A program made the translations under genes and the position numbers. Shown piece by piece: positions 1 to 64,000 of a stretch of DNA of 64,000 nt. The stretch spans positions 1 through 64,000 of the forward strand of contig DASPRM010000139.1 of NCBI GenBank assembly GCA_035624455.1, written 5' to 3'. Under the pieces are notes generated by a model, which saw only the letters and a list, made by a program, of their open reading frames with translations, did no database searches and was not told the origin of the DNA. Within the stretch, counting starts at the first letter, position 1. Each line of letters starts with the position of its first letter. The stretch is from Terriglobales bacterium (GTDB lineage Bacteria; Acidobacteriota; Terriglobia; Terriglobales; Acidobacteriaceae).

Positions 1-132
1 AGACGGACAACCAACGCTCTGCGCATACCTCAACTTTGCTCCGATGTCTTCCCCTGGATATTTCTTCACGGAAATGGGTTGGGAACTGGCCGCGATGGTA
101 AGCAGCAAAAAAAACAACCAGCCGGTGCGCAT
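1..132 (-). CDS. Exported protein, N-terminal fragment (runs off window)
   Basis: Forty-four codons are visible before the window edge, starting at an ATG whose first base is at 132. They encode a clear signal peptide: MRTGW, a hydrophobic FFLLLTIAA core and a small-residue cleavage region. The mature part begins with VKKYPGEDIGAKL. A segment of the type YPGxDIGAK just after the signal peptide is known to me from acidobacterial exported parallel beta-helix (pectate-lyase-like) proteins, so that fold is a guess; too little is present for a real assignment. The next gene on the same strand, a beta-barrel-like protein, ends 111 bases upstream of this start. Confidence 0.6.
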   Translation of the reverse strand, partial: MRTGWLFFLLLTIAASSQPISVKKYPGEDIGAKLRYAQSVGCPS

Positions 133-243
133 AGACTATCCTCCTTCGGCCATAGGTTTGGGTGGAGCTGTTTGCTCCCTGACCAGCCATGCTGAGATGA
201 ACTTCGTCTTGACTTAACTAATACGGGCGATGTTTGCACTGAC

Positions 244-816
244 TCAAAACACGTAATTCGGCCCAAAGGTAATCCTCAAATTGTGATTTGCTCCGTGGTT
301 GAAGTACATCTCATCCCCAAGATCCAGTCTAAAGCCCCATTTTCCGGCATAGGCCTCAAAACCCGTTCCGGGATAGAAAACTGCGTTGCGATGCTGAGCC
401 CGGATGTCGTTGACTTGGGTATTGGTGCTGCCGAACGGTGCAGTGGAACTGGGATTGATGTTTACCAGTCCGCCTTTGGCCGTTAGAAAGACACGCAGAG
501 GCCCAGCCCCTACACTGTAAGCGGCCCCTCCAAGAATATGGAATGCGTGCAGACGTGATTGCACACTCGAGCTAGCTCCTGTGGCCGGGTCGACTACTGC
601 TTCTCGGAACGTACGATTGAAGTCGTAGGCCGTTTCGCCTTCCACTGAAAGCCGCCTATTCACAAAGAATGCCCCGCGAAGGCCAACCCCTCCGAGCTTC
701 GCCGGCGTGAAACCGAAGTACTGTCCGAAAATCCCGACCTCCAGGTTGGTTTGGGCAGAAGCGGCAGGAGAACAGAATGAGAGCAGGATTAACAGGTAAA
801 TTGACTTTCTAGCCAT
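244..816 (-). CDS. Exported outer-membrane beta-barrel-like protein
   Basis: A 190-residue protein of unknown specific function. Residues 1-21 form a signal peptide (MARKS, a LLILLSF core, ending in ASA before Gln-22). The rest is rich in alternating hydrophobic and polar stretches, Gly and aromatic residues, and ends in FGPNYVF. A C-terminal Phe after alternating residues is the usual signature of barrels inserted by the BAM complex. The length fits a small 8-stranded barrel of the OmpA/OmpX-like porin superfamily. No enzymatic motif is visible. It lies on the minus strand upstream of the partial exported protein and could share a transcript with it. The barrel assignment is inference from composition. 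Confidence 0.7.
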   Translation of the reverse strand: MARKSIYLLILLSFCSPAASAQTNLEVGIFGQYFGFTPAKLGGVGLRGAFFVNRRLSVEGETAYDFNRTFREAVVDPATGASSSVQSRLHAFHILGGAAYSVGAGPLRVFLTAKGGLVNINPSSTAPFGSTNTQVNDIRAQHRNAVFYPGTGFEAYAGKWGFRLDLGDEMYFNHGANHNLRITFGPNYVF

Positions 817-938
817 TGAGCGTTCTTACTCCTCTTTTTGAATGCACGACCGGATATTAGAGCGACCACGAATTATAGATGGCGGCCAAGCATTCAAGAT
901 GTGTGAGGAACGCCTCGCACTTTCGTTAACCGTAGTGG

Positions 939-1154
939 TTATTTGGCGTGCACTCGGGAATGACAACGACGACAGAGAACAATTAGATTTGATTCCGAAT
1001 CATCTCCCGACTGCGCACGCGGCTTAAGGTGATGGACATCCAGATAAGAAAAGCTTCCGCAGTACTGACATCGCCAGCAATCCCGGTTTAGAACTTGCAG
1101 CCGCAATTGGCGATACGAATCAGGATCAAGCCTACGGCGAGAATTCTTGGTCAA
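939..1154 (-). CDS. Small HNH endonuclease-like protein
   Basis: A 71-residue stand-alone HNH domain. Two zinc-knuckle Cys pairs (CQYC near residues 29-32 and CRRC near 61-64) bracket the catalytic DVHHLKPRAQSGDD segment, and the second knuckle is followed by HSRVH. This order (CxxC, HH, N, CxxCH) is that of the McrA/HNH family, whose members cleave DNA with a divalent metal. At this size there is no specificity domain, so the natural substrate cannot be inferred. Its start lies 8 bases after the stop of an upstream small frame, which suggests a two-gene unit. No phage or restriction genes are nearby. Confidence 0.75.
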   Translation of the reverse strand: MTKNSRRRLDPDSYRQLRLQVLNRDCWRCQYCGSFSYLDVHHLKPRAQSGDDSESNLIVLCRRCHSRVHAK

Positions 1155-1162
1155 TCATTCGC

Positions 1163-1396
1163 TCATGATGCTAATTGCAGATGTTCAAGCAGTCTCATCT
1201 GTTGGGCAGCGGGTAAGAACTTTAAGAGGCGTCGTGTCGATGCCAAGAGTACATCAGAGTTATCGTCGTTAAGACTTGCCCCGGCCAGGAAGTCTGCACA
1301 AATCATCTCCAGGCAGTAGCCTCGAGACTTATCTGAGCGGAATAAAAGGTTTTTGGACCTTTCTTGCTCTGACCCAAAAAGAGAAACGCGAACCAA
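1163..1396 (-). CDS. Small hypothetical protein upstream of the HNH gene
   Basis: A 77-residue frame I do not recognise. The C-terminal half (LLASTRRLLKFLPAAQQMRL) looks like an amphipathic helical segment. The N-terminal 30 residues look less protein-like, so a start at Met-31 (MICADFL) is possible. The main argument for its being real is position: its stop is 8 bases before the HNH start on the same strand, as in a translationally linked pair. It has no cysteine knuckles or known motif, and there is no evidence for an immunity or regulatory role. It could be a chance frame. Confidence 0.35.
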   Translation of the reverse strand: MVRVSLFGSEQERSKNLLFRSDKSRGYCLEMICADFLAGASLNDDNSDVLLASTRRLLKFLPAAQQMRLLEHLQLAS

Positions 1397-1692
1397 ATGG
1401 GACCGAGGATTGTGCCAGTGCGCCCCCCGGTTCTTGACCTACAGTCAGAGTCGCGCCCTGCTGAGAACCGAATCTTGGCTTCCTAACTTTTGTCTCCAAC
1501 TTGTAAAAGGATTCCCTCGCGGGGCAGCAGACTCATCGGGGGCTCGGGTGTAGATCCTATGTTTTCAATACGTTACACATCTGACGTCGTCGGGCGACAT
1601 TGTCTCGGTGAAGCAAAGCATGCGACTGCCGTGAGTATTGCTCATCTATACTTCCAGCGTTGACTCTGCAGTCATCTACTGGCAGGCAGGTT

Positions 1693-2370
1693 ATGGAAAA
1701 GATCCTGGTGATAGAAGATGATCGGACGGTTCAGAAGGCCCTGAAGAGGCTTTTTGAAGGGGCAGGCTACCGCGTAGACACGAGGTTCGATGGGTCCGAA
1801 GGTTTGGAAGCATTTCATGCGCTTCCTCCCTCGGCGGTGGTACTTGATCTGCGTCTGCCTGGGCGGCCAGGGCAGGAAGTTTGCCGGGAGATCAAGCAGC
1901 AGTCACCCGCCCTGCCCATCATTGTGCTGAGTGCGACCACGGATGTGACCGACAAGGTTCTGCTACTAGAGTTGGGGGCCGACGACTATGTCACCAAGCC
2001 CTTCAGCCCGCGCGAACTCTTGGCGCGAGTGCAGGCGGCCATCCGCAGGTCGAATCGGTCGGTGGTTAGCGACGTCTTTGGGTTTGGCGATGTGGCGGTG
2101 GACTTCGCCAAGATGGACGTAACGCGTGAAGGGCGCGCCGTGATTCTGACCGCCCAGGAATTCAAGCTGCTGAAGTTCCTGGTCAAGAACCAAGAGCGGG
2201 TGTTTTCGCGCGAGGAACTGCTTAATGAAGTCTGGGGTTACGAGAACTATCCTTCGACCCGCACCGTGGACAACCATGTGTTGCGATTGCGGCAGAAGCT
2301 GGAGAAGGAACCTGCCGATCCAATTCATTTCCGCACCGTACATGGTGTGGGCTACAAATTCGTGCCGTAA
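1693..2370 (+). CDS. OmpR/PhoB-family response regulator
   Basis: DNA-binding response regulator of 225 residues from the ATG at 1693. A start 33 bases upstream is open, but the receiver domain fits the MEKILVIEDD start. The receiver domain has the acidic pair at residues 9-10, phospho-acceptor Asp-52 (VVLDLRLPG), Ser/Thr in LSATT and Lys-102 (YVTKPF). The C-terminal winged helix (from about residue 130) ends in the typical RTVDNHVLRLRQKLE and GVGYKFVP. It belongs with the histidine kinase that follows 32 bases downstream. The operon context suggests that it controls the porin and cupredoxin-like genes behind it, which is inference. Confidence 0.93.
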   Translation: MEKILVIEDDRTVQKALKRLFEGAGYRVDTRFDGSEGLEAFHALPPSAVVLDLRLPGRPGQEVCREIKQQSPALPIIVLSATTDVTDKVLLLELGADDYVTKPFSPRELLARVQAAIRRSNRSVVSDVFGFGDVAVDFAKMDVTREGRAVILTAQEFKLLKFLVKNQERVFSREELLNEVWGYENYPSTRTVDNHVLRLRQKLEKEPADPIHFRTVHGVGYKFVP

Positions 2371-2402
2371 GATCTGAGTAGAAAGAGCGAGCGGGAAAAC
2401 CG

Positions 2403-4184
2403 GTGAAACTGCGCACAAAGTTCCTTTTGTCTCTGCTGCTGGTTTCTTCGGCGCTCACCTGCGCCACCCTGTTAGTGGTTCGCCGGGCATTCCAGGTCCA
2501 GATCAGAAAGATGCTGGTTGAGGACCTCCACGGAGCGGTTCTCACTTTTCAGAATTTCGAGCACGATCGGCAGCAAAACCTCATCCGGTCGGCGGAACTG
2601 CTTGCCAGCCTGCCCAATCTCAAGGCTCTGATGACGACGCACCATGCCGCGACCATTCAGGACGCATCCGGCGAACTATGGCCGCTGGTGGGTAGCGACC
2701 TTTTCGTGCTTTCCGATCCCGAAGGGCATATCGTAGCTTTGCATAGCGCAGCCAGTGGAGTTAGCTCGCAAGCCGCCGAGGAATGGCTGCGCCGATCGTT
2801 GGTGAGTTCCCAGGAAGGGAACTGGTGGTTCATCGGAGGTCACCTGTTTGAGGTTTTCTTGCAGCCGATCTATTTCGGGTCGGCCACGGACTCGCATCTG
2901 TTGGGTATTCTTTCAGTAGGGTACGAGGTCAACGACCGGGTGGCGCGGGAAGTGGGCGCGATTGCAGCCAGTCAGGTAATTTTCAGGTATGGCGACACTC
3001 CCGCGGCGAGTACGCTCGGGGCGAGCGAGCGTGGCGAGGTGGTATCGGTTTTGGCCCGATATCGGTCGGGCGGTTCCGAGCCTTGTGACATAACGGTCGG
3101 TCGGGAGCGCTTTTTGTCGACCTCCGTAAACCTGGGGAAATCGTCGGTTCCGGTGAGCCTGGTGGTCCTGAAGTCATTCGACCAGGCGACGCAGTTTCTG
3201 CGCACCGTCAATCAACTCTTGTTAGGGTTGGGATTGGTAGCTATCCTGGTCGGCTCTGGCCTTGTGTTCTTTATCTCCCACACCTTCACGCAGCCGTTGG
3301 AGGATCTGGTCGGCGGTGTTCGTGCGCTGGAGAAGGGCGATTTCCATTACCCGCTAGGGACTGGCGGCAATGATGAAGTGGCAGAGCTTACCAGTGCTTT
3401 CGATCGGATGCGGCAAAGCATTCTAGTCGCGCAGCAGCGGCTGCTGGAAGCAGAGCGCCTGGCGACGATAGGACAGATGGCTAGCTCCATATCGCACGAT
3501 CTGCGGCATCGATTGACCGCGATCGTCGCCAATGCCGAATTTTTGGCAGAGGCCGGACTGGATTCGGGCCAGCGCCAGGAACTGTATCAGGAGGTGAGCG
3601 CGGCGGTCCACCAGATGACCGACTTGTTGGAGTCGCTACTGGAGTTTTCACGAACTCCGGAATCGTTACATCCAGAATTGGTATCCATTGAGGATGTAGT
3701 CAGGCGTTCGATCGCGGCAATTCGAACCGATCCGGCATATCAACACGTGGTCATCACGGTGGAAGCCGCCGGTGAGGTCCAGGGTTGGTTCGACCCGAAG
3801 AAGCTGGAGCGTGTCTTTTACAACCTGCTGCTCAATGCCTGCGAGATGCTGCCGCATGACTCAGGGCGGATTGATGTGCGCATTGAGCGCCAAGCGGAGA
3901 GCGTTCAGATTTCCGTAGCCGACAATGGCCCAGGTATTCCGGCCCATTTGCAGGATAAAGTATTCCAGCCGTTTGTGAGCTATGGTAAGCAGAACGGCTC
4001 CGGTCTGGGCCTCGCCATCGTGCAGAAGATCTGCCAGGACCATGGCGGCGAGGTTTCACTGAAGAGCGCCGCGCCCGGCGGGACGACGTTCAAGATTGTG
4101 CTCCCGATCCAGGTGGGGCGATCTGGGGAACAGCCGCCCTCTGCCGTCCCCGTGTTGCGCGGGGAACGCCAGGCCCAATCCTAG
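2403..4184 (+). CDS. Membrane sensor histidine kinase with HAMP domain
   Basis: A 593-residue sensor kinase with a GTG start. One membrane segment lies at about residues 5-27 and a second at about 270-292; between them is an extracytoplasmic sensor domain of about 240 residues with no recognised fold. It is followed by HAMP (about 292-345), a DHp domain with the phospho-accepting His-365 in SISHDLRHRL, and a catalytic ATPase domain with N-box NLLLNACEM, G1 DNGPGI and G2 GSGLGLAIV. It autophosphorylates and should phosphorylate Asp-52 of the adjacent regulator. The signal is unknown. The downstream porin begins 22 bases after the stop, so the sensor and the outer-membrane genes probably share a transcript. 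Confidence 0.92.
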   Translation: MKLRTKFLLSLLLVSSALTCATLLVVRRAFQVQIRKMLVEDLHGAVLTFQNFEHDRQQNLIRSAELLASLPNLKALMTTHHAATIQDASGELWPLVGSDLFVLSDPEGHIVALHSAASGVSSQAAEEWLRRSLVSSQEGNWWFIGGHLFEVFLQPIYFGSATDSHLLGILSVGYEVNDRVAREVGAIAASQVIFRYGDTPAASTLGASERGEVVSVLARYRSGGSEPCDITVGRERFLSTSVNLGKSSVPVSLVVLKSFDQATQFLRTVNQLLLGLGLVAILVGSGLVFFISHTFTQPLEDLVGGVRALEKGDFHYPLGTGGNDEVAELTSAFDRMRQSILVAQQRLLEAERLATIGQMASSISHDLRHRLTAIVANAEFLAEAGLDSGQRQELYQEVSAAVHQMTDLLESLLEFSRTPESLHPELVSIEDVVRRSIAAIRTDPAYQHVVITVEAAGEVQGWFDPKKLERVFYNLLLNACEMLPHDSGRIDVRIERQAESVQISVADNGPGIPAHLQDKVFQPFVSYGKQNGSGLGLAIVQKICQDHGGEVSLKSAAPGGTTFKIVLPIQVGRSGEQPPSAVPVLRGERQAQS

Positions 4185-4206
4185 TCTGGCTGTATGGAGG
4201 CGCCGA

Positions 4207-5778
4207 ATGGATCAGAAGAATGCATTCGGGCTCGCCAGGAGTGTGTCGCTAACGCTGATGCTCCTGGGAGCTGCACTAACAGTGTGGGGCGAGAGTCCGG
4301 AAGCTCAGAGTGGGTCAGAGGCACCGACTTCGCTGACCAGCGCGATTCACGACCTGGAAGCGCAAATCCAACAGCTGCGGACGGATCTGCAAGAGGTGCG
4401 GCAAGATGCAGCCCGCTCCCATGCTGACACGGTGGAACTGCGCCGTGAGCTGGAGGCTACCAGGACCGAGTTGATCGCGATTTCTGCGCATCCGCAACCT
4501 AGCATTAGGGATCAGGAAGCTCGCTCCAGAGAAGCGGACGCCGCTGAGAGCAGCAGCTCTCTGGAGTCCGTGAAAGAAGACGTCCAGCTCCTGCGGGCTA
4601 AGGTCGACGAGCAGTATCAGACCAAGGTGGAGAGCGCTTCCAAGTACCGTGTGCGTCTATCAGGACTTGTGTTGCTGAACTTGTTCGGTAACGTGGGAAC
4701 GGTGGATAACATCGAAAACCCGGCTCTGGCTGAGCCGCAGAGCATCGGGAAATCGAATGGAAGCTTCAGCGGGACGCTTCGCCAGACCCAGCTTGGACTG
4801 GAAGTGTTTGGGCCGACCATCGCCGGAGCACGGCTGAGCGGGAACGTCCAGATGGACTTCGCCGGCGAATTTGCGCCAGTTCCCGGGGGCATCAACATGG
4901 GCCTGATGCGGTTTCGAACGGGCTTCGCGCGTCTAGACTGGGCGCGCACATCGATCATAGCTGGACAAGACAGGTTGTTCTTTATTCCCGAGTCTCCGAC
5001 ATCCTTTGCCTCGCTGGAAACTCCTGCGCTGGCCTATTCGGGAAATCTCTGGGCTTGGACGCCTCAGGTCAGGGTAGAACATCGTTTCCGCGCCGGGTCG
5101 AGCTCCGACATCACGGTTTCAGCAGGACTCCTGGATCCTGTTACCGGCGAGCCGCCCGGTACGGGGTATACCCGTAAGCCGGAGCCGGGCGAAGCGAGTG
5201 GTATACCTGCCTTTGCTGGACATGTCGCCTGGTCACATTCTGTGTTTGACAGGCAGCTGACCATCGGAGGTGCGGGATATACGAGCCGGCAGGATTGGGG
5301 ATTTGACCGCATTGTCCAGGCATGGATGGGTAGTGCGGATTGGAATCTTCCCCTGCGTCAATGGCTGGAACTGAGTGGATCGTTCTATCGCGGCAACTCC
5401 ATCGGAGGCCTCAATGGGGGACTTGGACGGAGCGCGCTATGGAGCGGCTTCCTCTCCAACCCCGCAACGTATGTTGCCGGGTTGGACACGATTGGAGGGT
5501 GGGCGCAATTGAAAATTCGTCCGGCACCGAAGTGGGAGCTTAATACGGCTTTTGGCCAAGACAATCCATTTGCTTCCCAACTGCGCGCATATCCGGGGTC
5601 GCCGTCCTACCTGGATACTTCCTTGGCGAGGAATCGTACTGCCTTCACGAACGTGATTTACAGACCTCGCTCGGACCTGCTGTTTTCCGCAGAGTATCGC
5701 CACCTCACCAGCTTTCCAATACAGGGGGCAGCCGAATCGGCCAATCACATCAATCTAGCGATGGGAGTACTGTTTTGA
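4207..5778 (+). CDS. Porin-like outer-membrane protein with N-terminal coiled coil
   Basis: A protein of 523 residues from ATG 4207, preceded by GGAGG at good spacing; the frame is open further upstream, but that part has no signal. It has a signal peptide (LTLMLLGAALTVWG), then a predicted coiled coil at about residues 45-155 (HDLEAQIQQLRTDLQEVRQ and a second heptad block ending DVQLLRAKVDEQYQTKVES). The rest, about 360 residues, is Gly/aromatic-rich alternating sequence typical of a 16- or 18-strand porin. The N-terminal coiled coil is a common periplasmic trimerisation or anchoring module of such porins. The substrate is unknown. The next gene overlaps by 4 bases, which indicates translational coupling. 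Confidence 0.8.
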   Translation: MDQKNAFGLARSVSLTLMLLGAALTVWGESPEAQSGSEAPTSLTSAIHDLEAQIQQLRTDLQEVRQDAARSHADTVELRRELEATRTELIAISAHPQPSIRDQEARSREADAAESSSSLESVKEDVQLLRAKVDEQYQTKVESASKYRVRLSGLVLLNLFGNVGTVDNIENPALAEPQSIGKSNGSFSGTLRQTQLGLEVFGPTIAGARLSGNVQMDFAGEFAPVPGGINMGLMRFRTGFARLDWARTSIIAGQDRLFFIPESPTSFASLETPALAYSGNLWAWTPQVRVEHRFRAGSSSDITVSAGLLDPVTGEPPGTGYTRKPEPGEASGIPAFAGHVAWSHSVFDRQLTIGGAGYTSRQDWGFDRIVQAWMGSADWNLPLRQWLELSGSFYRGNSIGGLNGGLGRSALWSGFLSNPATYVAGLDTIGGWAQLKIRPAPKWELNTAFGQDNPFASQLRAYPGSPSYLDTSLARNRTAFTNVIYRPRSDLLFSAEYRHLTSFPIQGAAESANHINLAMGVLF

Positions 5779-6524
5779 GGGGGCGTAGAGCACCGCGATT
5801 TCTGACAATACTGGCATGGATGGGCATAGCCGGAACACTGCAAGTTTTGGCCCAACAGGTCACGGTGACGGGGCGCGTGGACGTGAGGGAAGAAGGCGTT
5901 GCCAGCGGGCGATCCGACAACTCGGGTGTCCTCGTGTGGCTGGAGACTGCCGGCAATACTAGTCTGCCAGGGAATGCCTGGAGTCAAGCGGGCGGCGACC
6001 GCCACCTACGCCTCACGCAACGGAACAAGACTTTCGAGCCACACCTGCTGATCGTGCCTGTAGGGGCGACAGTGGAGTTTCCCAACCGTGACCCTTTCTT
6101 TCACAACGTCTTCTCCTTGTTCGAAGGCAAGCGATTTGACCTTGGTCTCTACGAAGCCGGCACCTCGCGCAATGTGCATTTTGACAAGCCCGGCATATCG
6201 TACATCTTCTGCAACATCCACAGCCAGATGAGCGCGGTAGTGGTTGCGTTATCCACGCCCTACTATGCGATCTCCGATAAGAGCGGGCAGTTTGCCATCG
6301 CGAATGTATATCCGGGCCGATATGTGCTGAGGCTTTGGGCGGAAGGCGCTGCTCCGGAGGCGCTGGAGGGACTGTCCCGGGCAGTCAGGGTTGGCGACGA
6401 GAATCGTACTCTTGGAGTGCTTAAGCTGTCCGTCTCACCTCTGGTGACGCTGACGCACAAGAACAAGTACGGGCGCGACTACGATCCGCCTACACCCGAT
6501 AGCCCTGCCTATACACAGCCCTAG
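5775..6524 (+). CDS. Exported cupredoxin-like protein (methylamine-utilization-like)
   Basis: A 249-residue exported protein. The TTG start at 5775 overlaps the porin stop as TTGA; it gives a complete signal peptide (RFLTILAWMGIAG, cleaved near ALAQQ). Residues about 80-155 form a cupredoxin-like beta-sandwich: PVGATVEFPNRDPFFHNVFS, then CNIHSQM. The His in FFHN and the Cys-Asn-Ile-His-Ser-Gln-Met group are the usual type-1 copper ligands (His, Cys, His, Met). The C-terminal third resembles a carboxypeptidase-regulatory-like beta domain (FAIANVYPGRYVLRLWAEG). Such proteins are often labelled methylamine utilization protein or plastocyanin-like. It may carry electrons or bind copper outside the cytoplasm. 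It is the last gene of the operon; a terminator follows. Confidence 0.82.
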   Translation: MRGRRAPRFLTILAWMGIAGTLQVLAQQVTVTGRVDVREEGVASGRSDNSGVLVWLETAGNTSLPGNAWSQAGGDRHLRLTQRNKTFEPHLLIVPVGATVEFPNRDPFFHNVFSLFEGKRFDLGLYEAGTSRNVHFDKPGISYIFCNIHSQMSAVVVALSTPYYAISDKSGQFAIANVYPGRYVLRLWAEGAAPEALEGLSRAVRVGDENRTLGVLKLSVSPLVTLTHKNKYGRDYDPPTPDSPAYTQP

Positions 6525-6643
6525 TGCATCAATGCAGACTGCCGTAATCAGGCTGTGACGATCTTTTTACGTTCCTGTGACAATTGATTGCGGGCCGCTG
6601 GGTAGTATGAACATAATTTCCAGTTGTACAGGTGCACCTTAGG

Positions 6644-6682
6644 CCGCCGCGATGATTCGCCTCTCGCGGCGGTTCTGTTTTA
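6644..6682 (+). terminator. Rho-independent terminator after the cupredoxin-like gene
   Basis: A 9-bp perfect stem, CCGCCGCGA (6644-6652) with TCGCGGCGG (6664-6672), has an 11-base loop and is followed by TTCTGTTTTATT. The T-rich tail is only on the plus-strand side, so it closes the sensor/porin/cupredoxin operon. Confidence 0.8.
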
Positions 6683-6704
6683 TTGAGACAGCAAAATCAT
6701 TTTT

Positions 6705-7574
6705 CTATATTTTCCATTCGTTGCGAAGACTTTCTGGAGAGACGCCGCTCGCCCGCAGAGTTCTGAGACTGAGCGAATCGTGACGCTTTGCCAGGCGCTG
6801 TCCTCGTGCATCGGTCAGCAGATCGCAATGGTAGTAGTCAGGGGCGCGAAGATCCAAGGCGCTGAACAAGAGCAACTGTCGGGCGGTCGATTTCAGGAGG
6901 TCGCAGCCGCGCACGACCTCAGTGATTCCCATGGCCGAATCATCCACCACGACAGCCAATTGATAGGCGGGGACATCGTCGCGGCGCCAAACGACGAAAT
7001 CTCCAAAATCCACGCCTGCCGTGAACTGCTGTTCATCCTGAAGGCCATCATTGAAACGAACCATTTGCCTGTCGGGAACCCGAAAGCGCCAATTTACGCC
7101 TGCCGGACCGCTGGCATCGGTCGTGTTGGAACGGCAGGTTCCAGGATAGAGTGCTTCATCATTGTCAGCGTGCGGAGCCTGAGCTGCCTCTGAGAGATCC
7201 TTGCGCGAGCATGTGCACGGATAGATTGCGTCCAGTTGGCGCAGCTTCTGCCAGGCCTTGAGGTACCAGGCTCGTCTTTCGCTCTGTGAATAGGGTGCAA
7301 CCGGACCGCCGCAATCCGGACCTTCCTGCCAGCGGATCCCAAACCAGCGGAGATCTTCTAACATGGCGGTGGTGTACTCCCGCTTGGAGCGCTGAGGGTC
7401 GAGATCCTCATTCCTGAGGATCAAAGTTCCACGATTCGCGAGCGCCCTCTGGTAAGCGATCCAGAAAGTCCGAGCGTGTCCAAGATGAAGGTATCCGGTA
7501 GGGGAAGGGGCAAGTCGTCCGCGATACCTCGAGGACAGGGTGGGCTCCATTTTCCGATGAGGCGTTGTCGGCAA
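6705..7574 (-). CDS. gluQ: Glutamyl-Q tRNA(Asp) synthetase
   Basis: A 289-residue truncated glutamyl-tRNA synthetase paralogue (GluQRS/YadB). It activates glutamate and transfers it to the queuosine base of tRNA-Asp. The HIGH-type motif is HLGH in PSPTGYLHLGHARTFW, and the KMSKS counterpart is LAKRHDS near the C terminus. The zinc site residues are CTC (in YPCTCSRKD) and, further on, the Tyr and Cys of LYPGTCR. There is no anticodon-binding domain, as expected: the full GluRS is about 470 residues. Translation may start at MEPTLSS (7550) rather than MPTTPHR. The peroxiredoxin gene upstream on the same strand ends 35 bases before the start. Confidence 0.9.
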   Translation of the reverse strand: MPTTPHRKMEPTLSSRYRGRLAPSPTGYLHLGHARTFWIAYQRALANRGTLILRNEDLDPQRSKREYTTAMLEDLRWFGIRWQEGPDCGGPVAPYSQSERRAWYLKAWQKLRQLDAIYPCTCSRKDLSEAAQAPHADNDEALYPGTCRSNTTDASGPAGVNWRFRVPDRQMVRFNDGLQDEQQFTAGVDFGDFVVWRRDDVPAYQLAVVVDDSAMGITEVVRGCDLLKSTARQLLLFSALDLRAPDYYHCDLLTDARGQRLAKRHDSLSLRTLRASGVSPESLRNEWKI

Positions 7575-7609
7575 TCGTGATGTTAGTACAGGCGCGCCAG
7601 CATGATCTC

Positions 7610-8131
7610 CTAGTGCGTGGGAGCACCTTGCAGTTGGGCTAATGCTGCCAGGACCTCGTCACTGTGCTTCCTGGGATCAACGCTGGTGAACACCTTTACG
7701 ATCTTTCCTTGGGGATCGACGATAAAGGTGTTGCGGGAAGAGAATTTGATCACGGCGAGGTTGGTCAGTGAGCCGTACAGCTTGGAGACTTGCTTGTCCT
7801 TGTCAGACAGCAGCTTGAAGCTGAGGCCCTCCTTGGCACAGAAGCCCTTGTGCGAGTCGACGGAGTCCACGCTGATTCCGAGGACAACCGCATGCTTCTC
7901 CAGATATTTCTGCTGATCGCGCTGGAAATTGTGGGCTTCAATGGTGCAGCCGCTGGTGAAATCCTTGGGATAGAAGTACAGCACGACCCAACTTCCCCGG
8001 AACTGGTTCAGACTGGTGGGCTTGCCCTCCTGCGACATCAGGGTGAAACCGGGTGCGGTGGTGCCGGCTGCGGGTACAGAATCTGTAGAGAGAAAAAGAG
8101 GAAGCATAGCCAGAACTATAACGTGCATCAT
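7610..8131 (-). CDS. Exported PrxQ/Bcp-type peroxiredoxin
   Basis: Thiol peroxidase of the Bcp/PrxQ family, 173 residues from Met at 8131 (an alternative Met is 3 bases on). The N terminus is hydrophobic (MHVIVLAMLPLFLSTDSVPAAG), which suggests export, unusual for a family that is normally cytoplasmic. The peroxidatic Cys-62 lies in YPKDFTSGCTIEA. The position 5 residues later, where many Bcp proteins have the resolving Cys, is His. Cys-98 in KGFCAKEGLSF lies in the helix that holds the resolving Cys in the PrxQ-beta group, so a Cys-62/Cys-98 disulfide cycle is likely. It would reduce peroxides with a thioredoxin-like donor in the envelope. Confidence 0.88.
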   Translation of the reverse strand: MMHVIVLAMLPLFLSTDSVPAAGTTAPGFTLMSQEGKPTSLNQFRGSWVVLYFYPKDFTSGCTIEAHNFQRDQQKYLEKHAVVLGISVDSVDSHKGFCAKEGLSFKLLSDKDKQVSKLYGSLTNLAVIKFSSRNTFIVDPQGKIVKVFTSVDPRKHSDEVLAALAQLQGAPTH

Positions 8132-8264
8132 GATATTGGCATACGAGCAACCCGCGATTGGCAAACACGGGTTCGCTAATTCGCCCGCGTGCTTTACGTT
8201 TCCCTTTCGTCGCTGTGCGATCAGGGTGAGCCAACCCCTAAATCGAGTGGAGAGCCCGGCTTCG

Positions 8265-9206
8265 CTATTCCTTTTTTGCCGGGTGATAGCCGGCCTTGAT
8301 CGCGTCAGCTTCGGTCATGAACTTGCCATTCTTGGTGTTGCCGTACCAGCGGCCTCCTTTGTGATAGACCCCACTGTCCAGGTTGACCCAAACCATGCCG
8401 GGCTGAGGCGGCGTTTGCGCCTGTGACGAAGCTGGCTTGGTCTTTGCGCTGGGCCCTGTCGAAGCGCCTCCAGTGGAGCCGGTCTGGGTAGAGGCTGCAG
8501 TTGCACTGGACTTGGGTGCAGGACTTGAAGTGGGCCGCGGTGTCGAGCTCGCTGGCGTGCTGGCAGTGCTAGAAGGAGTAGTGTCGCCTCCGGTGGTCTT
8601 TTTGGATTTCTTCTTGGACGTGGTAGTCGCCTGGTCATTAGAAGCGGGCTGATTGGAAGCAGCAGAGCTAGAACCAGTGCTACCAGCGGCTGCATTTTCG
8701 GCTGCAGCCGTCTTCTTGGACTTCTTCTTGGAGCCAGCGGTTTCGGCGGTGGTAGATTGAGTCGAAGCAGACGATGTGCTCGCGGCAGCGGTTGTGCCCG
8801 AAGAGGTCTCGCTCCCCGTAGTCTTCTTGGACTTCTTCTTCGAAGTGGTGGTAGCGGTCTGATCGGCCGTCGTCTGGCTGGAACCAGCAGACGTGGAAGC
8901 AGAAGTGCCGCTATCTTCACTCTTTGCCTTCTTGGAAGACTTCTTGCCGGTCGTTGACTCCGTCGCAGTTGGGCTGGTGGACGAACCCGATTGCGCACTG
9001 GTGTCGTCAGAGGCTTTCTTCTTTTTCTTCTTGCTGGTTGTTGCCGTGCCGGTATCGGTCGTGGATTGGGTAGTGCTGGATTGGGAAGCGGTCTGCGGAT
9101 CAAGCACATTCGTGTTGCCGGACTTTCCGAGTGCAGGTGTGATTAGGAGGATCAGAGCCGAAACCATCACCACGGTCTTGGTCAGCATCTTCTTGAGAGG
9201 GGACAT
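8265..9206 (-). CDS. Exported Ser/Thr/Ala/Lys-rich repeat protein with C-terminal SGVYH-type domain
   Basis: A 313-residue protein from the ATG at 9206, which has AGGAGG 7 bases upstream; the frame continues further but without signals. Residues 1-28 are a signal peptide (VVMVSALILLITPALG). About residues 40-240 are low complexity: at least six Lys-rich blocks (KKKKKK or KKKSKK) alternate with Ser/Thr/Ala/Gln spacers. About the last 50 residues form a compact domain (MVWVNLDSGVYHKGGRWYG, then FMTEADAIKAGY). I know this domain as a recurrent C-terminal module in acidobacterial exported proteins, with no known function. The basic repeats could bind DNA or anionic polymers; that is speculation. 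Confidence 0.85.
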   Translation of the reverse strand: MSPLKKMLTKTVVMVSALILLITPALGKSGNTNVLDPQTASQSSTTQSTTDTGTATTSKKKKKKASDDTSAQSGSSTSPTATESTTGKKSSKKAKSEDSGTSASTSAGSSQTTADQTATTTSKKKSKKTTGSETSSGTTAAASTSSASTQSTTAETAGSKKKSKKTAAAENAAAGSTGSSSAASNQPASNDQATTTSKKKSKKTTGGDTTPSSTASTPASSTPRPTSSPAPKSSATAASTQTGSTGGASTGPSAKTKPASSQAQTPPQPGMVWVNLDSGVYHKGGRWYGNTKNGKFMTEADAIKAGYHPAKKE

Positions 9207-9419
9207 CCTGTGCCTCCTGGCAAAGATGATTTCGAAGCGCCTCGAAATGGCGCGGAAATTGGGTGCATATCTTAGTACGAGTATGATTTTCAGGCCAGTG
9301 CAAGCCTGAACGGCTATTTGTGTGATCTCCGTGCAAGCAAGCGTTTGCGGCTTGGCCGTCAAATACATATATTGTTTGGTTCGCTTGGCCGGACGCTCCC
9401 GTGTGCCCAAGGATAGACG

Positions 9420-10295
9420 ATGAGCGGAAGTGAGAAGTCGCGCAATCGGATTCTGATTGCCGATGACGATGAAGCCATCCGCGATTTTGTTACGGCGGTA
9501 TTGCAAGGCGACGGAGAGCTGGAAATTACGGTCTGCGCGACAGGGACAGAGGTTGAGGCGCAGCTGAAATCCAAAAGCTTCGACGTAGTGCTGCTCGACG
9601 TCTGGTTTGGTGATCGAAATGGCCTGGAGTTGCTGGCTGAGAATAAGGCTGACCTGGCAACATCACGTGTAATCATGATGACCGCAGACAGTACTTCGCA
9701 GACACTGCTTCGTGCTATCCGCGAAAATGCTTTCCAATACATCCGGAAGCCTTTCAGCCCGGATGAGCTGCGTGAAAAAGTGGAGGCAGCGCTGGCAGCA
9801 ACGGCTCCCGACCGAATTGAAGTCATTTCGGCGCTCTCTGATTGGGTGGAGGTCCTGGTTCCTTGTTCACGTGTAGCGGCAGCGCGCATTCAGGACTTCA
9901 TCATGCAGGTGAAGATGGATCTAAAGCCTGAGTTGCGCGAGATCGTGTCTTACGTGTTTCACGAACTGCTGCTGAACGCGATCGAATGGGGAGGCAAGCT
10001 TGATCCCACGCGCAAAGTGAGGATCGCGTTCCTTCACACACCGCGAATGGTGCTATACCGCATTCAGGATCCAGGGTCGGGCTTTAGTTTTGACAATATT
10101 CCGCACGCGGCGGTCAGCAACGAGCCGGATGATCCACTACGCCACTCGCGTGTTCGGGAAGAAGCGGGCATGCGTCCGGGCGGACTCGGACTGATGATGG
10201 TGAAGTCAATGGCTGACGAGTTGCTCTATAACGAGGCGCACAACGAAGTCGTGTTCGTGAAATACCTGGACAGGACGCCCGAAAGCACGAGCTGA
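9420..10295 (+). CDS. Receiver-ATPase fusion response regulator
   Basis: A 291-residue two-domain regulator. AAGGA lies 7 bases before the ATG. Residues 10-130 are a receiver with acidic residues DDDE (15-18), phospho-acceptor Asp-60 (VVLLDVWFG), a Thr in MMTAD and Lys-110 (IRKPF). Residues about 150-285 are a HATPase domain of the anti-sigma-factor/RsbW type: N-box ELLLNAIEWGG, G1-like QDPGSGFS, and a glycine loop RPGGLGLMMVKS. There is no DHp histidine, so it is not a histidine kinase. In related proteins the receiver gates a serine-kinase-like or binding activity toward STAS proteins. A STAS protein is encoded at 56580, but a link is untested. Confidence 0.85.
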   Translation: MSGSEKSRNRILIADDDEAIRDFVTAVLQGDGELEITVCATGTEVEAQLKSKSFDVVLLDVWFGDRNGLELLAENKADLATSRVIMMTADSTSQTLLRAIRENAFQYIRKPFSPDELREKVEAALAATAPDRIEVISALSDWVEVLVPCSRVAAARIQDFIMQVKMDLKPELREIVSYVFHELLLNAIEWGGKLDPTRKVRIAFLHTPRMVLYRIQDPGSGFSFDNIPHAAVSNEPDDPLRHSRVREEAGMRPGGLGLMMVKSMADELLYNEAHNEVVFVKYLDRTPESTS

Positions 10296-10323
10296 CGGGG
10301 GAGAGGGGGCGGGAAGCCAAATC

Positions 10324-11118
10324 ATGCAGGACTATGGCAAAACTGCGGTTGCTTTTCTTCTGCTCCGCGTCATTGTGCTTGCCTTCTTAGTTCTGATTCC
10401 AAGCACCCCGGCTGAGGCGCAGCTCAACCAGAGAATTCCTTCGAGCGGTTGGATTGATGTCTCAGTAGCTGTCGATCCCGCGAAAATTCCGGTCTACGCT
10501 GGCGATCCGGAGCCGCAGTTCACGTTGGTTAAGTCGATGGCGAAAGGGGACAAGCTGAACCTCTCCGATTTGCATATGGGCGTGCACACCGGTACGCATA
10601 TTGATGCTCCGCTGCATTTCATTGCCGATGGTGGGTCGGTCGATCGAATACCGCTGGAGAATCTGATTGGGCCGGCGCTGGTAATTGAATGCTCGCGAAG
10701 TGCAGCGATTGTGGATGCCGCGGAACTGAACCGACATGACTGGAGGGGCGCCAAGCGGCTCCTATTCAAGACTCGCAATTCCTATGACAATTTCTGGAAC
10801 GACAAGACCTTCCACAAAGACTACGTGGCGTTTGCTCCTGATGCTGCTCAGTTGCTGGGGCAGGCCGGCGTGGAGTTGGTGGGTATCGACTACCTGTCGG
10901 CAGAAAAATTCGGATCGCCCGAACCGAAGGCGCATTTGGCGCTGCTGAGCCAAGGCGTGGTCATTGTGGAGGGTCTCGATCTGCGCCCGGTTATGGGCGG
11001 CAATTACGACATGATTGCGCTTCCGGTGAAACTCGCGGGCATTGAGGGATCTCCCACACGGGTAGTGCTGCGGAAGAGTGCAGGTGAGCGGAAAACGGCG
11101 CCAGCCGTCCGGAAATGA
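10324..11118 (+). CDS. Exported cyclase-family (kynurenine formamidase-like) metal hydrolase
   Basis: A 264-residue protein of the cyclase / KynB family. It has a signal peptide (LLLRVIVLAFLVLIPS, ending AEAQ). The metal-binding signature HTGTHIDAPLHF lies at about residue 92-103, followed by the family's C-terminal EGLDLRPVMGGNYDMIALPVKLAGIEGSP. Members hydrolyse N-formylkynurenine or related cyclic and formyl amides using Zn or Mn. Here the enzyme is probably exported, and no kynurenine-pathway gene is adjacent, so the substrate is open. It starts 28 bases after the receiver-ATPase gene and could be co-transcribed with it. Confidence 0.86.
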   Translation: MQDYGKTAVAFLLLRVIVLAFLVLIPSTPAEAQLNQRIPSSGWIDVSVAVDPAKIPVYAGDPEPQFTLVKSMAKGDKLNLSDLHMGVHTGTHIDAPLHFIADGGSVDRIPLENLIGPALVIECSRSAAIVDAAELNRHDWRGAKRLLFKTRNSYDNFWNDKTFHKDYVAFAPDAAQLLGQAGVELVGIDYLSAEKFGSPEPKAHLALLSQGVVIVEGLDLRPVMGGNYDMIALPVKLAGIEGSPTRVVLRKSAGERKTAPAVRK

Positions 11119-11302
11119 ATAGATCCTTCGCCTCGCGCAGGGCGACCTAACACAATTGCTTACCGGGTGAGCAAAATCGAGTCTAACGAGGGTGCACAAT
11201 TTTCTTGCATCGGCTTGTGGACCCGGACATCAAACTCCGCGTGAGCCTGAGGAATCTGCGGCAGTTTCGCTTGCGTTCCCCGCGAGCAGTGATGCTTGCG
11301 CC

Positions 11303-12934
11303 ATGTCAAACAGCGGGGAGGCGCTAGTGCGTTCCGAGTGCTTGCCGTTCAGGCTTATCCCGCATAGCACTCCGCTATTCCTCGATTACCTTGATTACGG
11401 AGCCAAGATCCAACAGTTCTATCCCCGTCCGCCGCACTTGCTGGAGTGGGTTCAAGAAGAGGCCAGGCGGATCGAGTATGGGGCGGATCGCCGGGAAAGA
11501 GTGGCGAACGTCCTGGAGCGGCAGAACCGGCACTGGAATGGATCCAGTGAGACCCTAAAGAATATCGAGCGCCTGCGGGCGGGAGCTGCAGCAATAGTTA
11601 CTGGCCAGCAAGTGGCTTTGTTCGGAGGACCGCTATTTTCCATCCTGAAGGCGTTGACCGCGGTTAGGCTGGCAGAAGAAGCCACAGCCGGAGGGATCGA
11701 TTGCGTCCCGCTTTTTTGGCTAGCAACGGAAGATCACGATCTGGAAGAGGTGAACCATACCTGGATTCCCGGGGCCGGTGGGGTACTGCAGAGGATCAGA
11801 TCCGACTCGCGTGGAGTTGAGGATGCGCCGGTGGGGAGTATCCGCTTCGGCGCGGAGATCGAGCAGGCAGTGGGGCAAGCAGCCGATCTTCTGGGCGAAT
11901 CGGAAATGACGGACCTGCTGCGAGAATCGTACCGCCCCGGCGAGACCTTGGGCAGCGCATTCGCCCGGCTGTTTGCCGGGATTTTTCACAAATGGGGCGT
12001 CATTCAGGTGGACGCCTCCGATCCTGAGCTGCGCCGGATCGCGCAGCCGATCTATCTTGCTGCGATTGAGAATGCGGAGGAGCTGGACCGGAAAATTTTG
12101 GAACGGGGGAAGGAACTGGAGGAGGCCGGATATCACCAGCAGGTCAAGGTGACGCCATCCTCGACGCTGCTGTTTGAAATTCGGGACGGACGCCGGACCG
12201 CGATCAGGAGAGTGAATGGTGGCATGTTCCTTGCCGGCGAAGAGAAGGTCACGCGCGAACAGTTGCTCGACAAGATCGAGAACATGCCCGAGGGTTTCAG
12301 CCCCAACGTGCTACTGCGCCCAGTTGAAGAGGATTACCTGCTGCCGACGCTTGCATACACGGGAGGCCCAGCGGAAGTCGCCTACTTCGCACAGGCCGGA
12401 GTTGTATTCGAAAAGCTGCTGGGGCGGGTAACTCCGGTGCTGCCCAGGTTCAGCGCGACCTTGGTCGAAGCAAAACAGCAGAAATTACTGGATAAGTACA
12501 GGATCAAACTTTCGGATCTTTTCCATGGGCCAGAGGAAACGAGACGACGCTTGGCCGAGCGGGCGCTGGCTTCGGGTTTGCAAGAGAAGTTCGAGCGGGT
12601 CGCGAAGCAAATGCAAAACGAGTTGTACCAACTCCTGGGCGAACTGGAGCGCCTGGATCCAACTTTGGTGGACGCGGGCAAGCACGCGGAATCGAAAATC
12701 CAGCACCAACTGGAACAACTGCGAGCCCGGGCAGCACGGGCCGAGTTGCGGAAAGACGAGGATATTACCCGTCACGCGGATACCCTGAGTGCTGCTCTGT
12801 TTCCCGATAAGGGTCTGCAGGAAAGGGAAGTCGCTGGCGTATATTTTCTGGCGCGGCATGGCCTGAGCCTTGTGGAGCAACTTTACGAGGCGACCCAGAC
12901 GCGATGCCCGGATCATCAAGTGATGTACCTTTAG
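11303..12934 (+). CDS. bshC: Bacillithiol biosynthesis cysteine-adding enzyme BshC
   Basis: Putative cysteine ligase of bacillithiol synthesis, 543 residues from the ATG at 11303. This agrees with the usual family length of about 540; the frame is open 37 codons further upstream but without family similarity. BshC adds cysteine to glucosaminyl-malate, the last step of bacillithiol formation. Recognisable stretches are VTGQQVALFGGPLFSILKAL, PLFWLATEDHDLEEVNH and the central RPVEEDYLLPTLAYTGGPAE, with a helical coiled segment near residues 400-470. No bshA or bshB lies in the window. Its presence indicates bacillithiol rather than, or beside, glutathione in this organism. Confidence 0.92.
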   Translation: MSNSGEALVRSECLPFRLIPHSTPLFLDYLDYGAKIQQFYPRPPHLLEWVQEEARRIEYGADRRERVANVLERQNRHWNGSSETLKNIERLRAGAAAIVTGQQVALFGGPLFSILKALTAVRLAEEATAGGIDCVPLFWLATEDHDLEEVNHTWIPGAGGVLQRIRSDSRGVEDAPVGSIRFGAEIEQAVGQAADLLGESEMTDLLRESYRPGETLGSAFARLFAGIFHKWGVIQVDASDPELRRIAQPIYLAAIENAEELDRKILERGKELEEAGYHQQVKVTPSSTLLFEIRDGRRTAIRRVNGGMFLAGEEKVTREQLLDKIENMPEGFSPNVLLRPVEEDYLLPTLAYTGGPAEVAYFAQAGVVFEKLLGRVTPVLPRFSATLVEAKQQKLLDKYRIKLSDLFHGPEETRRRLAERALASGLQEKFERVAKQMQNELYQLLGELERLDPTLVDAGKHAESKIQHQLEQLRARAARAELRKDEDITRHADTLSAALFPDKGLQEREVAGVYFLARHGLSLVEQLYEATQTRCPDHQVMYL

Positions 12935-13024
12935 CCCTCACGATTCAAGTCAAATTCTGGGTCAGACCAATCTCGAAGGAATCCATTAACATGGACGTGC
13001 CCGGTAGCTTTTCCCGCGGCATGA

Positions 13025-14431
13025 ATGATGGCTTCTGATCCCTCCAATCTTTCTTCGGGGGTTGCCACGAAAGCGTCGCCCCGCTCGGCTAATCGCCTGC
13101 AGTCCACTTTTCGCGCATTAAGCCATCGCAATTTTCAATTGTTCTTCGGTGGACAGCTGATTTCGCTGATCGGGACGTGGATGCAGAACGTAGCGCAGGC
13201 GTGGTTGGTCTATCGCATGACGGGGTCGTCACTGCTGCTGGGAACGATCGGCTTTGCCAGCCAGTTTCCTGTCTTCCTTGTTGCTCCCATCGGAGGAACG
13301 GCCGCCGACCGCTACAACCGGCGCAAGCTGGTGCTCGGTACTCAGACGTCATCCATGTTGTTGGCTTTGATCCTGGCAGCACTGACGCTGGCGCACCGCG
13401 TGCAGGTGTGGCACATCTTCGTTCTGGCAGCGTTCTTGGGTGTGGTCAATGCTTTTGACATTCCAGCGCGCCAGGCGTTCATGGTGGAGATGGTTGGCAA
13501 GGAAGATCTGATAAACGCTATCGCCCTGAACTCTTCAATGTTCAACGGAGCGCGTATTCTGGGGCCGGCGATCGCGGGAATTCTGGTTGCCAGCATCGGC
13601 GAAGGATGGTGCTTCTTTGGCAATGGCGTGAGCTATGTGGCGGTCATTATCGGACTGCTGCTGATGCGAGTCGAGGAGCGCAAGGGACGAACCGCGGGGA
13701 CGCCGCTGTCGCACATTGTCGAAGGTTTCCGTTACGTCCGCAGCACCGTGCCGATCCGCAACATCCTGCTCCTGCTGGGGCTTGTGAGCCTGGTGGCTAT
13801 GCCGTACGCAGTGCTGATGCCGATCTTTGCCGATCGCATTTTGCACGGCGGCGCACGCGGGTTAGGCATTCTAATGGGCGCCACCGGAGTCGGAGCATTG
13901 CTTGCTGGATTAACTCTGGCGACCCGACAAAGGGTGCGCGGGCTGGGACGGATCATCGGGACAGCTGCGGTCGGTTTCAGCCTGAGCCTGATCGCCTTTG
14001 CCTGGTCACGATCGTTTGCGTTGTCAGTCGTATTGTTGGTGCCCGTGGGTTATTTCATGATGTTGGCGAGCACTGCGTCGAACACGTTGATCCAGGTGAT
14101 GGTCGCTGACGAATTTCGCGGCCGGGTGATGGCCGTGTACTCCATGATGTTCATGGGCATGGCGCCCTTCGGATCCTTCTTTGCAGGAGCATTGGCTGGC
14201 AAGGTCGGCGCTCCTCTGACTCTTACGATCGGCGCGACAGCGTGCGTTGCCGGAGGAGCAGTATTTTTGATCCAACTTTCCGAAATGCGAGTTGAAGCGC
14301 GGAGGTTGATTGTAGCGCAGGGCCTTGGGGGAGGCGATCCAGCGCAGGAGATAACCAGTGCGGGTGTGACAACCGAGCCGTTTTCACTGGAGCAGCGGAC
14401 GGTAAACCTGGATGAGGTGACGGGCGGGTAG
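13025..14431 (+). CDS. MFS transporter (EntS/MFS_3 type)
   Basis: A 468-residue twelve-helix major facilitator. It opens with a short cytoplasmic N terminus and FRALSHRNFQLFFGGQLISLIGTWMQNVAQAWLVYRMTGS, characteristic of the enterobactin exporter-like (MFS_3, DUF894) branch. The loop 2/3 motif is GGTAADRYNRRKLV. The family exports siderophores, antibiotics or other small molecules; no substrate can be read from this sequence. It follows bshC after 90 bases on the same strand. The C-terminal 50 residues are a polar cytoplasmic tail. Confidence 0.88.
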   Translation: MMASDPSNLSSGVATKASPRSANRLQSTFRALSHRNFQLFFGGQLISLIGTWMQNVAQAWLVYRMTGSSLLLGTIGFASQFPVFLVAPIGGTAADRYNRRKLVLGTQTSSMLLALILAALTLAHRVQVWHIFVLAAFLGVVNAFDIPARQAFMVEMVGKEDLINAIALNSSMFNGARILGPAIAGILVASIGEGWCFFGNGVSYVAVIIGLLLMRVEERKGRTAGTPLSHIVEGFRYVRSTVPIRNILLLLGLVSLVAMPYAVLMPIFADRILHGGARGLGILMGATGVGALLAGLTLATRQRVRGLGRIIGTAAVGFSLSLIAFAWSRSFALSVVLLVPVGYFMMLASTASNTLIQVMVADEFRGRVMAVYSMMFMGMAPFGSFFAGALAGKVGAPLTLTIGATACVAGGAVFLIQLSEMRVEARRLIVAQGLGGGDPAQEITSAGVTTEPFSLEQRTVNLDEVTGG

Positions 14432-14633
14432 CAGAAATAGGGACCCTCCTGTTATCCGATTTCCACATTTTCACCTAGAATTAAGGACCGGGAAGAAGTG
14501 ATCTCTGCGGAATCCACCGCCAGACCTGCAGCAAGACGGCGCGTGGGGGCGGACTGGGGTTGATGACACTAGTCCCCGGCCGACAACCGAAAATGGCTCC
14601 GGAGAAGACACATTCGCAGTTTATCGGGGCCAG

Positions 14634-14771
14634 ATGCAATATCCACTCGATAGCCCTCCAGCGTGGCGTTACACCGCCAAGGATGCGCTGCGCTCACCAT
14701 CCGTACCTGCGGTGGCCAAATTCCGCAAGGCCATCGAAGACGCAGAGAAGCATCAGGGAAAGAAGCCGTAG
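14634..14771 (+). CDS. Possible small protein or 3' gene remnant (45 codons)
   Basis: The 390 bases between the MFS gene and dinB hold no clear gene. The best candidate is this 45-codon frame ending at 14771. Its translation begins MQYPLDSPPAWRY and ends in a helical, charged stretch, VAKFRKAIEDAEKHQGKKP, which looks like a genuine protein C terminus. The frame is open upstream to 14502 without an ATG, and there is only a weak ribosome site. It may be a short real gene, or the tail of a gene that has lost its 5' end. I do not recognise it. Confidence 0.25.
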   Translation: MQYPLDSPPAWRYTAKDALRSPSVPAVAKFRKAIEDAEKHQGKKP

Positions 14772-14820
14772 AACGTTCAGGACGGACGTTCAACACAAAC
14801 AACAAATGAGCATGCCTTCC

Positions 14821-16077
14821 CTAATCTTTATTTCCTGATTTGTTCTTGCCGGGCAGATTGGCGGGATTTTCGTGGACGCGCTCGCGGAAGCCGCCCTTCA
14901 GGCCACTAGCCAACGAGACGGCAGATTCGCCAAACTTGTCCCGCAGATGATCAACCGCACCGAGCGCCTTCCTCCAGCGAGTTTGCTTTTCTGACTCCAG
15001 CAAATCCATCTGACCTTCGGTGGGTTCGAGCGATGAGACCTGGACTCCCAGCAAGCGCACCATCTGGCCACGTCTCCAGTTTTTGCGGAAGAGAGTGCGA
15101 GCCTGCTCCAGAATCTCAGTGTCGAGTTGGGTGCGGGTGGGAAGGGAATGCTCCCGCGTAATGGTGGAAAAATCGTGGTAGCGTAGCTTGAGGCGGACCG
15201 TCCGAGCATGGAGACGATGCTCACGTAAGCGGCGGCCTACCATCTCGGAGAGGCGAGCGAGCGTCGCCTCGAGCTGGCACTCATCCGCAGTGTCCTGCGA
15301 GAAGGTGTGTTCGTGGCCGATAGACTTGGGGCCGACGTTGGCGCCGATATCCTCGTCGAACCAGCCGCCGGCATCGAGGCCGTGAGATTTACCTGCGAGT
15401 GCTAATCCCCAGGCGCCGAATCTCTCGCGAAGGAAGTCCTCGCCGAAACGCGCGAGGTCGCCGACCTTGCGAATGCCGAACTGATGCAGGTTCTGTTCGG
15501 TGACCTTGCCCACGCCCGGAATTTTGCGGACGTCCAGAGGCGCAAGGAAATTCGCTTCTTCACCAGGTGGCACCCAGAGGACGCCATTAGGCTTGGCTTG
15601 ATCCGAGGCAACTTTAGCAACCACTCGCGAAGTGGCAATGCCGATCGAGCAGTTGAGATCGGTGTCGCGCTTCATCTTTTCGTGCAGCGAGTGGGCAGCA
15701 AGCAGCGGGGGGCCGTGCAGGCGTTCGGCTCCAGTCAGATCCAGGTAGGCTTCGTCGATGGATGCCATCTCCAGTTGCGGCGAGAAGCTCTCGAGTACAC
15801 GATAAACCTTCTTGGAATACTCGCTGTAGCGCTCGGGATGGCCATCAATAAAGATGGCGTGGGGACATAGCTTGTAGGCGGCGCGCAGCGGCATGGCCGA
15901 ATGCACACCAAATGTGCGCGCCTGGTAGGAGGCCGCGGCGCAGACGCCACGTTCGTTTGGCCGGCCGCCAACAACTACAGCTTTCCCTTTCAGCGAGGGG
16001 TCAAACAGCTCTTCGACCGAGACAAAAAAGGCATCCATGTCGACGTGAAATACAGTTCGTTGGACGGTAAGAGACAT
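14821..16077 (-). CDS. dinB: DNA polymerase IV (Y family)
   Basis: A translesion polymerase of 418 residues from the ATG at 16077; a GTG 24 bases upstream is also possible. Motif I is FHVDMDAFFVSVEELF with metal-binding Asp residues and the steric-gate Phe. The catalytic SIDEAYLDLT lies near residue 100, the HhH motif is VRKIPGVGKVTEQNL, and the little-finger domain is present. After that comes a basic C-terminal tail. No beta-clamp motif is evident beyond a possible QMDLL near residue 362. It is monocistronic on the minus strand. I see no LexA-like box that I would defend in its upstream region. Confidence 0.93.
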   Translation of the reverse strand: MSLTVQRTVFHVDMDAFFVSVEELFDPSLKGKAVVVGGRPNERGVCAAASYQARTFGVHSAMPLRAAYKLCPHAIFIDGHPERYSEYSKKVYRVLESFSPQLEMASIDEAYLDLTGAERLHGPPLLAAHSLHEKMKRDTDLNCSIGIATSRVVAKVASDQAKPNGVLWVPPGEEANFLAPLDVRKIPGVGKVTEQNLHQFGIRKVGDLARFGEDFLRERFGAWGLALAGKSHGLDAGGWFDEDIGANVGPKSIGHEHTFSQDTADECQLEATLARLSEMVGRRLREHRLHARTVRLKLRYHDFSTITREHSLPTRTQLDTEILEQARTLFRKNWRRGQMVRLLGVQVSSLEPTEGQMDLLESEKQTRWRKALGAVDHLRDKFGESAVSLASGLKGGFRERVHENPANLPGKNKSGNKD

Positions 16078-16273
16078 GGCAGCAAATAAAGATTTAACCA
16101 CAAGGGACGCAGGTGCACCTGGCTCTTAATGCGGCGACAGGGTGGCAAGTTGGGGCGAAGTGGAAGTTAGAGATACAGAGTTCCTTGGGCCTGCGGCCTC
16201 AGGATGACCCTGAATGCGAGGTGTTACACATTAATCAGCCTGTTGGATCTTTTACCCAACCCCACCACCATCA

Positions 16274-16312
16274 CGGTACAAAATGCCGTTAAGATTGTGG
16301 CATAATGTACCG
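16274..16312 (+). promoter_or_regulatory. Inverted-repeat operator/promoter of the toxin-antitoxin operon
   Basis: CGGTACAAAATGCC (16274-16287) is repeated in inverse as GGCATAATGTACCG (16299-16312) with two mismatches and an 11-base spacer. CATAAT in the right arm resembles a -10 element. It overlaps the most upstream possible ATG of the antitoxin, as expected for an autorepressed Xre-type antitoxin. Operator function is inference. Confidence 0.6.
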
Positions 16313-16765
16313 GTGGCACATAGGACAATAAGGGCGGAAGCAAGCACGGCCAAGAGATTCAACCAGCATCTTTCGGAATGGCTGGGAACCAAAGCCACTT
16401 CCGAGCCGGAATTGGTCTCGCAGGTGGAGAAGGGCTTGCCGCTGGGAATCGTGGAAAGGTTAGTGGAACACGGGTTGACCAGGCAAGAGGTGTTCCACGT
16501 CATAATCCACGAGCGGACATTGAAACACCGGCGCAGCCGGCGGCAGCCGCTGTCCCGCGAGGAATCGGACCGGGCTCTGCGAACCGCGCGTTTGCTGGCG
16601 CGGGCGGAGACTGTGTTGGGCGCCAAGGAAGAGGCGCTGGCATGGCTACGGGGCCCGAAGCGGCGCTTTGGGGGGCGCTCGCCATTGCAGATGATGGCGA
16701 CGGAAGCTGGTGGACGGCTGGTAGAGGAAATGCTGATCCAGATCGAAGAGGGCATGTTTGCCTGA
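16283..16765 (+). CDS. Xre/MbcA/ParS-type antitoxin
   Basis: Antitoxin of the Xre/MbcA/ParS family (DUF2384-containing), up to 160 residues. The N-terminal half is a small helical DNA-binding region with GLPLGIVERLVEHGLTRQEV and the helix end VIIHERTLKHRR. The C-terminal toxin-binding domain has SDRALRTARLLARAETVLG, AWLRGPKRRFGGRSPLQMM and ends in EGMFA. It should neutralise the RES protein and repress the operon. The inverted repeat covers codons 1-10 of this frame, so the real start may be the in-frame GTG at 16313, which would give a nearly leaderless mRNA. Its stop overlaps the toxin start by one base (TGATG). Confidence 0.88.
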   Translation: MPLRLWHNVPVAHRTIRAEASTAKRFNQHLSEWLGTKATSEPELVSQVEKGLPLGIVERLVEHGLTRQEVFHVIIHERTLKHRRSRRQPLSREESDRALRTARLLARAETVLGAKEEALAWLRGPKRRFGGRSPLQMMATEAGGRLVEEMLIQIEEGMFA

Positions 16766-17223
16766 TGTTCTTGTGGCGCATCAGCAAGCATGCCGATCTG
16801 GAGGGCCGGGGCGGGCTTCTGGCGGCGGCGCGCTGGCACAGCCAGGGCCGAGCTATCGTTTACCTCGCTGAGAGCCCGGCGGGAGCGCTGGTGGAAGTGC
16901 TGGTACATCTTGAGCTAGAAGTCGCCAGTCTGCCCTCCCACTACCGCCTGCTGAAGGCAGAAGCTCCTCGCGATTTGAGGGTCGAATCCGCGCTGTTGGA
17001 GGGGCTTCCGAGTGATTGGACGCGACATCTGATGGCGAGCCGGAACGTTGGCGACGAATGGCTCGCGTCGGGAACGAGCGCGTTGCTGCGGGTGCCGTCG
17101 GCCATCCTGCCGGAAACATTCAATGTGCTTCTTAATCCTGAACATCCATCGGCGAAGCAGGTGCGGATTGTCTGGCATCGGGAGTATCCGTTTGATCCGC
17201 GGCTGGTGAGGAGAGGGCGATAG
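16765..17223 (+). CDS. RES-domain NAD-degrading toxin
   Basis: A toxin of 152 residues starting at the ATG that overlaps the antitoxin stop. RES toxins deplete NAD+ (phosphorolysis or ADP-ribosyl transfer) and share a fold with ADP-ribosyltransferases. The three conserved polar positions are visible: Arg-23 in AARWHSQGR, Tyr-33 in IVYLAES and Glu-44 in VEVLVHLE. The spacings of 10 and 11 residues are those I know for the family. The C terminus contains LRVPSAILPETFNVLLNPEHP and RIVWHREYPFDPRL, also typical. It appears intact. With the gene before it, it forms a complete type II module. Confidence 0.92.
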   Translation: MFLWRISKHADLEGRGGLLAAARWHSQGRAIVYLAESPAGALVEVLVHLELEVASLPSHYRLLKAEAPRDLRVESALLEGLPSDWTRHLMASRNVGDEWLASGTSALLRVPSAILPETFNVLLNPEHPSAKQVRIVWHREYPFDPRLVRRGR

Positions 17224-17307
17224 TGAGTGTCTTAGGATGGTGTGAACAGTGCCAGAGGACATGCCTCGTCGTTATCTTCGGACAATGTTGGCACGGCATC
17301 TAAGATC

Positions 17308-18060
17308 ATGTCCGTGCTTAAGCGTTGGGCCGTGACCGGGCTCCGGATTCTTCTTGCTTTTGTAGCGCTCGCGACTGTCTTGAGTGCTGCATTAATTGGT
17401 TATCTATTCTTCTACTCAGCCGATCTGCCCGACACGAAAGAATTAGCCGCGTTCACTTCCGACGGCTACGGAAGGGCTGTCGACGTCAATATCTGCGGAG
17501 AAACCGCCCGGATCACCGTTGTTCCTGTAAGCCAGACTCCGACATTGCGTGCAGCGGTAATCGCGGCAGAAGGCGACCTGGATCCGAAAGGTGTGGTATC
17601 GCGCTTGTACGATGACCTTCACGATGGGTCCCCAACCCATCAGCGCTATGGGACTTACTCCTTCCAAATCGCTAGGCAGTTGTTCTGTAACGAACGAAGA
17701 GTGCACAAGCGGCAGCTAGGTGAGCTACGTGCCGCAACACAACTGGAACGCAAATTCAGCGGGGACGCGTTGTTGGATATTTACGTGAATAGCGTGTACT
17801 TCGGTCCAGGCATCTACGGAATTGAGAATGCCGCCCGTCACTATTTTAGAAAACCAGCTCCCGAACTGTCGATCGCAGAGGCAGCACTGCTTTCCGGTCT
17901 TATCAGAAGCCCGAAGCGGTTTTCGCCGAAGGAGCAGCCTGATAGAGCGTTTTCGCGGCGCAACGATGTAATTGATGCCATGTTGCAGCGGGGCAGCATA
18001 AGCGTGGCGGAAGCAGACGAAGCAAAGAGAACCTCGCTTGGAATTGTCAACGCACCATAG
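17308..18060 (+). CDS. Divergent GT51 transglycosylase-domain protein
   Basis: A 250-residue membrane-anchored protein from ATG 17308, with a single N-terminal helix (LRILLAFVALATVLSAALIGYLFF) and an outer domain of the peptidoglycan glycosyltransferase family GT51. The C-terminal lobe is typical: LERKFSGDALLDIYVNSVYFG, YGIENAARHYF, ELSIAEAALLSGLIRSPKRFSP. The N-terminal catalytic motifs are unusual. The EDxxFxxHxG motif is AAEGDLDPKG (Glu kept; the following Asp and the His lost), and the STITQQ region is TYSFQIARQLFCN. The second Glu of motif III may be the one in QLGELRAATQLER. Lipid II polymerisation is therefore doubtful. It lacks a transpeptidase domain. Confidence 0.75.
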   Translation: MSVLKRWAVTGLRILLAFVALATVLSAALIGYLFFYSADLPDTKELAAFTSDGYGRAVDVNICGETARITVVPVSQTPTLRAAVIAAEGDLDPKGVVSRLYDDLHDGSPTHQRYGTYSFQIARQLFCNERRVHKRQLGELRAATQLERKFSGDALLDIYVNSVYFGPGIYGIENAARHYFRKPAPELSIAEAALLSGLIRSPKRFSPKEQPDRAFSRRNDVIDAMLQRGSISVAEADEAKRTSLGIVNAP

Positions 18061-18063
18061 TCA

Positions 18064-19524
18064 TCACCGTTCCTGCGTCTCAATTAGGTCAGCGAGCACT
18101 CGCAGTACCAGAGCAGCGGTGTCCGGGCCGGCAGAGTTGATCTCGCCGTAGTAGGGCTCGGGGCTGTTCTGGAGCCAGGGAGCGTGCTCGTCCCACTCTG
18201 CTTTAGGTATCAAGTAGCCGAGCTCGTCGTTTCCCAGTCCCAATAGGAATTGATATTTGCTTTTGAGCACGCTCCGGACTGGCATTTCGAAGGGAGCGTC
18301 GGGAAAATCTGCACCAGCATAGCGAGAGATGCCGCCATTCACCAGCTCGGGAAAGATCTCGCCGGGGATGGTGACGAATTCAGCGATCACGGTATTGCCT
18401 GATTTCAGTGTGATGTAGTCGACTTCGGTCTGCAGATCATGACCGTTGGCAGCGAGAGCTGACTGTCCGCCTTCCAGTGTGACTTTGTGGTTCGAGGAAT
18501 CGGGCTTGCCGCTGGTGTATAGCGGTCTGCGGTCGCCGAATAGACCAGCGCCTTCAGCAATGCGAAAACGATCGTTCGCTAGAGGAATGAAAATCTCGGA
18601 GGACTTAAATGTCAGCGAGTCGGGAAAAATCGCTTCCGCGTGCAGCAATGCTTTTTCAGCTAATTGGCCGAGCAGGGTGCCCAGCAGTTCCGGCTTACGC
18701 CAGGCGCCATCTTCGGCGACCCTGCCGGTCCCAGGGTCGAGCAGCGCGACCTGGTTGCCGAGTGTGGATAGCTTTCCGACTGCGCCATTGAAGAAGAGCG
18801 CGATACCGCCGTAGCGCTGTTCCAGGTATCGGCGGAGCCAATTCGGATAGTCGGCGGTAATGACAGTGTTCTTCCGGTTCATGGTCTCAGGGTGATCGCT
18901 CCAGTTAACGAGAGTGGCGATAGTCCTCGCATCGCCCGTCGCCACGACTCGCATGACGAAGAGATGCGGGTCTTTCATGTAAGGCGGGCGATCCACGCTC
19001 TGAAGTTGGGCTAGCAGCGGATGATCGTCGCGCGCCAATTCGAGGCGGGCTGGCTGGAGTGTGTGGATGGCGTCGACGGCCGTGGCTGTGATTCGCTCTT
19101 CAACCCATTCCAAGTACCTTGGATCCACGCCGCTCTCTTTCGAGCTGGGGCCCCACAAGCCCAGAGTATCTGGACCTTCGTGGGTGTGGGTGCAGGCGAC
19201 TACGAGTTGCGACCCGGCGGGCGACCGAGCCTGCACATTGCGGCGAATCTTCAGCACGTCTTCGTAGAACAGACCAATCAGGTCGGTGGAGCAGAAGACT
19301 ACGGTTTTTCCACGAACTTCAAGTGCCAGGCAGCGTGCGGAAAGGGGATCGTGCACGGCGCTAGCGATGCGGTCATGGCCGAAGCCTGCGAGGTACACAG
19401 GAGTTTTGCCTAGCGCCGGGGTGATGACGCTGATGGCAGCGCCAGCGCGAATCTGGGCGGAGCAGGGCAGTGAAAAGACCCATGCTGCTGTCGCCAGCAG
19501 GATAATTACTTTCGATTGCCTCAT
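18064..19524 (-). CDS. Exported neutral/alkaline ceramidase-like hydrolase
   Basis: A protein of 486 residues from ATG 19524 with a signal peptide (VIILLATAAWVFSLPCSAQ). It matches the N-terminal domain of neutral/alkaline non-lysosomal ceramidase: GAAISVITPALGKTPVYLAGFG at the mature start, the zinc-ligand type motif ACTHTHEGPDTLG, NWSDHPETM, and FFNGAVG where the family has its active-site loop. Family enzymes cleave the amide of ceramides. The C-terminal immunoglobulin-like domain of true ceramidases seems to be missing or short, so the substrate may differ. It converges with the GT51 gene with 3 bases between stops. Many acidobacterial genomes carry such exported paralogues. Confidence 0.8.
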   Translation of the reverse strand: MRQSKVIILLATAAWVFSLPCSAQIRAGAAISVITPALGKTPVYLAGFGHDRIASAVHDPLSARCLALEVRGKTVVFCSTDLIGLFYEDVLKIRRNVQARSPAGSQLVVACTHTHEGPDTLGLWGPSSKESGVDPRYLEWVEERITATAVDAIHTLQPARLELARDDHPLLAQLQSVDRPPYMKDPHLFVMRVVATGDARTIATLVNWSDHPETMNRKNTVITADYPNWLRRYLEQRYGGIALFFNGAVGKLSTLGNQVALLDPGTGRVAEDGAWRKPELLGTLLGQLAEKALLHAEAIFPDSLTFKSSEIFIPLANDRFRIAEGAGLFGDRRPLYTSGKPDSSNHKVTLEGGQSALAANGHDLQTEVDYITLKSGNTVIAEFVTIPGEIFPELVNGGISRYAGADFPDAPFEMPVRSVLKSKYQFLLGLGNDELGYLIPKAEWDEHAPWLQNSPEPYYGEINSAGPDTAALVLRVLADLIETQER

Positions 19525-19655
19525 GAGAGAAGTTGAAATGGAATAGGAGTGGCGGCCAAGAGTCAATCATAATCGAGCAGCTGATTGCCACCCTGTCGCT
19601 TCGCGATAAGGGGTGGGGCAGCCGCAATTTTTATTTGATACTGACAGGGGTGAAG

Positions 19656-21650
19656 CTATCTGACGGGTGCGACCTCGTTGTGAGTTTCTGGAACAGATTC
19701 GATGTTGGGTACGCCGGAGCCCACTAAACGGAAGCGAGGCGGGCGGCGGATTTCCTCGAGAAGCTCGCGCGAAACCCGATCGTCGATCTCGCCGGCGCTG
19801 CTGAGCTCAACCGGATAGCGGATGATGATCTCGATGCCGGTCTGGGTGAGTCGAATCCGGCTCTCCGGACCAAGCGACGCTACCGACAGGGGGCTGATAG
19901 CGCGCTCCATGGTGCGCCGCTGCAATTCCATTGTTTCCCGATATTCGTCAAAGACCTTCTTGACGGCTCCAAGCATGCGTTCCTCTACCTGGCGGTAGTC
20001 CGTATCCGGCGCCAGCGTCATTGTGATCTCGTGCCAGAGGAAATTGGTTCCAGGGATCTGCTTAAACAGCCCGGCGTTGGCCTGGAAGACGACAGCGTTG
20101 GAAAAAACTACAGCACGGCCGGTAGGACGGGCGTCTGAGCCGCCATTGCTGACCTCGACCAGGTGGATGCGCACCAGGCCAATGTCGACGACGTCGCCGG
20201 TTACTCCGGCAATCTGCACGCGGTCCCCGACGCGAACGCCATATTTTCCGATGAGGAAGAAGTAGCCGGCCACCGAGAGAATGACATTCTGCAGCGCGAC
20301 GGCAATGCCGGCGGTGAGCAGCCCGGCAAAAGTTGCGAGCGAGCCGAGTTCGCTGGCGAAAGAGACCGCGATGACCACCGCCATGATGGCCCAGACTACG
20401 AATCGGCGTAACAACAGGAACTGGTAGCGACGCCGGGCGTCGTGGATGTAGCGGAAAGTCGCCCGCCGCCACAGCTCGGAGATGCCGAGAACGAGGGCGA
20501 GTATGATGGCAAGCGCGCCTAACCGCAGCGCGAGATTCTTGAGTCCGGCGACGTACTGGCTGTAAACCGAATTCCTCCAGTTAGCGAGGCTTCGCTTGTA
20601 GAGGTCAAGCAAGATCAGCTCTTTTCCTAACGGGAGCATGCTGCCCGATATCTGCTTAAATTGCGCAGTGAGCGAATCGATGTCCTTCTTCTGTTGCGCA
20701 AGAAAGTTAGGATCCTGCGACTCGGGCTGATCGGCCAGTTGGTCACCCCGTTGAATCAAGTTCTTCATGTTTGACCGCAGTGGCGTGCGAAGATCCTTGG
20801 CAGACTGCGTTAGGGCATCGGTATGTTTGATCAGATCGTCAAGAGCAGCAATCTTGCGATGCAGCTCAATGGTGTTGGAGACGATAGCGAGGATGCCGGA
20901 AGGCTCGGGCTTGTGGCTCGTCGCTGCCGCAGCTGCGACGCCTGTGGACATGTTCGACGAAGAATTCTGAGACGTAGCGCCCGCCTTTGGAGCCTCTAAA
21001 GCAGCAGCGGGCACAGTGCGGGCGAGTTCATCGATTTGCGCTTGCAAGCTGTTGTTTCCGGCGCCGGCGGTAGCACCGCTTGCAAATTCGAGCATGCTGC
21101 GCATGGAATCGCGGCGTGCCTGCAGCAGATTAACTTCACTTTCGGTCTCGGAGATGCTGGATTCCAACTCACGGCGCTTGCGGCCGCTAGCTGCATCGAG
21201 TTGGCGTTTCTGAGACTCCAGCTCAAGCTGAGTCTGCTTCAGCTTCTGGTCAATCCGGGCCACAGCGGCCGTCAGAGATTGGTTGGGTGCAGATGTGGAA
21301 GCAGCCTGTCCCGGTTGCGATGTCCCGCTTTGAATCTGATTCGCGGGAGTGCTCACCGCCTGGGACTGTGCTCGCGCGAAGTTGAACGATAGGCGGACTA
21401 TCTGGTCGGCGAGCTGGCGGTTGTCATTGAGGGAAATAATGTCGTTCGGCTCAGTTGCGAGCTGCTGTTGCAACGCCAGCTGGCGATACCAAGTGATAGT
21501 CTGATTCAGAAATCCAAGTATGTCTTGCGTATTTAGGGTCTGGGCCGAGGAGTTATTTTGGGCGGAGGACAGGAATGGCAACAAAAATACCAATAGCAGC
21601 AGAACAGTAGCCCATAAACAGACCCAACTTCTTTCGCTTCGAAAATGCAT
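19656..21650 (-). CDS. MscS-family mechanosensitive channel with long periplasmic domain
   Basis: A protein of 664 residues. It has a signal peptide (VLLLLVFLLPFLSSAQ), then about 320 residues rich in Gln/Ala/Ser with coiled-coil stretches (KLKQTQLELESQKRQLD, SISETESEVNLLQARRDSM), as in MscK/YbdG-like channels with large extramembrane N termini. Transmembrane helices are at about residues 370-400 and 420-470. The pore-lining TM3 and MscS beta domain follow (GIAVALQNVILSVAGYFFL, VGDRVQIAGVTGDVVDIGLVRIHL), then the alpha-beta C-terminal domain. It would release solutes on membrane tension, or modulate it. It is monocistronic on the minus strand, divergent from the Gly-rich/HEAT gene. Confidence 0.9.
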   Translation of the reverse strand: MHFRSERSWVCLWATVLLLLVFLLPFLSSAQNNSSAQTLNTQDILGFLNQTITWYRQLALQQQLATEPNDIISLNDNRQLADQIVRLSFNFARAQSQAVSTPANQIQSGTSQPGQAASTSAPNQSLTAAVARIDQKLKQTQLELESQKRQLDAASGRKRRELESSISETESEVNLLQARRDSMRSMLEFASGATAGAGNNSLQAQIDELARTVPAAALEAPKAGATSQNSSSNMSTGVAAAAATSHKPEPSGILAIVSNTIELHRKIAALDDLIKHTDALTQSAKDLRTPLRSNMKNLIQRGDQLADQPESQDPNFLAQQKKDIDSLTAQFKQISGSMLPLGKELILLDLYKRSLANWRNSVYSQYVAGLKNLALRLGALAIILALVLGISELWRRATFRYIHDARRRYQFLLLRRFVVWAIMAVVIAVSFASELGSLATFAGLLTAGIAVALQNVILSVAGYFFLIGKYGVRVGDRVQIAGVTGDVVDIGLVRIHLVEVSNGGSDARPTGRAVVFSNAVVFQANAGLFKQIPGTNFLWHEITMTLAPDTDYRQVEERMLGAVKKVFDEYRETMELQRRTMERAISPLSVASLGPESRIRLTQTGIEIIIRYPVELSSAGEIDDRVSRELLEEIRRPPRFRLVGSGVPNIESVPETHNEVAPVR

Positions 21651-22071
21651 GAGTCCTTCAGCCTAATAAAATCAAAGACTTATCAGCGACGCTGTATTCT
21701 CCGAGACTCCGGTACTTCTTAGGAGTCGAGGAGAATGACAGGAGTTGCCCTCATAAAATCAGGACACGTTTACTCTGTCGGAAGCGAAGGACGCAAAACA
21801 GGTAACTTCAGTACAAGCCTGCGGAGTGGCCCTGACATTATGCCAGAGAATGTTGCGCAACCGAGTCGCCATCCAAAGTTCAGCTGAGGAGATTCATCCG
21901 CTCAACGCTATCGCAAAGCACATCGTAAGAGAGGTTACTTTCGTACTCAAAAGTACCCGGAGTTTTGTTTGTGGATTGCCAATCTTCTTTATTATCGCGA
22001 TATCGGATTTTGTGCAAAGTCAGCTATGGCTAGGAGCGGACCCTCGCAAGCCATGTCAGGGAATAGTTGCG
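21651..22071. other. Divergent intergenic region (421 bases)
   Basis: This region separates the channel gene (minus) from the Gly-rich/HEAT gene (plus). An imperfect hairpin lies at 21699-21733: CTCCGAGACTCC pairs with GGAGTCGAGGAG apart from two central positions. A plus-strand frame in phase with the HEAT gene is open from 21826, but its translation there is unlike the rest of the protein. I see no convincing promoter. Confidence 0.4.
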
Positions 22072-24870
22072 ATGCTCGATGCCAAACAACTGAAGGTACT
22101 CGGACTGCGTTTTGCCCGCGGTCTGCAACAGAGCCTCAGAACAGCGGTGATGTTTTCCGCCGAGCATCAGAGTGTCGAGCGTCCGATACAGCAGAGTTTT
22201 CAGTCCCTCAACAGCCTGCTTAAAGAGACGGGGCAGTTTACCTTTGGCTTTGTTGACAATCAAGTAGTACTCAACAACCTGATCACCACCGATCCCTCGC
22301 TGAAACAACTCGAAAAAGAACTTCTCAAGCGCGGCGTTGCCGCCATAACTTTTGAACCGGGATTGAGCCTGGGAAGATATCGCAAGCTCATTAGCCTCTT
22401 GTCAGTGCCGACCAAGGTGATAGAGGACGCCGGCGGACTACGGAACTACCTTGAGGCGAACGAGGTAGAGGGGGCGCGAATCATAGCTGCGGCGAAGAAC
22501 CAGAAGAAAGACGAGCAGGGCGACACTATCCTGGATACGGACTCCGAAGCCTACATTATGTCGAAACAAATGGCGGAGGAGGAAGGTCCAAAAGATTTTC
22601 TGGATTCGATTGACGCACTGTTGGAGTCGGCCTGCCTTGATCCTGCTACTCGTACCAGCGTGCTCTCAGATTTCGCAGCCGTAGGCAGCGGCGGGGCCAA
22701 TTACGGCGTACCGATTCCGATGCCCAACCTGGTAGTCGCAAAAGATGGAGCCGGCGCGGAGATGGGGAACGGCGGCGGAAGCAATCCTGGGGTTGGAAGC
22801 ATTGGCCTGCCAAACAGTGGTAACGCAAGTGGTTCTGGCGCTCCCGGCGGAAGCGGCGGGCTGGCAGGATCGGGAGGAACAGGAACTGGATGGGCGGCGG
22901 GACATGCGACAGGTGGTGTTGGTGGTTCTGCGGGTGGGGCTCCAATTGGCGACATGACTCAAGCTCAAGGTGACGGCGCGGCATCGCCAGGAGGTAGTGG
23001 TATCGGAGCGAGCGGGCCAGGTCCAGGAATGCCATACGCGACAGGCGGAGGGACACAAGGGACCGCAGGTGGAATCGGCTGGGGATCGGGCGTGGGTTCG
23101 GGTATTGAAGTGGGAGCCGGAGGCGGATTCAAAGGCAGTGGCCGGCCAGGCGGGGCCTACTACAGCACGCAGCAACCGCCGCCGGGGGCCGCACCTGGGG
23201 GCGGAAAAGGCGGGCAATGGGGATATAACAGCTTCATCGAGTTGATGGAAAACTCGGTAGAGCGGTCACTGTTGGAGGAGAAGGGTAATCCGCGCAAATC
23301 TTACGTGGCGCTAGCGAGAATACTGAGGGACACCGGAGTCGAATCGGTACTAGCCCGCATGTCTCCCGAACGCCAGGACGAAGTAAGGACACTGCCGCCG
23401 GAGCAATTAGCCGCGGAATTTATCGAAGATACCGCGTTGCAGTGGGCGGGAAAGCGGCTTAAGGCTGTGGGCACTCAGTCGGACACAATATTGGTGGAGG
23501 AAGAAGTAGTGCGCGTCCTGGCGCGCAGCCTTCAGGCTACGCATATGGCGGACCGCCTCAGTGCGAAGCTCACCAAATTCATTCAGGACTTTGCCGTGCC
23601 TGCGAATGTCCAGGAGAAGATCCGGGACGAGCTGCGCTGGACATCACTGAGCAGCAACAAGAAATACGCGCGGCTGATGGAAATCTCGCACTATTCCAGC
23701 ACTCAGTTCCGGCGGCTAATGGATCTGCTGCGGGAGCTAGTGAAAGAGCGGGAGGTTGAGCAAGCCGCCGCACTAGCGAATCACTATTTCGACTTTTTAG
23801 ACCAGGAGGGAGTGGAAATTCAGCCTGACGAATTAAGTCGCGCGCCGGAACTGATTCGCAGCATGCCTCTGGCCCGCGTGGGCTTTGCGCCCAGAGCAGT
23901 GGAGCGGCTCAGCCGCGTGGTATTGCGGGATGACGTATCAGAGTTCGTGCATTTCCAGGCTGCGAATGCCTTAACGGTACTGGCGCAATCGATCGCCACT
24001 TTCGAAGATTTCGAGCAGGTGCAAATCATCGGGCTGGCGTTGGAGAGATCGAAGAATCGGAATCCTGGTGAACACAAGAAATGCTGCGTAACCGGCATGA
24101 GCCGATTACTTCCCGCGGCCAGCCTGGAACGAATCGTGGAATTATGCCTGCTGCAGCGGGGAGATTCGAACTGGGCCCGGATCGCGGCCATGCTGCTGCG
24201 CTTGGCCGCGCCGGCGAGCGTAGAAGTCGTATTCAGCCATTTGATCAAAGAGCAGGACGCAAAAAACCGATTGGCGTTGTTGCGCCTGATTACGCAGCTG
24301 GGTCCGGCAGCTCTTCAGGTGGCCTGCAAGTACCTGGAAGACGAACGCTGGTACGTTGTGCGCAACATGTGCGGGGTCCTGTCGGAGCTGCGCGATCCCG
24401 ACTTGGAAGCCCACATGGCGGGGGCGCTGCAACATTCGGATCCACGGGTGCAGCAGGCGGCATTCACTGCTCTGTGCAAAAACCGCAGCCGTGGACGGGG
24501 ACCGGTCATGGCAGCTTCTTTAGCCAAGCTGGCTCCCGACGTTCTAGACCAGGTGTTGGATGAGCTGTTGTTTGTGAAGGATCCCGCCACCATTCCTGAC
24601 TTGGAACGATTTGTTCTGGATGGGTGCGTGAATCCAGGAGTGGTGAGAAAGTCGATCCAGGTACTGACCTGCATTCCCGGTGACGAAACCCCACAGGTGC
24701 TCGCACGGCTGCTACGCTCGAGCAAGCTGGCCCTCGGCCCACGGCGAATGGCCATGGGTGCCCTGGCCAAAAATCAATCCCCGCTGGCGCGCCAACTGTT
24801 GGAAGAATTTGCCGGTCGGCAGGAACAACTTTCCGACGAGGCGCGCTTGGTTTTGGGAAAGCCTTCGTAA
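22072..24870 (+). CDS. Large protein: N-terminal helical domain, Gly-rich linker, HEAT repeats
   Basis: A protein of 932 residues from the ATG at 22072, which has AGGGAA nearby; an upstream in-phase extension to 21826 lacks protein-like sequence. Three parts are visible. Residues 1-200 are mixed helical/beta (MLDAKQLKVLGLRFARGLQQ start; FGFVDNQVVLNN). Residues about 204-385 are a Gly/Ser/Ala/Pro-rich linker with about half glycine. Residues 390-932 are alpha-helical, with HEAT-like repeats toward the end, such as LRLITQLGPAALQVACKYLED, MCGVLSELRDPDLEAHMAGAL and ALCKNRSRGRGPVMAA. No signal peptide or membrane helix is present in this frame. The protein family is unknown to me; a scaffolding role is inference. 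Confidence 0.8.
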   Translation: MLDAKQLKVLGLRFARGLQQSLRTAVMFSAEHQSVERPIQQSFQSLNSLLKETGQFTFGFVDNQVVLNNLITTDPSLKQLEKELLKRGVAAITFEPGLSLGRYRKLISLLSVPTKVIEDAGGLRNYLEANEVEGARIIAAAKNQKKDEQGDTILDTDSEAYIMSKQMAEEEGPKDFLDSIDALLESACLDPATRTSVLSDFAAVGSGGANYGVPIPMPNLVVAKDGAGAEMGNGGGSNPGVGSIGLPNSGNASGSGAPGGSGGLAGSGGTGTGWAAGHATGGVGGSAGGAPIGDMTQAQGDGAASPGGSGIGASGPGPGMPYATGGGTQGTAGGIGWGSGVGSGIEVGAGGGFKGSGRPGGAYYSTQQPPPGAAPGGGKGGQWGYNSFIELMENSVERSLLEEKGNPRKSYVALARILRDTGVESVLARMSPERQDEVRTLPPEQLAAEFIEDTALQWAGKRLKAVGTQSDTILVEEEVVRVLARSLQATHMADRLSAKLTKFIQDFAVPANVQEKIRDELRWTSLSSNKKYARLMEISHYSSTQFRRLMDLLRELVKEREVEQAAALANHYFDFLDQEGVEIQPDELSRAPELIRSMPLARVGFAPRAVERLSRVVLRDDVSEFVHFQAANALTVLAQSIATFEDFEQVQIIGLALERSKNRNPGEHKKCCVTGMSRLLPAASLERIVELCLLQRGDSNWARIAAMLLRLAAPASVEVVFSHLIKEQDAKNRLALLRLITQLGPAALQVACKYLEDERWYVVRNMCGVLSELRDPDLEAHMAGALQHSDPRVQQAAFTALCKNRSRGRGPVMAASLAKLAPDVLDQVLDELLFVKDPATIPDLERFVLDGCVNPGVVRKSIQVLTCIPGDETPQVLARLLRSSKLALGPRRMAMGALAKNQSPLARQLLEEFAGRQEQLSDEARLVLGKPS

Positions 24871-24884
24871 GAAGCAGTTCGCAA

Positions 24885-25002
24885 TCAGAACCACCTTCCG
24901 GGCTTGTTCGAGCGCTTTTCGAGGCTCGGCCAGCTCTGCTTTTCCCACGCCGTCAGCAGCAAGAATTGCGATTTTCATTCTTGCCAGATTTTGATTCGGC
25001 AT
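24885..25002 (-). pseudogene. 5' remnant of a PfpI/DJ-1 family gene
   Basis: An ATG at 25002, with GGAG 5 bases before it, opens a frame whose first 39 codons read as the start of a PfpI-family (DJ-1 superfamily, intracellular protease/glutamine amidotransferase-like) protein: KIAILAADGVGKAELAEPRK, then ALEQARKVVLI. Similarity stops abruptly at about 24885. Beyond that the frame only reads the antisense of the 3' end of the Gly-rich/HEAT gene, with no catalytic Cys elbow. About 140 of the expected 180 residues are missing. The intact start and ribosome site with a lost body suggest a deletion or rearrangement beside the HEAT gene. Confidence 0.6.
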
Positions 25003-25039
25003 AATCACTCCATTGCGGGAATTTACAACGGTTGTTGTG

Positions 25040-25266
25040 TAGAGGATGCTGCTTGCAGCGCATCCGGTGGCTAAGCCGAATGCTGGAATTGGCACGGGCT
25101 GGCGACCTGGAAACACGTCAGGGTCGGGCTTGGGGTCGTCATTTGGTTTGGGTTCGGGAATTACATCGGGATCAGAGCCGGGCAGAGGCTCTGGATCAGG
25201 ATGGGGCAGAGGTTGCTCCGGAGGGGAAGGGCCTCGAGAGCGTAGAGGATCGACGCAAGCTGCCAT
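25040..25266 (-). other. Pro/Asp-rich degenerate repeat frame
   Basis: On the minus strand, from an ATG at 25266, this stretch reads as a run of PxPxP-type dipeptides (PHPDPEPLPG, PEPKPNDDPKPDPDVFPG, PVPIPAFG). On the plus strand the same DNA reads as Gly/Ser repeats. The frame continues without a stop into the pfpI remnant, which I take as coincidence. It could be a small Pro-rich protein following the M28 peptidase gene (43 bases after its stop) or only a low-complexity tract. No function can be assigned. Confidence 0.3.
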
Positions 25267-25309
25267 GCCTCCTTCGGATGCAATTCGCTATACCGCGCTG
25301 CCTGAAGAT

Positions 25310-26869
25310 CTATTGCGATGTCCCTGTCGATGCGGCCGGAGGTTTGCTCGAATCGCGGCCGAGGTCGCCAAATGTCCATAGGCCGAAGGCCTTCAGGCTT
25401 TCGTCTTTCTTCTTTCGAATCAGCATTCGGGCGGTTCTTTCCGGGGGCCAGGGTGTGGCAAGGCGCTCCGGGCGGTCGGCGATCCAGTAGCTAGTCAGGG
25501 CCATCACCGCCGTATTGCGAAGCAGAATGTCCGGCTGCACCTTATCGAGGGTATCTACGGCAGAGTGATGGGTGAATTTGTACTCTGGCGAATCCTGATC
25601 GAGGTTGATTCCTGGAAGGCCGGCCAGGACGAAGGGGCCGACATCGGTGCCGAATTCAACGCCATCATCAGTCTTGAAAGTCCCAAAGGCACTAATTGAC
25701 TGGGCGAACTTCTCAACGGCCGGGATCAGATCGTCGCGGCCTCCAAGGTTAAAGCTAACAACGGGCCCTTGACCGTTGTCGAGAACGATGGCCGCCACGT
25801 GGTTCGGCATCTCGTTCTTATGCATCTTCACGTAGGCCAGGGACCCTAACAGTCCCTGTTCTTCGCCGGTGAACAGCACAAAGCGGATCGTTCGTTTGGG
25901 ACGGACTTTGGCGTTGAGAATTGCTTCCGCTGATCCAAGGGTAGTCGCTACGCCGACTCCATCATCGGTCGCGCCCTGAGCGAGGTCCCAGGAATCAAGA
26001 TGCCCGCCCACTACTACGATCTGCTCCGGATGTACTGACCCAGGAATTTCGCCGACAACGTTCGCTGTCTCCACCGGCCCGTCAATCACTCGGTTCTGAA
26101 CATCGAGTTTCACGTGTACCGCTTTGCCCTGCTTGAGAAAGCGCTCCAATTGCTGCTGATCTTCGGCCGCCATGCTGACAACTGGGATCTCGAAATACTC
26201 ATCGAAGCCGAGAGCGCCGGTATGAGTGAGATCCATCCCTCGCGCCTTCGTCCCACCTTGTCCGCCAATCACGGCGACAGCATGGGCGGCATAGGCAGCA
26301 CGGAGAAACGGACCGAACTTGACGTACAATTTTTCGCGCTGCTCGCGCGAGAGTTCGTCCTTCTGCTGCATCATCAGGATCTTGCCCGACCAATGCCCGG
26401 AGTTCTCTTTCACTTCACGATCAAGCTCGGTGAGATCGACAGTCACTACTTCAGCTTCAGCGCCACCCTTTGGCGTCGAGCCCACCCAACCGAGAGAATC
26501 GATGTGAAGGTGGCGATGGATTGGGGAAACCAGTTCCGCGTCGGCGGAGACGCGGGTCCATCCACGCGAGAGGCTCCACTTCTCCGCCCTTACGTTCGAG
26601 AGGCCGATCGATCGCATTTTTGCCAGGCCCCACTCAATTGCCTGAGCTGCCTGTGGAGAACCGGTCACGCGTCCGCCTATGTCATCGCTGAGCTCTTCCA
26701 GGTAGTCGTAGGAATGAGAGTTCATGGTGGCTTGTCCAGCGATTGCCGTCAGCGCGGGCAAAGTGCCATCCGTGGCGGGAACTGGTGGTTCGAAGTTGGC
26801 ATCGGCAGCGCGGAGGGTCAGAGAGCTTGCGATCAGCAGAAGAGTAGAGGCGAGTGCGATTGGTTTCAA
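25310..26869 (-). CDS. Exported M28-family zinc peptidase with PA domain
   Basis: A protein of 519 residues with a signal peptide (ASTLLLIASSLTLRAADA). After an N-terminal cap (residues about 45-120), a protease-associated (PA) insert spans about 130-255 (AVIGGQGGTKARGMDLTHTG, IPVVSMAAEDQQQL). The M28 catalytic core follows. Zinc and catalytic residues are in VVGGHLDSWDLAQGATDDGVG (His, Asp, bridging Asp) and FTGEEQGLLGS (catalytic Glu pair), and a late His in YKFTHHSAVDTLD. This is the pattern of bacterial aminopeptidases or carboxypeptidases that trim extracellular peptides. It acts in the periplasm or outside. It is probably monocistronic. Confidence 0.9.
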   Translation of the reverse strand: MKPIALASTLLLIASSLTLRAADANFEPPVPATDGTLPALTAIAGQATMNSHSYDYLEELSDDIGGRVTGSPQAAQAIEWGLAKMRSIGLSNVRAEKWSLSRGWTRVSADAELVSPIHRHLHIDSLGWVGSTPKGGAEAEVVTVDLTELDREVKENSGHWSGKILMMQQKDELSREQREKLYVKFGPFLRAAYAAHAVAVIGGQGGTKARGMDLTHTGALGFDEYFEIPVVSMAAEDQQQLERFLKQGKAVHVKLDVQNRVIDGPVETANVVGEIPGSVHPEQIVVVGGHLDSWDLAQGATDDGVGVATTLGSAEAILNAKVRPKRTIRFVLFTGEEQGLLGSLAYVKMHKNEMPNHVAAIVLDNGQGPVVSFNLGGRDDLIPAVEKFAQSISAFGTFKTDDGVEFGTDVGPFVLAGLPGINLDQDSPEYKFTHHSAVDTLDKVQPDILLRNTAVMALTSYWIADRPERLATPWPPERTARMLIRKKKDESLKAFGLWTFGDLGRDSSKPPAASTGTSQ

Positions 26870-27085
26870 GAATTCCCCCGAAAGTGCGGGCGCTCAAAAC
26901 ATCATAACAAGAGCTCTGCCGCGCCGCTCACGGCGACAAGGCGGGTGGCGTGAGGCTGCTCCTTTTGGTAGCATCGCGCAACCGTGAAAGGGTGGGACCT
27001 GAAATCCCAAGACGAGCTGCATTTTTTCTTATGGACCGGCTGTCCGACTAACATCTTCTCGATTAGAGCACTGAGCTAGCGTCTT

Positions 27086-27694
27086 ATGAAATACGATTTC
27101 CTGATAGAGACGTATGCCACCGAGCGACTGAAGGTGGTGAGTGTGTGGAGTGAGTTCAGGGATGAGGATATGCAAGTGCGTCCGCGCGCCCAGGATCCGC
27201 GAGGGCGGAGTGTCCATGAACAAATGGTGCATCAGTGTATGAGCGAGGACATCTGGTTTCGGACAATGCTAGGAATCGACGTGGGCGCGCCTCCTCTGCC
27301 ATCGCCAGAGAAGCGTTTGGAGTTCATCCGGCGATATGTAGAGGACAGTGGAAAGCGGCTAACAGTTTTGCGCGATAAGGGCGAATCCTGGTGGGAAGAG
27401 GAGGTGCAGTTCTTTGACGTGCGGCGCTCGCGCGCCTGGGTGATGACTCGCAGACTCACGCACACCGCGCATCATCGCGGGCAGCAAATGGCGATGCTAC
27501 GCATGCTGGGAAGAGACTTGCACAGCAATTACGGTCCAACGGCTGATACCGGCGGATTGATGCAGAACCACGCTCCGACCATTTACGCCTACTCCACCCT
27601 GGAGGCGCTGCTCGCGGGGGAGGCGACCGGCGGGGAGAAGACCGCTCTGCCGAAGCCTGCGGGCAAACCCGTCACAGAGCGGCCGGGAGAGTAA
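27086..27694 (+). CDS. DinB-superfamily metalloprotein
   Basis: A 202-residue DinB/YfiT-like four-helix-bundle protein. This family is unrelated to the DinB polymerase despite the name. Metal-binding histidines are visible in VHEQMVHQCMSED and in the paired-His motif LTHTAHHRGQQMAMLRMLG near residue 125. Family members include bacillithiol- or mycothiol-dependent S-transferases and hydrolases. Since bshC is also in this window, a bacillithiol-dependent transferase is an attractive but unproven idea. The C-terminal 20 residues are Lys/Pro-rich and probably disordered. It is a single-gene unit. Confidence 0.82.
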   Translation: MKYDFLIETYATERLKVVSVWSEFRDEDMQVRPRAQDPRGRSVHEQMVHQCMSEDIWFRTMLGIDVGAPPLPSPEKRLEFIRRYVEDSGKRLTVLRDKGESWWEEEVQFFDVRRSRAWVMTRRLTHTAHHRGQQMAMLRMLGRDLHSNYGPTADTGGLMQNHAPTIYAYSTLEALLAGEATGGEKTALPKPAGKPVTERPGE

Positions 27695-27773
27695 AGGGCA
27701 AAGATGTGCCGCGGGACACGCTGTCGCTTAGCACGGCGTTCCAAAGAGTGGGCAGCAATCGCAGCGCAGAGAC

Positions 27774-28199
27774 CTACGGGATAGCGTAATTACGGGCGGC
27801 AGATGCGGTAATCACAGCGAAGTGAATATAGGAAGTGGCGCGTTCCAATTTGTGATGCCCGGCCCGGTGAAATAGGTAAGCGGCACCCACATTGGCTCCG
27901 ACCATTCCCAGGCTGAAGGCCACAAATCCTGGCCGGCTATTCACCAGGGCTTGTGGTAATTCTGCTTCGGGATAACCAAGACGCATGTTGCGATAGGTGG
28001 AGTGGACGTCAGCCAGCCGACTCATAGTGATTGCGCCGAACAAGGCGACATTCTCGCGATCGACAAAATGATGAGGCGGGACCCTGGGAGCCTCAGCTTT
28101 GGGCTCAACCAGCATCTCGTGGTCGGCGTCGCTATCTGCAGCCTGAGCCAGCGATGCAAACCAGCAAATCAGCACTATGGTGAGTACTTTCTTCAGCAT
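27774..28199 (-). CDS. Exported/membrane hypothetical protein
   Basis: A protein of 141 residues from the ATG at 28199 (GAAGTGGAAGT just upstream). A signal peptide or first membrane helix covers residues 1-21 (VLTIVLICWFASLAQAA). Two to three more hydrophobic segments follow (VALFGAITMSRLADVHSTYR, GFVAFSLGMVGANVGAAYLF, YIHFAVITASAARNYAIP), so it is probably a small integral membrane protein with an exported N-terminal loop. I do not recognise the family, although proteins of this layout are common as hypothetical proteins in Acidobacteriota. It lies upstream of a convergent DinB-like gene and has no functional context. Confidence 0.65.
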   Translation of the reverse strand: MLKKVLTIVLICWFASLAQAADSDADHEMLVEPKAEAPRVPPHHFVDRENVALFGAITMSRLADVHSTYRNMRLGYPEAELPQALVNSRPGFVAFSLGMVGANVGAAYLFHRAGHHKLERATSYIHFAVITASAARNYAIP

Positions 28200-28322
28200 A
28201 CTTCCACTTCTAAATCGGCCCCCACAAGCAGAACTTGAGGCCAATCAGGAGTGAAAGCAACTTACGAAAGCAGTTGGACGCTTACTCTCTTGGTTCTTGA
28301 TCTTTGGGATGCGAGCCGGAGT

Positions 28323-29501
28323 CTACTGTTTCACTCCGGCTGCATTCATCTGCTCCATCTTTGCGAGATCGGTTTTAGCGCGCTCAGACTGTTCTCCTTC
28401 GGGCACCAATCCCACAAATAAGCGCAGATGTTTTGCGGCAAGTGTGTAATCGCCCTTGGCAGCATAGATCTTCCCCAGCAGGAATTGGATCCGTGGTTCT
28501 TGATGCTGGGTATCCAGCTCTTCGGCCTTCAGAGCTGCCTTTTCGGCGTCGGCTAATTTCTGTGAATTAAAACTGGCGGCTGCACTGTAGAAGTAAGCGA
28601 TAGGGTAGGCGGTAGGGCTGAGTTCAATGACCTTGTCGGCATACTGAATGACGTCGGTCCAGTGCTTATTCACAGCCGCGAGTTGGGCCAAACGCAAGTA
28701 TGGTGGTGCATACTTGGGATCGGCAGCGGCAGCTTTCAGATAAGACTCGCGTGCCTGATCCAGGTGATTTTCGTTTTGCTGCACTTCTCCGAGAAGCAGC
28801 CAGGCGGAAGCATACTTGTCATAGAGCTGTACTGCCTTGACAAGGCGCTTCTCGGCATCAGGCAGCTTGTTTTTCTTCAGGTCGTCGCGAGCCTTGTCAT
28901 ACTCCTTCGTGGCTCCGGGAGGGGCCTGCAGGCTGGTCACGCTGATGCTGCCGGATTCGCTCTTGCCAGCTTTCTTCAGAACGATAGTGCCTACGTTGGG
29001 ATCGTCCATGAACCTGTGGCCGGCGAGGGCGATGCTGGATGAGGTGTAGCCAGGCAAATCCGCCCGGAGTTCGCACGCCCAGAGCTGGCGCTCGGAGACT
29101 CGTGTGCCGTTGTTAATTGTGTTGATGAAGTCTCGGCCTTCAGAGGCGTCCGGCACCATGGTGTTAGCCCGGCTTCCCAAAAGAATGCTGAACTGGCCGT
29201 GGGAGTCGGTATAAGCCTCGCGGCGAATGTTGGCATTGCAAACGCGCACGATGGTAACCGGCTCCGGGGGCTCACCGCCTTCTTCCATTACTACTTTTCC
29301 CGTAAGGTAGGCACCCGTAGTGGTGTTGTCAGGAAATTGTCCAACGGGTGGAATATTTGGATTAGTGCCACGCCCAGGCGTCGAGGTCCCTGCACTGCCA
29401 CCGGTACTTCCGCCTCCAGACTTAGCTTGTGCTCCTGCAAGAGGCAGAATGGTTAAGACGGCCAAAAGAGTAAGTAGGGAGGCGGTAAGGGTGGAAGTCA
29501 T
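28323..29501 (-). CDS. Exported TPR-repeat protein with carboxypeptidase-regulatory-like domain
   Basis: A protein of 392 residues from the ATG at 29501 with AGGGGG upstream. It has a signal peptide (LTASLLTLLAVLTILPLAGAQA), then a Gly/Ser-rich stretch. A beta domain resembling carboxypeptidase regulatory domains covers about residues 60-170 (YLTGKVVMEEGGEPPEPVTIV, YTDSHGQFSILLGS). From about residue 200 there are five or six tetratricopeptide repeats, such as YASAWLLLGEVQQNENHLDQA and YAPPYLRLAQLAAVNKHWTDV. TPR domains mediate protein binding, so it is probably a periplasmic or surface scaffold. The partner is unknown. It is monocistronic. Confidence 0.82.
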   Translation of the reverse strand: MTSTLTASLLTLLAVLTILPLAGAQAKSGGGSTGGSAGTSTPGRGTNPNIPPVGQFPDNTTTGAYLTGKVVMEEGGEPPEPVTIVRVCNANIRREAYTDSHGQFSILLGSRANTMVPDASEGRDFINTINNGTRVSERQLWACELRADLPGYTSSSIALAGHRFMDDPNVGTIVLKKAGKSESGSISVTSLQAPPGATKEYDKARDDLKKNKLPDAEKRLVKAVQLYDKYASAWLLLGEVQQNENHLDQARESYLKAAAADPKYAPPYLRLAQLAAVNKHWTDVIQYADKVIELSPTAYPIAYFYSAAASFNSQKLADAEKAALKAEELDTQHQEPRIQFLLGKIYAAKGDYTLAAKHLRLFVGLVPEGEQSERAKTDLAKMEQMNAAGVKQ

Positions 29502-29826
29502 GGAGAACCCCCTAAGCAAGTGCCTGGGATACAAAAAAAGGTGGAGAGAGCACCCTTTGTGCAGAGCATTTTACTCCCCTTTTGGAGCGCACAGCATTCT
29601 TTCTCCCAGGCTCATGTGCGACGATTGATCGCCCGATCGAACGCCGCCAGTTGGTGAGGTAACACCCGAATAGCGCTTGAACAGAGGACTCCCTTAGCAC
29701 CTCTGCCGATGGCAGGCTCGGCCAAGTGTGCAGTCCCTTCCGTAATCCATCGCAGCTGCGAATCCCCACATCAAATCAGTGGGTTGCGATAGGTTGAACA
29801 TAGGTTGAACGTGGGAGCGCTGGTCC
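29502..29826. other. Intergenic region with tandem 11-base repeat
   Basis: These 325 bases lie between the TPR gene (minus) and the PilZ-type gene (plus). The only structure I see is a perfect tandem duplication of ATAGGTTGAAC at 29789-29799 and 29800-29810, 16 bases before the ATG. Eleven bases is one helical turn, so two adjacent protein sites on one DNA face are possible. Confidence 0.45.
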
Positions 29827-30444
29827 GTGAAATGGTTGCCCAAGGTAAGGGGTTTCCGCGTGGCACGAAATGAAGCCCTCATAGTGAGCGACATAGGGGT
29901 TTCCCGTCCGACACGTTTTAAGCTGAAGACACCCTTACGCTACCGCGGCTCGAGTGAATTCCAGTGGCATGATGGGATCACAGAGAACATCAGTTGCACC
30001 GGGGTATTGTTTCGTGCTGAGGGGCCGGTTGAACCTCGAACGCCCATCGCCATCCGTTTTACTCTGCCCCAGGCAATTGCCGGGCAGACTCCGATTGAGG
30101 TCACCTGCGACGCATACGTGGTGCGCCGCGCCAGCATTAGTGCGCCTGAGGACGGAGGCTTTTCGATTGCGGCCGCGATCCTCAACTACCATCTGCCGAC
30201 CGAGAGGCAGGCCTATGAACCTGCAGTGGGAGTTGTGGTTCCAGAAGGAACGGGATCCGTAGACCCAATGCAGGTTATCCATCAACTCAACGGACAACTT
30301 GCGGTGGTGATTGGGAACTGCGACCTAATTCTCAGCCACGCCGAGTTGGACGAAAACTTACAAAAGAGCGTTGACAATATTCGGAACGCGGGACTGCGAA
30401 TTGCGACGCTGATCCGTGAACGAATTGTTAAGGCTAGTCACTAA
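29827..30444 (+). CDS. PilZ domain fused to an orphan DHp-like helical domain
   Basis: A protein of 205 residues. Residues about 25-125 form a PilZ-type beta-barrel: the basic N-terminal RPTRFKLKTPLRYRG and the NISCTG motif (N/DxSxxG) match the cyclic-di-GMP site, though the RxxxR part is imperfect. Residues about 150-203 (MQVIHQLNGQLAVVIGNCDL and the helix after it) resemble the first helix of a histidine-kinase DHp domain, with His-154 in the place of the phospho-accepting histidine. No ATPase domain follows. It could be a cyclic-di-GMP-controlled phosphotransfer or dimerisation module. Both domain calls are from pattern only. Confidence 0.65.
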   Translation: MKWLPKVRGFRVARNEALIVSDIGVSRPTRFKLKTPLRYRGSSEFQWHDGITENISCTGVLFRAEGPVEPRTPIAIRFTLPQAIAGQTPIEVTCDAYVVRRASISAPEDGGFSIAAAILNYHLPTERQAYEPAVGVVVPEGTGSVDPMQVIHQLNGQLAVVIGNCDLILSHAELDENLQKSVDNIRNAGLRIATLIRERIVKASH

Positions 30445-30464
30445 ATGCAAAAGGAGTAGCAGTA

Positions 30465-30647
30465 ATGCAACCGTCGGGCAACACACTCCCCCATCCCACG
30501 GCGGATGCATCCTCGAAGCGAGACAGTCTGGTATGGATCGATCGCTATATCAGGCTCGTGGATGTGCTGCTGGAGAATGCTGAGACTGATAAGCAAGATC
30601 CTCTGGGCCTGCAAGCACTATGCCGGACCAGCACGCGGTCACAGTAG
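30465..30647 (+). CDS. Small hypothetical protein after the PilZ gene
   Basis: A 60-codon frame with a near-ideal AAGGAG ribosome site 9 bases before its ATG and only 20 bases after the stop of the PilZ-DHp gene. The translation has a polar N terminus and a helical middle (DRYIRLVDVLLENAETD). No family is recognised. The spacing and ribosome site argue for a real, co-transcribed gene that may work with the PilZ protein. Confidence 0.5.
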   Translation: MQPSGNTLPHPTADASSKRDSLVWIDRYIRLVDVLLENAETDKQDPLGLQALCRTSTRSQ

Positions 30648-30722
30648 AAACCCTAACCTTCTTCCAGCCGGTCCGGCGGAACATGGCCGGGCCGGCTTAT
30701 CTTTGCTTTGTACAATGTCTGC

Positions 30723-31232
30723 ATGCTTTCCATCCGGTGTGCCACCGCTGATGACGTTGAACTGATTCTGCAATTCATTCACGATTTGGCGGAATACGAG
30801 CGCGAGCCACAGGCCGTGGTGGCCACGCGAGAAGATCTGATCCGCGACGGCTTCAGCGATCGTCCCAAGTTCCACGTTCTGATCGCAGATTGGAACAAAC
30901 AGCCTGCAGGCTTCGCGTTTTATTTCTTCAATTACTCCACCTGGCGAGGCAAGTCAGGGCTCCATCTCGAGGATTTATTCGTTCAGCCTGAATATCGAGA
31001 AAAGGGAATTGGCAAGGCGCTGCTGGCGGAACTGGCAGAAATTGCGGTGCAGGAGAACTGCTATGGGCTGCGCTGGGAAGTTTTGGATTGGAACACTCCG
31101 GCCATTGATTTCTATGAACGAGTAGGAGGAGAGGTTCTCAGACACTGGCTCCCAGTACGATTGACGGGCCAACCGCTACTGCGTTTAGCAGAAGCAGCGA
31201 GCGGGGGCCGAGGGAATCCGACTGGTTGCTAG
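30723..31232 (+). CDS. GNAT acetyltransferase (diamine/SSAT-like)
   Basis: A 169-residue N-acetyltransferase starting at ATG 30723. The acetyl-CoA-binding motif A is visible as LFVQPEYREKGIGKALLAEL (R/QxxGxG/A type). The context around it, EYEREPQAVVATREDL, YFFNYSTWRGKSGLHLEDLF and WEVLDWNTPAIDFYERVG, is that of the spermidine/spermine (diamine) N1-acetyltransferase group. It probably acetylates a polyamine, or a small amine or amino acid such as thialysine. It lies on its own between the small frame and the GT2 gene. Confidence 0.88.
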   Translation: MLSIRCATADDVELILQFIHDLAEYEREPQAVVATREDLIRDGFSDRPKFHVLIADWNKQPAGFAFYFFNYSTWRGKSGLHLEDLFVQPEYREKGIGKALLAELAEIAVQENCYGLRWEVLDWNTPAIDFYERVGGEVLRHWLPVRLTGQPLLRLAEAASGGRGNPTGC

Positions 31233-31259
31233 AGTTGGCAGAATTGTTATTCGCATCTT

Positions 31260-32264
31260 ATGCGAGGCATTTATAATCAAAATATCGTGCTTAAGTATTC
31301 GATCGTAGTTCCCTTTCATAACGAAGCGGAGAACGTTACCGAACTCTATGACCGGCTCAAGGATGTCATGGAGACGACGGGAGAAGGGTTCGAACTTGTT
31401 TTTGTGGACGACGGCAGTTCCGACGCCACTTTCGAACTGTTGCGCGAGATCGCCGAGATTGACAGCCGAGTGACGGTGGTGAAACTGCGCCGCAATTTTG
31501 GTCAGACTTCGGCTTTGGCGGCGGGTTTTGATCACGCTCGCGGCGAATACGTGATCGCGATGGACGGTGACCTCCAGCACGATCCGAGCGAAATTCCGGA
31601 CTTCATTGCCAAGGTCAACGAGGGCTATGACATTGTCAGTGGCTGGCGCAAACAGCGAATCGATCATCTTTTGCTGCGCCGCATCCCATCCCGTGCCGCG
31701 AACTGGATGATGGCGCGATTGAGCGGCGTGGATATTCACGACTTCGGAACAACCTATAAGGCCTACCGACGGGAATTGCTGACCCAGATTCCGCTGTATG
31801 GTGAACTGCACCGTTTCATTCCTGCCCTGGCATCCTGGTATGGGGCGTCAATCTGCGAGATTCCCATCAGCAACCTCAATCGTGAACGGGGAAATTCACA
31901 TTATGGAATCGGGCGCACACTGCGCGTGTTCTTCGACCTGATCACGATTCGCTTTCTACTTCGCTACCTGCAGCGGCCACTGCATTTCTTTGGGTCGGTA
32001 GGGATGTTGAGTGCCTCAGCAGGATGCGCGATTGGCATATGGCTGGCGATTCTGAAGATCGTGCGGAATGCCGACGTGATGACGGCACACGGTCCGCTGA
32101 TTATTTTTGCTGCCGTACTGATCCTGGCGGGTGTACAGATGCTCGCCCTGGGTCTGCTGGGAGAGATGCATGTGCGCCATTATCACGATTCGGTGCGCCA
32201 TGCGCCGTACTCGGTGGATCGCATCCTGCGCTCGAAGAACGAACAGTCCACTATCGCCGACTAA
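31260..32264 (+). CDS. GT2 glycosyltransferase with two C-terminal membrane helices
   Basis: A protein of 334 residues; an in-frame GTG at 31287 is an alternative start. It is a GT-A fold enzyme of the dolichol-phosphate mannosyltransferase/GtrB type: nucleotide-sugar site YSIVVPFHNEAENV, FVDDGSSD, the DxD-containing AMDGDLQHDPSEIP and RRNFGQTSALAAGFDHA. Two hydrophobic helices near the C terminus (residues about 236-260 and 270-297) anchor it to the cytoplasmic face of the inner membrane. The likely role is transfer of a sugar from a nucleotide to undecaprenyl phosphate. No flippase or other polysaccharide gene is adjacent. Confidence 0.9.
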   Translation: MRGIYNQNIVLKYSIVVPFHNEAENVTELYDRLKDVMETTGEGFELVFVDDGSSDATFELLREIAEIDSRVTVVKLRRNFGQTSALAAGFDHARGEYVIAMDGDLQHDPSEIPDFIAKVNEGYDIVSGWRKQRIDHLLLRRIPSRAANWMMARLSGVDIHDFGTTYKAYRRELLTQIPLYGELHRFIPALASWYGASICEIPISNLNRERGNSHYGIGRTLRVFFDLITIRFLLRYLQRPLHFFGSVGMLSASAGCAIGIWLAILKIVRNADVMTAHGPLIIFAAVLILAGVQMLALGLLGEMHVRHYHDSVRHAPYSVDRILRSKNEQSTIAD

Positions 32265-32455
32265 GGTTCTCCACAGTAGTTCGGGGCTCACCTCCGCCAC
32301 CCCTGTGATTCCCATCACCGCTTACGTTTGACCAGTTGCTGCAGACTAATTGCGCCCCCAGAGCCGTTTTTGGCCTAGCGGCTGCGGGGATTCATTGGCT
32401 GACCGCACCTTAGGCTCCCGGGCACAAGGGCCCGCGAACAAAAGTCCGACTCACA

Positions 32456-32461
32456 TATAAT
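32456..32461 (+). promoter_or_regulatory. Candidate -10 element of the aminotransferase gene
   Basis: A perfect TATAAT stands 15 bases before the ATG at 32476. No good -35 hexamer is found at 16-18 bases. If used, the transcript would have a very short leader. Confidence 0.35.
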
Positions 32462-32475
32462 GCGTAGGTCGTCAT

Positions 32476-33672
32476 ATGCCAACCATGGATAAAGTCACAC
32501 ATGAACTTCGTCTGGCCAGGCGCATGGCCCGGCTGGGAACAGAAACCGCGTTCGAGGTCCTGGTGCGCGCTAAGGCTTTGGAGCGCCAGGGCAAGGAGAT
32601 TATTCACCTGGAAATCGGTGAGCCGGATTTTGATACCCCGGCCAACATCGTCGAAGCTGGCGCTGATGCTCTCCGTCACGGGTGGACGCATTACGGCCCG
32701 TCTGCCGGTTTGCCCGAACTGCGCGAGACCATCGCCCAATATGTGAGCAGGACTAGGGGAGTAAGAGTCGGACCCGAGGAAGTGGTGGTTGTTCCGGGCG
32801 GCAAGCCGATCATTTTCTTCAGCATATTGGCACTGGTTGAAGAAGGGGATGAAGTCATCTATCCCAATCCTGGTTTCCCCATCTACGAGTCGATGATCAA
32901 CTTCCTGGACGCGACGGCGGTACCAATTCGTCTGCGCGAGGAATTGGATTTCCGGCTCGATGTGAACGAGTTGGCGGATCTGATTAGCGAGCGCACCAAG
33001 CTGATTATTCTGAATTCACCCCAAAATCCCACGGGGGGAGTGCTCACCGAAAAGGATGTGCGCGACATTGCTGCTGCGATCGGGGATCGCGACATCATGG
33101 TGCTGTCAGACGAAATCTACAGTCGGCTAATCTTCGAAGGTAAACATCACTCGATCCTCTCGCTGGACGATTGGAAGGATCGGACAATCCTGCTGGACGG
33201 CTTTTCCAAGACCTATGCCATGACGGGCTGGCGCATGGGATATGGCGTGATGCGCGCCGACCTGGCAGCGCACATAGCGCGCCTGATGACGAACTCCAAT
33301 TCCTGTACTGCCAGTTTCACTCAGGTAGCTGGCATTGAGGCACTCACGGGGGATCAGTCGCCCGTGGAGGGCATGGATGCGGAATTCAAACGCCGCCGGG
33401 ATATGTTTGTCGGGCGCATCAATCGGATCAAAGGCTTCTCTTGCCGTTTGCCAAAGGGCGCGTTTTACACCTTCCCCAATATCACGGGAACGGGCTGGTC
33501 GTCGAAGAAGCTCGCCGATGCATTGCTGGAAGAGGCTGGCGTAGCGGCGCTTTCCGGAACGGCATTTGGTAGGTTCGGGGAAGGCTATCTCCGGTTTAGC
33601 GTGGCCAATTCGTACGAAAACCTGGAAAAGGCAGCAGACAGAATCGAGGAATGGGTAAAGGCCCGTCTATAG
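32476..33672 (+). CDS. Class I/II PLP-dependent aminotransferase
   Basis: A fold-type I aminotransferase of 398 residues (a second ATG is 9 bases in). The sequence has the aspartate-aminotransferase subgroup I-gamma look: HLEIGEPDFDTP near the N terminus, YGPSAGLPELRE, NSPQNPTGGVL, SDEIYSRL with the PLP-contacting Asp and Tyr, the Schiff-base Lys in LLDGFSKTYAMTGWRMGY, and the substrate-carboxylate Arg in GYLRFSVANS. It converts an amino acid plus a 2-oxo acid. Whether the natural pair is aspartate, alanine or aromatic cannot be told. A 2-hydroxyacid dehydrogenase follows beyond a terminator, so the two may not be co-expressed. Confidence 0.9.
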   Translation: MPTMDKVTHELRLARRMARLGTETAFEVLVRAKALERQGKEIIHLEIGEPDFDTPANIVEAGADALRHGWTHYGPSAGLPELRETIAQYVSRTRGVRVGPEEVVVVPGGKPIIFFSILALVEEGDEVIYPNPGFPIYESMINFLDATAVPIRLREELDFRLDVNELADLISERTKLIILNSPQNPTGGVLTEKDVRDIAAAIGDRDIMVLSDEIYSRLIFEGKHHSILSLDDWKDRTILLDGFSKTYAMTGWRMGYGVMRADLAAHIARLMTNSNSCTASFTQVAGIEALTGDQSPVEGMDAEFKRRRDMFVGRINRIKGFSCRLPKGAFYTFPNITGTGWSSKKLADALLEEAGVAALSGTAFGRFGEGYLRFSVANSYENLEKAADRIEEWVKARL

Positions 33673-33705
33673 TGATAAACCGGCTCTGCCGCCAGTTCCA
33701 GGCAC

Positions 33706-33734
33706 AAAAACGCCCGCATTGTGCGGGCGTTTTG
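33706..33734. terminator. Bidirectional rho-independent terminator
   Basis: A perfect 9-bp stem, ACGCCCGCA (33710-33718) and TGCGGGCGT (33722-33730), has a TTG loop and is flanked by A and T runs on the two sides. It separates the aminotransferase gene from the dehydrogenase gene. Confidence 0.85.
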
Positions 33735-33817
33735 CATTGGGCTGTTGTCAAAGCCTTTCCGGAAGGCAGTCCACTGGTTCATACTCGTACGAGGTTCGGG
33801 GCGAGGATGGAACGACA

Positions 33818-34933
33818 ATGCCGGATAAACACTTTCGTGTGTTTGCCACTGCTTCGATCGGGGAGGAAGCGGAGAACGAGTTACGACGCCGTGGCTACGA
33901 GTTAGAGGTCTACCCCGAGCCAGAGCCACCCCCGAAACAGCTGATCATTGAGAAGGTGAAATCGGGTATTGATGGCCTGATTACAACCTTGCGCGATCCG
34001 ATCGATGCCGAAGTGTTCGAGGCGGGGAAGGGAAGGCTGAAAGTTGTCTCCCAGTACGCGGTGGGCTTCGACAATATCAACCGCGAAGACGCCAACCGTT
34101 ACAAGATCCCTTTCACGCACACTCCCGACGTTCTGACGGAGGCGACCGCCGAATTCGCCTTCTTCATCATGGGGGCTCTGGCACGTAAGCTGTGGAGCAG
34201 CGAGAGGCTGGTGCGTGAAAACAAGTGGGGGTATTGGCATCCGTTCCTGCCATTTCTTGGAGACGAGGTCACTGGCAAAGCCATCGCTGTGATCGGCACA
34301 GGACGAATTGGACTGGCGATGATCAAGAAGTGCACCGGGTTCGACATGAACATCCTCTGCTATGACCCGGTCTATCAAAATCATCGGTTCGTCGAAGCCA
34401 TCCAGGATTTGATGGATTTCCGTCACGCTCATGGTATTCAGAAGGATAAGAGCTGGATCAAGTACGTGGCGTTCGAAGAAGCGCTTCGCCAGGCAGATTT
34501 TGTCAGCGTGCATGTTCCTTTGCTGCGGCAGGGCGAGTCAGCGACTCCCACGTTCCACCTGTTCAATGAACGAACCCTGAAACTCATGAAGCCGACGGCC
34601 TATCTGGTGAATACTTCACGTGGACCTGTCGTTGACGAAGCTGCGCTGGCGCTAGCATTGAAAGAGAAGTGGATTGGAGGCGCGGCGTTGGATGTCTTCG
34701 AAAAGGAGCCGTTAGCGGCGGATTCTCCGCTGCGCGATCCCGCGCTGGAAGACCGCTGCCGACTGTTTTCGCACTTCGCCAGCGCCGGCAGAATTACCCG
34801 CTTGTCCATCGATCCCGACAAAGGCATGGCGGGGCGAACGGTGCAGGCACTCATCGATGTACTCGAGGGCAATCACAATGGTGATCCCTGCAAAATGCCG
34901 TTCGTGGTCAATAAAGAAGCGTTTTGCCCCTAA
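33818..34933 (+). CDS. NAD-dependent D-2-hydroxyacid dehydrogenase
   Basis: A protein of 371 residues from the ATG at 33818; the frame upstream overlaps the terminator and is not used. It is a D-isomer 2-hydroxyacid dehydrogenase related to phosphoglycerate and glyoxylate/hydroxypyruvate reductases. The NAD site is IAVIGTGRIGLAM. The catalytic Arg is in NTSRGPVVDE, the Glu lies further on in the DVFEKEP segment, and the His is in FSHFASAGRIT. There is no C-terminal ACT domain, so it is not the classical serine-pathway SerA. The substrate is uncertain. The nicotinamidase gene follows after 12 bases, probably in one operon. Confidence 0.88.
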   Translation: MPDKHFRVFATASIGEEAENELRRRGYELEVYPEPEPPPKQLIIEKVKSGIDGLITTLRDPIDAEVFEAGKGRLKVVSQYAVGFDNINREDANRYKIPFTHTPDVLTEATAEFAFFIMGALARKLWSSERLVRENKWGYWHPFLPFLGDEVTGKAIAVIGTGRIGLAMIKKCTGFDMNILCYDPVYQNHRFVEAIQDLMDFRHAHGIQKDKSWIKYVAFEEALRQADFVSVHVPLLRQGESATPTFHLFNERTLKLMKPTAYLVNTSRGPVVDEAALALALKEKWIGGAALDVFEKEPLAADSPLRDPALEDRCRLFSHFASAGRITRLSIDPDKGMAGRTVQALIDVLEGNHNGDPCKMPFVVNKEAFCP

Positions 34934-34945
34934 GGACTGCGTGCG

Positions 34946-35536
34946 ATGGTTGGCTTGCTCGTCATCGATGTACAAAATGATTTTGTCGAGGGCGGCGCAC
35001 TAGCTGTGAAGGGTGGCAAGAAGGTTGTGCCGCGCATAAACCGGCTTATCGAACGCCTGGGAGAAGACGCATTCGTCGTGTACACGATGGATTGGCATCC
35101 GCCGAAACATTCTCAATTCCGCCAGCACGGAGGCCCCTGGCCAGTGCACTGCATACAAGGAAGTGTGGGCGCAGAACTGGTTCGGGAATTGCACAAGCCG
35201 GGCACGCTGGGAAAGCATCATGAAGTGTTGCGCAAAGGACAGCACCCGCACCGGGACGGCTATTCGGGATTTGAGGCGGTCAACGCAGCAGGCGAAAGCC
35301 TGGAACAGGTCTTGAAGAAAAAAGCCCTCAACACTGTTGTTGTCTGCGGGCTCACTACAGACTACTGCGTGCGCGCTACAGCGCTCGATGCGGCCGAAGC
35401 CGGCTTCCGTGTGCACCTGGTGCTCGATGCGGTCGCGGGTGTCGAACCGGAGACGACGAACAAGGCGCTGGCGGAAATGAAGGCAGCGGGGGTCGAGTTC
35501 CACGAGAGCGTGGAGACGGTGCAAGTGGCAGCGTGA
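34946..35536 (+). CDS. pncA: Nicotinamidase
   Basis: An isochorismatase-like amidase of 196 residues that hydrolyses nicotinamide to nicotinate for NAD salvage. The catalytic triad Asp-8 (LLVIDVQNDF), Lys-97 (VLRKGQ) and Cys-141 (GLTTDYCVRAT) is present, with metal ligands Asp-49 and His-51 in YTMDWHPPKHSQF and a third His nearby. The cis-peptide region CGLTTDY is also typical. It follows the dehydrogenase gene with 12 bases between them and converges on purQ. Specificity for nicotinamide rather than another amide is well supported by these motifs. Confidence 0.92.
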   Translation: MVGLLVIDVQNDFVEGGALAVKGGKKVVPRINRLIERLGEDAFVVYTMDWHPPKHSQFRQHGGPWPVHCIQGSVGAELVRELHKPGTLGKHHEVLRKGQHPHRDGYSGFEAVNAAGESLEQVLKKKALNTVVVCGLTTDYCVRATALDAAEAGFRVHLVLDAVAGVEPETTNKALAEMKAAGVEFHESVETVQVAA

Positions 35537-35610
35537 GCCGAGTGCCGGTGGCAGTTGAGACTGTGTTTTGAACTCCCCATTTAAGGCCCAGAAGCAGGCG
35601 TGAACCCCGC

Positions 35611-35667
35611 ATCAAGAACTACCCCGCCCAAGCTTCGCTTGAACGGGGGCGCCTCAGGTTCTTTGAT
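35611..35667. repeat. Long nested hairpin between convergent genes
   Basis: Outer arms ATCAAGAAC (35611-35619) and GTTCTTTGAT (35658-35667) pair with one bulged T. Inside are CCCCG/CGGGG and CAAGC/GCTTG stems around a TTC loop. It lies between the converging pncA and purQ genes and may act as a two-way transcription barrier, or be one copy of a dispersed palindromic element. Confidence 0.5.
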
Positions 35668-35679
35668 GGGAGAATCGGG

Positions 35680-36369
35680 CTAGCGGGCCGCCATCACACC
35701 TACCAGCGACTGAAACACTTTGAAGCCGTCGGTGCCACCCAGTAGGCCCTCGCTGGAGCGTTCGGGATGGGGCATCATGCCGAGAACGTTGCGACCTTCG
35801 TTGCAAATCCCCGCAATGTTATCGAGTGATCCGTTGGGATTGGCTGCCGTTGTGACCTCGCCCTGTTCGGTGCAGTAGCGAAAGACGATCCGCCTGCGCA
35901 GTGCGCGCAAGGTCTCCTCGTTGCAGAAGTAGTTTCCTTCCATATGGCCGATCGGGATCTGAAGTACCTCACCCTCTTTGCACGAGTTGGTGAACGGGGT
36001 GTCAGGGTTTTCAACGCGGACATGCACAGCTCGGCACACGTACTTTAGCCCCGCATTCACCAAGAGCGCGCCCGGCAACATGTGAGACTCGCAAAGAATT
36101 TGGAAGCCGTTGCAGATGCCGAGGACTATTCCACCGCTATCGGCAAATTTCTTGACTGACTCCATCACGGGCGAGAAGCGGGCGATGGCGCCGGTGCGCA
36201 AGTAGTCACCGTAGGCGAAACCGCCGGGAATGATGACCACGTCGCAGTTTTCCAGATCATGAGACTCGTGCCAGAGAAAAGTGACGGGTTGGTGAGCGAC
36301 CGACTCGAGAACCCAGTAGGGATCGTGATCGCAGTTGGAGCCGGGGAACCTGATCACGCCGAATTTCAT
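35680..36369 (-). CDS. purQ: Phosphoribosylformylglycinamidine synthase, glutaminase subunit
   Basis: A class I glutamine amidotransferase of 229 residues, the PurQ subunit of the PurSQL formylglycinamidine ribonucleotide synthase (fourth step of purine synthesis). It supplies ammonia to PurL. The nucleophile Cys lies in [11 protein letters not shown], and the His/Glu pair of the triad is near the C terminus in [10 protein letters not shown]. The start [16 protein letters not shown] is typical. Neither purS nor purL is next to it, so the genes of this complex are dispersed here. It stands alone on the minus strand. Confidence 0.95.
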
Positions 36370-36425
36370 GATGCCAGTCTAGCATGCGGTCAGGAGGCCC
36401 TCCCGACACCTAGGAAAACACGGGA

Positions 36426-36447
36426 GCGCGGACAGGAGCGTCCGCGC
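36426..36447. repeat. Perfect palindrome, possibly a dispersed element
   Basis: GCGCGGAC (36426-36433) and GTCCGCGC (36440-36447) form a perfect 8-bp stem with a six-base AGGAGC loop. A third copy of GTCCGCGC follows six bases on, at 36454-36461. It is in the gap between purQ and the Spy-like gene and has no T tract. The shape is REP-like; a genome-wide count is needed to call it a repeat family. Confidence 0.45.
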
Positions 36448-36477
36448 ACACACGTCCGCGCTACCCGGAATCGGAAA

Positions 36478-37080
36478 TTACCTGGGGGGTGGTTCGGGGC
36501 CATCCAGGTCCAGGGATGGTGGTGGAGGCGGAACACCGGGTGGGAACGGTGCTGTCATCGAGCCTGGTGGCCCAACCCTTCTAATAAACATTTGTTGGGT
36601 TCGGGTGTGGATGGCTTGTAACTGCTTCCACTGCTCCAGGCTGAGGACCTTGCGGAAGTCGAGAGTCATAAGCGTGAACTCGCGCTCCAGTTTGCCTCGC
36701 GCGGCGAGCAGCTGGTCGACCTGCGCGGTCACCTGTTTCTCGTCGGGATAATCTGCATGCATCAACTGCTCCAGCTTCAAATCCTGTTTTTGAGTTTCGG
36801 CGCCATAGTCGATCAGCTTAAGGCGATGCTGGTAGAAACTGTCTTCGAGTTGCTTGATCTGATTGTCAGTCAGATGCAGCTTGCTCACGATTTCGGAGTT
36901 TTTCCACCAGTTGCCGAGCTCTCCCTTGTAAAACATGACGTTGCCGCCGCCCATCGGGCCGCCGGAAACTGCCACACCGCCGACGGCTCCGCCGATTGGG
37001 CCGCCAGTGGTGACCGAGACTTGGGCGAGCATTAGATTAGGAATAACAAGCAGCCAAAACCAAGCGAATTTGATTTGCAT
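36478..37080 (-). CDS. Exported Spy/CpxP-like protein (periplasmic metal sensor type)
   Basis: A protein of 200 residues with a signal peptide (FAWFWLLVIPNLMLAQ). Residues about 60-165 are all-helical with the LTxxQ signature of the Spy/CpxP/ZraP family (LHLTDNQIKQLEDSFYQHRL, then LSLEQWKQLQAI). The N terminus is Gly-rich and the C terminus Pro-rich, ending in a run of prolines. Family proteins are periplasmic chaperones or metal-sensing partners of envelope-stress systems. It is the third gene of a sigma / anti-sigma / Spy operon, 21 bases after the anti-sigma gene, which suggests that it tunes or is controlled by that sigma factor. Confidence 0.82.
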   Translation of the reverse strand: MQIKFAWFWLLVIPNLMLAQVSVTTGGPIGGAVGGVAVSGGPMGGGNVMFYKGELGNWWKNSEIVSKLHLTDNQIKQLEDSFYQHRLKLIDYGAETQKQDLKLEQLMHADYPDEKQVTAQVDQLLAARGKLEREFTLMTLDFRKVLSLEQWKQLQAIHTRTQQMFIRRVGPPGSMTAPFPPGVPPPPPSLDLDGPEPPPR

Positions 37081-37101
37081 AGCGTTCTCCTCCAGAGAGT
37101 G

Positions 37102-37584
37102 CTATTTGGACTTTGTCAGGGCAGTACGATTCATCTCGTACGCCAAAAGGGTTGCTGGGGCCAGGGCATCGGGCACCTGGCTGTTTACGGTATGTTCCAC
37201 TTCCACAAGCAAGGCGAAATCCTGGTCCTGACTACGAATGGATTGGCTGTACGTGGGCGCCGGAACAGCTGGGGGCTTCGCGGGTTTCAGAAGAAACACC
37301 CCAAGAACAATCAAACCTACGACCATGCTCCAGGCCAGACCTGGAATGCCTTGGCTTGAGCGTGCGGCAATCTGGCTTTCAATGCGCGCGCGCTGCGCGG
37401 ACCAGAAGAACTCATCGCGGGCAGCAAGCTGCTGTGAGTCGTCGCGGAAAGCCGCGAGCGGTGCTGCGATCAGGTCGCGCTCACGGCGGCAATCGGCGCA
37501 AGATGCGAGGTGGCCGGCAACGCTGCCGGATGGCTCCTCCCACAGCGATGCGTTCAACTCAAATTCACTCAGATGGGGATTCAC
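37102..37584 (-). CDS. Zinc-finger anti-sigma factor, membrane-bound
   Basis: A protein of 160 residues with a GTG start that overlaps the sigma factor stop by 3 bases (GTGA). The N-terminal cytoplasmic domain has the zinc-binding H-x3-C-x2-C motif HLASCADC of the ZAS family, which sequesters its ECF sigma factor. One membrane helix follows at about residues 82-99 (GLAWSMVVGLIVLGVFLL), then a short periplasmic domain of about 55 residues. Release of the sigma factor would need proteolysis or a conformational signal, perhaps via the Spy-like protein encoded next. The order in the operon is sigma, anti-sigma, Spy-like. Confidence 0.88.
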   Translation of the reverse strand: MNPHLSEFELNASLWEEPSGSVAGHLASCADCRRERDLIAAPLAAFRDDSQQLAARDEFFWSAQRARIESQIAARSSQGIPGLAWSMVVGLIVLGVFLLKPAKPPAVPAPTYSQSIRSQDQDFALLVEVEHTVNSQVPDALAPATLLAYEMNRTALTKSK

Positions 37585-38171
37585 TGACCTGCTCCTTTTA
37601 GCCGGGTTCGGATGCCACTCAGGGCGCGAGAGAGATGCGCCTTAACGGTTCCAATTTCAACGTCGAGGGTGGCGGCAATTTCCTGCAGAGTCATATCTTC
37701 GGCAAAGCGCAGCAGGAAGACTTCACGTTGATTAGGAGATAAGCGGTTGGCGGCTTTCCAGATGGCCGCTACCCGCTCCCGCTCCACGAGTTGTGCTTCC
37801 GACGAAAGCTTGCCATCGGGTATTTGCTCGGCGATATCACTCAACTCTTGCCGGTCTGGCGCGTGAAACAGTTTTTGCCAGAAGCCGCGACGCTTGCTGC
37901 GGAAGTAATCGCGAGTCAGGTTGATGGCGATTCTGGTCAGCCAGGTCTCGACCGCAGCTTCTCCGCGGAAGCTGGCACGCTTCCGGTAAGCCCGCAGGAA
38001 GCATTCCTGAGTGAGATTGTCGGCCGCGTCCGGATCCTTCAGCACGCACAGCAGAATCCGGTAGATGCGCCGCTGATGGAGGCGGACGATCTGGTTGAAG
38101 TCCTGCTCTGCGAGAGACTTAGCATCCGGTACGGCCTCGATGGGCAACATTCCGGTGACGATGTCGGCCAA
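37581..38171 (-). CDS. ECF RNA polymerase sigma factor (RpoE-like)
   Basis: A protein of 196 residues with the two-domain architecture of ECF sigma factors. Region 2 is at about residues 25-95 (DAADNLTQECFLRAYRKRASF and WLTRIAINLTRDYFRS). Region 4 is at about 135-190 (LSPNQREVFLLRFAEDMTLQEIA, then DVEIGTVKAHLSRALSGIR). It recruits RNA polymerase to stress promoters and is presumably held by the anti-sigma factor encoded next. The 5' end faces the leader of the sulfite reductase operon, so the intergenic region (38172-38341) contains two divergent promoters. Confidence 0.92.
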   Translation of the reverse strand: MADIVTGMLPIEAVPDAKSLAEQDFNQIVRLHQRRIYRILLCVLKDPDAADNLTQECFLRAYRKRASFRGEAAVETWLTRIAINLTRDYFRSKRRGFWQKLFHAPDRQELSDIAEQIPDGKLSSEAQLVERERVAAIWKAANRLSPNQREVFLLRFAEDMTLQEIAATLDVEIGTVKAHLSRALSGIRTRLKGAGQ

Positions 38172-38299
38172 CCCTTTTGTCTCCTACACCAAAATTGACG
38201 AATCCAGGGGGCGGAGGTTTACATCCACTGACAATAGCTTGGATTCGATCTATCGCGCTTTTGAATCGCAATTATCGAGATTTTTAACCCGCTGGGTGA

Positions 38300-38329
38300 T
38301 TGACGGACGTGAATAATCCGGGCTAGGCT
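38300..38329 (+). promoter_or_regulatory. Candidate promoter of the sulfite reductase operon
   Basis: TTGACG (38300-38305) and TAGGCT (38324-38329) are separated by 18 bases. The -35 matches consensus at five of six positions, the -10 at three. The predicted start, near 38336, would place the leader ATG at 38342 only a few bases into the transcript, so the leader peptide would be nearly leaderless. Confidence 0.5.
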
Positions 38330-38341
38330 CTAGATCACTTT

Positions 38342-38437
38342 ATGATTTCCTCGTGCCAGATTGTGGGTTCTGGAGTCGCGTGCAATACGTGTTGTTGTAC
38401 GACCCCATCTTCTGGCGCTGGGAGGAGACTCGAGTAG
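38342..38437 (+). CDS. Cysteine-rich leader peptide (attenuator uORF)
   Basis: An open frame of 31 codons starting at ATG 38342 and ending in TAG at 38435. Five codons are Cys: number 5, number 14 and the consecutive run 17-19 (TGT TGT TGT, 38390-38398), within VACNTCCCTTPSSG. Five Cys in 31 codons, three of them adjacent, in a leader directly before a sulfite/nitrite reductase gene is the arrangement expected of an amino-acid attenuator. Poly-cysteine leader peptides that attenuate cysteine operons are known from mycobacteria. No strong ribosome site precedes it; the likely promoter lies so close that translation may be nearly leaderless. Function is inferred from position, codons and RNA structure. 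Confidence 0.72.
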   Translation: MISSCQIVGSGVACNTCCCTTPSSGAGRRLE

Positions 38438-38477
38438 TCATTCCTTAGACTAAAAAGTTGCAAAGAGGCCCACGCGC
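38415..38477 (+). promoter_or_regulatory. Candidate antiterminator pairing
   Basis: GCGCTGGG (38415-38422, inside the leader frame, just after the Cys codons) can pair with CCCACGCGC (38469-38477) with one bulged C. This uses the left arm of the terminator and excludes it. A ribosome stalled on codons 17-19 would leave 38415-38422 free; one that reaches the TAG at 38435 would cover it. Confidence 0.55.
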
Positions 38478-38509
38478 TAGAAGTAAAGCACGTGGGCCTT
38501 TTTGTTTTT
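38466..38509 (+). terminator. Intrinsic terminator (attenuator) before the reductase gene
   Basis: A 9-bp perfect stem, AGGCCCACG (38466-38474) and CGTGGGCCT (38491-38499), is extended by GCT/AGC inside the loop and followed by TTTTTGTTTTT. It lies between the leader frame and the reductase start codon (38522) with no gene before it to terminate other than the leader, so it is best read as an attenuator. Confidence 0.8.
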
Positions 38510-38521
38510 GGGACTGAACTT

Positions 38522-40225
38522 ATGCCGGAAGCTACCAAAGAGACAAAAGCCGCGAGGATCGAGCGGCTCAAACGCGCCAAAAATGCGTGGGAGAGCCTGC
38601 ACGAAATCCGGGAATTCGCCCGCCAGGGATGGCAGTCAATCCCTCCGGAGTGGCTGGGGACCTATTTCCGATTCTGGGGTGTGTACACTCAGGGCGACGG
38701 TGTTGGAGCGGTAGGCGGAACAGGCGGGGAAGGCAAAGCGCTTCCCTATTTCATGGTGCGGATTCGGATTCCCAATGGCTTGCTCCGGAGCCATCAATTG
38801 CGCACCATCGCCGATCTGGCAGCGAAATATGCAAGGGGAGTCGCCGACATCACCGTTCGACAGAATATTCAGCTGCACTGGGTTCGAATTGAGGATCTCC
38901 CCGATCTGCTGGAGCAACTATGGCGGGCCGGACTGACCACGATGGGCTCCTGTGGCGATGACACGCGCAACATTACTGGCTGCCCCCTGGCTGGAATTGA
39001 TGCTGATGAAATCTGCGATGCGTCGCCACTGGCGTTGGACGTGAATCGCTTTTTCGTTGGCAACTCGGAATTCTACAACCTCCCACGGAAATTCAAGATC
39101 AGCATCACCGGCTGCCGGGTATGGTGCTCCTATCCAGAGATTAATGACATTGGATTGACCGCAATCTCTCGCACACGAAACGGCAGCGAGGAGGTCGGTT
39201 TTTCGCTGCGGGTGGGAGGCGGGCTCTCAACAGATCCGTACTTTGCCCAGCGCTTGAATGCTTTTGTTGCCTGGAATCAGGTCCAGGCGGTGGTGAAGGG
39301 GATTGCGGAGATTTTTCGTGACAGCTCGATGTTGCGCACCAGCCGAGAGCAGGCTCGTCTGAAGTTCCTTTTCCTGAAGCACGGTTGGACAGCGCAGAGC
39401 TTCCTGCAAGAGTTGCACAGCCGAATCGGATTCAAGCTGGATCCCGCGGAACTGGAAGAGCCTCCGTTGGACGTCTATCGGGACCACGTGGGAATTCATC
39501 CGCAAAAGCAGCATGGGTATTCCTACATAGGGGCTGCGGTGCTGCGCGGGAGAATTTCAGCCGAGCAGTTGTTGGCTGCCGCAGAGTTGGCCGAAGGCTT
39601 TGCGGCAGGTGAGCTGCGAACCACCAACATGCAAAACCTGGTGATCGTGAATGTGCGCAAGGAACGGGCGGAGGCGCTGGCGCGGGAGTTGGAAGCAATT
39701 GGGCTGCGAACGAGCGCGTCGCCGTTCTGGCGGGGCGCGATTGCCTGCACGGGGTCGGAGTTCTGCAAATTGGCGATCACCGAGACCAAGAGTTTTACGC
39801 GGTGGTTGGTAGAAGAACTGGAAGAACGACTACCTGGCTTCGATCAGCAGTTAAAGCTGAACGTCACGGGCTGCCCGAACAGTTGCGGACAGCACTGGAT
39901 CGCGGACATCGGTCTGGAGGGAAAGAAGATCAAGGTGAATGGTCAGCTGGTGGATGCCTATTACTTCTGTGTCGGCGGGGCAGTGGGTAAGCAGCAGTCG
40001 ATAGCGCGTGCGGTTGGATATCGCTGCCTCGCTTCAGAGGTTCCGGACGCAATGGAACGCCTGCTGAGTAGCTATCAGGCGCTGCGGCACGAGGGCGAGA
40101 ATCTGCGGCAGTTTTTTGCCAGGCACACCAATGACGAACTGCGAACTTTCCTGGCAGGAGGTCTGATTGCTGCGGTCGCACGGGATATGGCAATGGGCAC
40201 AGTCCCGCCCGGAATCGAGGGATAA
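38522..40225 (+). CDS. Siroheme [4Fe-4S] sulfite/nitrite reductase (ferredoxin type)
   Basis: A hemoprotein reductase of 567 residues from the ATG at 38522, with the two-fold repeated ferredoxin-like and siroheme domains of the NirA/SirA family. The cluster and siroheme ligands are Cys-409 and Cys-415 (ACTGSEFC) and Cys-451 and Cys-455 (GCPNSCGQH). Six-electron reduction of sulfite to sulfide or of nitrite to ammonia cannot be told apart by these motifs. The Cys-rich attenuator before it, the tRNA-Cys and YeiH genes after it, and the absence of nitrate or nitrite transport genes favour sulfite for cysteine synthesis. The two siroheme genes follow 7 bases later. Confidence 0.92.
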   Translation: MPEATKETKAARIERLKRAKNAWESLHEIREFARQGWQSIPPEWLGTYFRFWGVYTQGDGVGAVGGTGGEGKALPYFMVRIRIPNGLLRSHQLRTIADLAAKYARGVADITVRQNIQLHWVRIEDLPDLLEQLWRAGLTTMGSCGDDTRNITGCPLAGIDADEICDASPLALDVNRFFVGNSEFYNLPRKFKISITGCRVWCSYPEINDIGLTAISRTRNGSEEVGFSLRVGGGLSTDPYFAQRLNAFVAWNQVQAVVKGIAEIFRDSSMLRTSREQARLKFLFLKHGWTAQSFLQELHSRIGFKLDPAELEEPPLDVYRDHVGIHPQKQHGYSYIGAAVLRGRISAEQLLAAAELAEGFAAGELRTTNMQNLVIVNVRKERAEALARELEAIGLRTSASPFWRGAIACTGSEFCKLAITETKSFTRWLVEELEERLPGFDQQLKLNVTGCPNSCGQHWIADIGLEGKKIKVNGQLVDAYYFCVGGAVGKQQSIARAVGYRCLASEVPDAMERLLSSYQALRHEGENLRQFFARHTNDELRTFLAGGLIAAVARDMAMGTVPPGIEG

Positions 40226-40232
40226 CTCGAAT

Positions 40233-40856
40233 ATGAGCATGAACCTGTTTCCGATTTTTCTGAAGCTTGAGGGTCGCGAGGTCGTGGTGATCGGCGGCGG
40301 CGCGATCGCCGAATCCAAGCTGGAGGGATTGCTGTCGGCTGGAGCTCGCCTGCGGCTAGTCGCGCCTGAATTGACACCGGGGATCGCGAAGATCATCGCT
40401 CGGGGCCGGATCGGCTGGCGTCAGGGGACATTTGAGCCTGCTGATTTAAACGGGGCGTTCATGGTGATCGCCGCTACCGACGAGCGATCAGTAAACGAGG
40501 CTGTATTCCAGGTTGCGCAAGAGAAAGGCGTGCTCTGCAATGCCGTAGATGATCCCGATCATTGCCACTTCTACTATCCGGCAGTGGTGAGGCGGGGCAA
40601 GCTGCAGATCGCAATTTCCACTGCAGGCCTGAGTCCAGCCCTGGCGCAGCGGCTCCGAAAGCAGTTAGAAGCGCAATTTGGCGAGGAATATGGTGCATGG
40701 CTGGATTGGCTCGGCGCGGTCAGGCACAACCTGTTTGCCAGCCAGATGAATTCTGAGGAACGAAAGAAAATTCTGCATCGTGTTGCCAGCCACACGAGCT
40801 TCGAGACCTTTGCCAGCTGCAAATCTCATCATCAAGTGCAGGAAGGGACGCAATGA
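40233..40856 (+). CDS. Precorrin-2 dehydrogenase / sirohydrochlorin ferrochelatase
   Basis: A Met8/CysG-N-like enzyme of 207 residues (ATG 40233; a second in-frame ATG lies 6 bases on). It oxidises precorrin-2 with NAD+ to sirohydrochlorin and inserts iron, giving siroheme for the reductase encoded before it. The Rossmann motif is VVVIGGGAIAESKLEGLL. The catalytic-domain stretch NAVDDPDHCHFYYPAVVRRG is typical; the conserved Asp in CNAVDD aligns with the residue thought to serve both reactions. It starts 7 bases after the reductase stop, and its stop overlaps the next start by 4 bases (ATGA). Confidence 0.9.
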   Translation: MSMNLFPIFLKLEGREVVVIGGGAIAESKLEGLLSAGARLRLVAPELTPGIAKIIARGRIGWRQGTFEPADLNGAFMVIAATDERSVNEAVFQVAQEKGVLCNAVDDPDHCHFYYPAVVRRGKLQIAISTAGLSPALAQRLRKQLEAQFGEEYGAWLDWLGAVRHNLFASQMNSEERKKILHRVASHTSFETFASCKSHHQVQEGTQ

Positions 40857-41629
40857 GAGGAACTGTGTATCTGGTGGGCGCCGGGCCGGGCAATGTGGAG
40901 CTGCTTACAGTGAAAGCTACGCGGGTGCTGCAGCAGGCGAACGTCGTGCTGCACGATTCCTTGGTCAGCAGTGAAGTGTTGGAGCTTATCTCGCCTGTCG
41001 CAAGGGTGATCGATGTCGGCAAGCGCTGCGGGCTCAAACTGCTGACTCAGGACGAAATCAACGGACTGCTGATTTCGTTTGCAGAGACGGATCGAACCGT
41101 AGTGAGGTTGAAGGGCGGAGATCCACTGGTCTTCGGCCGTGCGGGCGAGGAGATCGAAGCGCTTCGCGAAGCGGGAGTGAAATACGAAGTCGTTCCTGGG
41201 GTCACGGCTGCAAGTGGGGCAGCAGCCGCAGCGGGAATTTCACTCACCGATCGGCGTTGCGCTTCGAGTCTCCTCATTACTACGGGCCATCGGGGAGTGG
41301 AGAACCTGGGAGGTGACTGGCTAAGGCTGGCGCGCGGCGACACGACGCTCGTCGTCTACATGCCGGGTAAGGACTACCTGAAAATTGCAGAATTGCTAAT
41401 GGAGGCTGGGCTTGAGACGCAGACCCCGTGCGTGGTGGTGTCATCGGCCAGCCGTAGCAATGAGCAGGTCCGTTTTACGAATCTGGGGGATTTGTTGAGG
41501 ATTGCCACGCCCCCCGCTCCTGCGGTGTTGATCGTGGGCTGGGTGGCGGGGTCGGTGGAAGAGTTCCGTTCGATGATGACGCGGCCAGAGTTGCAGCGAG
41601 AACTGTCTCTCCCGCGATTTGAAGTTTGA
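40853..41629 (+). CDS. cobA: Uroporphyrinogen-III C-methyltransferase (SUMT)
   Basis: A SAM-dependent methyltransferase of 258 residues. It methylates uroporphyrinogen III at C2 and C7 to precorrin-2, the branch point to siroheme. Motifs: VYLVGAGPGNVELLTVKA (SAM-binding GAGPGD-like loop), VVRLKGGDPLVFGRAGEE and VVPGVTAASGAAAAAGISLT, all diagnostic for SUMT. It lacks the CysG N-terminal part, which is here the separate gene before it. The start overlaps the previous stop (ATGA). The stop at 41627-41629 is 2 bases from the first base of the tRNA-Cys gene. Confidence 0.94.
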   Translation: MRGTVYLVGAGPGNVELLTVKATRVLQQANVVLHDSLVSSEVLELISPVARVIDVGKRCGLKLLTQDEINGLLISFAETDRTVVRLKGGDPLVFGRAGEEIEALREAGVKYEVVPGVTAASGAAAAAGISLTDRRCASSLLITTGHRGVENLGGDWLRLARGDTTLVVYMPGKDYLKIAELLMEAGLETQTPCVVVSSASRSNEQVRFTNLGDLLRIATPPAPAVLIVGWVAGSVEEFRSMMTRPELQRELSLPRFEV

Positions 41630-41631
41630 GG

Positions 41632-41707
41632 GCACCGGTGGTGAAGAGGCAAACACGGTGGTCTGCAAAACCGCTATTCGCGGGTTCGAATCCCGCCCGG
41701 TGCTCCA
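41632..41707 (+). tRNA. tRNA-Cys (anticodon GCA)
   Basis: A complete cloverleaf. The acceptor stem GCACCGG (41632-41638) pairs with CCGGTGC (41697-41703). The D stem is GTG/CAC. The anticodon stem GTGGT/ACCGC has loop CTGCAAA with anticodon GCA at 41665-41667. The variable loop is TATTC and the T arm is GCGGG-TTCGAAT-CCCGC. The discriminator is U73, an identity element of tRNA-Cys, and CCA is encoded (41705-41707). It starts two bases after the SUMT stop codon, so it can only be transcribed as part of the reductase operon unless a promoter lies within cobA. This anticodon reads both Cys codons used in the leader peptide. Confidence 0.97.
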
Positions 41708-41741
41708 GGATTTAAGCAGTGCAATTTAACAAGGAGGGGTC

Positions 41742-41870
41742 ATGAGTGCACAAACAGAGGCAGGTAGCAAGTCGAAGTTCCGTCTTTCACTGGATGCCTG
41801 GGCAGTGCTGATTGCGTTGGCTTCAGCGGTACTGGTGCGAGCGGGAATCTTGAAGCACGTGCCCTGGTAA
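41742..41870 (+). CDS. 42-residue single-pass membrane peptide
   Basis: An ATG at 41742 preceded by AAGGAGGGG gives a 42-residue protein. The first 16 residues are polar and basic (SAQTEAGSKSKFR). The rest is one hydrophobic helix (DAWAVLIALASAVLVRAGIL) ending KHVPW. It lies 34 bases after the tRNA-Cys and 31 bases before the YeiH-type transporter gene. The strong ribosome site and position make it likely to be real. It resembles the small accessory subunits found next to some transporters, but no family is recognised. Confidence 0.75.
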   Translation: MSAQTEAGSKSKFRLSLDAWAVLIALASAVLVRAGILKHVPW

Positions 41871-41901
41871 ATGGGGCAGAAAAATACAGGGGGAGATATT
41901 T

Positions 41902-42987
41902 ATGGCCGGGTCCATTGCTTTACCGCGAGTAGAACCACTCAGTTCCACTTGGAAGGTGCTGCGCCTGTTGCCGGGGGTGCTGCTGCTGGGCGCAATCGGC
42001 TATGCCGGAAAAGTGCTGGAGCAGACGATCAATACCTATTCCAAAGCCCATCACCTGACCGTGCCCAACATCGAGTACGTGCTCTGGGCGATCGCGATCG
42101 GGTTAGTGATTTCGAACACCCTGACCATTCCGGAATTTTTTCGGCCTGGGATCGCAACTTACGAATTCTGGCTGAAGGCGGGCATCGTGCTGCTGGGATC
42201 CAGGTTCCTGCTGGGAGATGTCGCGAGGCTGGGTGGTATCAGTCTGGCGTTGGTGGGGATCGAGCTGGTGGTTGCGATCACGCTCATGACCCTTTTGGGG
42301 AAGGCATTTAAGCTTCGTCCTAAGCTGACTTCGCTATTGGCGGTGGGCTCGGCGGTGTGCGGAGTATCAGCAATCATCGCGACCAGAGGCGCGATCGATG
42401 CAGACGACGAGGATTCCTCGTTGGCGATTGCCGCCATCCTGGCATTAGGAGCGCTAGCGCTATTCACGTTTCCGCTGATCGGGCACAGCTTGCACATGAG
42501 CGATCACGCATATGGCATGTGGGCCGGGTTAGCAGTCGACAATACTGCCGAAGCCACCGCCGCCGGTGCGCTTTATTCGGATACTGCCAGCAAGATCGCG
42601 GTCCTGGCAAAAACCACACGCAATGCCATGATCGGATTTGTGGTGCTGGCCTACGCTATCTACTGGGCAGGACTTGGGCAGGCCAGGCAAGTGCGAAACA
42701 AGGGCTGGTTCCTATGGCAGAAGTTTCCCAAGTTTGTTCTGGGCTTTCTTCTGATTTCGGTTCTCGCTACGTATCACGCGTTTAATAAGGCACAGCTCGG
42801 TAATTTGGCGAACCTATCACGATGGGCATTTCTGCTGACCTTCGCCGGCGTGGGCTTGCGGACCAACTTTCGGGAGATGCGCAAGCAGGGGCTACGGCCG
42901 TTTGTGGTGGGCGCTCTGGGAGAGATCGCAATCGCGGTTGTAACCCTGGGCCTGGTAGTTGGAGCCAATGCCTTGTTCCATTTGTAG
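41902..42987 (+). CDS. YeiH-family putative sulfate exporter
   Basis: A polytopic membrane protein of 361 residues with about ten hydrophobic helices, matching the conserved hypothetical protein 698 / YeiH (UPF0324) family. Signature stretches are AGIVLLGSRFLLGDVARLG, LLAVGSAVCGVSAIIATRGA and MWAGLAVDNTAEATAAGALY. The family is annotated as putative sulfate exporter; in enterobacteria yeiH is next to the sulfite-responsive regulator gene yeiE. Here its place in a sulfite reductase/siroheme/tRNA-Cys operon independently supports a role in sulfur oxyanion handling. GGGGGAG precedes the ATG. A terminator follows the gene. Confidence 0.88.
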   Translation: MAGSIALPRVEPLSSTWKVLRLLPGVLLLGAIGYAGKVLEQTINTYSKAHHLTVPNIEYVLWAIAIGLVISNTLTIPEFFRPGIATYEFWLKAGIVLLGSRFLLGDVARLGGISLALVGIELVVAITLMTLLGKAFKLRPKLTSLLAVGSAVCGVSAIIATRGAIDADDEDSSLAIAAILALGALALFTFPLIGHSLHMSDHAYGMWAGLAVDNTAEATAAGALYSDTASKIAVLAKTTRNAMIGFVVLAYAIYWAGLGQARQVRNKGWFLWQKFPKFVLGFLLISVLATYHAFNKAQLGNLANLSRWAFLLTFAGVGLRTNFREMRKQGLRPFVVGALGEIAIAVVTLGLVVGANALFHL

Positions 42988-42996
42988 AGGAATTCC

Positions 42997-43048
42997 ACCG
43001 GCCGAGAGACGGACTTAGGCAGAAATCACGTCCTTTCGGCCGGTTTTT
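42997..43048 (+). terminator. Terminator closing the sulfur operon
   Basis: A 9-bp stem, ACCGGCCGA (42997-43005) and TCGGCCGGT (43036-43044), is followed by TTTT. It lies 9 bases after the YeiH stop, so the whole unit from 38336 to 43048 can be a single transcript. Confidence 0.85.
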
Positions 43049-43201
43049 CCCTGGCCTGGCTGGCTGCGCTTGTCCGGTTACCCTGCCTTTCCCCTTTGTA
43101 ACTTGCCTGGATCCTTCTGAGGAACAAAACTAAACGGCACGGTCCCGATGGGGATCGGTGCGCCCGAGCGCACATAACGGTTGTGGTGTGAGAGAGTCCC
43201 C

Positions 43202-44983
43202 ATGAGTGCGACGCTAACCCGCGCCCCTGAGAGTGCCGTGCCGGCTGATCTGGCTAAGTTGCTTTCGATCTACACCCAATTTGCCGACCACTTCGGTCTG
43301 GAGCCCGCACCCGCGCACGATGCGTCAGCGGCGGCACGGGCTTTGCCGCAGGTCGAGCAGTGGATGGATCGCCTCGACCAGAGCGTTCAAACCTACCAGC
43401 TCCGCCTATTGACGCAGAGTTCGGCATTGGGAGATTCCAGCGAAAAAATACGTGTCCTGCTGGGCCGCTATCTGGACAAGCGGGTAAAGAGTGCGGCGGA
43501 TCGCGGCAAGATCGACTTTCTGCTAGCACATTACTTCGGAGCGCAAGCGCCAAAGGAATTTCATACGCGAGAGGTATCGCTGGCCGACGTGGCCGAGGTA
43601 TTGCTGCCGATCATCGGGAGAGTTCCACGAAGCGAACTGGAGCAAAACCCGAAGCTGGAGGATCTGGTCACGGCCTTAGCCGAGTCCAAGAGTCTGGAGG
43701 AGTTGAAGGAGCGGGCGATCATGGATCGCGCGAGGTCCTTCAAGGCGGGATTAGGCAATGAATACCTGCTACCAGCAAACCTGGTGGCCTGCACGCGTCT
43801 CAACTACCTGCTGCGCCGCCGCTGCTCAGAGCTGATGAAGAGCGACCTGGCGGCAATCGAAGCTGATCTTGATCAGCTGGCGATGATGGGGGAAGAGTGC
43901 GTAGATTGCACGGCAGCAAACTTGTCCGCGATTGAACCGATCTCCAGCGTAAAGGAAATCTGCCAGCGCTGGCAGGCACCACGCGTGTCCGAATATGGCA
44001 CGGAGACGCCGTATGCTCAGGTGCTGGCGCTGAAGAAGGCCGTGACGCGAGCCGTGCGGAAAGCGGAATCGGCTGCCAGGGGATCCGCGGAGGAATCAGG
44101 GGTCATGAACACTAACTCGGAAGCGAAATCAGCCGGCGCTAGCGAAGATGGTAGCGGCCCGGTAATGGACACTGCCGCAGTCCGCCGCATGCTAGAGGCA
44201 GCCTGGGAGCAGAAGGCGTCGCAGTTGCAGGCGACCTTGGTCTCGGCAGAGGCGCGTCAAGCAGAGCTCGCGGAAAAGGTTAGAACGCTCGAAAGCGAAA
44301 TCGAAGTTCTTAAAGCGGAGCTTGAACTGCGGCCGGAAATACCGAACCTGCCACTGGGTACGACGGATGCTGCCTTGGAACAGCTAGGGAAAGCGGTTCA
44401 GACGACTGCGGTAGAGAAGGCTTCTGTAGAAGATCATTCTGCTGAGAATACTTCCGCTATCAACGGCTCGGCTGGGAGTCCTGCTATCGAGGATGCTTCC
44501 GCGGGGCACGATCTTGACGCCCAGGAACCCGCAGAGAGTGCGTCGAAGAAGCCGGCTAATGGCTTCAACCCGAGTCCGCAACTGCCGGAGCCGGTCCGTC
44601 GCAGCCTGGATCTCTGCATCAAGCAGATCGAGGCAGGACTGGCGCACCTCGAGAAATCGAAACCGAGCATTGGCCCGATTAACCTGACTTTCGGGACGCT
44701 TCCAGTTCCGTTGTCGGCGCCGGAAGTGAAGGCTTTCCTGGAACCCGATATTCCGTTTTCCTCGTTGATTCGCGACGCTGCCGCGGCAAAGACTTACATA
44801 CTGTATGCGGCCACTCAGAAGGCTAAGGACAAGGGGCAGAACTTAGCTAGTGCAGTAGGAGCGGCGCAAACACTCGCTAATACGATCGAAAGCTGGCTCA
44901 ATGCCGCGAGTGGAGGAGACGCCACAATGCTCGCGCAGGTGCGAAGCGAACTCTCTTCCGTTGTGCAACAAAACCACAGCTGA
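43202..44983 (+). CDS. Uncharacterised large cytoplasmic protein with coiled coil
   Basis: A protein of 593 residues from ATG 43202; no family recognised. No signal peptide or membrane helix is seen. Residues 1-300 are mostly helical and look globular, with LPQVEQWMDRLDQSVQTYQLR and YLDKRVKSAADRGKIDFLLAHYFG. One CVDC pair lies near residue 240. A predicted coiled coil follows at about 340-390 (WEQKASQLQATLVSAEARQA and on). A Ser/Glu/Asn-rich, probably disordered linker covers about 400-460, and a final helical domain about 460-593. It starts about 215 bases after the YeiH stop, beyond that operon's terminator. I consider it a lineage-specific gene, but this needs a search. Confidence 0.75.
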   Translation: MSATLTRAPESAVPADLAKLLSIYTQFADHFGLEPAPAHDASAAARALPQVEQWMDRLDQSVQTYQLRLLTQSSALGDSSEKIRVLLGRYLDKRVKSAADRGKIDFLLAHYFGAQAPKEFHTREVSLADVAEVLLPIIGRVPRSELEQNPKLEDLVTALAESKSLEELKERAIMDRARSFKAGLGNEYLLPANLVACTRLNYLLRRRCSELMKSDLAAIEADLDQLAMMGEECVDCTAANLSAIEPISSVKEICQRWQAPRVSEYGTETPYAQVLALKKAVTRAVRKAESAARGSAEESGVMNTNSEAKSAGASEDGSGPVMDTAAVRRMLEAAWEQKASQLQATLVSAEARQAELAEKVRTLESEIEVLKAELELRPEIPNLPLGTTDAALEQLGKAVQTTAVEKASVEDHSAENTSAINGSAGSPAIEDASAGHDLDAQEPAESASKKPANGFNPSPQLPEPVRRSLDLCIKQIEAGLAHLEKSKPSIGPINLTFGTLPVPLSAPEVKAFLEPDIPFSSLIRDAAAAKTYILYAATQKAKDKGQNLASAVGAAQTLANTIESWLNAASGGDATMLAQVRSELSSVVQQNHS

Positions 44984-45111
44984 CGCGATCGGCAAGAGCA
45001 TATTCCCCGCCCTTGGGCTGAATGACAAGGCTGAGCTGGGCTTGTGAACCGGGCCATCCGAGCGTAACTTCCTTGCCCTTCTGACTGCCCCAATAAGGCA
45101 TCATAGATCGC

Positions 45112-45591
45112 ATGGAGTTCTGGGAACACGTTCATATCACCGGAGGCGCACTAAAGCGCTGGCTGATCGCGCAAACCTATGACGCTTTGGCAGTGGCTGG
45201 GTTATGGCTGGTGGGATTATCCATCATTCGAATCCCCTGGGCTCCGCTGTGGGCGATTCTGGGAGGTTTGTTCCAGTTCGTGCCTAATGTGGGTGGTGTG
45301 CTTACCATAATCGGACCAGCCACAGTTGCAGGCCTGACGGGCGTTTTCAGTGGCAACTGGCAGAAACTGCTCTACCTGCTGATCCTGTATGCCGTGGTGG
45401 TTGTGGTGGACGGACTCGTATTGCAGCCGGTGATCATGAAGCGGACGGCAAAGGTGCCCATCTGGGCCTCGCTCACCGTTCCCATCGTTCTGGGACTATT
45501 TCTAGGCTTTTGGGGAGTGCTCATCTCAGCCCCTCTGCTGGCGGTGTTCTTTACCTATCGGGCGAAAAAGCGGGAGAGTGCGGCACAGTAG
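45112..45591 (+). CDS. AI-2E (PerM) family permease, short form
   Basis: A 159-residue membrane protein corresponding to the C-terminal half of AI-2E/PerM transporters (usual length about 350). It contains the conserved re-entrant region and terminal helices: RWLIAQTYDALAVAGLWLVG, ILGGLFQFVPNVGGVLTII, LVLQPVIMKRTAKVPIWASL and FWGVLISAPLLAVFF. The N-terminal three or four helices are missing, and the 128 bases upstream do not encode them in any frame. It may be a truncated gene or a genuine short variant. Transport of autoinducer-2 is doubtful for most of this family; Na+/H+ exchange has been reported for others. Confidence 0.7.
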   Translation: MEFWEHVHITGGALKRWLIAQTYDALAVAGLWLVGLSIIRIPWAPLWAILGGLFQFVPNVGGVLTIIGPATVAGLTGVFSGNWQKLLYLLILYAVVVVVDGLVLQPVIMKRTAKVPIWASLTVPIVLGLFLGFWGVLISAPLLAVFFTYRAKKRESAAQ

Positions 45592-45960
45592 GGATTTTGG
45601 GTGAAGGAAAAACATGGATGCTTCGCCCGACAACCGGGCTCAGCATGCCCCCCTTCGGTAGGCCCGGAGTTCAGTGCAAAACAAGCGGGGACACGGATGC
45701 GAATTCTCCTTATGCCGCCGAAGATGCGGCGCTGGCGAATGCCGCCTAAGCACAGTCTTTTGTCGCAGTCAGCGATCCGACGGTATTTCGAGTGGTCTCT
45801 GACGATATCCGATCGAGGAACAAGCACTGTCCAAATGGTATAATCATCAGCTGGTTCGGTCGGTTTCTGGCAGCCAAGATCGGGGCGCATCATGAACGGC
45901 GCTCGCCGGCTTCTCGAATCAGACTCCCTCAAGTTATCGATTACGTAACGAGGTCGCACT
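45592..45960 (+). promoter_or_regulatory. yebC upstream region with a TATAAT box
   Basis: These 369 bases hold no convincing gene. A perfect TATAAT stands at 45839-45844, 116 bases before the yebC ATG; no good -35 is found at the usual distance. If used it would give a leader of about 110 bases. Confidence 0.4.
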
Positions 45961-46707
45961 ATGTCTGGCCATTCAAAGTGGGCCACCATTAAGCATAAAA
46001 AGGGCGCTTTGGACGCCAAGCGCGGCAAGATTTTTACTCGCCTAATTAAGGAAATCACCATTGCAGCCAAGAGCGGCGGTGATCCCGACAAGAACCCCCG
46101 TCTGCGCAAGGCGGTGGCCGATGCCAAGGCGGAGAATATGCCCGCAGACAATATCAAACGGGCCATACAGCGCGGAACCGGCGAGCTGCCTGGCGTCTCT
46201 TACGAAGAATTCACACTTGAGGGATATGGCCCGGGTGGCGTGGCGTTGCTGGTGGAGATCTCCAGCGATAACCGCAATCGCACCGTGAGTGAGATTCGCC
46301 ATGTTTTTACCAAGAACGGTGGCAACATGGCCGAAGCTGGTGCGGTGGCCTGGATGTTCCACAAGAAGGGTGACATTGTCGTTCCGAAATCTGCGGCCAA
46401 AGAAGACGATCTGATGAACATCGTGCTGGAGAATGGCGGCGAGGACTTGAAGGACGACGGGGAGACCTGGGAAGTCCTGACCGATCCCTCGAGTTTTGAA
46501 AGCGTTTTGGAGGCGATCAAGAAAGCTAAAATTACCCCGACTACTGCAGAAGTTGGGATGGTGCCGCAGAATTACATCAAACTGGAGGGCCAGGCCGCCA
46601 ACACGATGATCCGCCTGATTGAGGCCTTAGACGATCATGATGATGTGCAGCACGTGTGGTCGAACTTCGACGTGGACATCAAGCAACTGGAGGAAGTGGC
46701 CGGGTAG
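45961..46707 (+). CDS. YebC/PmpR-type protein
   Basis: A protein of 248 residues with the complete TACO1/YebC fold: [20 protein letters not shown] start, the helical N-terminal domain, [30 protein letters not shown], and [21 protein letters not shown]. YebC proteins were described as transcriptional regulators; more recent work shows that YebC homologues assist translation of proline-rich or otherwise stalling sequences on the ribosome. A terminator follows directly. In many genomes yebC is next to ruvC; here it is not. Confidence 0.95.
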
Positions 46708-46729
46708 GCTTCGACCGAATTCGACAGTG

Positions 46730-46757
46730 GGCCGCCGAAGTGGCGGCCTTTTCTTTT
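46730..46757 (+). terminator. Terminator after yebC
   Basis: A 7-bp stem, GGCCGCC (46730-46736) and GGCGGCC (46742-46748), has a 5-base loop and is followed by TTTTCTTTT. Confidence 0.88.
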
Positions 46758-46844
46758 GTCAGCTGGATGCGAGTAGGACTCGATTCCTATCGTGCTCGCC
46801 TGATACATTCTTTATCTGGTCAGCAAGAGATTAGCAGAGGGTCG

Positions 46845-47453
46845 ATGAGGATTGCCGGGATTGTCCTGTTGCTGTTGATCGCAAATCCGTGCGGGAAAGC
46901 ACAAAATTCGGCAGAGAGTCCGCTGCATCAACCGGTCTGGGAATTTGGACCCTGGGTCGGCGGTGGCACAGGGCTTGGCAGTGCATCGGAGTTCAAATTC
47001 ATTAGTGCAGGCGCCCGCATCGGCCGCGTGCTGACCAACGAGATCGGCACCGGCGGATTTCGGGGGACGTTTGAATGGGCTGCCGATCTGATGCCTATTT
47101 ACGAAGTCCGGCAGTCTTTGTTTTACACGTCCGGACCGAGTGAATGGATCTACGGCGGGGCATTCAATCCCATAGTGCTTAAATGGAATTGGACCGCCAA
47201 TCCGCGGATTATTCCTCATTTTGAAGCCGAGGGCGGAGTTCTGTTCACTACCAAGGAGGTGCCGCCTGGGGATACGTCGCGGGTGAATTTTCTGCCAGGA
47301 GGAGCATTTGGGATTTACGTTATGCGCTCCAATCGGCAGGCAGTAGATCTGTCAGTTCATATCACCCATATTTCCAATGCCAGCATGGGAGACCACAATC
47401 CGGGAATCAATGCCACCATGCAGTTTCGTGTGGGATATACCTGGTTCAAGTAA
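46845..47453 (+). CDS. PagL-like acyloxyacyl hydrolase (lipid A 3-O-deacylase)
   Basis: An outer-membrane 8-stranded barrel enzyme of 202 residues from ATG 46845 (AGAGGG upstream). It has a signal peptide (GIVLLLLIANPCGKAQ). The PagL signature is near the C terminus: HITHISNASMGDHNPGIN, with the catalytic His-x-Ser (HIS) followed by NPG, and an aromatic terminus GYTWFK for BAM insertion. PagL removes the 3-O-linked acyl chain of lipid A, which lowers its immunogenicity and changes membrane permeability. The catalytic Glu of the triad is not placed with certainty. It lies between yebC and the folate enzyme. Confidence 0.85.
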   Translation: MRIAGIVLLLLIANPCGKAQNSAESPLHQPVWEFGPWVGGGTGLGSASEFKFISAGARIGRVLTNEIGTGGFRGTFEWAADLMPIYEVRQSLFYTSGPSEWIYGGAFNPIVLKWNWTANPRIIPHFEAEGGVLFTTKEVPPGDTSRVNFLPGGAFGIYVMRSNRQAVDLSVHITHISNASMGDHNPGINATMQFRVGYTWFK

Positions 47454-47483
47454 GATTCTGATTTGTTAGAGCGTCGGTCAGAC

Positions 47484-48956
47484 ATGTCCACCATTGTTGA
47501 ATGCGTCCCCAATTTTTCCGAAGGCCGCGACGCCGGCAAAGTGGATGCAATTGTTGCAGCCATGAAGGTGCCAGGCGTTTATCTGTTGGACCGAGAAATG
47601 GACGCCGATCACAACCGCTGCGTGATCACGCTTGCGGGCGACCGCGTGGCTATCGCAGAGGCAGCCATCCGCGGGGTTGGGAAAGCCGCCGAGTTGATCG
47701 ATCTCAATCGCCACCAGGGGGCGCATCCCCGCATGGGGGCGGCCGACGTCGTGCCCTTTATTCCGATTGAAGGCGTGAGTCTGGAAGATTGCGTGCAAAT
47801 CGCTCGAGGCGTGGGCGACGAGATCTGGAAGCGTTATCAGATTCCGGTTTATTTCTACGAAGCGGCGGCAACCACGCCGGAGCGGCAGAATCTCGAGAAT
47901 ATCAGGCGCGGGCAATTTGAAGGTATTCGCGATGAAATCGCCACCAATCCAGTGCGGAAACCAGATGTGGGCGAAGCCCGCGTGCATCCGACGGCTGGAG
48001 CGACAGTGGTGGGAGCGCGGAAGTTTCTTATCGCTTATAACGTTTTCCTGAACACGCCCGATGTTGAGATAGCGAAGAAAGTGGCGAAGGCAGTGCGGTT
48101 CTCGTCCGGTGGTTTGCGTTATGTGAAGGGGGCGGGTTTCTTGGTACGTGGGCTGGCGCAAGTCTCGATGAACCTAACCGATTTTGACCAGACTCCGATT
48201 GGCCGCGTCTTTGAATTCGTGCGCAGGGAAGCTGCGCGGTACGGCGTGGCTCCGGTAAGCAGTGAGATTGTCGGCCTGATCCCCAAGAAAGCCCTGGAAG
48301 ATGCGGCTGAATGGTTCCTGCAGGTAGAGAACTTTGATTCCTCTCTGATTCTGGAAAACCGGCTGGCCGCGATCATGGGTGGAAAAATGGCAGTGGGGGG
48401 CTTGCGCGCAGGGGTTGAGCCGTTCGTGGAGCAACTGGCAGCTCCTACTGCGACACCGGGAGGAGGCAGCGCCGCCGCAGCGGCAGGCGCGATGGCCGCT
48501 GGACTGGCGCACATGGTGGCAGCCATGTCGCGGGGGAAGAAGAATTATGTACAGAATGAGCGCGAGCTAAGCGAAGCCATCGCGCGGCTTTCATGGCTGC
48601 GCGAGGAGTTGAAAGCTGCCATAGATGCGGATGCTGCCTCTTACGACAATGTAGTCAAGGCCTTCAAACAGGCGCGAGAATCTGGAAACGAGACCGGCGT
48701 GATTACAGATGCCTTGAAAGGCGCAACCAGCGTCCCCTTGAAAGTGGCGCAGCAAGCACGGGAAGTGGTTGAGATCGCTGTGAAATTGGGCCCGATCACG
48801 AACCCCAAGATGTCTTCCGACTTGACGGTAGCCAAGGCGCTCGCCGAGGCTGCCGTGAAGGGAGCGTTGGCAAATGTTGAGATCAATCTGGGAGAGTTGG
48901 AAGACGAGGCCTTCGTAAAAGAGGTTCGAAACAAAGTGGCAGCGCTCACCAGCTAG
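47484..48956 (+). CDS. ftcD: Glutamate formimidoyltransferase / formimidoyl-THF cyclodeaminase
   Basis: A bifunctional enzyme of 490 residues (ATG 47484). Residues 1-300 form the formiminotransferase, with IVECVPNFSEGRD, RHQGAHPRMGAADVVPF (the catalytic His-x-x-Met region) and the FTCD N and C lobes. From about residue 315 it is the cyclodeaminase (LAAPTATPGGGSAAAAAGAM, MVAAMSRGKKNY). Together they transfer the formimino group of formiminoglutamate (from histidine) to tetrahydrofolate and close the ring to methenyl-THF with release of ammonia. The two halves are often separate genes in bacteria; here they are fused as in animals. No hut genes are adjacent. Confidence 0.93.
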   Translation: MSTIVECVPNFSEGRDAGKVDAIVAAMKVPGVYLLDREMDADHNRCVITLAGDRVAIAEAAIRGVGKAAELIDLNRHQGAHPRMGAADVVPFIPIEGVSLEDCVQIARGVGDEIWKRYQIPVYFYEAAATTPERQNLENIRRGQFEGIRDEIATNPVRKPDVGEARVHPTAGATVVGARKFLIAYNVFLNTPDVEIAKKVAKAVRFSSGGLRYVKGAGFLVRGLAQVSMNLTDFDQTPIGRVFEFVRREAARYGVAPVSSEIVGLIPKKALEDAAEWFLQVENFDSSLILENRLAAIMGGKMAVGGLRAGVEPFVEQLAAPTATPGGGSAAAAAGAMAAGLAHMVAAMSRGKKNYVQNERELSEAIARLSWLREELKAAIDADAASYDNVVKAFKQARESGNETGVITDALKGATSVPLKVAQQAREVVEIAVKLGPITNPKMSSDLTVAKALAEAAVKGALANVEINLGELEDEAFVKEVRNKVAALTS

Positions 48957-49164
48957 ACGGGCAATTTTGGCGCTCCTCGGCTTAATCTTGGCAATGGAAG
49001 CTTGTACGCCAAGCTGCGCGCGGGTCCATGCGGGCATGTCCGGACGGGTTCGCTTCGAGGAATCAGTCCTAAAATCCATACCCAATTTCGGATAGAATGT
49101 TTCTGCAATCTCTCCGCTAGACAGGAAACCGCATCTTAGTCTGTACCAGCACCTGAGAGGTCGT

Positions 49165-50100
49165 ATGAGGCGTTTTGGGTATCTCTTCGCGCTATTGCTG
49201 AGCGGAAGCCTGAGTTTCGGGGCTGCTATGGGTACTTCCACGCGAACCGTCATTCCGGCGCGCATCCAACAGATTATTTCAGTGGATTACCGCGCGCTGC
49301 ACAATTCGCCCACCGCGATGGCGCTAAAGGAACGCGTGCTGCCTGATAATCTCAAGCAATTCGAAGCTTCGCTGAGAAGTTTTGGATTGAATCCGGACCA
49401 GGATGTCGAGCAGTTGGTGTTTGCCGCCTTCCGAGTCAAAGATAACGCCACGCCTCATCTGGTGGGCATCGCGCAGGGGCCGATTCCCAGCAGCAAACTG
49501 CTGCAGCGGATAAAGCTCAAGAAGATCACGCCCGAGAAGTACCGCACCTCGCGCATTTATCCAATGAGCAATGGCATGGCAATGACTTTCCTAGATGCTT
49601 ACACCATGCTCTTTGGGGAACGGACTGCTGTGAAGAGCGCGCTGGATGCGCGCGATGGGGAGGCCGACAACCTGAGCAGCAACCCGGAGATTAGCGACAT
49701 GATCGCCAGCGTGGAGTCAGGCGATGTGTGGAGTGTACTGGATGCGGTGGGAACCCAGAACATGATGCGCTCCACCCTGGGCGATGCGGCGCAGCTGACG
49801 GATTACAACGCGGTAAAGAAGCGCCTGCTGGGTTCCCGTTACACAATGGATTTCACCGGCGGGGTCAACTTCGATCTGGGTGTGCTCACCTCCGACAACA
49901 TGACAGCCGCAACCCTCTCGTCCTTGATCAAGGCGGGTGTACTCTACAAGAAAATGACCGCCAGCTCGGTTGAAAAAGTGGCGCTGGATAACGTCACCGT
50001 CGATTCCGACAGTTCCTTGCTGCGGCTGCATTTCAAGACTGATGACAAGCAATTCCAGTCCCTGCTGCAATCGCCATTGTTTGCGGCCGTATCACGCTAG
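49165..50100 (+). CDS. Exported hypothetical protein
   Basis: A protein of 311 residues with a signal peptide (FALLLSGSLSFGAAMG). The rest is alpha/beta and shows no motif I can assign. Features include PARIQQIISVDYRALHNSP at the start of the mature chain, DQDVEQLVFAAFRV, and a late segment KVALDNVTVDSDSSLLRLHF. There are no Cys residues in the mature part and no repeats. It resembles exported unknown-function proteins common in acidobacterial genomes. It is a single gene, closed by a terminator; the preceding folate gene ends 208 bases earlier. Confidence 0.72.
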   Translation: MRRFGYLFALLLSGSLSFGAAMGTSTRTVIPARIQQIISVDYRALHNSPTAMALKERVLPDNLKQFEASLRSFGLNPDQDVEQLVFAAFRVKDNATPHLVGIAQGPIPSSKLLQRIKLKKITPEKYRTSRIYPMSNGMAMTFLDAYTMLFGERTAVKSALDARDGEADNLSSNPEISDMIASVESGDVWSVLDAVGTQNMMRSTLGDAAQLTDYNAVKKRLLGSRYTMDFTGGVNFDLGVLTSDNMTAATLSSLIKAGVLYKKMTASSVEKVALDNVTVDSDSSLLRLHFKTDDKQFQSLLQSPLFAAVSR

Positions 50101-50120
50101 ACGATCTGCCTTAGATCAAA

Positions 50121-50150
50121 GGGCGGCAAATTGCTGCCCCTTCTTTTTTT
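50121..50150 (+). terminator. Terminator after the exported hypothetical gene
   Basis: A 7- to 9-bp stem, GGGCGGCAA with TTGCTGCCC (50121-50139, one G-T pair), is followed by CTTCTTTTTTT. It lies 21 bases after the stop codon. Confidence 0.85.
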
Positions 50151-50191
50151 GAACAAGTGGAGATCACACGACAGGCAATTGCCCTCAGCGC

Positions 50192-51331
50192 TCACTCTGT
50201 CTGAAATGCCTTGATAGCAATCGCATTCGGCTGGACGCCTACGGGAATCATAGTGAAGAGGGCGCGTTCAGCGCTGATCTTCGAACCGGTGGGAAGCTTG
50301 GTCGTTCGTACCACCGCAACGTCGTTGGACTGGGTGTCGAGCGCCAGTAGGAAGTTCTCATCAGGAGTGAGCGCCAGGCCATCGGGTTGGCTTCCGACCG
50401 GGATGGTTCCCACCAGCCTGCCCATGTCGATGGCATAAACTGAAACGGTATTTGATCCGAAGTTGGCGACATAGAGCAGAGAGTTATCGCTGCTGACCAC
50501 TGCCCGCACCGGGTTATTACCGATCAGGAAGGTGTTGCCGATTTCATTCGCGGTAGTTTCGATTGCGGACACGCTGGAAGAATGAAAATTGCAGACAAAG
50601 ATCTCACCGCCATCGGGCTTTAAGGCAAGGTGGATGGGTGTTTTTCCGACATCGAGCACGGCCAGGAGCTGAGCAGACTTCAAATCGATTGATGCCACCT
50701 GATCGGATCCTGTACAGGCAACGAAGGCCTTGCTCGAATCTGGAAGAATCGCGATGTCTTCTGGCTGCTTGCAAACTGCGATAGCGCCGCGGACTTGAAG
50801 GGTCCCGGCATCGATTAGCGAGACGGTGTTGTCGCCGCGATTGGAGACCACGACCACATTTCCGTCTGGGGAAACCTTCGCCAGTCCGGGCGCAGCGCCC
50901 ACGCGGATGTTGGCAACCAATTTGCGATTAATGAGGTCGAGAACCGACACATTAGCAGATCCGGAATTGGCTATGTAACCGCGCCGGCCGTCCTTGCTCA
51001 CATCGATGAAGTAAGGCGCACGATGAACGCCAATCGTAGCGACCACTTCGTTTCGTTCGGCATCGATCACGCTGACATTGTTAGATTCGGTATTGACGAC
51101 ATACACCTCATTTCGCGTGAGGCTGGCGCGAACACCAGTGGGATTGCGTCCTACCGTCAGGACTTTGACACTGCGAAATGCAAGCAGATCCAGCACCGAG
51201 ACACTGTCACTCTTGCCGTTGCTGACGTAGGCGAATTCATGGTAGCCAGCGGGGATCGTTCGATGATGCCGCTGACATCCTGAAAGAACAAGGGCGAGCA
51301 GTGATATCAGAGTTGTAATCTTGCCGATCAA
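50192..51331 (-). CDS. YVTN-type beta-propeller lipoprotein
   Basis: A protein of 379 residues. A lipoprotein signal precedes Cys-19 (LALVLSGC lipobox). The mature chain is about eight repeats of roughly 40 residues with the YVTN/NHL-like pattern, such as YVSNGKSDSVSVLDLLAFRSV, YVVNTESNNVSVIDAERNEV, YIANSGSANVSVLDLINRKL and YVANFGSNTVSVYAIDMGRL, forming a seven- or eight-bladed propeller. Such proteins act as periplasmic or surface scaffolds, and related ones accompany cytochrome or quinoprotein systems. No partner is visible here. The DAHP synthase gene ends 31 bases before its start on the same strand. Confidence 0.85.
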   Translation of the reverse strand: MIGKITTLISLLALVLSGCQRHHRTIPAGYHEFAYVSNGKSDSVSVLDLLAFRSVKVLTVGRNPTGVRASLTRNEVYVVNTESNNVSVIDAERNEVVATIGVHRAPYFIDVSKDGRRGYIANSGSANVSVLDLINRKLVANIRVGAAPGLAKVSPDGNVVVVSNRGDNTVSLIDAGTLQVRGAIAVCKQPEDIAILPDSSKAFVACTGSDQVASIDLKSAQLLAVLDVGKTPIHLALKPDGGEIFVCNFHSSSVSAIETTANEIGNTFLIGNNPVRAVVSSDNSLLYVANFGSNTVSVYAIDMGRLVGTIPVGSQPDGLALTPDENFLLALDTQSNDVAVVRTTKLPTGSKISAERALFTMIPVGVQPNAIAIKAFQTE

Positions 51332-51362
51332 GCTCTGAGAGTATACAGGTCAGCTTTGGCGC

Positions 51363-52439
51363 TCAGCGCGAGCTCCGGGACACCTGCGGTAAAACTGTTT
51401 TTGGCAAACTTGGCGCAGTGCCGACAGAACGATGAACGATTGGCGCGATTTGCCGGATCTCGCTCATCAGAAGATCAAATTGATCGGGGAAGATGGACTG
51501 CATGCCGTCAGAGAGAGCGCGGTCGGGATCGTGGTGAACCTCGATGATCAGACCGTCGGCGCCCACGGCCACGGCTGCACGAGAGAGTGGCGTCACCTTG
51601 TTGCGTTTACCGGTACCGTGGCTCGGATCAACAACGATGGGCAGATGGCTTAGCCGCTGGACGGCTGGAACCAGACTGAGATCTAGAGTGTTACGAGTGT
51701 GGTCGGCGAAGGTGCGCACTCCGCGCTCGCACAGGATCACGTTGTAATTGCCTTCGCTCATGATGTATTCCGCCGCCATCAAGAGTTCTTCCAAGGTGGC
51801 GGACATACCGCGCTTGAGCAGCACCGGGTGGCGGGCACGGCCGGCGCGTTTGAGCAGTGAGAAGTTCTGCATGTTGCGAGCGCCAATTTGGATGACGTCG
51901 GCGTATTCGTCGACCAGATCGAGGGATTCGTTATCGATGGCCTCGGTGACGATGAGTAGGCCAAATTGATCGCGGATCTCGGCCATGATACGCAGGCCAT
52001 CGAGGCCCAGGCCCTGAAAGGAATAGGGTGAGGTGCGCGGCTTATAAGCGCCACCGCGGAAAAAACGTGCTCCGGCGCGGCTTATGCGTTCGGCAATGGC
52101 AAAGGCCTGCTCGCGATTTTCGATGGCACAAGGACCGGCGATCACGGCCAGTTCCGGGCCGCCGATGCTGGCTTCAGTACCGGCAAAACGGATGACGCTG
52201 CGGTCGTCCTTAACGTCGCGGCTGACCAGCTTGTAGGGCTTGGAGACGGGAATGATCTCCGCCACGCCAGCCATTTCTTCCAACGCGCCGACTTCTACCA
52301 CACCCTGGTTACCGGTGATGCCGATCGCCGTGCGTTGTGCCCCAGGGATAGGATGAGCGCGATAGCCAAGTTTTTCAATCCGCTCGCAAACCGCGCGCAC
52401 GTCCTCGTCGGTGGCGTGCGCCTTCATCACGACCAGCAT
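51363..52439 (-). CDS. 3-deoxy-7-phosphoheptulonate synthase
   Basis: DAHP synthase of the type Ib (KDOPS-like, Bacillus/Thermotoga) kind, 358 residues from ATG 52439 (CGAGG upstream). It condenses erythrose 4-phosphate and phosphoenolpyruvate, the first step of the shikimate pathway. Residues about 1-75 are a ferredoxin-like (ACT-type) regulatory domain ([19 protein letters not shown]). The barrel has [15 protein letters not shown] (metal-ligand Cys), [16 protein letters not shown] and [13 protein letters not shown] (His, Asp). Feedback by aromatic amino acids via the N-terminal domain is usual for this kind. It is divergent from the endonuclease IV gene. Confidence 0.93.
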
Positions 52440-52697
52440 AGAGACCTCGGAAAGCCTCAGTTTACTTGGGTTCTGGCGTCCCCGCAAATGAACTGCAGTA
52501 TTTCACCAAGCCCCTGAGGTAATCAGCCGTTTGGTGTAGCCATCCGGGTCAAATAAAAGCCAGGCGATGCAGAGATCTCGCGGATGAACGCAGTTGCCTT
52601 TATTGCGAGGAATTCTGAGCTTTGAGCGGAGGACCTTCCTTTGACGTTTCAGCGGGAACCCTATCCGAAGAAAAGCCCAGGATGCTACAGTCGAAGC

Positions 52698-53681
52698 ATG
52701 GTTAGGCTTGCAATTAAGGAACGAGACGTGCTGCGGCAACCGCCACCCAAGGAGCCTCCGTGGTACACGTCACGACGCATCGGAATCCACACATCCACTG
52801 CCGGCGGGGTGGAACTGGCCGCCGAACGTGCTTATCGGCTGGGGTGCAACACGTTCCAGATCTTTTCCACCAGCCCGCGCCAGTGGAAGCCCTACGAAAT
52901 ATCGGTCCGGCAGGCAGCCGCGATAGCGGCATTGCGCGAAAAATATGAGCTGAAACCGCTGGTCGTCCATGCCAACTACCTGATCAACCTGGCGGCAGTC
53001 AACCCCGAATTCCATCGCATGTCAGTAGAGGCTTTTCGAGGAGAGGTGTTACGGTCTCTGTTGCTGAACGCTGAGTACCTAGTGGTGCATCCCGGTTCTT
53101 TTCGCGGGATGAGCCGGGAAGCAGGACTGGAAGAGGTGGCAGCGAGTATTGCTGAGGCTACCCGCGGCCTGAATCTGGAGAGCAGAGACCTGACTATATT
53201 GTTGGAAAACACTGCGGGAGCGGAATTCTCGCTAGGAGGGTCGTTCGAACAGGTAGCTGAGTTGAGGCAAAAGTTGTATGGAATCGTTCCGGTGGCTGTC
53301 TGCATCGATACATGTCACACGCACGTAGCGGGATATGACATTCTCAGCCAAGCTGGGTTTGAAGCCACACTAGCCCGGCTGGACGCAACCGTGGGCTTGA
53401 AGAATGTGCGAGTCTGGCATTGCAATGACGCCAAGACGACCCGGGGATCGCGTTTAGATCGCCACCAGCACATAGGGGAGGGCACGATTGGACTGGAGCC
53501 ATTTCGCCGCTTGTTGAACGATCAGCGAACGGCGCATGCGGCATTCATTGCCGAGACTCCGATCGATGAACCGGGAGACGATCGTCGCAATGTGGGAATA
53601 TTGAAGAGGCTGGTGCGGGACAAGTCACTGCAAGAACGGCGCGGTAGCACCGGGAAAGTTGTAAAATCGAAAGCATCTTGA
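52698..53681 (+). CDS. nfo: Deoxyribonuclease IV (AP endonuclease)
   Basis: A TIM-barrel zinc enzyme of 327 residues (ATG 52698) that cleaves 5' to abasic sites in base excision repair. The three-zinc ligands are visible: His in VVHANYL and VVHPGSF, Glu in LLENTAG, Asp and His in CIDTCHTHVAGYD, the DRHQHIGEG motif, and the final Glu in AFIAETPIDEPGDD. The first 27 residues extend beyond the usual start at IGIHTSTAGG. The C-terminal 20 residues are basic. LeuRS follows after 132 bases, probably with its own promoter. Confidence 0.92.
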   Translation: MVRLAIKERDVLRQPPPKEPPWYTSRRIGIHTSTAGGVELAAERAYRLGCNTFQIFSTSPRQWKPYEISVRQAAAIAALREKYELKPLVVHANYLINLAAVNPEFHRMSVEAFRGEVLRSLLLNAEYLVVHPGSFRGMSREAGLEEVAASIAEATRGLNLESRDLTILLENTAGAEFSLGGSFEQVAELRQKLYGIVPVAVCIDTCHTHVAGYDILSQAGFEATLARLDATVGLKNVRVWHCNDAKTTRGSRLDRHQHIGEGTIGLEPFRRLLNDQRTAHAAFIAETPIDEPGDDRRNVGILKRLVRDKSLQERRGSTGKVVKSKAS

Positions 53682-53813
53682 AGACCCGAATCATCTCGTT
53701 CGTACCTGCCGGCGGCAAGACCCGACTTACCGAGCTGCAATAGAGCGCCCTCTTGCCACAATGATGCTGGAAAAATTTCAAAATTGACTGGTAGAGAGAT
53801 CAGGAATCATAAA

Positions 53814-56375
53814 ATGCCTGAGAGTAGCTCATCCAAAGTGCAGATTGAGAAGCAGGAATACCGTTACGATCCGCAGCGTATAGAGGAGAAGTGGTCGGCG
53901 CGCTGGCAGGCAGACCCCGACTTGTACAAGGCGGAGCGCGGCACCGATCGAAAGAAATATTACGTGTTGGAGATGTTGCCCTATCCCTCGGGGGCACTGC
54001 ACATGGGGCACGTGCGTAACTACGCGATCGGCGATGCGCTGGCCCGCTATATGTGGATGAAGGGCTACAACGTGCTGCATCCCATGGGTTGGGATTCTTT
54101 TGGTTTGCCGGCAGAGAATGCGGCGCTAAAGAACAATACTCCTCCCAAAGAGTGGACGCTGGCCAATATTGCCGCCATGAAGGCGCAGATGAGGCGCCTG
54201 GGCTTCTCCTATGATTGGTCCACCGAAGTCACTACCTGTCTGCCGGAGTACTACCGCTGGAACCAATGGTTCTTCCTAAGGTTCTACGAGCGTGGCCTGG
54301 CTTACCGCAAAAAGAGCAAAGTGAACTGGTGTCCGGAGTGCCAGACAGTTTTGGCAAACGAGCAGGTAGTCAACGGCTGCTGCTGGCGTCATGAAGAGAC
54401 GCCGGTGGAGCAACGCGAGCTGGAACAGTGGTTCCTGCGCACCACCAACTACGCGCAGCAGTTGCTGGAGGATTTGGAGAAGCTGGATGGGTGGCCGGAA
54501 AAAGTGCGGACCATGCAACGCAACTGGATCGGCCGTAGCGAAGGCGCTCTTGTGGATTTCAAGCTGGATGGTCCGGCCGGGCCGGCCGGCGACAACATCG
54601 CTGTATTCACTACGCGCATCGACACGATCTACGGAGCGACGTCGGTGCAGCTGGCGCCCGAGCATCCCATGGTGGCGGACTTTACGGCGCATGATCCCGA
54701 GTTGCGGGCCACCGTCGAATTTCTGCTTAACGAACAGCGGAAGGCAAAAGAAGCTGGAGACGTTGGCGAGATCGAAAAGCACGGCATATTTACCGGCCGT
54801 TACGCCATCAATCCGTTCAACCAGGAGCGGGTACCGATCTGGGTCGCCAACTACGTGCTGATGGACTATGGCACGGGCGCGATTATGTCCGTTCCCGCGC
54901 ATGACGACCGTGACTACGATTTCGCCAAGAAATATGGGCTGGAGATCCGCATAGTGATCTTGCCGCGGCGTAAGGGAGAACCGCCAGAATCAGGCGAGGA
55001 AGAGGCGCATTCACTCTTGCCGTTTACTGCGAAAGACAGCTTGTTGATCAACTCCGGCCCGTTTGACGGCATGGGCAACGAAGAGGCGATCCGCAAAATG
55101 GCGGAATATGCGGCCGAGAAGGGTTTTGGCAAGCCGGCCGTGACATACCGCTTGAAGGACTGGGGGATTTCTCGACAGCGTTATTGGGGAACGCCTATTC
55201 CGATGGTGTATTGCCCGACTGATGGAATTGTGTCAGTGCCCGAGAAGGACTTGCCCGTGTTGTTGCCGGACAACGTGGAGATCACACTGACCGGCGGGTC
55301 GCCATTAGCCAAGGTGCCTGAGTTCGTCAACACAACCTGCCCGAAGTGTGGCGGACCGGCCCGTCGGGAAACCGACACGATGGATACCTTTGTCGATTCC
55401 TCCTGGTACTTTTACCGCTATACGGATTCTAGAGACGACAAGGCTCCCTTTGCCAAACAGATCGCTGACTACTGGTTTTCCATCGACCAGTACATCGGTG
55501 GAGTGGAACATGCCATCCTGCACCTGATTTACTCACGTTTCTGGACTATGGTTATGCACGACATGGGTCTGGTGAGCGTGACCGAGCCGGTGGAACGCCT
55601 GTTTACGCAAGGGATGGTGATCAAGGGTGGGGCCAAGATGTCCAAGAGTCTGGGGAATACCGTCGCCCCCGACGAAATGGTGGCACGGTATGGCGCTGAC
55701 AGTACCCGCATGTACACGCTGTTCGCCGCACCTCCGGACCGCGATCTGGATTGGCAGGACGCCGGGGTGGAGGGCGTCCATCGTTTTCTAGGCCGGGTGT
55801 ACCGATTCGTGACCCGCTTTGCCAGGGCGGGAGCCATACCGGTCGCAACAGATGGCCGGCCCCTTTCTGGGGAAGCGCGGCATCTGCAGCGCAAACTGCA
55901 CCAGACCATTAAGCGCGTGAGCGATGACTTTCAAGGCCGCTGGCATTTCAATACCTGCGTGGCGGCGATCATGGAGCTGGTGAATGAGCTCTATGCGGCG
56001 GAAGGGGCAATAGCGAAAGGCGCTGTCCCGAAAGCACTCTTGTTTGACCTCGAGCGGAGTTTGGTGCTGTTGCTGGCCCCGTTTGCTCCTTACCTGGCGC
56101 ACGAACTGTGGGAGGTCTTGGGGCAGAAGGGATCGCTCTTGCGGCAAAAATGGCCGGAGTTCGACCCCAAACTGGCAGCAGAGGAAGAAATCGAAATTCC
56201 CGTGCAGATCAACGGCAAGCTGCGCAGTCGGATTGTGATTCCAGCGTCAGCTACTGACGATACGGTGCGGCAGTCGGCGTTGGCGGATCCAAAGACCCAA
56301 TCGGCGCTGGAAGGAAAGAAGATCGTAAGAGTCGTAGTGGTGCCGAAGAAGTTGGTGAACATTGTGATTACGTAG
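53814..56375 (+). CDS. leuS: Leucyl-tRNA synthetase
   Basis: A class Ia aminoacyl-tRNA synthetase of 853 residues from ATG 53814 (CAGGA upstream). The HIGH motif is [12 protein letters not shown] and the KMSKS motif is [10 protein letters not shown]. The connective editing domain (CP1) has the conserved TTRIDTIYG threonine-rich region and the Asp in [11 protein letters not shown] that anchors the amino group for editing. The zinc-binding insertion has CPEC and CPKCGG. The C-terminal anticodon-binding and tRNA-recognition domains are complete. The 130 bases upstream contain no T-box or leader peptide that I can recognise. Confidence 0.97.
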
Positions 56376-56579
56376 CGGGGCTCAGCGTCCCGAGCCGGGC
56401 CGCACAGCCGTCCCTTCTGGGGTAATCCATGGTGTTTTCGCTCATCTTGTTGACACAAAAGATCGGGCGTAGACCGATGTTCGGGAAGCGAGTACTATTT
56501 GCTCCGGCTGAACGAGGGCCGGCCTTCCACTGACGGTGCCAATCAGTGTTGATGAGCTCAGTACTTGCGAGGATGACAA

Positions 56580-57272
56580 GTGCCCCTATTGCTCAAAAAT
56601 CGTCGGGTCGGTGAGGTCACGATTGTGACTTGCAGCGGACGAATTGTGGAAGGGGTCGAAGCCAGCAGCCTGCTTGATCACGTCAAGAGTCTGCTTCCCG
56701 GCCAGCGGGATATTGTCCTTCACTTGGGCGAAGTGCAATTTGTCGACAGCAGTGGCCTGGGAGCCATGGTCAGGTTGCTCACTAGCTTCCGCGCTGCTCG
56801 GGGCGACTTGAAGCTGTGCAACGTAACTCCGGAAGTACGGAAGACGTTGAAGCTAACCAGCCTGAACTGCATATTCGATATCCACGACTCGGAATCGGAT
56901 TCGATTTCCGCTTTCTATCGGGGGACTACCGCCGGGATAGGGCAACAGGCAGCGGAGAAGAAGGTTTTGTGCGTACATCCGTCAGCCGATGTCCTAGCGT
57001 ATCTTCGGCAGGTGCTGCGCCAAGCGGGATATAGCCCACTGACAAGTTGTAGCCTGGCAGACTCACTCATCCTAATGAAGGCGGCCAAGCCAGGCCTGGT
57101 GATCCTGGATCCCGCTCTTTTGGCAGCGGCGAATCCACGCGCAGCGGAGGCCTTCCGGAGTTCCAGCGCCGGCATTCCTGCGGTCGAATTGGGTAGCGAC
57201 TTTTCCACGGTTGAGGCAGGCCAAGCCGCGAGCCATCTGCTCGACCGAGTGCAAGCCCAATTCGCAAGCTGA
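56580..57272 (+). CDS. STAS domain fused to a degenerate receiver domain
   Basis: A protein of 230 residues with a GTG start. Residues 1-110 are an anti-sigma-factor-antagonist (STAS) domain with the phosphorylatable Ser in LGEVQFVDSSGLGAMVRLL. Residues about 125-230 resemble a response-regulator receiver fold (KKVLCVHPSADVLAYLRQVL, LVILDPALL). There the acidic pair is replaced by HP and no conserved Lys is seen; only the central Asp remains, so normal phosphotransfer is unlikely. STAS proteins bind HATPase anti-sigma kinases; the receiver-ATPase fusion at 9420 is a conceivable partner. It is monocistronic. Confidence 0.85.
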   Translation: MPLLLKNRRVGEVTIVTCSGRIVEGVEASSLLDHVKSLLPGQRDIVLHLGEVQFVDSSGLGAMVRLLTSFRAARGDLKLCNVTPEVRKTLKLTSLNCIFDIHDSESDSISAFYRGTTAGIGQQAAEKKVLCVHPSADVLAYLRQVLRQAGYSPLTSCSLADSLILMKAAKPGLVILDPALLAAANPRAAEAFRSSSAGIPAVELGSDFSTVEAGQAASHLLDRVQAQFAS

Positions 57273-57462
57273 GAAATAACATCCCTAGCCCAGTCCGAAC
57301 CCTGCGCGGCCGTAGTCCTGGGGACTTTACCAAGAACTTACGAAAAATCAGTAGCGGAAGAGGCCTTTTTCGCGTCTCATTACTCTAGCTCCTAGGGGCG
57401 AGGGAGAGCTACGCCTGTTCAATCCCACTGCTCAAACCGGGGCAAACTTATAGGGAATCTAA

Positions 57463-58680
57463 GTGTTTAATTGCATAGTGAGACTCTTGACAGATGGAGG
57501 AAGGCTGCGGATATGGCTACGCGGCCTATTGCTAGTCAGCTCCTTGTCGGCAGTGGTGGCATTGGGTGGCTGCGGCAGGGCTCAATCGAAGTCCGCGAGA
57601 GCAAACGCCGGACCGCAAGCCGTACCCGTGGGTGTGGCTACGGCGCAGCTCCGCGACATGCCAGTGTACCTTTCGGGATTGGGCACCGTAACCGCCTTTA
57701 ACACTGTAAGTGTGAAGAGCCGGGTTGATGGGCAGCTGATGCAGGTCCAGTTCAAGGAAGGCCAGTATGTGAACAAGGGCGATCTGCTGGTAGTGATCGA
57801 TCCGCGTCCCTTTGAGGTCGCCTTGGCCCAGGCCCAGGCCACACTCTTTCGGGACCAGGCGCAGCTCAAGGATGCCCAGATTAATTTAGAACGCTACCAG
57901 GGTTTGCTCAAGGACGGGGTGATCCCGCAGCAGCAAGTGGACACGCAAAAGGCGTTGGTGGATCAGTTGGAAGGTGCGGTACGGGCGGACCAGGCGCAGA
58001 TTGATAATCAAAAGCTGCAGATTGTGTACAGCCGCATCACGGCGCCAATCAGCGGACGGATCGGACTCAGGCTGATTGATCCCGGGAACATGGTTCATGG
58101 CTCCGACCAGAATCCTCTCCTGGTGATTACACAGCTGCAGCCCATCGCCGTGATTTTTACTTTGCCGGAGGACAACCTGCCTTCGGTGGCTCAGCATATG
58201 AAGAAGGGGCCGCTGGAAGTGGATGCTTACAGCCGGGACGATCAGACAAAACTGGCGTCAGGCACTCTCCTGACCATTGACAACCAGATTGACCAGACCA
58301 CAGGAACGGGCCGGTTGAAGGCGCAATTTGACAATAAAGACAACGCGCTGTGGCCCAACCAGTTTGTAAACGCTCATCTGCTGCTGGAGACACAAAAGAA
58401 TGCAACTGTAATTCCTGCGGCGGCCATTCAGCGCGGACCACAGGGAACTTTTGTATACGCGGTGAAACCCGACAAGACAGTAGAGGTACGGCCGGTGACC
58501 GTTGCCTTTAGCCAAGCCAATCTGTCGACTATCGCGCAAGGAATTTCTCCGGGCGATGTGGTGGTGACTGACGGGCAGGACAAACTGCAAGCAGGAAGCC
58601 GAGTCGAAGTGCGTACGGGAGGCAGCGGTGGCGGGAATCGAAATGCCGCCGCGCAGAACTCAGGAACTGCAGGGCAATGA
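57463..58680 (+). CDS. RND efflux membrane fusion protein (MdtA-like)
   Basis: A periplasmic adaptor of 405 residues with a GTG start (AGGGAA 7 bases upstream). The N-terminal signal ends at a lipobox-like VALGGC (Cys-37), so it is probably a lipoprotein. The MFP order is present: beta-barrel/lipoyl ([20 protein letters not shown]), a helical hairpin ([19 protein letters not shown]), lipoyl second half ([20 protein letters not shown]), then beta-barrel and membrane-proximal domains. The last 25 residues are Gly/Asn-rich. It links the RND pumps encoded next with an outer-membrane channel that is not in this window. Its stop overlaps the next start (ATGA). Confidence 0.92.
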
Positions 58681-61600
58681 GTCCGTCGCGAATATTTATT
58701 CTCCGGCCAGTAGCAACATCGTTGTTGATGATTGGATTGCTGCTGGTAGGGCTGGTGGCTTACAGGCAACTTCCTGTATCTGCGTTGCCTGAAGTGGATT
58801 ATCCGACCATTCAGGTCGCCACCTTCTATCCGGGCGCGGATCCGGACGTAATGGCCTCATCCGTGACGGCCCCTCTGGAGCGGCAGTTTGGCCAGGTACC
58901 GGGCCTGAGCCAGATGACCTCGACGAGTTCGTTCGGCAGTTCGCTGATCATTCTGCAATTCAATCTGGAGCAGAATATCGATGTAGCGGAGCAGGAGGTT
59001 CAGGCTGCGATCAATGCGGCGACTACGTACCTTCCCCGCGACCTGCCCAACCCGCCGATCTATAACAAGGTCAATCCTGCCGACGCCCCCATCCTGACGC
59101 TGGCTCTGACTTCCGACACCATGCCGCTTACGCAAGTGGAGGACTTGGCCGATACCACTTTAGCGCAGAAGATTTCACAACTGCCGGGCGTGGGGCTGGT
59201 ATCGATCAGCGGCGGTCAGAAACCAGCCGTGCGTATTCAGGCGAATCCCACGGCGCTGGCGTCGTACGGCCTCAGCCTGGAGGATCTGCGTACGGCCTTG
59301 GGGCAGGCCAACGTTGATCAAGCGAAGGGAGTGCTGGACGGACCGCGGCAAGCATACACGATTGGCGCTAACGATCAACTGCTGTCCGGCGCAGGCTACA
59401 AGTCGGTCATTGTGGCGTACCGCAACGGATCACCAGTTCGCCTGACTGACGTCGCCACGGTAGTGGACGGGGCGGAGAACATCCAGCAGGCTGCCTGGAT
59501 GAATCTCACGCCGGCGGTGATCGTGAATATTCAGCGCCAGCCCGGCGCCAACATTATCGCCGTGGTGGATCGGATCAAGAAGCTGCTGCCGCGGCTGCAG
59601 TCTGCGCTGCCATCGGCCGTGAAGTTGGTAGTGCTGACTGACCGCACGGAGACGATTCGCGCTTCCGTGGAAGACGTCGAATTCGAGATGATGCTGACCA
59701 TTGCCCTGGTGGTGATGGTGATCTTTCTGTTCCTGCGGAATCTTCACGCCACGGTGATTCCCGGTGTGGCGGTGCCGCTCTCGCTAATCGGCACATTCGG
59801 CGTGATGTACCTGCTCGGCTACAGCCTGAATAACCTGACCCTGATGGCGTTAACGATCTCTACCGGGTTTGTGGTGGACGATGCCATCGTGATGATTGAG
59901 AACATCGATCGCTTCCTGGAGGAGGGCGATCCACCTCTGGAGGCCGCTCTCAAGGGCTCGGGACAAATTGGCTTCACCATTGTGTCACTGACCGTCTCGC
60001 TGATAGCGGTGCTGATTCCACTGCTGTTTATGGGGGACGTGGTTGGCCGTCTATTTCGCGAATTTGCCGTCACCCTGGCAGTGACCATATTGATGTCCGC
60101 GGTGATCTCGCTGACGCTGACGCCGATGATGTGCGCCAAACTGCTGAAAGGGAAAGGCGAGGCGAAGCATGGGCGTTTCTACACCTGGTCGGAGGACGTC
60201 TACGACCGGGTTATTCATCGCTACGGATCGACCTTGCAATGGGTGCTTCGACATCAGCGGGCGACCCTGCTGGTCACAGTGAGCACTCTGGCGCTTACAT
60301 TGTTTCTCTATGTGGTCGTCCCCAAGGGCTTCTTTCCGGTGCAGGATACTGGGGTACTTCTCGGTATTTCGGAAGCGCCGCAGACGATTTCTTTTTCCGG
60401 ACTGGCAGAACGCCAGCAAGCCTTGGCCAAGGTCATCCTGAAAGATCCCGATGTCGCCAGCCTGTCCTCATTCATCGGCGTGGACGGCATTAACACCACC
60501 CCCAACAGCGGACGGATTCAGATCAATCTGAAGCCGCGGAAAGAACGCAAGTCGAATGCTTCGGAGATCATTCGTCGGCTGCAGCCTGAACTGGCCCAGG
60601 TGCAGGGCATCACGCTGTTCATGCAACCGGTGCAGGATCTGACGGTAGAAGACCGCGTCAGCCGCACCCAATTCCAGTATTCACTGGAGGACGCCGACGC
60701 CACTGAATTGAACGTCTGGGCGCCACGCTTACTCGACAAGTTACGCATGCTTCCGGAACTGCGCGACGTTGCCAGTGACCAGCAGACCGGTGGGTTGCGG
60801 GCTGACCTGGTAATCGACCGCGATACCGCGGCGCGCTTGGGGATTCTTCCCCAAGCAATCGATGACACCTTATACGACGCCTTTGGACAGCGGCAGGTGT
60901 CAACGATCTTTACTCAACTAAACCAGTATCACGTGGTGCTGGAGGTGGATCCGCAGTTCCGCCAAAACCCCGACGCGCTTAAGGACATTTACGTTCGCTC
61001 TTCTACTGGGACGCAGGTGCCGCTGTCAGCCTTCACTCACATGGAAACTAGGAACACAACCCTGGCAATCAATCATCAGGGGCAGTTTCCGGCGGTGACG
61101 CTCTCATTCAACCTCGCGCCCGGGGTGTCCCTAGGGGCCGCAACGCGCGCCATCGACCAGGCACAACAGGAGATCAATCTCCCTGCCAGCATTCACACGA
61201 GCTATCAGGGGACGGCAGCGGCCTTCCAGAAGTCGCTTTCATCCGAGCCGTGGCTGATCGTGGCGGCGCTGGTGACGGTTTATATCGTGTTAGGAGTTCT
61301 CTACGAAAGCTATATCCATCCCATCACGATACTTTCCACGCTTCCTTCCGCAGGTGTGGGAGCGATTCTGGCACTGCAGATCACAGGCAACGATCTCAAT
61401 GTAGTTGCCTTGATTGGCATCATCCTGTTGATCGGTATTGTGAAAAAGAACGCCATCATGATGATCGACTTTGCCTTAGAGGCGGAGCGGCAGGAGGGCA
61501 AGCCACCGGAAGAGGCCATTTACCAGGCATCCTTGTTGCGTTTCCGCCCCATCATGATGACCACAATGGCGGCATTGCTCGGCGGGCTGCCGCTGGCATT

Positions 61601-61793
61601 GACGAGCGGAACCGGTTCTGAGTTGCGCAATCCTCTGGGCATTACGATTGTGGGTGGTCTACTACTGAGTCAGCTACTTACGCTGTATACCACGCCAGTG
61701 GTTTATCTCTGGTTCGACCGGCTGGGCAAGAGATTCTCACGATTCCGCGTAGGAAATGTCATCGAGGAACCGGCGGTAGTGAGTCAGCGATGA
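58677..61793 (+). CDS. RND multidrug efflux permease (MdtB-like)
   Basis: A proton-driven inner-membrane pump of 1038 residues. The 12 transmembrane helices and two large periplasmic loops of the HAE-1 class are complete. The proton-relay residues are visible: the Asp pair in TM4 ([15 protein letters not shown]) and Lys in TM10 ([17 protein letters not shown]). The start [20 protein letters not shown] is typical. Two different permeases in a row, sharing one adaptor, is the MdtABC layout, in which B and C form a heterotrimer. Genes overlap by 4 bases at both ends, so they are translationally coupled. Confidence 0.95.
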
Positions 61794-64000
61794 ACATCTC
61801 GGCTCCATTTATCAAACGGCCGATAGGAACCTCGTTGCTCACCATCGCGCTGTTTCTATCGGGAGCGCTGGCCTTCAATTTTCTTCCCGTAGCCCCTCTG
61901 CCGCAGGTGGAATTTCCGGTGATCCAGGTTTCGGCAGGCTTGCCGGGCGCGAGCCCGGAAACAATGGCATCCTCGGTTGCTACTCCGCTAGAGCGACAAT
62001 TCGGCCGGATCGCGGGCATCAACCAGATGACATCTGCAAGCCAGCTGGGGTCGACCAGCATCGCGTTGCAATTCGATCTGAGCCGCAATATCGATGCCGC
62101 AGCTCGGGATGTACAGGCTGCGATCAACGCTGCGCGCGGGCAGCTTCCGGCGAACCTTCCGCAGAATCCGCAATATCGCAAGGTGAACCCCGCGGATGCT
62201 CCCATCCTGATCCTGGCGTTGAGTTCGGACACGATCACTCTGCCACGAATTTATGACGCTGCGGATTCCATTCTCGCTCAGAAACTGGCCCAGGTTTCAG
62301 GTGTCGGCCAGGTCGTTGTCGGAGGAGGAGCGCGGCCGGCAGTCCGCGCGGAACTGAATCCCTCGCTGCTGAACAACATGGGAGTAGGTACGGAGCAGGT
62401 GCGTAATGCACTCGCGGCAGCAAATGCCAATCGACCCAAGGGGGAAGTGTGGGGCGAAAGTAGCGCCTGGACGATCTCTGATAACGATCAGTTGATGAGA
62501 GCCGACCAATACCGCACTCTGATCGTTGCCACCAGCAAGACGGGAGGGAACGTACGGCTTGGCGACGTGGGCGATGTTACCGATTCTGTGGAAGACACCC
62601 GCAATGCCGGCGTGTCGAACGGAAAGCCATCGGTGTTGATTATCCTGTTCCGCCAACCCGGCGCCAACATTATTGACACAGTGGATGGGGTCTATGCCCT
62701 GATGCCACAGTTAAAGGCCTCCATTTCGCCGGCGATTAACATGTCGGTCGTGCTCGACCGTACAACCACGATACGGGCCTCGGTGGCTAATATCGAATTT
62801 ACCCTGGTACTGTCAGTCATTCTGGTGGTGCTGGTAGTTTTCGTGTTCCTAAGAAACCTTCGCGCCACCATGATTCCGAGCGTCTCAGTACCGCTTTCGT
62901 TAGTGGGGACGTTCGGGATCATGTACCTGTTGGGGTACAGTCTCGACAACCTGTCGTTGATGGCCTTGGCGATTTCCACGGGCTTCGTCGTGGATGACGC
63001 AATCGTAGTCCTGGAGAATATCAACCGCTTTCTCGAGCAGGGAATGCCGGCTGTGCAGGCGGCATTCAAGGGATCGAGCGAGATCGGGTTTACCGTGCTC
63101 TCCATGAGCACCTCGCTGGTGGCGGTGTTCATTCCCATCCTGCTGATGGGCGGAATCGTGGGCCGCTTGTTCCGTGAATTTGCGGTAACCCTGAGTGCAG
63201 CCATTGGCGTGTCGCTGGTGGTTTCGCTGACTACCACGCCCATGATGTGCGCCAAATTCCTGCGGCCGCTCGACCAGGAAAAACATGGGCGACTCTTCCG
63301 CGCCAGTGAAGCCAGCTTTAAATGGATTCTGAACACGTATGGCCGGTCTCTGCGCTGGGTGCTGCGCTACCAGCCGCTGATGTTGCTGATTACCATCGCC
63401 ACTGCTTGTTTGAGCGTGTATCTCTATATCATTGTTCCCAAGGGTTTCTTCCCCCAGCAGGACACGGGTCGGCTGAACGGCGGACTTCAGGCCGAGCAGG
63501 ACATTTCCTTCTCTGCCCTGCGCGGCAAGATGATGCAGTACGTAAGAATCGTGATGGCGGATCCCGCGGTCAGCACGGTAACGGCATTTGTCGGCGGCGG
63601 TATCAGCAATACCGGCCGGATGTTCGTGGTTCTCAAGCCCCTGAAGGAGCGCAGCCATGTCACCTCGGATCAGGTGATCAACCGCCTGCGTCCCAAGCTG
63701 AGCAGCGTTCCTGGCGCCAGCATGTTCCTGCAAGCCTCGCAGGACTTGATGATCGGCGGTCGCTTCGGCAACGCGCAATACCAATACACGCTGCAATCAG
63801 AAAATCTGAATGACCTGACGACCTGGGCGCCGCAGGTGTTTGCGAAGCTACGCACCCTTCCAGAACTACGTGATCTCTCCACTGACCAGCAGAATCGCGG
63901 CCTGGAAGCACATGTAGCGATTGACCGGGATACGGCCTCGCGGCTGGGGGTAACTCCGCAAGCCATCGACAACGCCCTCTACGACGCGTTCGGCCAGAGG
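61790..64000 (+). CDS. RND multidrug efflux permease (MdtC-like), 3' truncated by window
   Basis: The second permease of the operon; 737 codons are visible and the frame is open to the window edge. The ATG at 61790 overlaps the MdtB-like stop (ATGA). The N-terminal part [20 protein letters not shown], the porter-domain segments and the TM4 Asp pair ([15 protein letters not shown]) are present; the C-terminal third is outside. The protein is about as similar to the first permease as MdtC is to MdtB, judging by shared blocks such as YDAFGQR. An outer-membrane factor gene may follow beyond the edge. Confidence 0.93.

Follow-up and report, generated by a model that had tools for sequence, protein, structure and literature searches.

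A candidate cysteine-codon attenuator with an intrinsic terminator in front of a sulfite reductase-siroheme-tRNA-Cys operon of Acidobacteriota

The window analysed here is a stretch of 64,000 nucleotides from a Terriglobales bacterium (assembly GCA_035624455.1, contig DASPRM010000139.1). On its plus strand, a short leader peptide frame precedes a siroheme reductase gene of the nirA/sir type, which is followed by genes of the cysG and cobA type, a tRNA-Cys gene, a small open reading frame and a gene for a putative sulfate exporter family protein (Table 1). The best NCBIfam models for the reductase were NF007125 and NF007126, both with scores under the curated cut-offs. A simple scan of the plus strand between the leader and the tRNA gene detected nothing that resembled a promoter, and the only call resembling a terminator was a weak one inside the leader. 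The tRNA was the only match in the window that reached the gathering score in Rfam, and a riboswitch or T-box was rejected for lack of an Rfam match. The next gene upstream encodes an ECF sigma factor on the minus strand and is divergent from the operon; the small gene 3' of it possibly encodes its anti-sigma factor. Since the upstream neighbour is divergent, the terminator in front of nirA belongs to the leader of this operon and serves no upstream gene on the same strand.

Table 1. Features of the leader and the downstream genes in the window, with one related element elsewhere in the same genome.
Feature	Position	Strand	Remarks
Small gene 3' of the ECF sigma factor gene	37102-37584	-	possibly anti-sigma factor
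ECF sigma factor gene	37581-38171	-	divergent
Probable promoter	38300-38329	+	TTGACG 38300-38305, 18 nt spacer, TAGGCT 38324-38329; by sequence
Leader peptide ORF	38342-38437	+	31 codons, Cys at 5, 14 and 17-19; MISSCQIVGSGVACNTCCCTTPSSGAGRRLE
Region 1	38353-38360	+	GTGCCAGA; contains the fifth codon (Cys); potential anti-antiterminator by pairing with region 2
Region 2 (antiterminator 5' strand)	38409-38422	+	CTTCTGGCGCTGGG; folding, alignment
Small hairpin over leader stop codon	38435-38452	+	TAGTC/GACTA; within antiterminator loop
Intrinsic terminator hairpin	38460-38505	+	G+C-rich stem about 38466-38499; fold extends the pairs to 38460-38505
Region 3	38469-38483	+	CCCACGCGCTAGAAG; pairs with 38409-38422 (antiterminator) or 38488-38498 (terminator)
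Region 4	38488-38498	+	terminator partner of region 3
U tract of terminator	38499-38509	+	TTTTTGTTTTT after the stem; its end is about 13 nt 5' of the nirA start codon (38522)
nirA/sir-type siroheme reductase (sulfite or nitrite)	38522-40225	+	Pfam NIR_SIR 6e-44
CysG N-terminal domain (precorrin-2 dehydrogenase, siroheme synthesis)	40233-40856	+	family searches
Uroporphyrinogen-III C-methyltransferase (CobA/CysG C-terminal)	40853-41629	+	family searches
Second tRNA-Cys (GCA)	41632-41707	+	ARAGORN, Rfam; 2 nt after the cobA stop
Small ORF, 42 aa	41742-41870	+	one probable membrane helix; by sequence; 3' of the tRNA
YeiH/PF03601-type putative sulfate exporter family protein	41902-42987	+	family searches
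Attenuator L141, own genome	G000 contig 4, 35008-35114		Thr/Met/Ile leader MSSACQNRVTRTGRITMAMRMRFWRGELMS, before homoserine dehydrogenase

The leader frame with its five Cys codons and the intrinsic terminator ending 13 bases 5' of the reductase ATG had both been claimed in a preliminary description of this DNA, and both were found as described, the terminator with stem and U tract. A profile of the leader peptide run against the own genome returned the window leader with an E-value of 5e-10, while the next match had 3.5. The leader ATG lies 12 nt 3' of the -10 element; the promoter copy of the window is a weak one with 8/12 matches and was missed by the stricter promoter scan. Compared to shuffled sequence, folding of the leader (174 nt) gave z = -6.7, and three competing pairings are predicted within it, namely, 1:2, 2:3 and 3:4. 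Predicted energies were -29.1 kcal/mol for the antiterminator (2:3) versus -26.9 kcal/mol for the terminator (3:4), and the pairing of region 1 with region 2 forms part of a long hairpin (38344-38431) of about -39 kcal/mol. An alternative pairing of 38415-38422 with 38469-38477 had been proposed previously; it is present, but it constitutes only part of the full antiterminator formed by regions 2 and 3. The 9-bp hairpin described over the Cys codons exists in the window as well, but it is not general among the homologous leaders. With a median local pairing probability of 0.33 for the bases of the Cys run in 82 homologous leaders, and values above 0.6 in only 9 of them, it was rejected as a functional element.

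Relatives were drawn from whole genomes and a named genome collection, resulting in 104 usable non-identical nirA/sir loci. A short ATG-started frame with adjacent Cys codons was counted as a leader and a hairpin at or below -13 kcal/mol as a strong terminator. Such a leader was found in 89 of the 104 loci, 83 of which also had a strong terminator. It was absent by these criteria in the other 15, including strain KBS 96 (L097), and all eight loci from MAGs labelled Rokubacteria or Methylomirabilota were without a leader. As a control, short frames with at least three adjacent Cys codons were sought on both strands and occurred in 75/104 loci on the forward strand versus 0/104 on the reverse strand. 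In the alignment upstream of nirA/sir homologues in related Acidobacteriota that had been suggested earlier, the Cys runs and the antiterminator strand proved to be conserved, the terminator showed compensatory changes and the spacing was near-constant. This was the case across some 30 genera as well as in named genomes of Terriglobia. Homologous leaders lacking the Cys codons or the two exclusive stems, named earlier as the observation that would speak against attenuation, were not the rule.

In an alignment of 44 sequences, the antiterminator strands paired in 87% of the cells, the terminator in 89% and the equivalent of the stop-codon hairpin in 74%. Compensatory changes in the terminator were counted in 14 cells, a number that none of 500 shuffles reached, while covariation in the antiterminator was modest because its strands are so conserved. 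RNAalifold recovered only five antiterminator pairs from this alignment, and the named structures were therefore counted cell by cell. The duplex of regions 2 and 3 had a mean energy of -20.4 kcal/mol within the own leader versus -15.7 kcal/mol after an exchange of strands among the leaders that had diverged most. The sequence of region 2 (CUGGCGCGGGG) is similar to that of the 3' arm of the terminator (CUGGCGGUGGG), so that either can pair with region 3. The 1:2 pairing, which is present in the window, exceeded 95% of the shuffles in 32 out of 73 leaders and is not universal. A leader as highly structured as this one might also be a metabolite-binding riboswitch for, e.g., SAM, cysteine or a siroheme precursor that controls the terminator, the open reading frame being spurious. 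The conserved bases in alignment A2, however, are those of the pairing strands and the Cys codons, with no further aptamer-like core, and we regard this explanation as very improbable.

The distances within the leaders were nearly invariable. The last Cys codon is separated from the CUGGC of region 2 by 16 nt (IQR 16-16) and the CUGGC from the stop codon by 23 nt (IQR 23-23); a median of 26 nt follows between the stop codon and the terminator stem. A ribosome covers about 12-13 nt beyond the start of its A-site codon and about 15-18 nt behind it. With this spacing, a ribosome at the last Cys codon would leave region 2 free, while one at the stop codon would cover its 3' half. Promoter-like sites with 9/12 or better matches were found for 61 of the 83 homologous leaders compared to 6% of mononucleotide shuffles, and their -10 element lies at a median distance of 9 nt from the leader start. 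A motif resembling a Shine-Dalgarno sequence was detected in only six of these 83 leaders. The proximity of the promoter to the ATG and the scarcity of such motifs point to a leader that is probably translated without Shine-Dalgarno sequence, i.e. leaderless or nearly so. Codon usage differed strongly: the leaders of the 83 loci use 361 UGU and 197 UGC (65% UGU), while nirA uses 104 UGU and 869 UGC (11% UGU, 89% UGC). The preference for the rare UGU in the leaders points to selection, either for decoding that is slow or sensitive to tRNA or for the RNA sequence itself.

The region thus contains a leader frame with codons for the amino acid of the pathway, an intrinsic terminator between this frame and the first gene and, by prediction and conservation, a mutually exclusive antiterminator placed in such a way that the position of the ribosome would decide between the two. 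Judged from its sequence and that of its homologues, the segment 38300-38522 very probably acts as a transcription attenuator of the ribosome-mediated type, with charged tRNA-Cys as its signal and the sulfite reductase-siroheme-tRNA-Cys operon under its control. Transcription would start a few nucleotides 5' of the leader AUG, and a ribosome would load on this near-leaderless AUG. With plentiful Cys-tRNA, it would reach the UAG at 38435 and cover the 3' half of region 2, region 3 would pair with region 4 and transcription would stop at the U tract. With scarce Cys-tRNA, it would wait at Cys codons 17-19, or at codon 5, which is part of region 1. Just past the leading edge of the waiting ribosome, region 2 would then be free, the 2:3 pairing could form and block the terminator, and the operon would be transcribed. 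If no ribosome is present, region 1 may pair with region 2, and termination would be the default in those leaders that have a region 1.

Equilibrium folding of the full-length leader favoured the terminator under every ribosome mask and reproduced no switching, so that a switch of the proposed type would have to be kinetic, like that of attenuators already described. Attenuation by Cys-tRNA had been proposed in the preliminary description and is supported by the comparison of homologous loci; the longer antiterminator, the 1:2 pairing, the stop-codon hairpin and the inclusion of tRNA-Cys in the regulated unit are additions to it. From the elements observed, their conservation and spacing and the exclusive pairings, we infer ribosome stalling, termination and a response to cysteine, that is, the regulation itself. 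As the same arrangement occurs in dozens of genera of soil Acidobacteriota, these bacteria probably sense their cysteine supply via the ribosome's reading of Cys codons.

A covariance model spanning region 2 to the terminator was used to find further loci. The genes behind other Cys leaders include another sulfite reductase type, cysG, cobA, cysH or cysD, cysN, an ABC transporter set with cysD, and others. Two of these leaders (L149 and L150) lie 5' of small ThiS/MoaD-like proteins, which are possible sulfur carriers similar to CysO, and a further Cys leader with terminator (L245) stands before a gene start that resembles a rhodanese domain by eye. The same element was also found with Thr/Met/Ile-rich leaders in front of aspartokinase genes in several relatives and of homoserine dehydrogenase genes, one of them in the own genome (Table 1), and, at one locus, with an Ile/Val-rich leader before ilvC/ilvB. 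That the leader codons follow the pathway while the RNA element stays constant strongly supports attenuation as the mechanism. It also bears on the possibility that the Cys-rich peptide itself is the product, such as a metal- or redox-binding micropeptide, and that the RNA structures are incidental. Small Cys-rich peptides do exist, and some of the leaders precede a peroxiredoxin gene. However, length and sequence of the peptide vary outside the Cys run, the spacing of Cys run, region 2 and stop codon is nearly constant, rare UGU codons are favoured and, before other pathways, the same element bears Thr/Met/Ile or Ile/Val codons instead. A functional peptide is hence considered most unlikely.

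The tRNA-Cys of the operon is not the only one in this genome, which also contains a canonical tRNA-Cys adjoining a tRNA-Gly. The two differ in their acceptor and D arms, while the operon copy keeps U73, the GCA anticodon and a full cloverleaf with compensatory changes. Among 299 genomes of the class, 54 had a related tRNA-Cys copy at E <= 1e-10; a few of these copies were partial matches to the 3' half. For 33 loci of this second type that were fetched, many of them from one genus (g34), a short frame with at least three adjacent Cys codons was found within 1.5 kb upstream in 30 cases, in 24 of which a strong terminator followed. The corresponding controls yielded 0/99 for segments of the same loci and 1/23 upstream of other tRNA-Cys hits, none with a terminator. 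The most common order was leader, terminator, 1-Cys peroxiredoxin and tRNA. At three loci (L212, L221 and L143, the last at 440-742), the tRNA-Cys follows leader and terminator with no protein gene in between. The best peroxiredoxin match of the own genome has neither an adjacent Cys leader nor an adjacent tRNA, and the tRNA is located in the nirA operon. The second tRNA-Cys therefore appears to be tied, in three arrangements, to Cys attenuators as such.

The pairing of regions 2 and 3 was better than shuffled sequence at the 5% level in only 3 of 28 leaders of the peroxiredoxin-tRNA type, so that the evidence for an antiterminator is weaker there than for nirA; a short GCGGGUG/CACCCGC match recurs among them. 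The second tRNA-Cys could have an internal promoter, and a simple scan of the window found none. On balance, it is likely that this sequence-distinct tRNA-Cys is under the control of a Cys-codon attenuator and that a shortage of charged tRNA-Cys would raise its production along with that of sulfite reductase or a peroxiredoxin. The tRNA loci are also informative with regard to translational attenuation as proposed in mycobacteria, where the nirA start would be sequestered by the hairpin and exposed by a stalled ribosome. Mycobacterial leaderless poly-Cys leaders are cited as cases of translation attenuation (PMC13236596), and many of the genomes have a hairpin that ends near the start of nirA. 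Overall, however, the distance between hairpin and gene start ranges from about 5 to over 200 nt, the hairpin has a U tract behind it in almost every leader, and elements of this kind are also found before tRNA genes, whose transcripts are not translated. Control at the level of translation is accordingly considered improbable compared to control of transcription by attenuation.

The classical trp, his, thr and ilv attenuators of Proteobacteria combine regulatory codons in a leader peptide with 1:2, 2:3 and 3:4 pairings and an intrinsic terminator. The present element resembles them in its regulatory codons, the predicted 2:3 and 3:4 pairings and the terminator; a 1:2 pairing is predicted in the window and supported in 32 of the 73 leaders. 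The element differs in its near-leaderless start without Shine-Dalgarno sequence, in the location of the Cys run, which lies between regions 1 and 2 and not within region 1, and in the use of nearly one region 2/terminator sequence for several amino acids. In Actinobacteria, candidate Cys leader peptides without an obvious terminator have been described, and Rho or translational control was proposed for them (PMC1262725, Seliverstov 2005). Experimental work on mycobacterial Cys leaders (Canestrari 2020) is considered here as cited in PMC9094748 and PMC13236596. The mycobacterial polycysteine leaders resemble those described here in the short leaderless frame with a Cys run (by sequence in our case), in the association with cysteine or sulfur operons and in the proposed use of ribosome stalling as sensor. 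In contrast to them, a strong intrinsic terminator (83 leaders) and an exclusive antiterminator are conserved here. uORFC-8-2 upstream of cysS in Rhodobacterales is a terminator-bearing candidate for a ribosome-mediated transcription attenuator with tandem Cys codons in an upstream frame, two stems and a U run (PMC8632094), all of which are found here as well. It precedes cysS and uses mostly UGC, whereas the acidobacterial leaders use mostly UGU and precede nirA, other sulfur operons and tRNA-Cys.

In Acidobacteriota, one large screen for attenuators predicted hardly any that had an associated function (PMC2965389). A search of the open literature, which did not extend to subscription papers such as the multi-phylum survey of Lopatovskaya 2010 (cited in PMC4833913), found no report of the element in this phylum and no published tRNA gene under a leader-peptide attenuator. 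Systems of this kind are already known; to the extent that this could be checked, the variant with an intrinsic terminator, its spread and the link to tRNA are new. Together, these findings offer a testable account of cysteine sensing in soil bacteria that form a large and abundant group. They describe an element that occurs in many genera, with nearly one antiterminator-terminator module reused for several amino acids, and that would extend attenuation to a tRNA gene. They also raise the question why a second tRNA-Cys should be induced when its charged form is scarce.

When the covariance model was searched at phylum level, the matches outside the family or class were all weak; two of them still show leader-like frames, which contain Cys or Ile/Leu codons. 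One more distantly placed member of the phylum (L247) has an Ile/Leu-rich leader with a terminator before a gene start that resembles, by eye, 2-isopropylmalate synthase.
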